The position numbers and the translations under genes were made by a program. A stretch of DNA of 23,916 nt from Limnohabitans sp. (GTDB lineage Bacteria; Pseudomonadota; Gammaproteobacteria; Burkholderiales; Burkholderiaceae_C), in the NCBI GenBank assembly GCA_021731425.1, contig JAKFXJ010000226.1:1-23916 (forward strand). Direction: 5' to 3'. The notes under the pieces were generated by a model. That model was not told the DNA's origin and made no database searches. It saw only the letters and a program-made list of their open reading frames with translations. Positions 1 through 23,916 of the stretch are shown here, in pieces. Position 1 is the first letter of the stretch, and every line of letters begins with the position of its first letter.

Positions 1-311
1 GCCAAGTCATCGGCACCGTTGCTGATGTCGAAGTTGATGGGGCGGTGTTTGTCCGAGCGGCCATAGCCCTCGTTGTCCATGCACCAGGTGTCAAAGCCAC
101 GTTCAGCAAACCAGTCCATCACCGATGAATGTGGCCTGCCGGGGACGTGCAAATCAAAAGTGGGTTGTGATGCCATCGAGGAGCCATGGACAAACAAAAT
201 GGTGCCCGCAGGTGGAACATCAGGAGATGCGGGTTTGTGCCATAAAAAGAGACGGATATCTCCTTTGTGGGTCCAGTGCTCTTGGCCCCCAGACCATTGA
301 ACGTTTGTCAT
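1..311 (-). CDS. alpha/beta hydrolase, N-terminal part (runs off window)
   Basis: This is the first ~103 codons of an alpha/beta-hydrolase-fold enzyme; the C-terminal part lies left of base 1. The ATG at 311-309 follows a clear AGGAG ribosome binding site. Visible fold landmarks are the strand plus oxyanion motif LFVHGSS, then VMDWFAERGFDTWCMDNEGYGRSD, split here as VMDWFAERG and MDNEGYGRSD, typical of strands beta3-beta5. The nucleophile elbow and the catalytic Asp and His are outside the window. It is clearly paralogous to the next minus-strand gene (489-1382): both share the segments VMD(W/Y)FAERG and EGYGRS at the same spacing. It probably belongs to the same catabolic transcription unit. 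The substrate cannot be inferred. Confidence 0.85.
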   Translation of the reverse strand, partial: MTNVQWSGGQEHWTHKGDIRLFLWHKPASPDVPPAGTILFVHGSSMASQPTFDLHVPGRPHSSVMDWFAERGFDTWCMDNEGYGRSDKHRPINFDISNGADDL

Positions 312-488
312 CTTGCTTGTCTCCTGTATGGAATTCGAACCCTCTGATCGGGTCTCTTGATGGACCTCTTTTGGCGCTTTGGTGTGCGCTTGATCAGATG
401 ATTTTTAGGGGTTTTTGCAAACCCTGCAGTACACAACTGCACAGCAGGGTGAATCGGGCGTCTGTGTGCTGGTTTGTTTAAAACCCGA

Positions 489-1382
489 TCACATGGGTGC
501 TTTGAGGAAGTTTTCCAAAGCAAAGTGGAATTTGTTGCGCACCACCCCCATCATGGGGTTGTGCGCAATGCCCGACAGCACCACAAATTGTTTGTCTTTG
601 GTGGGCAAGCGTGTGAAGAAATCCAACAAATCGGGTTCTGCGGCAATGCCATCGAACTCGCCTCGGATCACCAAAGTGGGGCAGAGAATCGCTTCGGGTC
701 TGGCCAAAGGCAAGTTGGCGCACATGTCCACATAGGTGCCGGTGGGCACTTCGCTGACCAAGGGCAACTCGGCTGCGGCAATGGCCTTGGGCACGCTGTC
801 TTCGCTGGAGCCGGGCTTGTCGCGGTTGAACATGCCTTCATAAAAGGCCAAGTCCACCTTGCGGCGGGGGCTGGTGCTGTACTCAGGCAGTTTTTTGCGG
901 CGCTGTTCCAGTGTGGGTGAGCCTTCGCCAGTGTAGACCAGCGCCGACAAGCCCAGGCGTGACACGGTTTGGGGGTGCGCTTCGGTGTAGAGGCATGCAC
1001 GCAGTGCGCCCGATGACGAGCCAAAAATGTTGATTTTTTCTACGCCAGTTTCTTGCAAGATGAATGGCACGACCGATGCCAAATCTTTGGCACCTGTGCG
1101 CACGTCGCTGTTGCCTCTGCCCGACCAGTTGGAGCGGCCGTAGCCTTCGTGGTCCACAGTCCAAACGTCGTAGCCGCGCTCGGCAAAGTAATCCATCACC
1201 GAATAGTCTTGGCCACCGGGCACTTGCAGATCGTAGGTGTTGCGGCCCGACACGGTCGAGCCGTGGACGAGAAGCAAAACTGGTTGAGCGGTTTCGCCTG
1301 CCGCTGGGGCTGTGGCGCGTTTGCGGTAAACATACAGGCGAACGTCTTCGCGGTTGACAAAATACTCATGGCTCCAAATCAC
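489..1382 (-). CDS. alpha/beta hydrolase (tandem paralogue)
   Basis: A complete alpha/beta-hydrolase of 297 residues. I chose the GTG at 1382-1380 because AAAGGA sits 6 bases before it and because the resulting N-terminus aligns with the neighbouring paralogue. An ATG 27 codons upstream would add a Pro/Cys-rich segment with no counterpart there. Catalytic features: oxyanion motif LLVHGS (residues 37-42), nucleophile elbow GSSSG with Ser123 as the likely nucleophile, a probable acid in RGEFDG, and a probable catalytic His in SGIAHNP near the C-terminus. The family covers esterases, C-C hydrolases and lactonases. Next to a fumarylacetoacetate-hydrolase-family gene and a Bug binding protein, a role in breaking down a carboxylic or aromatic acid is plausible but is inference. 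Confidence 0.88.
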   Translation of the reverse strand: MIWSHEYFVNREDVRLYVYRKRATAPAAGETAQPVLLLVHGSTVSGRNTYDLQVPGGQDYSVMDYFAERGYDVWTVDHEGYGRSNWSGRGNSDVRTGAKDLASVVPFILQETGVEKINIFGSSSGALRACLYTEAHPQTVSRLGLSALVYTGEGSPTLEQRRKKLPEYSTSPRRKVDLAFYEGMFNRDKPGSSEDSVPKAIAAAELPLVSEVPTGTYVDMCANLPLARPEAILCPTLVIRGEFDGIAAEPDLLDFFTRLPTKDKQFVVLSGIAHNPMMGVVRNKFHFALENFLKAPM

Positions 1383-1476
1383 GGGTTTTCCTTTTGAAAG
1401 ATGTTTTGAAAATGGCTGTGGATCGCAGTTGCACTTAAGCGGTGAAGGCTGGGGATCCCCCAAGCCATTCAGCCGC

Positions 1477-2451
1477 TCAATCGACCTTGCCGATGCGGAT
1501 GACCAAGGCGCTCATTTCTTTGGCGTCAGCCTGAACAAAGCGCTCGAACTCGGGCGCATCCTGGTACATGAACGAGGTGCCCGAGGCCGTCAAAGCGGCG
1601 ACCGCACGGGCGTCTTGCGCCGCAAACTTGGCAGCTTGGCGCAAGCTGTCGACCACGGCTGACGGTGTGTCGGCGGGCACAAACATGCCCGACCATTGCG
1701 AGTACTGGATGGGCACACCCAGCTCTTTGAAGCTGGGCACAGTGGGCATGCTGGCCAGGCGTCCATCACCCCAGTGCGCCAGGGCACGCAAGCGGCCCGA
1801 AGCGATGTGTTGCTTCACGCTGGCAGGGCCGGTGGACAAGGCTTCGATTTGGCCACCCAGCAAAGACAAGACGGCTGGGCCCGCACCGGTGTAGGGCACA
1901 TGCAGCATGAAGGTCGAGGTGGCGGCCTTGAGCTGCTCCATAGGCACATGCATGGTGCCGTAGTTGCCAGAAGAGCCAAAGCTGATGCGACCTGGGTTGG
2001 TCTTGGCATAAGCGATGAATTCGGCGTAGGTTTTCCAAGGGCTGTCGGCCCGTACCACCAGCACCGTGGGATCCGCTGTGAATCGGGCGATGGGTTTGAG
2101 TTGGTGGGTTTCGTACAGGGGGGCACGCTTGAGGATTTTGTCGGCCTCGGGCAAGACCACCAAAGAGGACAAGGACATCAGCACCGTGTAACCATCCCCT
2201 TTGGATTTGGCCACTTGTGCCATGCCGATGCCGCCCCCTGCACCGCCCTTGTTCTCCACCACGATGCTTTGTTTGAGGTGGCGTGACATGGCTTCGGCCA
2301 CGGGACGCCCGACGGTGTCGGCCACGCCACCGGGTGGAAATGGCACCACCATGGTGATGGGCTTGGTGGGGTAGTTTTGCGCCAAAACGCTCACGCCTGT
2401 GCAGGCCAAAGCGGCGCACAAGGTGATGTGTATCCACGAACGACGGGTCAT
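1477..2451 (-). CDS. Bug/TctC-family tripartite tricarboxylate transporter substrate-binding protein
   Basis: A periplasmic solute-binding protein of 324 residues. The start at 2451 has a textbook AAGGAG ribosome binding site. The N-terminus is a Sec signal peptide: RR near the start, a hydrophobic stretch, and probable cleavage after VLAQ-type residues. The mature protein begins with the family hallmark YPTKPITMVVPFPPGG, followed by VVENKGGAGGGIG, GSSGNYGTMH and HVPYTGAGPAV. Bug proteins bind carboxylated ligands and deliver them to the TctA/TctB membrane subunits. No tctA or tctB is present here, so this is an orphan binding protein, as is common in Burkholderiales. It lies between the FAH-family gene and the hydrolases on the same strand and probably shares their transcript and substrate. 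Confidence 0.93.
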   Translation of the reverse strand: MTRRSWIHITLCAALACTGVSVLAQNYPTKPITMVVPFPPGGVADTVGRPVAEAMSRHLKQSIVVENKGGAGGGIGMAQVAKSKGDGYTVLMSLSSLVVLPEADKILKRAPLYETHQLKPIARFTADPTVLVVRADSPWKTYAEFIAYAKTNPGRISFGSSGNYGTMHVPMEQLKAATSTFMLHVPYTGAGPAVLSLLGGQIEALSTGPASVKQHIASGRLRALAHWGDGRLASMPTVPSFKELGVPIQYSQWSGMFVPADTPSAVVDSLRQAAKFAAQDARAVAALTASGTSFMYQDAPEFERFVQADAKEMSALVIRIGKVD

Positions 2452-2512
2452 GATTTGTCTCCTTTTGTGGGGCAGGCCAAGGCCCGGCCTGGCCTGGCCT
2501 GCTGGGGGTGGT

Positions 2513-3385
2513 TCAAACGAAACGGTTTTCGATCTGGCCCACGCCATCGATCTCGACGCGGATCACATCGCCTTTGGCGATGTAGCGCGGGGGGTTCAGT
2601 CCCATGCCCACCCCGGCTGGCGTGCCCGTGGCGATGATGTCGCCGGGGTAGAGCGTGATGCCGCGCGAGATGGTTTCGATCAGGGTGGGGATGTCAAAAA
2701 TCATGTTCTCGGTGGGGCCGTCTTGGCGCAACTCGCCGTTGACCCAGCAGCGCACCCGGGTGTTGCGTCCGTCGATTTCGTCGGCGGTCACGATCCACGG
2801 GCCCATGGGGCAGAAGGTGTCAAAGGACTTGCCCATGTCCCATTGCTGGTGGCGCATTTGCACATCGCGGGCGGTCACATCGTTGACCACGGTGTAGCCG
2901 AAGACATGCTTCATGGCATCGGCTTGGCTGATGTTTTTGCCGCCTTGGCCAATGATCACGGCCAACTCGGCCTCGTAGTCGATCTGCTCGGACACGGCGG
3001 CACCCGGCAGATGCACGTCGTCGGTCGGGCCGACCACACACTCGGGCACTTTGGTGAACACGATGGGCCAAGCTTTGGTGTCGGTGTTGCTGTCCTTGAA
3101 GACCGAGGCCTGCAGCTCTTTGGCGTGTGCATGGTAGTTGCGGCCCACGCACCAGACGTTGCGGCGCGGCACAGGCAGGGGGGATTCGAGCTTGACCGAG
3201 GACACGGCCAGCGCAGCGCCCGCCAAGGCCGGCAGGGGCTGCCCGGCAACCAGGGCTTCAATGATGGGCTGTGCACCGCGAAGGGCTTGTGTTTCGCTCA
3301 GGGCAAAAGGCGTGACATGTTGGCCGTCGGCCGACACTTGGCCGACCTGGCGTTTTCCGTTGTGAACAAATGTGGCGATGCGCAA
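2513..3385 (-). CDS. fumarylacetoacetate hydrolase (FAH) family protein
   Basis: A cytoplasmic enzyme of about 290 residues in the FAH superfamily, whose members are metal-dependent hydrolases, decarboxylases or isomerases of diketo or hydroxy acids. The motifs occur in family order: CVGRNYHAHAKEL, the metal-ligand region IDYEAELAVIIG, NDVTARDVQ, and GDIIATGTPAGVGMG near the C-terminus. I prefer the TTG at 3385-3383, with GGAG 7 bases upstream, giving the usual short N-terminus (M)RIATFVHNG. An ATG at 3424 would add 13 residues. It is the first gene of the minus-strand catabolic set, transcribed away from the GntR regulator. Likely homologous functions are 5-carboxymethyl-2-hydroxymuconate isomerase or acylpyruvate hydrolase; the exact reaction is not decidable. 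Confidence 0.92.
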   Translation of the reverse strand: MRIATFVHNGKRQVGQVSADGQHVTPFALSETQALRGAQPIIEALVAGQPLPALAGAALAVSSVKLESPLPVPRRNVWCVGRNYHAHAKELQASVFKDSNTDTKAWPIVFTKVPECVVGPTDDVHLPGAAVSEQIDYEAELAVIIGQGGKNISQADAMKHVFGYTVVNDVTARDVQMRHQQWDMGKSFDTFCPMGPWIVTADEIDGRNTRVRCWVNGELRQDGPTENMIFDIPTLIETISRGITLYPGDIIATGTPAGVGMGLNPPRYIAKGDVIRVEIDGVGQIENRFV

Positions 3386-3434
3386 AATTCTTCTCCAGAT
3401 GCGGGTGACCGACTTCAAAGCCAAGTCAGGTAAA

Positions 3435-3453
3435 TTGGTTGAAATTCAACCAA
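3435..3453. promoter_or_regulatory. perfect palindrome, candidate GntR-family operator
   Basis: TTGGTTGAA, a central A, then TTCAACCAA form a perfect 9+1+9 inverted repeat in the divergent region between the FAH-family gene and the GntR regulator. It lies about 50 bases upstream of the FAH start, where an operator overlapping that promoter would sit. Outer half-sites of the TTGGT/ACCAA type suit FCD-type GntR regulators, which bind short palindromes. The match to this specific regulator is inference. Confidence 0.6.
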
Positions 3454-3570
3454 TGCAAACCATCATAAGGCGCATGAGCGCCTGGTCAAGACACGAACCG
3501 GACACTTTCCATGAGGGTTTTTACGGGGTAATACTGCCCTTGTGTTTACTCTTTCAGCCGAGGTGTGAAA

Positions 3571-3585
3571 TTGGTATGATTTGGT
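3571..3585 (+). promoter_or_regulatory. TTGGT direct repeat overlapping a possible -10 box of the GntR gene
   Basis: TTGGT occurs at 3571 and again at 3581, one helical turn apart, repeating the half-site of the palindrome at 3435-3453. Between them lies TATGAT (3575-3580), a reasonable -10 hexamer about 28 bases before the regulator's GTG start. The -35 match (TTTCAG, 3552-3557) is poor. The layout would allow the regulator to repress its own promoter. Confidence 0.35.
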
Positions 3586-3607
3586 TTTTTAGCCCTCAAC
3601 CATCACC

Positions 3608-4294
3608 GTGGACTCCTCATACCTTTTTCGCGCCACCTTGCTGGACCAGTTGCACAGCGGCCAGTGGCAGGCCGGCGATCGCCTGCCCACCGAACGCGAG
3701 TTTGGTGAGCAATACCAGATCAGCCGCAGCACCGTGCGCAAGGTGCTGGCCGAGATGAAGGCTCAAGGTTGGATTGCCCAGACGGTGGGCAGCGGCACGT
3801 ATGTCACCGACAAGGCCTTGGTCGCCGTCGGTCACAACAAGGCGAGCACAGGCAGTTCGCCCGATGCGGGCTGGCACACCAGCCCCGCAGAACTCATGGA
3901 AGCACGCATGGCCCTGGAGCCCGCCATCATCGAGATGGTGATTGGCAACGCCACAACGGCCGATTTTGAGCAGATGGCGCACTGCTGCACACGCGCTGAA
4001 GCGGCGACCAGTGTGGAAGAGTTTGAAGTGTGGGATGGCATGTTCCACGAGGTCATTGCCCGTGCCGCACACAATGGTTTTGTGGGCCGCTTGTTCAAAC
4101 TCATGAATCAGGCCCGTGCCCAAGGCGAGTGGGGCATGCTGAAAAAACGCAGCCTCACGCCGGAGCGGCGTTTGGCTTACCAGTCAGAACACCGTGCTTT
4201 GCTGCAGGCCATCACGGCGCGTGACCCGGTGCAAGCCAAGGCCTTGGCCGTTGAACACCTGGTTCATGTGCGGCGCAATTTGCTGAACTATTGA
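3608..4294 (+). CDS. GntR-family transcriptional regulator, FadR-type with FCD domain
   Basis: A 228-residue DNA-binding regulator. Residues ~5-65 form a winged helix with the GntR signature: GDRLPTEREFGEQYQISRSTVRKVLAEM and a wing ending GSGTYVT (given here as consecutive short motifs RLPTEREF, ISRSTVRKVL, GSGTYVT). The C-terminal ~130 residues look like an all-helical FCD ligand-binding domain: LMEARMALEPAI, WDGMFHEVIARAAHN (metal/ligand His region) and SEHRALLQAI plus the terminal AVEHLVHVRRNLL. The GTG at 3608 is the only plausible start, since an in-frame TAG lies 18 bases upstream; no good ribosome binding site is seen. It is divergent from the FAH/Bug/hydrolase cluster and is therefore its likely repressor, probably released by an organic acid substrate (inference). 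Confidence 0.93.
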   Translation: MDSSYLFRATLLDQLHSGQWQAGDRLPTEREFGEQYQISRSTVRKVLAEMKAQGWIAQTVGSGTYVTDKALVAVGHNKASTGSSPDAGWHTSPAELMEARMALEPAIIEMVIGNATTADFEQMAHCCTRAEAATSVEEFEVWDGMFHEVIARAAHNGFVGRLFKLMNQARAQGEWGMLKKRSLTPERRLAYQSEHRALLQAITARDPVQAKALAVEHLVHVRRNLLNY

Positions 4295-4299
4295 AGCAG

Positions 4300-4315
4300 G
4301 GGCAGCTGGCTGCCC
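4300..4315. terminator. hairpin between convergent genes
   Basis: GGGCAG, loop CTGG, CTGCCC lies in the 28-base gap between the convergent GntR and GST genes. The stem is only 6 bp and no T-run follows on either strand, so intrinsic termination is doubtful. Confidence 0.25.
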
Positions 4316-4322
4316 AGTGTCA

Positions 4323-4937
4323 TCAATTGGGGGCGGTGTCGATGAAGCTCGGGCGCTGCGCCAATTTGTCGTGCAGTTTGTGCAGATTGGGGTAAGGCGT
4401 GCGCCAGTCGATCTGAGGGAATCGGAAGTCCAGATAGGCCAAGGCACAGCCCACGGCGATGTCGGACAGGCTCAGGTGGACACCCGAGCAAAAGGCTTTG
4501 TCGCCCAAACCGGAGCCCATGGCCCTGAGGGCGTGCTGGATCTTGTCGAGTTGGCGATCGATCCACGCCTGGCTGCGTTGGCTGTCTTCGCGGCCCGTCC
4601 AAACGGCTTCCATGCGGGCCAACAAGGCCGCGTCTTGCAGGCCATCGGCCAAGGCTTCCCAGGTTTTGACCTCGGCGCGTTCACGTCCGGCTGTGGGAAT
4701 GAGCTTGCCAACGGGAGACAAGGTGTCCAGGTACTCCACGATCACACGCGAATCAAACACGGCTTCGCCACCTTCCATCACCAGGCAAGGCACCTTGCCC
4801 AAAGGGTTGGACACATGGATTTGGGTCTGTACCGACCACACGTCTTCGGTGATGAATTGGTAGTCCAGCTTTTTCTCGGCCATGACAACACGCACCTTGC
4901 GAACGTAGGGACTGGTGACAGAGCCGATGAGTTTCAT
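4323..4937 (-). CDS. glutathione S-transferase family protein (YibF-like)
   Basis: A soluble protein of 204 residues with the two-domain GST architecture. The N-terminal thioredoxin fold (residues 1-80) has the start MKLIGSVTSPYVRKV, where the Ser/Pro pair sits at the usual glutathione-activating position. It also has GKVPCLV with the cis-proline, and FDSRVIVEYLD, where Asp-Ser replaces the common Glu-Ser glutathione contact. The C-terminal helical domain carries LSLSDIAVGCALAYLDFR, including the N-capping S/T-x-x-D motif. Length and motifs resemble E. coli YibF. Such proteins conjugate or reduce with glutathione, but the physiological substrate is unknown. It is divergent from purB and convergent with the GntR regulator, so is probably its own transcription unit. 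Confidence 0.9.
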   Translation of the reverse strand: MKLIGSVTSPYVRKVRVVMAEKKLDYQFITEDVWSVQTQIHVSNPLGKVPCLVMEGGEAVFDSRVIVEYLDTLSPVGKLIPTAGRERAEVKTWEALADGLQDAALLARMEAVWTGREDSQRSQAWIDRQLDKIQHALRAMGSGLGDKAFCSGVHLSLSDIAVGCALAYLDFRFPQIDWRTPYPNLHKLHDKLAQRPSFIDTAPN

Positions 4938-5069
4938 AAATTAAAAGAAGCAACAAATAAATGGATATCGGATTCTAGGTGAAGCCGAGGATTGTTTTTG
5001 GTGTCTTTCGCATGACTTCGTACTCGTTCTGAACCTGTTGCGATCGTGCGGCGGACACATTCGAACTGA

Positions 5070-6506
<1,437 letters not shown>

Positions 6507-6513
6507 GGTTCAC

Positions 6514-7074
6514 ATGGCCCTCAAATCCACCATCTACAAAGCCAACTTGTCGATCGCTGACATCGATCACAGTTATTACGAAGACCACCAGCTCACGCTG
6601 GCGCGTCACCCCAGCGAAACCGATGAGCGCATGATGATCCGCTTGCTGGCGTTAGCCATCAATGCCTACAAGCTGCAAGCCGTGTGCAAGGGCGACGGCA
6701 AACTGGCTTTTGGCGCGGGTCTGTCGGACCCAGACGATCCGGATTGCAGTTTGCGCGACTTCACAGGCCAGACCCGCATGTGGATCGAGGTCGGCCAGCC
6801 CGAAGACAAGCCGATCATGAAAGCCTGCCAAAAGGCCGACGAGGTGCTGCTGTATTGCTTCAACCACGCGGCCGAAGTCTGGTGGAAAGGCATCGAAACC
6901 AAACTGACACGCCTGGACAAGCTGCAGGTCTGGCGTGTGCCCACCGAAGGCTCGCAAGAGTTGGCCAAACTCGCCGAGCGCAGCATGCAGCTGCAAGCCA
7001 CGGTGCAAGAAGGCAGCGTGACCTTCAGCAGCGACCGGGGCAGCGTGCACATTGAGCTGAGCCGCTGGAAGTGA
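6514..7074 (+). CDS. yaeQ: YaeQ family protein
   Basis: A 186-residue member of the YaeQ family, conserved in proteobacteria and predicted to adopt a PD-(D/E)XK nuclease-like fold. E. coli YaeQ was first linked to suppression of an rfaH defect, but its molecular function is unclear. Characteristic segments are the start MALKSTIYKANLSIADID, then ETDERMMIRLLALAINAY, DFTGQTRMWIEVGQPEDKPI (acidic residues of the putative nuclease core) and the end GSVHIELSRWK. The ATG at 6514 has AAGG, made by the purB stop codon and the next bases, 6 bases upstream; this implies translation coupled to purB. Two hairpins follow the stop codon. Confidence 0.93.
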   Translation: MALKSTIYKANLSIADIDHSYYEDHQLTLARHPSETDERMMIRLLALAINAYKLQAVCKGDGKLAFGAGLSDPDDPDCSLRDFTGQTRMWIEVGQPEDKPIMKACQKADEVLLYCFNHAAEVWWKGIETKLTRLDKLQVWRVPTEGSQELAKLAERSMQLQATVQEGSVTFSSDRGSVHIELSRWK

Positions 7075-7081
7075 ACAACAC

Positions 7082-7103
7082 TTGGCCCCGCTGAGGGGGC
7101 CAA
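7082..7103. terminator. hairpin after yaeQ
   Basis: TTGGCCCC, a 6-base loop (GCTGAG), GGGGCCAA: a perfect 8-bp GC-rich stem starting 7 bases after the yaeQ stop. It has no T-run on the plus strand. It sits in the gap between convergent yaeQ and argC and may act as a bidirectional terminator or mRNA 3' end stabiliser. Confidence 0.45.
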
Positions 7104-7108
7104 ATCAA

Positions 7109-7129
7109 CCATGACCTTTGTGGTCATGG
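7109..7129. terminator. second hairpin between yaeQ and argC
   Basis: CCATGACC, loop TTTGT, GGTCATGG: a perfect 8-bp stem 16 bases beyond the argC stop on the minus strand. It has no adjacent T-run. It is paired in tandem with the hairpin at 7082-7103 in a convergent intergenic region. Confidence 0.35.
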
Positions 7130-7145
7130 ACAAAGCGCAAGCGGT

Positions 7146-8069
7146 TTACAAGCCCAACATCAACTCGATGTTTTGCACCGCCGCGCCGCTGGCACCCTTG
7201 CCCAGGTTGTCCAGACGGGCGATGACCACCGCGTGGCGTGCTTCTTCATTGGCAAAGACACGCAATTCCAGCTTGTTGGTGTCGTTCAGTGCTGTGGCGT
7301 TGAGTTTGGCATCAGCAGTGGCGCTCTCCACGCTGACCCAGCCTCCTGCGGCCTGGCTTGCCGCATAGTGCGCTGCCAATGCCGCATGCACATCCGCACC
7401 GGTGGGTTTGCCGGGCAAGGTGTCGAGATGCATGGGCAGTTGCACCAGCATGCCTTGGCGGAAATTGCCCACGGCGGGCACAAACAGGGGCCTGCAGGTC
7501 AAGCCGGTGTAGCGCATGATTTCGGGGATGTGTTTGTGCTTCAGGGTCAGGGCGTAAGCCTCGAACAGAGGGGCACGACCGGCTTCGTAGTCTTCGATCA
7601 TGGTCCGGCCACCGCCGGAATAACCGCTCACCGAGGGCAGGCAAACCGGAAAGTCGCGTGGCAACAGTCCGGCGTCGATCAAGGGGCGCAAGATGGCAAT
7701 CGCACCCGTCGCGTAGCAGCCAGGGTTGGCCACACGCTGGGCTTGGCGCACAGCGGCCAGCTGGTCGGCGGCCAGCTCGGGAAAACCAAACACCCAGTCC
7801 GGATGGCAGCGGTGCGCGGTCGACGCATCCACAATGCGCGGTTTGCGCCCACTCAGGCTGTCGATCATGGCCACCGACTCGATGGCAGCATCGTCGTGCA
7901 GGCACAACACCACCAAATCGGCCTCAGCCATCAACTCGCGTTTGGCTTCGGGGTCTTTGCGGCGGGCCGGGTCGATGCTGAGCACCTCGACTTGGGGCAT
8001 CCTTGCCAGGCGCTCGCGAATTTGCAAACCAGTGGTGCCGGCTTCGCCATCGATGAATATTTTGGCCAT
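7146..8069 (-). CDS. argC: N-acetyl-gamma-glutamyl-phosphate reductase, type 2
   Basis: ArgC, 307 residues, reduces N-acetylglutamyl-5-phosphate to the semialdehyde with NADPH, the third step of arginine synthesis. The N-terminal Rossmann motif is [18 protein letters not shown]. The active-site motif NPGCYATG places the catalytic cysteine at residue 118. [10 protein letters not shown] and the KHKHIPEI region contain the usual substrate contacts and the catalytic His. The length of about 310 and the lack of an ~30-residue insertion identify the shorter type 2 form rather than the ~340-residue type 1. The ATG at 8069 gives [11 protein letters not shown], the canonical start; only a weak ribosome binding site is visible. 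It stands alone on the minus strand, divergent from sucCD, with no other arg genes nearby. Confidence 0.96.
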
Positions 8070-8143
8070 AGGTATTACTTTCTCAGGAATATTCTTGCCT
8101 TACGTCAATTCAATGTAAGACGCAAAGCTCAGGATTGGTGCGT

Positions 8144-8170
8144 TGCAGCATGATACAGTCGCACGCTGCA
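8144..8170 (+). promoter_or_regulatory. possible extended -10 promoter of sucCD inside an inverted repeat
   Basis: TGATACAGT (8151-8159) fits an extended -10 (TG-n-TACAGT). It is enclosed by the arms TGCAGC (8144-8149) and GCTGCA (8165-8170), a 6-bp inverted repeat that could be an operator. No convincing -35 is seen. The remaining 5' leader to the sucC start at 8245 shows nothing I can identify. Confidence 0.3.
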
Positions 8171-8244
8171 GTGTCCAGAGCCTGCTGGCGGGTGAATCAC
8201 CGCGGCAGACCGGTCAAATCAACCACCCTCTGAGAGAAGACCTC

Positions 8245-9405
<1,161 letters not shown>

Positions 9406-9457
9406 TGACTTTGCAGGACGTGCTGAAAGCGCTGTCCGCAACTGATTAGGAACAAAC

Positions 9458-10354
9458 ATGTCCATCTACATCAACAAAGACACCAAAGTCATCACCCAAG
9501 GTATCACCGGCAAAACCGGTCAGTTCCACACTGAAAAGTGCCAGGAATACGCGAACGGCAAGAACTGCTTCGTCGCGGGTGTGAACCCCAAGAAGGCTGG
9601 CGAGTCCATCTTCAACATCCCAATCTATTCCACCGTCAAGGAAGCTGCCACACAAACGGGCGCGACCGTGTCCGTGATCTACGTGCCACCAGCCGGTGCA
9701 GCCGCCGCCATCTGGGAAGCCGTAGAAGCCGACCTGGACTTGGCGATTTGCATCACCGAAGGCATTCCAGTGCGTGACATGCTCGAAGTGCGCAACAAAA
9801 TGAAGGCCAAGGAAGCCAAAGGCGGCAAGCGCACTTTGCTGCTGGGCCCCAACTGCCCTGGTTTGATCACGCCCGACGAAATCAAGATCGGCATCATGCC
9901 CGGTCACATCCACCGCAAAGGCCGCATCGGCGTGGTGTCCCGCTCGGGCACCTTGACCTATGAAGCCGTGGCGATGTTGACCGAAGTGGGCCTGGGCCAG
10001 TCCAGCGCTGTCGGTATTGGTGGCGACCCGATCAACGGTTTGAAGCACATCGACGTGATGAAGGCTTTCAACGACGATCCCGACACCGACGCCGTCATCA
10101 TGATTGGCGAAATCGGCGGTCCAGACGAAGCCGAAGCCGCTCAGTGGTGCAAGGCCAACATGAAGAAGCCCGTTGTCGGCTTCATCGCTGGCGTCACAGC
10201 CCCTCCCGGCAAGCGCATGGGCCATGCGGGTGCCCTGATCTCTGGCGGTGCCGACACGGCCGATGCCAAGCTGGCCATCATGGAAGAGTGCGGCTTCATC
10301 GTCACACGCAACCCGTCCGAATTGGGCAAATTGCTCAAGGCACAGCTGAAGTAA
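9458..10354 (+). CDS. sucD: succinyl-CoA synthetase, alpha subunit
   Basis: SucD, 298 residues, binds CoA and carries the phosphohistidine intermediate. The N-terminal CoA-binding Rossmann domain has [18 protein letters not shown] and the NPKKAG segment. The C-terminal ligase domain has [31 protein letters not shown] and the active-site loop [12 protein letters not shown] with the phosphorylated His at about residue 256. AGGAA lies just before the ATG. It pairs with SucC encoded directly upstream. A strong intrinsic terminator lies 65 bases after the stop and closes the operon. Confidence 0.98.
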
Positions 10355-10382
10355 ACAGCGCATTCGCTCAGGTGACAAGACC

Positions 10383-10400
10383 CAGCCCTGACCAGGGCTG
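10383..10400 (+). terminator. hairpin downstream of sucD
   Basis: CAGCCCT, loop GACC, AGGGCTG: a 7-bp GC-rich stem followed by TGGTTT. The tail is weak as a terminator, but it directly precedes the strong one at 10419 and may protect the sucCD mRNA end. Confidence 0.35.
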
Positions 10401-10418
10401 TGGTTTGCCACAATACAT

Positions 10419-10456
10419 AAGCCGGATTTTCCGAGGGAAAATCCGGCTTTGTTTTT
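10419..10456 (+). terminator. strong intrinsic terminator of sucCD
   Basis: AAGCCGGATTTTCC, loop GAG, GGAAAATCCGGCTT: a perfect 14-bp stem followed by TGTTTTT. This is a textbook rho-independent terminator separating sucCD from the TerC-family gene. Confidence 0.9.
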
Positions 10457-10501
10457 GCAAATTGAATAAAAGGGCCCGCATCGGCGGGTGAAAGGACCAC
10501 C

Positions 10502-11212
10502 GTGGAAGAATTTCTGACCCCTACTTTCTGGTTTGCCGTCGGGCAGATCATCATGATCGACATCTTGCTGGGCGGTGACAACGCCGTGGTGATTGCATTG
10601 GCCTGCCGCCAGTTGCCTGACCACCAACGCACCAAAGGCATCATGTGGGGCACCGCGGGTGCCATCATTTTGCGTGTCATCCTCATTTTCTTCGCGCTCA
10701 CCCTGCTGGCGATTCCTTTCCTCAAGTTCGTGGGCGCCCTCTTGCTCATCTGGATCGGTGTGAAACTGCTCACCCCCGATGAAGACGACGACCACAGCAA
10801 CATCCAAGGCAGCGACAAGCTCTGGGGCGCGGTCAAAACCGTGATCATTGCCGACTTGGTCATGAGCGTGGACAACGTGATCGCTATCGCCGGTGCCGCC
10901 CAGACTTCGGGCAACGCCGACCACCAGATGCCTTTGGTCATCTTCGGTTTGCTGGTCAGCATCCCCATCATCGTCTGGGGCAGCCAGCTGGTCCTCAAGC
11001 TGATGGACCGTTTCCCGATGATCATCACCGCCGGTGGCATGCTGCTGGGCTGGATCGCGGGCACCATGATCCAGACCGATCCTGGCCTGGTGGCTTATCT
11101 GCCTCAAGACAAGGCCTGGGGTTATGGCTTGGGCATTGCCGGTGCTTTGTTGGTGCTGGCTTTGGGCAAAATCATCATGGCGCGTCGTTCAAATTCACAA
11201 GAAACGGCCTGA
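10502..11212 (+). CDS. TerC family integral membrane protein (YjbE-like)
   Basis: A multi-spanning inner-membrane protein of 236 residues in the TerC superfamily. Members include manganese exporters (B. subtilis TerC-type proteins) and the tellurium-resistance protein TerC. Two repeated membrane motifs supply the conserved acidic residues: [13 protein letters not shown] (Asp20, Asp26-Asn27) and [15 protein letters not shown] (Asp118, Asp124-Asn125). About seven hydrophobic segments are visible, with an acidic loop [10 protein letters not shown] after the third. The start is GTG at 10502 with AAAGGA 6 bases upstream. Metal efflux, possibly of manganese, is inferred from the family. I saw no yybP-ykoY Mn riboswitch in the leader, although a short hairpin (10475-10488) precedes the ribosome binding site. 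It appears monocistronic. Confidence 0.9.
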
Positions 11213-11220
11213 CACGCCAA

Positions 11221-11248
11221 CGGCCCTTGCCCCTTGGGGCAAGGGCCG
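11221..11248 (+). terminator. long GC-rich hairpin after the TerC-family gene
   Basis: CGGCCCTTGCCCC, TT, GGGGCAAGGGCCG: a perfect 13-bp inverted repeat starting 8 bases after the stop. Only a mixed CTCTCATTT tail follows, so it is terminator-like but without a clean T-run. Confidence 0.65.
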
Positions 11249-11316
11249 CTCTCATTTCTGGAGTTCGGGTGTTGTATGGATTACCATCGTTACCCAATTA
11301 CCAGGGAGCAAATGCC

Positions 11317-11799
11317 ATGCAAAAAAGGCAACAAGGTTTGACATTGATCGAGCTGATGATCGTGATTGCGATCATCGGTATCTTGGGCGCTTTGGCCCTG
11401 CCGGCCTACCAGGACTACAGCATTCGGGCACGGGTGTCGGAGATGCTGCTGGCGGCAAGCGGTTGCAAAACGGCCGTCAACGAGGCCATCACCACCGCTT
11501 CACAGGCCGATGTTTCGGCCACTTTGCCCCAAGTCTGCGAAAACCAGACCAGCAAATACGTCAGCAGCCTCAGTGCCGATGCCAATGGTGTGATCACCGT
11601 TGTGGGCAACCATGAGGCGCTGCGTGGCAACACCAGCGCATCGGCCAACAGCATCAGCCTGACCCCGATCCAGACGGGCAGCACCGCTGTCAACGGCAGC
11701 ACCGACGGCGGCAAGCCCATCGCCAGCTGGCGCTGTGGCCCGGCAGCCACCAATGCTTTGCCGCTCAAATACCTGCCCGCTTCGTGCAAGGCATCCTGA
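11317..11799 (+). CDS. pilA: type IV pilin (major pilin-like)
   Basis: A prepilin of 160 residues. The short leader MQKRQQG ends at Gly7, the PilD cleavage site. The mature protein starts [20 protein letters not shown], with Glu at mature position 5 and the long hydrophobic N-terminal helix; the N-methylated residue would be Leu instead of the usual Phe. The globular part has four cysteines: Cys50 and Cys74, and Cys140 and Cys157, the last pair forming the C-terminal disulfide (D-region) loop. It ends S-C-K-A-S with a C-terminal serine. Stretches rich in Ser, Thr, Asn and Ala (residues 105-130) are possible O-glycosylation regions. The ATG at 11317 has AGGGAG upstream. A PglL-like gene follows directly, so the pilin is probably glycosylated. 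Confidence 0.93.
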
Positions 11800-11817
11800 T
11801 CTTTTGGCGCTCACCTG

Positions 11818-11846
11818 AACGCCCGGTCCGAGCCGGGCGTTTGTTT
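11818..11846 (+). terminator. intrinsic terminator after the pilin gene
   Basis: AACGCCCGG, loop TCCGAG, CCGGGCGTT, then TGTTTG. The 9-bp GC stem and T-rich tail start 18 bases after the pilin stop. It would end most pilin transcripts before the glycosyltransferase gene, a common way to express abundant pilin and little downstream enzyme. Confidence 0.75.
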
Positions 11847-11861
11847 GTGGACTGAGTTCAC

Positions 11862-13337
11862 ATGACAGCGCTTCGGGCCACAACGCCAGACCTGGGCCGA
11901 CTCCACCATCTGTGGCTGGTGTTGCTGTTGGCGTGGCCTTGGGTGCAGCCTTTTTCCAGCAGCCCTTTGCCCCATGTGTGGCCTTGGCTGACCAGCTGGA
12001 CTTGTTTGGCGCTGGCCTTGTTGACGTGGCAGCGCATGAGTCTGGCCACCGTGGTTCAAGGCTGGGTGCTTGCGGCCTTGCTCAGCAGTGCCATGGGTCT
12101 GGTGCAGTTCTTTGGTCAGGCTGAGCTTTTGGCGCCCTTTTTGCACGTCCCTGCCTACTTGGGTGATGCGATGGGCAATTTGCGCCAGCGCAACCAGTTG
12201 GCCACTTTGCTGGCCATGGGCGTGCTGGCGGTGTTGATCTGGCGTGCTTTGGGTCTGTCCATCGCCCATTCGCTTTGGATGCTGGCCCTGCTGGCCATGG
12301 GCATGGCCGCCACCGCTTCACGCACGGGATTGCTCCAGCTGGTGTTCATTGGCCTGTGGATGTTGCTGCACCGTGCAGCTCCCAAAGGGCGCGAGGCTTT
12401 GCTGCTCACCGCACTCACGCTGGGCTTGTATGCCCTGGCTTCCTGGCTTTTGCCGCAGCTCTTGCAGCACCTGAGTGGACAGGCCACAGACAGCGCCATG
12501 GCCCGCATGGGCGCCCTGGGCGGCTGCGGCAGTCGCCAGGCGCTTTGGGCCAATGTGCTGCACTTGGTGGCGCAGCATCCGCTTGGCGGGTGGGGTTGGG
12601 ACCAGCTGCGCTATGCGCACTACATCACCGAATACCCCTCACTGCGTTTTTGTGACATGTTGGGCAACGCCCACAACCTGCCCTTGCACATCGCCTTTGT
12701 TTGGGGGGTGCCCGTGGCCATATTGGTGTGCTTGGGTGTGATGGTGTGGGTGGTACGTGCAAAGCCATGGCGTTACAAAGATGCGGGCCACCAACTCGCT
12801 TGGGGCGTGCTCGGTGTTTTGGCTTTGCACAGTTTGCTCGAGTACCCGCTTTGGTACGGGCCGTTTCAGGTGGCACTGTTGCTGAGCCTGTGGCTCCTGC
12901 GGGGGCGGATTTGGCAATTTTTGCAAGTGCAGGGCCGCGCGACGGGGCTGGCCCTGGTTTTGGGGGGCATTTTGGGCTTTGTGGCCTATGACCATGCCCA
13001 AGTTCGGCAAATTTACCTGCCGGCAGCGCAGCGCTACGGCTTCTGGCGTGACCCAGCGCTGCAAGTAGCGCAACGCGCCTGGTTGTTCCACGGAACGGCT
13101 GTGTTTGCGCAGGTGACCACCACGCCGGTGCACCCAGGCAATGCCCGCGCCATGCTGGACGCCAGTTTGGAGGCCCTGCACACCTCGCCAGAGCCGCGGG
13201 TGATCGAAAAGCTGCTGGACAGTGCCCGGCTCTTGGGGGAAGACGCGCTTTTTGAAGCCCACAAAAAGCATTTTCAGCGGGTGTACCCCCAAGCTTATCT
13301 GGCTTGGGCGTACCAGCGCCGACATGAATTGGACTGA
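11862..13337 (+). CDS. pglL: PglL/TfpO-like pilin O-oligosaccharyltransferase (Wzy_C superfamily)
   Basis: A polytopic inner-membrane protein of 491 residues with about 10-12 hydrophobic segments followed by a soluble C-terminal region (~380-491). Diagnostic motifs are GNLRQRNQLATLL (about residues 105-117), HPLGGWGWDQLRYAHY (about 238), GNAHNLPLHIAFVWGVP (about 267) with the conserved periplasmic loop His, and HSLLEYPLWYGPF (about 322), a PglL/PilO hallmark. Family members transfer a lipid-linked glycan to pilins; the related WaaL ligases act on lipid A core. Its position 62 bases after a pilin gene favours pilin glycosylation and resembles the pilA-tfpO arrangement of Pseudomonas and Acinetobacter. 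The ATG at 11862 has no strong ribosome binding site. Confidence 0.85.
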   Translation: MTALRATTPDLGRLHHLWLVLLLAWPWVQPFSSSPLPHVWPWLTSWTCLALALLTWQRMSLATVVQGWVLAALLSSAMGLVQFFGQAELLAPFLHVPAYLGDAMGNLRQRNQLATLLAMGVLAVLIWRALGLSIAHSLWMLALLAMGMAATASRTGLLQLVFIGLWMLLHRAAPKGREALLLTALTLGLYALASWLLPQLLQHLSGQATDSAMARMGALGGCGSRQALWANVLHLVAQHPLGGWGWDQLRYAHYITEYPSLRFCDMLGNAHNLPLHIAFVWGVPVAILVCLGVMVWVVRAKPWRYKDAGHQLAWGVLGVLALHSLLEYPLWYGPFQVALLLSLWLLRGRIWQFLQVQGRATGLALVLGGILGFVAYDHAQVRQIYLPAAQRYGFWRDPALQVAQRAWLFHGTAVFAQVTTTPVHPGNARAMLDASLEALHTSPEPRVIEKLLDSARLLGEDALFEAHKKHFQRVYPQAYLAWAYQRRHELD

Positions 13338-13350
13338 CTGAAGACCGTCA

Positions 13351-13380
13351 AATTTCTAGAAATTACCCAATTGGGTAATT
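13351..13380. promoter_or_regulatory. two overlapping perfect palindromes upstream of the response regulator gene
   Basis: AATTTCTAGAAATT (13351-13364) is a perfect 14-bp palindrome. It overlaps by four bases the perfect 20-bp palindrome AATTACCCAATTGGGTAATT (13361-13380). They lie 55-84 bases before the response-regulator start, the usual place for an activator or autoregulatory site. The second contains TACCCAA/TTGGGTA half-sites, reminiscent of LuxR/NarL-type targets. The binding factor is unknown. Confidence 0.55.
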
Positions 13381-13396
13381 ACATAAACCGGCATAT

Positions 13397-13425
13397 TTGA
13401 TAAATTAGTTGCTAAATTCGATATT
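13397..13425 (+). promoter_or_regulatory. candidate promoter of the response regulator gene
   Basis: TTGATA (13397-13402), a 17-base spacer, and GATATT (13420-13425) make an acceptable sigma70 promoter. It would start transcription about 3 bases before the ATG at 13435. The surrounding DNA is markedly AT-rich compared with the neighbouring genes. An alternative -10 (TACATT) lies at 13428. Confidence 0.4.
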
Positions 13426-13434
13426 GCTACATTC

Positions 13435-14082
13435 ATGAAAAAACGCCTCGGACATATTTTCCTGGTCGACGACAACCACGACATGCGCTTTTATCTGAGC
13501 GACATGATGGTCCTATTGGGGTATACCGTTGACACGTTTGACAATGCCACCGCATTTCTCGAGAAATCGATGGACATCTCTCCTGCTGTGGTTTTGCTCG
13601 ACATGCGCATGCCCGGTCTGAACGGCTTGGAACTGCAAGCCAAGCTGGACGCCTTGGGTCGCAAGACCCCCATCGTTTTCATCAGCGGTGAAAGTGACAA
13701 GGACGAAATCATTGAGGCCTTCCGTCTGGGCGCCGTAGACTTTTTGCTCAAACCATTCAACCGAGAGAAGCTGTGCCAAGTGGTGGACAAAGCGCTGGAG
13801 ATGGACCGCCAGCGCAACCAGGAGTTCATCAACACCGATGCCCTGAGACGGTCGTTTGTCACACTGTCAGCCCGCGAGCAAGAAATCTTCCTGCTCATCG
13901 TGCAGGGCTTGACCAACAAAGGGATTGCGGAAGTGACCGGCATCCAGCCGGGTACGGCCAAAAAACACCGGGCCACCATCTATCAGAAGTTCGAAGTCAA
14001 CACGAGTGCCGAACTCATCAGCCAGTGCAAAGGTGTTGATATGAGCAAACTCATGCCAGCACAAGAGGTGAAGGCTGAGTGA
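13435..14082 (+). CDS. FixJ/NarL-type response regulator (receiver plus LuxR-type HTH), orphan
   Basis: A two-domain response regulator of 215 residues. The receiver domain (residues 6-122) has the acidic pair Asp12-Asp13, phosphoacceptor Asp56 in LLDMRMPGLNG, the switch Ser in VFISGES and the conserved Lys in FLLKPF. The output domain is a LuxR/FixJ helix-turn-helix: LSAREQEIFLLIVQGLTNKGIAE, followed by GIQPGTAKKHRATIYQKFEVNT, given here as the motifs LSAREQEIF, LTNKGIAEV and GTAKKHRATIYQK. No histidine kinase is encoded in this window. It probably binds the palindromes just upstream and regulates itself (inference). No Shine-Dalgarno sequence is visible. It is on the same strand as metH but separated from it by a promoter and riboswitch. 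Confidence 0.92.
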   Translation: MKKRLGHIFLVDDNHDMRFYLSDMMVLLGYTVDTFDNATAFLEKSMDISPAVVLLDMRMPGLNGLELQAKLDALGRKTPIVFISGESDKDEIIEAFRLGAVDFLLKPFNREKLCQVVDKALEMDRQRNQEFINTDALRRSFVTLSAREQEIFLLIVQGLTNKGIAEVTGIQPGTAKKHRATIYQKFEVNTSAELISQCKGVDMSKLMPAQEVKAE

Positions 14083-14093
14083 GTTGGCGCGGT

Positions 14094-14099
14094 TAAAAT
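14094..14099 (+). promoter_or_regulatory. -10 box of the metH riboswitch transcript
   Basis: TAAAAT lies 9 bases before the first paired base of the SAH aptamer (14109), so transcription would begin at about 14105-14107, exactly where an aptamer transcript should start. No clear -35 is found upstream, where the DNA is the end of the response-regulator gene. Confidence 0.5.
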
Positions 14100-14108
14100 C
14101 ACGCCTTA

Positions 14109-14199
14109 CCCAAGGAGCGTTGCAGCCCGCCGCCTATCAGGCGCAGCGGGTCAGGCTTGGGGCCGTTCAATGTCTGAATGATCTTGCACAACGACGCTC
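14109..14199 (+). promoter_or_regulatory. S-adenosylhomocysteine (SAH) riboswitch aptamer
   Basis: This leader matches the SAH riboswitch class known upstream of SAH-recycling genes in proteobacteria. P1 pairs CCCAAG (14109-14114) with CTTGGG (14156-14161). The conserved segment GGAGCGTTGCA follows P1. A second helix pairs CCCGC (14126-14130) with GCGGG (14146-14150) and is extended by CGCCT/AGGCG closing a three-base loop, with a CA bulge. The conserved TCAGGCTTGGG closes the core. The downstream strand CAACG-A-CGCTC (14189-14199) can pair with GAGCG (14115-14119) and TTG (14120-14122) to form the pseudoknot. The riboswitch senses SAH and in this class switches expression on, fitting control of methionine-cycle genes. 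Assignment is from motif recognition, not a covariance search. Confidence 0.85.
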
Positions 14200-14220
14200 A
14201 CCTGATACCCCAAGGTGAGC
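14196..14220 (+). promoter_or_regulatory. Shine-Dalgarno-sequestering hairpin, riboswitch expression platform
   Basis: GCTCACCT (14196-14203) pairs perfectly with AGGTGAGC (14213-14220). The right arm contains the AAGG(TGAG) ribosome binding site serving the GTG at 14223. The left arm shares GCTC (14196-14199) with the 3' strand of the riboswitch pseudoknot. Ligand-stabilised pseudoknot and SD-blocking hairpin are therefore mutually exclusive, predicting translation ON when SAH is bound. Confidence 0.7.
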
Positions 14221-14222
14221 CT

Positions 14223-16967
14223 GTGTCTGTTGTCGCGTCTTCCATCGTGTCTGTTCCCCCCATGAAGTTGTCCGGTCTGGAGCCTGTCTCCATCGGCACC
14301 GGGTCGCTGTTTGTCAACGTGGGTGAGCGCACCAATGTGACCGGCTCCAAGGCCTTTGCCCGCATGATCTTGAACGGCCAGTACGAAGAGGCTTTGGCTG
14401 TGGCGCGTCAGCAGGTCGAAAACGGCGCGCAGGTCATCGACGTGAACATGGACGAAGCCATGCTCGACAGCCAGGCGGCCATGGTGCGGTTTTTGAATTT
14501 GATGGCCGGTGAGCCCGACATCGCCCGCGTGCCGGTGATGGTGGATTCGAGCAAATGGACGGTGATCGAAGCCGGTCTGCGCTGCATTCAGGGCAAGGGC
14601 ATCGTCAACTCGATCAGCATGAAAGAGGGCCTGGATGAGTTCAAGCGCCAAGCCAAGCTGGTCAAGCGCTACGGCGCGGCTGCGGTGGTGATGGCGTTTG
14701 ACGAAAAAGGCCAGGCCGACACCTACGAGCGCAAGATCGAGATTTGTGAACGCGCCTACCGCGTGCTGGTGGACGAGGTGGACTTCCCACCCGAAGACAT
14801 CATTTTTGACCCGAACATTTTTGCCATCGCCACCGGCATCGAAGAGCACAACAACTATGCGGTGGACTTCATCGAAGCCACGCGCTGGATCAAGCAGAAT
14901 CTGCCGGGTGCCAAGGTGTCGGGTGGCGTGTCCAACGTGTCCTTCAGCTTCCGGGGTAACGACCCGGTGCGCGAGGCCATCCACACCGTGTTCCTGTACC
15001 ACGCGATCCAAGCGGGCATGGACATGGGCATCGTCAACGCGGGCATGGTCGGTGTGTACGACGACCTGGAGCCCACGCTGCGCGAACGGGTGGAAGACGT
15101 GGTGCTGAACCGTCGCACTGACGCGGGTGAGCGTTTGGTCGAAGTGGCCGACAGCGCCAAAGGCGCTGCCAAAGACGAGACCACCAAACTGGCTTGGCGT
15201 GGCACGCCCGATGCGCCTGTGCGTGTGGCGCAGCGCTTGAGTCATTCGCTGGTGCACGGCATCACCGACTTCATCAGCGACGACACCGAAGAGGCCTACC
15301 AAGAGATTCTGGCCAAAGGCGGACGCCCGCTGCATGTGATCGAAGGCCCGCTGATGGACGGCATGAACGTGGTCGGCGACCTGTTTGGCCAGGGCAAGAT
15401 GTTCTTGCCGCAAGTGGTCAAGAGCGCCCGCGTGATGAAGCAGGCCGTGGCGCATTTGCTGCCCTACATCGAAGCCGAAAAGCTGGCGCAAGAAGCGGCG
15501 GGCGAAGACGTGAAAGCCAAAGGCAAGATCGTGATCGCCACCGTCAAGGGCGACGTGCACGACATCGGCAAAAACATCGTCACCGTGGTCTTGCAGTGCA
15601 ACAACTTTGAAGTGGTCAACATGGGCGTGATGGTGCCTTGCCACGAAATTTTGGCCAAAGCCAAAGAAGAAAACGCCGACATCATCGGCCTGTCGGGCCT
15701 GATCACGCCCAGCCTCGAAGAGATGCAGTACGTGGCGGCCGAGATGGAAAAAGACCCGTACTTCCGCGACCGCCAAATGCCGCTGCTGATTGGCGGCGCC
15801 ACCTGCAGCCGTGTGCACACCGCCGTGAAGATCGCACCCAACTACAGTGGCCCCGTGGTCTATGTGCCCGACGCTTCGCGCAGCGTGGGCGTGGCGCAGG
15901 GTTTGTTGTCTGAGCAGGCGGCCAAGTTCATCGCCGACTTGAACACCGACTACGACAAGGTGCGCGAGCAGCACGCCAACAAAAAACAAACCCCCATGTG
16001 GACGCTGGCGCAGGCCCGCGCCAACAAGACGCCGATCGATTGGTCCAAGGGCGTGCCCGCCGCGCCCAAGTTCATTGGCCGCCGCGTGTTCAAGAACTAC
16101 GACCTGGCCGAAATTGCGCAATACATCGACTGGGGCCCCTTCTTCCAGACTTGGGACTTGGCCGGGCCATTCCCTGCCATCCTCGACGACGAAGTGGTCG
16201 GTGAACAGGCGCGAAAGGTCTATGCAGACGGCCAAGCCATGCTGCAAAAAATCATCGATGGACGCTGGGTCACGGCCAACGCGGTGTTGGGCCTGTACCC
16301 TGCCAACAGCGTGAATGATGACGACATCGCGCTCTACACCGACGTATCACGCCAGCAAGTCGCCATGACTTGGCGCGGCATGCGTCAGCAGACCGAAAAG
16401 CACATGATCGATGGCGTCATGCGCCCCAGCCGTTGCCTGGCCGACTTCGTCGCGCCCACAGGCCAAGACCATGTGGGCCTGTTCGCCGTGACCGCAGGCA
16501 TCGGTGCCGACAAACGCGCCGCCGCCTTTGAAGCCGCACACGACGACTACAGCGCCATCATGCTCAAGTCCCTGGCCGACCGCTTGGCCGAAGCATTGGC
16601 CGAGTGCCTGCACAAAAAAGTGCGCACCGACCTGTGGGGCTATGCCGCGGGCGAGGCGCTGAGCAACGAAGAACTCATTGCAGAAAAATACCAGGGCATC
16701 CGCCCCGCACCCGGCTATCCGGCTTGCCCCGACCACAGCGCCAAACAAGCCATGTTCGACTTGCTGCAATGCCAAGACATTGGCATGGGCCTGACCGAAA
16801 GCCTGGCCATGACGCCTGCGGCCAGCGTGAGCGGTTTCTACATCGCGCACCCAGAGGCGCAGTACTTCAACGTGGGCAAGGTGGGTGATGACCAAGTGCA
16901 GGACTTGGCGCAACGCAGTGGCGTGCAAGTCAAAGATCTGCAGCGTCTGCTGGCCCCTAACCTGTAA
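14223..16967 (+). CDS. metH: methionine synthase, B12-dependent, lacking the homocysteine-binding domain
   Basis: Cobalamin-dependent methionine synthase, 914 residues, containing only the last three of the four MetH modules. They are the methyltetrahydrofolate (pterin-binding) domain from about residue 15 ([30 protein letters not shown]), the B12-binding module (cap helices, then [11 protein letters not shown] with the cobalt-ligand His near residue 447), and the reactivation domain ([13 protein letters not shown] near residue 827, which binds AdoMet). E. coli MetH has ~1227 residues; the missing ~330 are the zinc-dependent homocysteine domain, often a separate gene in Burkholderiales. The GTG at 14223 has AAGG seven bases upstream. 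ATG 14262 is an alternative without a ribosome binding site. The longer ATG reading at 14178 would lie inside the riboswitch. Expression is probably raised by SAH. Confidence 0.93.
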
Positions 16968-16972
16968 ACACC

Positions 16973-18043
16973 ATGCTCAACTTCTGGACGGCTTGTGGCC
17001 ACCAACATCTGACGCGCAACGCGCGTGGCTGGATGTGCCCCACGCCCGACTATTGGCGGCTGTGGCTGCAGCGCCCGGAGCTGGCCTTGGTGCCCGAATC
17101 CTGCAAAGCCGAAAAGCGTTTGCATGCCGCCCTGACCGAGACGCCCAACATGCAGGTCACCCCTGCAGACTACAAACATTTCAAGGACGACGATGTCCGC
17201 GAAAATTACAAACTGTTTTTGCGTTTTCGTGACGAGGTAGAAGCTGCAGGCTCGCTGGAGTCGGCCTACATGGCCTGGCAGCAAAGCGGCAACATCCAGT
17301 TGCCTCCGCTCTTCATCGACCTGGTGGTGCAGGCCATCGTGTGCAATGTGTTGGCCGATGTGCAGGACGCCTGGGTCTGGCGTACCGCCGAGCTTCTGTT
17401 TCGCCGTCAACGCATCACCATCGAAGGCGGCCGCGTGCTGTCGGGCGACAGCGACACGCTCGACAGCCTGAAATCCACCGGCGGTCTGGGCGAGATGGGT
17501 CGCCTCTTGATGGAGGGCGGCGCCACGCTCAAGGCGGTCGATGTGAAGGTGCTGCACCCCGACAACGCCGAGCGCTATTTTGCGCAGCGTGAGGGCCTGG
17601 GCCGTTATGCGTTTTTGCTCGACATGACGCACGAACTCCAAAATGAATTGCCGCACGGTTTGATTTTGAGCATGGTCAACGCCCGCTCAGGCCTCAAGGC
17701 CTTGTCGGTGGTTTTGGCCCGCTGGGTGCAGCACTTTTTGAGTGTGGCCGTCAGCATCGAGCCGGTGCAAAAAGTCGACGACCCGGCTTGGCGCTGGCAT
17801 GTGGGGCTGGACGTGACCGCCACCGCTTTGCTCAATGACCTGTACCAAGGCGTCGAGCTGGACAACAAACGCCAGCAGCAGCTCATCAGTTTGTTCAAAT
17901 TGCGTTTTGACAACCCGCAAGACATGCGTGCCGACGTGCAGGGCAAACCGGTCTATCTGGGGCTGGCCATGAACGAGCAGGGCTTGCTCAAGCTCAAACC
18001 GCAAAACCTTCTGCTCAATTTGCCCTTGTCTCAACAGGTTTGA
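16973..18043 (+). CDS. conserved protein of the DUF6352 type
   Basis: A cytoplasmic protein of 356 residues that I place, by its N-terminal pattern (LNFWTACGHQHL, then RPELALVPESC and EKRLHAAL), in the DUF6352 family of Burkholderiales proteins of unknown function. The middle and C-terminal parts have acidic and hydrophobic helical segments (DDVRENYKLFLRFRDEVE; VDVKVLHPDNAERYF) and no catalytic motif, signal peptide or membrane segment that I recognise. It begins five bases after the metH stop, so it is almost certainly cotranscribed and translationally linked with metH and under the same SAH riboswitch. A link to methionine synthase, for example as an accessory factor, is suggested only by this position. 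The first in-frame ATG was used. Confidence 0.75.
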   Translation: MLNFWTACGHQHLTRNARGWMCPTPDYWRLWLQRPELALVPESCKAEKRLHAALTETPNMQVTPADYKHFKDDDVRENYKLFLRFRDEVEAAGSLESAYMAWQQSGNIQLPPLFIDLVVQAIVCNVLADVQDAWVWRTAELLFRRQRITIEGGRVLSGDSDTLDSLKSTGGLGEMGRLLMEGGATLKAVDVKVLHPDNAERYFAQREGLGRYAFLLDMTHELQNELPHGLILSMVNARSGLKALSVVLARWVQHFLSVAVSIEPVQKVDDPAWRWHVGLDVTATALLNDLYQGVELDNKRQQQLISLFKLRFDNPQDMRADVQGKPVYLGLAMNEQGLLKLKPQNLLLNLPLSQQV

Positions 18044-18081
18044 ACCTTGAGGGATCAAGCAATTCAACTGAGGAGTTATCA

Positions 18082-19287
18082 ATGACCCCATCAATTTTGC
18101 TCACACGCCGACACGCCATGGGCCTCTTTGCAGCAGTGCTGGCGGAACCCGTTCTGGCCAACACAGCTTGGGCAGATACCTTGAGTGCAGCCCGTGGCCA
18201 GACGGTGTACTTCAACGCCTGGGCCGGCAGCGAACGCATCAACGCCTACGTGCAATGGGCAGCGGCTGAGTTGCAGCGCGACTTTGGCGTTAAGCTGCAG
18301 CACGTCAAGATCAGCGACGCGGCCGATGTGGTCAAACGCATTCGCGCCGAAAAGCAAGCTGGCCGCAAAGACACCGAGGGCACGGTAGACCTGGTCTGGA
18401 TCAACGGCGAAAACTTCGCTGCCATGAAGCGCGATGGTTTATTGTCTGCGCCCTTCGCACAAGCCTTGCCGAATTTCCAGTGGGTAGACACCGTGGGCAA
18501 GCCCACCACGCTGGTCGATTTTTCGGTGCCCACTGATGGTCTCGAATCGCCTTGGGGCATGGCCCAGCTCACGTTATTTGCCGATACCCAGCGTCTGCCT
18601 AAACCACCCCAAAACATGGCCGAGTTGCTGGTCTTGGCCCGCAGCCAACCCGGGCGCATCACGTACCCGCGCCCGCCCAACTTTCATGGCACCACCTTCG
18701 TTAAGCAGGCCTTGATCGAACACGCGCCGGACGTGAAAGCGCTGGCCCAGCCTGTGACGCCTGCGGCTTTGGCGGCGCAAGCCGCGCCGCTGTGGCGCTT
18801 TTTGGATGCACTGCACCCGCACTTGTGGCGCGGGGGCAAACAGTTTCCGCAAAACTCGGCGGCCGTGCGCCAGATGATGGCCGATGGTGAATTGGTGATG
18901 GCCTTGACGTTCAACCCCAATGAAGCGGCCAACGAGATCGCTGCCAAACGCCTGCCCATCACGGTGCAGAGCTGGCAGTTCGCCAAGGGCACGATTGGCA
19001 ACACCCACTTTGTGGCCATACCGTACAACGCGCCCAGCAAAGCGGGCGCCCAAGTGGTCGCCAACTTTTTGCTGTCGCCCGCCGCGCAAGCGCGCAAGGC
19101 CGACATCGACGTGTGGGGCGACCCGACGGTGCTGGACGTGGCCCGCTTACCTGCGGCTGATCGTGCGCGGTTTCAGTCGGCTTCACGTCCCGGGCAAGTG
19201 GGTGTGACGGCCCCCGTGCTGCCCGAGCCGCATGCGTCCTGGGTCGATGCACTCGAAAAAGAGTGGACTCGCCGTTACGGCGTGTGA
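18082..19287 (+). CDS. ynjB: YnjB-like ABC transporter substrate-binding protein
   Basis: Periplasmic binding protein of 401 residues. The ATG at 18082 has GAGGAG 6 bases upstream. The N-terminus carries a twin-arginine-like signal (LLTRRHAMGLFAAVLA, ending NTAWA-D), so export may be by Tat. Motifs fit the E. coli YnjB family of extracellular solute-binding proteins: VYFNAWAGSERINAYVQW, DLVWINGENFAAMK, SPWGMAQLTLFAD, ITYPRPPNFHGTTF and NPNEAANEIA. The substrate of YnjBCD systems is not established. It is the first gene of a complete ynjB-ynjC-ynjD-ynjF set. It starts 38 bases after the DUF6352-type gene, with only a 5-bp hairpin (18046-18059) between them and no clear promoter, so it may be read through from metH. 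Confidence 0.9.
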   Translation: MTPSILLTRRHAMGLFAAVLAEPVLANTAWADTLSAARGQTVYFNAWAGSERINAYVQWAAAELQRDFGVKLQHVKISDAADVVKRIRAEKQAGRKDTEGTVDLVWINGENFAAMKRDGLLSAPFAQALPNFQWVDTVGKPTTLVDFSVPTDGLESPWGMAQLTLFADTQRLPKPPQNMAELLVLARSQPGRITYPRPPNFHGTTFVKQALIEHAPDVKALAQPVTPAALAAQAAPLWRFLDALHPHLWRGGKQFPQNSAAVRQMMADGELVMALTFNPNEAANEIAAKRLPITVQSWQFAKGTIGNTHFVAIPYNAPSKAGAQVVANFLLSPAAQARKADIDVWGDPTVLDVARLPAADRARFQSASRPGQVGVTAPVLPEPHASWVDALEKEWTRRYGV

Positions 19288-20915
19288 GCTTCTTGCCCGC
19301 CTTTTTGCTGGCCTTGATCGCTGCCGTGCCCATGGGCTGGGCGCTGTGGGCGGCCGCTTCGCAAGCGCTGGATGTCAGCGCTTGGCAGGCCTTGTGGGCC
19401 GATCCGCAAACGCTGCGTGCTTGGGGCATGACGCTGTGGACCGGGCTGGCCTCCACGGTGCTGGTGTGGTGGACCGTGGCGCGTTTGTTGGCCCATGGTT
19501 TCATTCGGCAGCAATTGGCCCGCTGGCTCACCCATGTGCCTGCCTTGCTGGCCACGCCGCACGCGGCCATGGCCATTGGCTTGGTGTTGTGGCTCTCGCC
19601 CAGCGGCTGGGCTTTGCGCTTGGTGTCGCCGGGCCTGTCGGGGTTTGACGCACCGCCCCCTTGGTTGACCACACAAGACCCGTGGGGCTTGGGCTTGATT
19701 TTGGCGCTGTGGCTCAAGGAAGTGCCATTTTTGCTCTGGGTGGCGGCCACGCAATTGCAGCGCGAAGACCTGCGCCGACGATGGCAGGCCGAATTTGCAC
19801 TGGCCCAAACTTTGGGCCACACGCCCACACAAGCTTTTGCCCAAGTGGTTTGGCCGCAGCTGGCACCGCGCTTGCGCTGGCCGCTGCTGGCGGTGTTGGC
19901 CTATGGCCTCACGGTGGTGGACATGGCGCTCATCATTGGCCCTGCGACGCCACCCACTTTGGCGGTGCTGGCTTGGCAATGGTTGGGTGATGCCGATGCG
20001 GCCATGCAGGCGCAAGGCGCGGCAGCGGCGGGGTGTCTCACGGTCAGTGCGGCGGTGTTGGCGGGGGTGACCGTCATGGTGCTGCGCGCATGGGCGCGTC
20101 TGCGCACAGGCGTGAGCAGCCCCCTGTTGTTGCAGGGTGAGTCATCTTGGGTGGGCTTGGCCATCGGTGGGGCCTATCTGGCCGTTTGGTGGGCCTTGGC
20201 GGTGGGCAGTGTGTCGGGCGTCTGGCCTTTTCCGCAGCTTTGGCCATCGCTGTGGACGGGTGATGCCTGGGCGCAAGTGATCGCCAGTGCCCCCACGGTA
20301 TGGACCACCTTGGGTTTGGCGGCGGCCTCTGCCAGTGTGTGCCTGGCTTGGTCGGTGGCCTGGTTGGAGCTGACACCGCGCCGCTGGCAACAGGCTTTGC
20401 GCCCATGGTGGTTGCTGCCGCTGGTGTTGCCTTCGGTGCTGTGGGTGGTGGGCCTTTACAGCGTGGCGCTGCAGTGGCGGCTGGAGGGGCAGTGGCTGGG
20501 CCTGCTTTTGGCGCATGCGGTCATGGTGCTGCCGTATGTGCTGCTGGCCTTGGAGCCCGCCTATTTGGCGGTCGATCCGCGCCAATCGGCCGTGGTGGCC
20601 AGCTTGGGCCATGGGCGGTGGACGGATCTGTTGCGCATCAAATGGCCGCTGCTCAAACGCGCCATCGCCTCGGCCTGGGCGGTCGGTTTTGCGGTCAGTG
20701 TGGCGCAGTATTTGCCCACTTTGTATGTGGGCGCGGGGCGCTTTGCCACGGTGACCACCGAGGCCGTGACACTGGCGTCTGGCGCGCAGCGTTCGCTCAT
20801 GAGCGCTTATGCCGCTTTGCAGATGCTCTTGCCCGTGTTGGCCTTTGCTTTGGCCGCTTACTTGGGCAGGCCACGCCAATTTGAGAAGATCGGGTCGATG
20901 AAAGACAACACATGA
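19263..20915 (+). CDS. ynjC: YnjC-like ABC transporter permease, two fused permease domains
   Basis: An inner-membrane permease of up to 550 residues with roughly 12 hydrophobic helices in two homologous halves, each a binding-protein-dependent permease domain. EAA-like loops are seen near TLGHTPTQAFAQVVWPQLAPR (split as TLGHTPTQAF and VVWPQLAPR) in the first half and SLGHGRWTDLLRIKWPLLKR (SLGHGRWTDL, IKWPLLKR) in the second; these contact the ATPase. One polypeptide therefore supplies the whole channel, as in E. coli YnjC. The GTG at 19263 overlaps ynjB by 25 bases and keeps the positively charged SPLRRVS before the first helix. A GTG at 19284 overlapping the ynjB stop as GTGA is an equally possible coupled start. 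Confidence 0.92.
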   Translation: MDSPLRRVSFLPAFLLALIAAVPMGWALWAAASQALDVSAWQALWADPQTLRAWGMTLWTGLASTVLVWWTVARLLAHGFIRQQLARWLTHVPALLATPHAAMAIGLVLWLSPSGWALRLVSPGLSGFDAPPPWLTTQDPWGLGLILALWLKEVPFLLWVAATQLQREDLRRRWQAEFALAQTLGHTPTQAFAQVVWPQLAPRLRWPLLAVLAYGLTVVDMALIIGPATPPTLAVLAWQWLGDADAAMQAQGAAAAGCLTVSAAVLAGVTVMVLRAWARLRTGVSSPLLLQGESSWVGLAIGGAYLAVWWALAVGSVSGVWPFPQLWPSLWTGDAWAQVIASAPTVWTTLGLAAASASVCLAWSVAWLELTPRRWQQALRPWWLLPLVLPSVLWVVGLYSVALQWRLEGQWLGLLLAHAVMVLPYVLLALEPAYLAVDPRQSAVVASLGHGRWTDLLRIKWPLLKRAIASAWAVGFAVSVAQYLPTLYVGAGRFATVTTEAVTLASGAQRSLMSAYAALQMLLPVLAFALAAYLGRPRQFEKIGSMKDNT

Positions 20916-21589
20916 ACGCGGGACTTCAGATCGACATCGAACGCTTGGGCACGGTGGCGCAGACCTTGATGCAAGACCTGCACCTGAACGTGCCCGCAGG
21001 CGAGATCCTCACGCTCATGGGGCCGAGTGGCTGCGGCAAAAGCTCGGTGCTGGCCGCCACGGCGGGCACGCTGGCCAGCGTCTCCGAAGGTTTGCAGCCT
21101 TTGCAGTTTGACGGCCGCGTGCAGCTGAACGGCCGTGACCTCACCACCTTGCCCACGCACCTGCGCGGTGTCGGCTTGGTGTTTCAGGATGCTTTGCTGT
21201 TTGCGCACATGACGGTCGCCGAAAACCTGCTGTTTGCCGTTTCCCGCACCTTGCCGCTTGCGCAGCGCCAGGTGCGTGTACAGCAAGCGCTGCAAGAAGC
21301 CGAGCTGAGCGGCATGGGCGAGCGTGATCCTTCTACCTTGTCGGGCGGGCAACGCGCCCGCGTAGCGCTCATGCGGGCGCTGCTGGCCGAGCCGCAAGCG
21401 CTGCTGCTGGATGAGCCGTTTTCCAAACTCGACGCCGCCTTGCGCGCCCAGCTGCGCCCGTGGGTGTTTGCGCATGTGCGCGAGCGGCGCATCCCGGTGG
21501 TGCTGGTCACACACGACGAACAAGACGTGGCAGACCCACAGCGCGTGGTGCACTTGCACGTCGCCGAAGAAAGCCCAACGCATGTTTGA
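20912..21589 (+). CDS. ynjD: YnjD-like ABC transporter ATP-binding protein
   Basis: The ATPase subunit, 225 residues. All nucleotide-binding motifs are present: Walker A GPSGCGKSS (residues 37-45), Q-loop Gln92 in VFQDALLF, signature LSGGQRAR (143-150), Walker B LLLDEPF (164-170), D-loop SKLDAAL and switch His201 in VTHDEQD. Its ATG overlaps the ynjC stop as ATGA, indicating translational coupling. The short length without a C-terminal regulatory domain fits the YnjD group. Together with the fused permease (probably one YnjC plus a YnjD dimer) and YnjB it forms a complete importer. Confidence 0.95.
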   Translation: MNAGLQIDIERLGTVAQTLMQDLHLNVPAGEILTLMGPSGCGKSSVLAATAGTLASVSEGLQPLQFDGRVQLNGRDLTTLPTHLRGVGLVFQDALLFAHMTVAENLLFAVSRTLPLAQRQVRVQQALQEAELSGMGERDPSTLSGGQRARVALMRALLAEPQALLLDEPFSKLDAALRAQLRPWVFAHVRERRIPVVLVTHDEQDVADPQRVVHLHVAEESPTHV

Positions 21590-22187
21590 CCGCCACGCCC
21601 AAACCCTCTTGCGCCCCGCGCTCAACGCCGCCGCACGCGGCTTGGTGCGCGTTGGCATCAGCGCCGACGCGTTGACCTGGCTGGGCTTTGCCATCGGCAT
21701 GGCCGCCGCCGTGGCCATTGCACTGCAAGCGTGGTGGTGGGGCTTGGCGCTGCTGCTGGCCTCGCGCTTGCTCGACGGCCTGGACGGCAGCGTGGCCCGC
21801 CTGACCCAGCCCACCGACGCGGGCGGGTTCCTGGACATCGCACTCGACTTCGTGTTTTACGCCGCCATCCCCCTGGCCTTTGCGGTGGCCAACCCCAGCG
21901 CCAATGCCCTACCCGCCGCAGCCCTGCTGGCCAGCTTCATCGGCACCGGCAGCAGCTTTTTGGCGTTTGCCGCATTGGCCGAAAAACGCGGCCTGACCGA
22001 CACCGCCTTGCCGGGAAAAAGCTTTTACTTCTTAGGCGGCCTGACCGAGGCCACCGAGACCATAACCGTCTTCGCAGCGATGTGCATCTGGCCTGAACAC
22101 TTTGCGGTGTTGGCTTATGGGTTTGCGGGGTTGTGTGTGGTGACGACGGGGATGCGGGTTGGTTGGGGGTATTTCAGGTTGGGATAA
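21582..22187 (+). CDS. ynjF: CDP-alcohol phosphatidyltransferase family protein (YnjF-like)
   Basis: An integral membrane enzyme of 201 residues. The CDP-alcohol phosphotransferase signature appears as LLDGLDGSVARLTQPTDAGGF followed by LDIALDF (split: DGLDGSVAR, DAGGFLDIALDF), with the four metal-binding Asp residues and slightly shortened spacing after the AR. About five to six hydrophobic helices follow. The family moves a phosphoalcohol from a CDP-linked donor to an acceptor alcohol, usually in phospholipid synthesis; YnjF's own substrate is unknown. The ATG at 21582 overlaps the end of ynjD by 8 bases. The same gene order occurs near E. coli ynjBCD, though with ynjE in between, suggesting a shared pathway. 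No terminator is visible after the stop. Confidence 0.92.
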   Translation: MFDRHAQTLLRPALNAAARGLVRVGISADALTWLGFAIGMAAAVAIALQAWWWGLALLLASRLLDGLDGSVARLTQPTDAGGFLDIALDFVFYAAIPLAFAVANPSANALPAAALLASFIGTGSSFLAFAALAEKRGLTDTALPGKSFYFLGGLTEATETITVFAAMCIWPEHFAVLAYGFAGLCVVTTGMRVGWGYFRLG

Positions 22188-22203
22188 TGTTGACCGAGGG
22201 GCT

Positions 22204-22701
22204 TCACTGCAGTGGCTTCGCCATCACTATGCTTTGATAGACCTTGCCCGGCCATTGCACGGAGCCGACATGTTTGTATCCAAGGCGGGTGTAAAGATCG
22301 ACGAGATGCACGGCTGGTTTTGCAGTGTCTAGGGCAAGTTCACGATACCCCTGTTTTATGGCCCAAGCCTCGCACCTTTGGATCAGGGTTCTGCCAATAC
22401 CCTGGCCCTGCATACTTGGTTCTACGGCGAACTGCCGAAGTGAGGAAACGTCAGGTCTTCGAAAATGGATGCACTCGCAATCGTCTTCTGGCGGTTTTGC
22501 CAGGACCGTTCCTACCAGACCCCCATCCCAATACGCGAGCAGGCAGTGGCCGCCCGAAATGCGCGCGCGGGTTGTGTCGATTGACTGATTGACTGCTGTG
22601 TAGTTCAAACCCATCGCCCCGAGTCGCGCATAGCCCCGGTGCAGCAGGTCTGTAAGCGCGCTGAGCGAGTCGTGGTCTTGAATATGGCGGATTAGAAGCA
22701 T
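22204..22701 (-). CDS. GNAT family N-acetyltransferase
   Basis: A cytoplasmic protein of 165 residues with the GCN5-related acetyltransferase fold. The acetyl-CoA pyrophosphate-binding motif A is QGQGIGRTL (residues 98-106, Q/R-x-x-G-x-G/A type), preceded by the strand LRQFAVEP; motif B follows in LALDTAKPAVHLVDLYTRLGYKHVG. Substrate unknown: members acetylate amino groups of antibiotics, amino acids, proteins or small toxins. The ATG at 22701 follows an A-run and no Shine-Dalgarno is visible. Its stop is only 16 bases from the convergent ynjF stop. Base composition is less GC-rich than the ynj operon, and small GNAT genes are typical integron cassette cargo, consistent with the attC-like structure at its 5' side. 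Confidence 0.9.
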   Translation of the reverse strand: MLLIRHIQDHDSLSALTDLLHRGYARLGAMGLNYTAVNQSIDTTRARISGGHCLLAYWDGGLVGTVLAKPPEDDCECIHFRRPDVSSLRQFAVEPSMQGQGIGRTLIQRCEAWAIKQGYRELALDTAKPAVHLVDLYTRLGYKHVGSVQWPGKVYQSIVMAKPLQ

Positions 22702-22715
22702 TTTTTAACTGTGAA

Positions 22716-22846
22716 GCTTACGTTCGAGCTGAGGTGACCTGCAAGGCAGGACGCCCTTTGCTGTCAGCGGCCAATGAGCTTGCGACCCCGCTGCCGTCCA
22801 AGGGTGGCCTGCCTCGCGGGGTCACCTCTAGAGCGAGGGGTTGGGC
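22716..22846 (-). repeat. attC-like imperfect palindrome (possible integron recombination site)
   Basis: A long imperfect hairpin of nested arms: GAGGTGACC (22731-22739) with GGTCACCTC (22820-22828); AGGCAGG (22744-22750) with CCTGCCT (22808-22814); CCCTT (22754-22758) with AAGGG (22800-22804); CAGCGG (22765-22770) with CCGCTG (22788-22793), enclosing a 17-base loop. Read on the minus strand it begins one base after the upstream gene's TGA with GCCCAAC, an exact match to the attC inverse core RYYYAAC. It ends with CGTAAGC, which resembles the core GTTRRRY with one T missing. The total of about 131 bases lies in the attC size range. The degenerate core and absence of an integrase keep this tentative. 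Confidence 0.5.
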
Positions 22847-22847
22847 C

Positions 22848-23726
22848 TCATGCAGGCGACTGGCGGAAGAGGGCAAGCAGCTTCTCTCGGAGCGGGGGGT
22901 CACAGAAGTCCTCCATGTCCAGCATGTGAACGAGCGCATCGACTTGCTCATCACTCCGGTGGTCGTAGATGAGGAGACGCTCGACCTGGTGTTGGGGCAG
23001 ATACTGGCGCAGATACTGGAAGGGATTGGCCGTCTTCGGGACGTGAGACAGCACGAGGTTCCAGTTGTACTTTTTCAGAAGGCCTTCGTAGATGCGCTTG
23101 TAGTCGAGGTACGGTCGCAGAACAGCGTGGAACTGATCAAGTACCGAGCCGTGGTGCCACGCGTAGAAGCTCTGTACATGTTTGCGATAGGTGGAGAACA
23201 CATCGTACACATCGACTGTGTCAGAGGCGCGGGCGATGAAGTCCTTAGCTGACGCGGTCCACCCATCCCACATCAGTAGTTCAGCCTTTGAAACGCGGAA
23301 GCGCGTCTCCCGCGAGTGAACCTTTAAGTCGTGCTCAATGACCCAGTTGGTCTGAGCAATGCGCCAGTGGACGTTGTAATTGCGTAGGGATTTGAGGAAG
23401 TCATGTAGCCCCGGGGTCGAGAAGTCGGCCTTCAAGCGTTCGTCGTATCCCGATACAGGCGTCGCCCTCTGAAAGTGGCGCGCGTGATCAACAAGGGCCA
23501 TGAGCGCGGAGGTGCAGTTGAACACCTTCCTCTTGACGGCTCGAGTATGTGTCTCGGCTTCGCTGCCGTGTGCCTCGTGCCAGAACGTTGGGTTCTTGCT
23601 TCTCTCGCCAAAGAGCGAGATCTCGTCAAGAAGCTCGGTGGTGCTCGCCTGAAAGATCCACACGCTGTCGTCGAGATCCTGAAGCGCACGCCAAAGCTTG
23701 CCACCGGGTGTTTCGGCAATGGACAA
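22848..23726 (-). CDS. hypothetical protein with HEPN-like R-N-x3-H motif
   Basis: An unrecognised protein of 292 residues, predicted soluble and mostly helical; no signal peptide or membrane segment. It contains SLRNYNVHWRI with Arg115-Asn116 and His120, fitting the R-x4-H motif (polar residue after Arg) that marks HEPN ribonuclease domains of toxins and abortive-infection proteins; a helical segment with ALMALVDHARH precedes it. Other notable segments are WIFQASTTELLDEI, KAELLMWDGW and YLPQHQVERLLIYDHR. The TTG at 23726 is the assumed start: there is no ATG upstream, no ribosome binding site, and the frame stays open 30-odd codons further to a stop at 23820-23822, beside the IS fragment. 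The 5' end may therefore be truncated. An attC-like site directly follows the stop. Confidence 0.65.
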   Translation of the reverse strand: MSIAETPGGKLWRALQDLDDSVWIFQASTTELLDEISLFGERSKNPTFWHEAHGSEAETHTRAVKRKVFNCTSALMALVDHARHFQRATPVSGYDERLKADFSTPGLHDFLKSLRNYNVHWRIAQTNWVIEHDLKVHSRETRFRVSKAELLMWDGWTASAKDFIARASDTVDVYDVFSTYRKHVQSFYAWHHGSVLDQFHAVLRPYLDYKRIYEGLLKKYNWNLVLSHVPKTANPFQYLRQYLPQHQVERLLIYDHRSDEQVDALVHMLDMEDFCDPPLREKLLALFRQSPA

Positions 23727-23831
23727 CCGAACGTCTGAGTGACTCTTGAACAGAGCGGCCTCTAGCTGTGCGCGTGTCCAGGGCTGTGGAAGTGAACCTG
23801 CCCCTGTTTGACGTACCGCTTAGCCACTTCA

Positions 23832-23916
23832 TTATGCGGCCTTCAATTGCTGTGCCGCGTCCCAGCGTTTTTCAAACTGCATCGGACTGACGTAGCCCAA
23901 CGTGGAGTGCAACCGC
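23832..23916 (-). CDS. IS3-family transposase, C-terminal fragment (runs off window)
   Basis: The last 27 codons of a transposase OrfB: RLHSTLGYVSP, then MQFEKRWDAAQQLKAA and TAA at 23834-23832. The R-x-HS-x-LGY-x-SP-x-x-FE pattern is the conserved C-terminal end of the DDE integrase domain of IS3-family elements. The gene enters from beyond base 23916. Being only the 3' end, it does not reveal the subgroup or whether the element is intact. Confidence 0.85.
   Translation of the reverse strand, partial: RLHSTLGYVSPMQFEKRWDAAQQLKAA
23832..23916 (-). mobile_element. end of an IS3-family insertion sequence (minimum extent)
   Basis: The transposase end marks an IS3-family element extending past the right edge. 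Its inner terminus should lie a few tens of bases left of 23832. I could not fix the terminal inverted repeat without the other end; the stretch TGAACCTGCCCCTG at 23793-23806 is a candidate. It abuts the 5' region of the hypothetical gene at 22848-23726. Confidence 0.6.

Follow-up and report, generated by a model that had tools for sequence, protein, structure and literature searches.

Clusters of attC sites that lack an integron integrase (CALINs) have been proposed to be degraded integrons, and IntegronFinder 2 reports them by default from two attC sites upward (PMC9024848). In Xanthomonas, integrons at the ilvD locus lose intI progressively, and CALINs occur at conserved loci (PMC12444791). 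Cassettes are also reported to integrate at attG sites (Loot 2024, as cited in PMC11023631 and PMC12444791).

We analysed a contig from a Limnohabitans MAG (82% complete, 405 contigs, 2.8 Mb). The window, by which we mean the whole stretch of DNA analysed, is this one contig at its full length of 23,916 nucleotides, so that it ends at position 23916. It resembles a CALIN in that cassette genes and an attC site lie in one orientation with no integrase near them, but it shows one complete attC site, compared to the IntegronFinder 2 default of two. The likeness to the ilvD integrons of Xanthomonas is that arrays stand beside a fixed chromosomal neighbour across the genus while the integrase is decaying or gone; in Limnohabitans, however, the neighbour is ynjF, and 31 of 90 genomes retain at least one attI-like element, frequently two or more. 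Integration at attG sites would likewise leave a cassette without a nearby integrase, whereas the arrays of the window's relatives are bounded by attI-like elements. A large chromosomal integron of the same family (L101-L103, G352:C1:3099800-3147000) is similar in its long attC (∼126 nt) and in a GNAT cassette that is 61% identical, but it has an IntI over the cut-off and 63 attC sites by strict scan in the 47 kb read. A complete integron consists of intI, attI and an array; neither an intI nor an attI-like element was found in the MAG of the window.

Elsewhere in the window, Rfam at gathering scores found only a SAH riboswitch (14106-14206, 48.8 bits, above its gathering score), which precedes a large ORF (14178-16967) that looks, by eye, like a methionine synthase.

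An attC site with a worn right core

The outer boxes of attC sites follow the consensus RYYYAAC and GTTRRRY. On the minus strand the window reads, in this order, a TGA stop codon (22850-22848), one G, GCCCAAC (22846-22840), a set of arms, CGTAAGC (22722-22716), 14 bases and an ATG at 22701. The initial annotation had placed GCCCAAC directly after the TGA; the box is indeed exact, matching RYYYAAC, while the adjacency has to be corrected by the intervening G. The nested complementary arms that it described were found as a perfect outer arm of 9 bp and an inner arm of 33 nt with 76% complementarity. The near-core CGTAAGC followed after 14 bases by the start codon of the GNAT gene agrees in its coordinates, and the caveat that this core is one T short also stands (CGTAAGC versus GTTAAGC, that is, GTTRRRY minus one T). 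Besides the base missing from the right core, the alignment to the covariance model R1 (see below) reveals a two-base insertion in the left arm as a second mark of wear. Among the sites seen, the same-genus attC of G109 ends in AGCTCGAACGTTAGGC, the equivalent in the window being AGCTCGAACGTAAGC. An attC-like right end at L069, with the core CGTAAAG and likewise one T short, was seen by eye ahead of a GNAT homologue. The coordinates of all parts are collected in Table 1.

Table 1. Features of the window from ynjF to the contig end
Feature	Position	Strand	Basis
ynjF-like CDP-alcohol phosphatidyltransferase gene, the array's resident neighbour	21585..22187	+	Pfam PF01066, 35.8 bits; present in 38/90 genomes of the genus
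Stop-to-stop gap between GNAT gene and ynjF, 16 bases, with CCCTCGGTCAA resembling an attC left arm	22188..22203	-	profile rank 31 of about 47,800 15-mers
GNAT acetyltransferase gene, second cassette, own attC missing	22204..22701	-	Pfam Acetyltransf_1, 64.4 bits; G352 homologue is a complete cassette
attC recombination site, worn	22716..22846	-	131 nt; R2 35.7 bits, R1 33.0 bits, fold z -3.04
Right core CGTAAGC, one T short of CGTTAAGC	22716..22722	-	sequence and alignments
Right arm GGTCACCTC	22731..22739	-	perfect pairing with 22820-22828
Left arm GAGGTGACC	22820..22828	-	perfect pairing with 22731-22739
Left outer box GCCCAAC, fits RYYYAAC	22840..22846	-	sequence and R1 alignment
Hypothetical cassette gene, 5' end missing	22848..23792	-	frame stays open, aligned with P0121, as far as codon 8 of relatives; tool-listed ORF 22848-23726
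End of IS3-family element (transposase C-terminus RLHSTLGYVSPMQFEKRWDAAQQLKAA), continuing past the contig end	23793..23916	-	plasmid matches annotated as IS3 family; translation

Folded as single-stranded DNA, the cassette strand of the site reached -33.9 kcal/mol (z -3.04), a value equalled by 0 of 200 shuffles, and it contained the inner arms and the imperfect hairpin expected of an attC site; the opposite strand gave a z of -2.56, with 3 of 200 shuffles equal. We built two covariance models, neither of which had the window site in its training set. R1 was derived from 20 long attC sites (18 from G352 and 2 from G109), and R2 from 24 diverse attC sites of other genomes with the outer and inner boxes entered as structure. 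In the R2 alignment 91.9% of cells pair (78.3% in shuffles) and there are 48 two-sided changes (15.1 in shuffles), whereas the six pairs that carry a two-sided change do not outnumber those in the shuffles (6.2). The initial annotation had suggested a search with an attC model as a check, and both self-built models match the site: R1 with 33.0 bits (E 9e-5 in the MAG) and R2 with 35.7 bits (E 5.6e-6), the latter being the sole match at E ≤ 10 across the 2.8 Mb of the MAG in a search that scored 150 of 2076 first-look candidates. A profile of the two boxes without structure gave the window 41.1 bits, versus at most 17.9 bits when the window was dinucleotide-shuffled 20 times. The right box that this profile prefers ends at 22715, one base beyond the core in the initial annotation, and the right box alone, placed ungapped at that core, scores -16.3. 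The simple pattern RYYYAAC-N{80,110}-GTTRRRY was useless alone, with 35 forward matches and 90 matches of the reversed control in the same genome.

Could the hairpin be a terminator or some other palindrome that mimics an attC site by chance? A long palindrome on another contig of the MAG (C167), which has no attC boxes, also obtained 31.3 bits with R1, so that R1 alone is not specific. R2, however, in which the outer boxes are modelled, matches the window and not this palindrome, both genes beside the site have cassette relatives, and relatives carry attC sites at the same place; a chance palindrome is thus already contradicted by the R2 results and by the attC sites at the ynjF loci of relatives, and we regard it as extremely improbable. 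The C167 palindrome itself (L155, G000:C167, 278-398) is long and near-perfect and adjoins a gene that we take to be boxA-like; with no attC boxes and no R2 match it was rejected as an attC site. The initial annotation had also raised a dispersed non-integron repeat, which is ruled out, as the attC DNA is single-copy in the MAG (the next-best match spans 22 bases, E 0.4). We conclude that the stretch at 22716-22846 on the minus strand is a genuine but worn attC site.

The genes on either side of the site

The hypothetical gene is a single gene with its TGA one base before the attC site and its 5' side replaced by the end of an IS3-family element, which takes the place of all sequence before about codon 7/8. 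The protein had no match in Pfam, NCBIfam, PADLOC or PDB sequences that would indicate a function. It has 107 homologues at E ≤ 0.001, and a genome scan led to 12 loci. In Rhodocyclus tenuis (L051) the homologue is flanked by attC sites on both sides, at 7812-7907 and, past its stop codon, at 8875-8940 (R2), and its ATG lies three bases past the core GTTGGGC that ends the upstream attC. In Fluviicoccus (L053) an attC site of 25.7 bits follows the stop codon of the homologue, and beyond it lie two more matches, one good and the other weak. In a member of the Gallionellaceae (L050) GTTGGGC again stands three bases ahead of the ATG; the closest R2 match ends ∼90 bases upstream, and past the stop codon there is none. 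The training set of R2 included 7753-7818 of L050 and 6990-7088 of L051, and none of the other matches named at these loci. The remaining loci with relatives of the hypothetical gene (L052 and L054-L061) had no R2 match at E ≤ 5; the family therefore also occurs outside recognisable integrons.

A metagenomic protein that is 99% identical to the hypothetical protein (P0121) has 14 extra residues, MYQPGFAVYITLGH, before MTRYLDT. Without the start residue, this N-terminus matches the translated attI of G047 (L235) at 12 of 13 positions and many other translated attI sequences at 9-11 of 13; across the 78,704 residues of the fetched proteins, a single window reached 9. The simplest reading of these translations is that in the metagenomic copy the hypothetical gene would be the first cassette at an attI.

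The GNAT gene gave only matches below the cut-off in NCBIfam, and we therefore claim no specific substrate for its product. Homologues at E ≤ 1e-20 were present in 11 of 399 genomes of the order, its own included. In two of the 11 places read, G352 (61% identical) and G075 (37%), the homologue lies between two attC sites; in G352, which belongs to the same family, it forms a complete cassette within an array of more than 40 kb, at a distance of 41 kb from IntI. Four GNAT loci, L116, L117, L119 and L120 (G287, G091, G308 and G343), were rejected: the strict scan gave no convincing attC site there and R2 none at E ≤ 5; L120 had one weak R1 match (E 0.48). With full-cassette relatives of both genes and with the model matches, the proposal of the initial annotation, an attC-like site between a GNAT gene and an unknown gene as a possible remnant of an integron cassette, is supported.

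A cassette gene is followed by its own attC, and none follows the GNAT gene: as the initial annotation had cautioned, there is no second complete attC past it, the full model scoring 1.4 bits in the 16 bases before the stop codon of ynjF. The CCCTCGGTCAA in this gap, to which the flank of the relative L129 is similar, is possibly a remnant of the attC of the GNAT cassette or else native ynjF flank. The initial annotation had asked whether the junction of the GNAT gene with ynjF is conserved in relatives; it is not shared in the genus, where no other GNAT homologue scores above 27.4 bits and the sequences downstream of ynjF differ.

A GNAT gene with no attC of its own in the window would also suit a different history, in which the hypothetical cassette alone was inserted at a non-integron secondary site, of the GNT or attG type, upstream of a resident GNAT gene. 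The core, which departs from GTTRRRY exactly after the G, would then be half cassette and half target (G/TAAGC), and integration at attG sites has been reported (Loot 2024, as cited in the texts named above). A deletion of one base, however, accounts for the core equally well, the homologues of the GNAT gene in G352 and G075 are cassettes while the gene is otherwise absent from the genus above 27.4 bits, and arrays with attI-like elements recur at this place (see below). We consider such an insertion quite improbable.

Arrays and attI-like elements downstream of ynjF

The gene ynjF was found at E ≤ 1e-30 in 38 of 90 genomes of the genus, that of the window included. We examined the sequence downstream of it in 36 relatives, in pieces of 123 to 19981 bases; the 37th, G053, matched only partially and was not included. 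At E ≤ 0.5, R2 gave 23 matches in 12 of 37 sources, namely 11 of the 36 relatives and the window, with up to five matches at any other ynjF locus; at E ≤ 1e-3 there were 17 matches, in nine of the 36 relatives and the window. All 23 matches have the same orientation relative to ynjF as the site in the window. The other 25 of the 36 relatives had no attC match there, some of their pieces being short. In a scan of all 90 genomes with R2 at E ≤ 1e-3, for which stricter filters were set and 45 candidates per genome were scored, we found 64 places in 28 genomes, of which 13, in nine genomes, lay within 5 kb downstream of ynjF. The 3' end of ynjF is a recurrent array locus in Limnohabitans, though 51 of the 64 attC places lie elsewhere. 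Neither of the two window proteins matched any of 65 Limnohabitans loci (L160-L224) at E ≤ 1e-3. When 15 array interiors were compared, three pairs shared more than 800 bp and the rest little.

Two or three ynjF-like copies lie close together in G054:C5 and G109:C3, and G109 has a partial attI-like match just upstream of one of them. At the ynjF locus of G105 (L194, 1887-3482), what appears by eye to be a type I restriction-modification fragment and a DNA methyltransferase lie past the attI-like element.

Cassette insertion at attI falls between the G and the TT. At the far side of the arrays lies a conserved element that matches the stretch between the array and intI in two intI-bearing genomes. 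In the attI and leader part, five elements from ynjF loci match G122 at 102-107 of 141-144 positions, and G109 matches it at 131 of 145, compared to 45 of 143 for an off-target row (L193, alignment A4). Its conservation is high up to ACG|TT and gives way to variation from there on, as expected of an attI crossover point. Downstream of ynjF it was present in 14 of the 36 relatives (15 rows, one of them without the attI part). A relic of the 5' end of intI within the elements at ynjF is not claimed, with 16-24 of 35-44 positions matching and 15 of 44 in the off-target row L193.

At E ≤ 1e-60 IntI was found in 148 of 399 genomes of the order; in Limnohabitans, two of 90 genomes have an IntI over the family cut-off, and no intact copy over that cut-off is present among the 90. 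Both copies appear broken, one being spread over frames and the other lacking its middle. Among 46 loci searched, IntI fragments adjoin attI in three more genomes, clearly in G021 (64.0 bits) and weakly in G042 (18.2 bits) and G037 (15.4 bits). No IntI match at E ≤ 1e-3 lies in the window or in the regions downstream of ynjF, and none over the family cut-off was found in the MAG, which is 82% complete, in agreement with the remark in the initial annotation that no integrase was in view. Several genomes hold more than one attI-like copy (five matches in G025, four in G053 and three in G043).

These copies bear on whether the arrays at ynjF might be alive, their attI being retained since an integrase elsewhere in the cell, or one borne on a plasmid, would act in trans. 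In G109 an intI-linked array lies ∼540 kb from an array at ynjF that has attI and attC without intI; the array interiors vary between species while the ends are conserved; and several of the 31 genomes with attI-like elements have two or more. On the other hand, the genomes with an IntI over the cut-off are just the two with copies that look broken, the attC core in the window is defective, and the interiors could predate the loss of intI in their divergence. On balance we find action in trans unlikely. The broader proposal that goes with it is equally tentative: Limnohabitans would carry a family of attI-attC platforms that lack an integrase, of which one is fixed at the 3' end of ynjF, with cassettes still exchanged in trans and with platform and recombinase uncoupled across the genus.

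A probable decayed chromosomal integron

Integron integrases recombine the folded single-stranded bottom strands of attC sites. The window very probably holds the end, on the ynjF side, of a chromosomal integron that has decayed, with two cassettes in the same orientation between an attI-like platform, off the contig, and ynjF. The hypothetical and GNAT cassettes would have been captured by an integron integrase through recombination of such folded sites, and the later decay of the integrase gene in the lineage would have left an array without an integrase. A base would then have been lost from the right core of the surviving attC and the attC of the GNAT cassette would have gone, and in this strain an IS3-family element interrupted the first cassette gene near codon 7/8. 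The order is likely to be attI, IS3, hypothetical cassette, attC, GNAT cassette and ynjF, with the IS3 element inside the first cassette; we infer how these events followed one another, that recombination activity was lost, and that an attI lies beyond the IS in this strain. Because there is no integrase, the core is defective and the second attC is missing, both cassettes are now probably fixed. Against a decayed integron, the sole complete attC at the locus is defective, the majority of relatives have no attC match downstream of ynjF, and the MAG, at its 82% completeness, yielded neither an attI element nor an IntI. The score that R1 gives to the C167 palindrome and the occurrence of the hypothetical gene's family outside cassettes also weigh against it.

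The titles and abstract openings of the literature searched, a scope outside which most subscription papers lie, hold no description of an array locus at ynjF, and its use as a recurrent array site may thus be unreported. A worn attC site recognised from raw sequence has been confirmed. A decayed integron array is a known kind of locus; what is new here is the 3' end of ynjF as a recurrent array locus in the genus. In this freshwater genus the attI-like platforms seem to outlive their integrase. If the arrays still turn over, they would provide a natural setting in which to test cassette exchange in trans; if not, they would be one more case, as in Xanthomonas, of ancestral integrons decaying in place.
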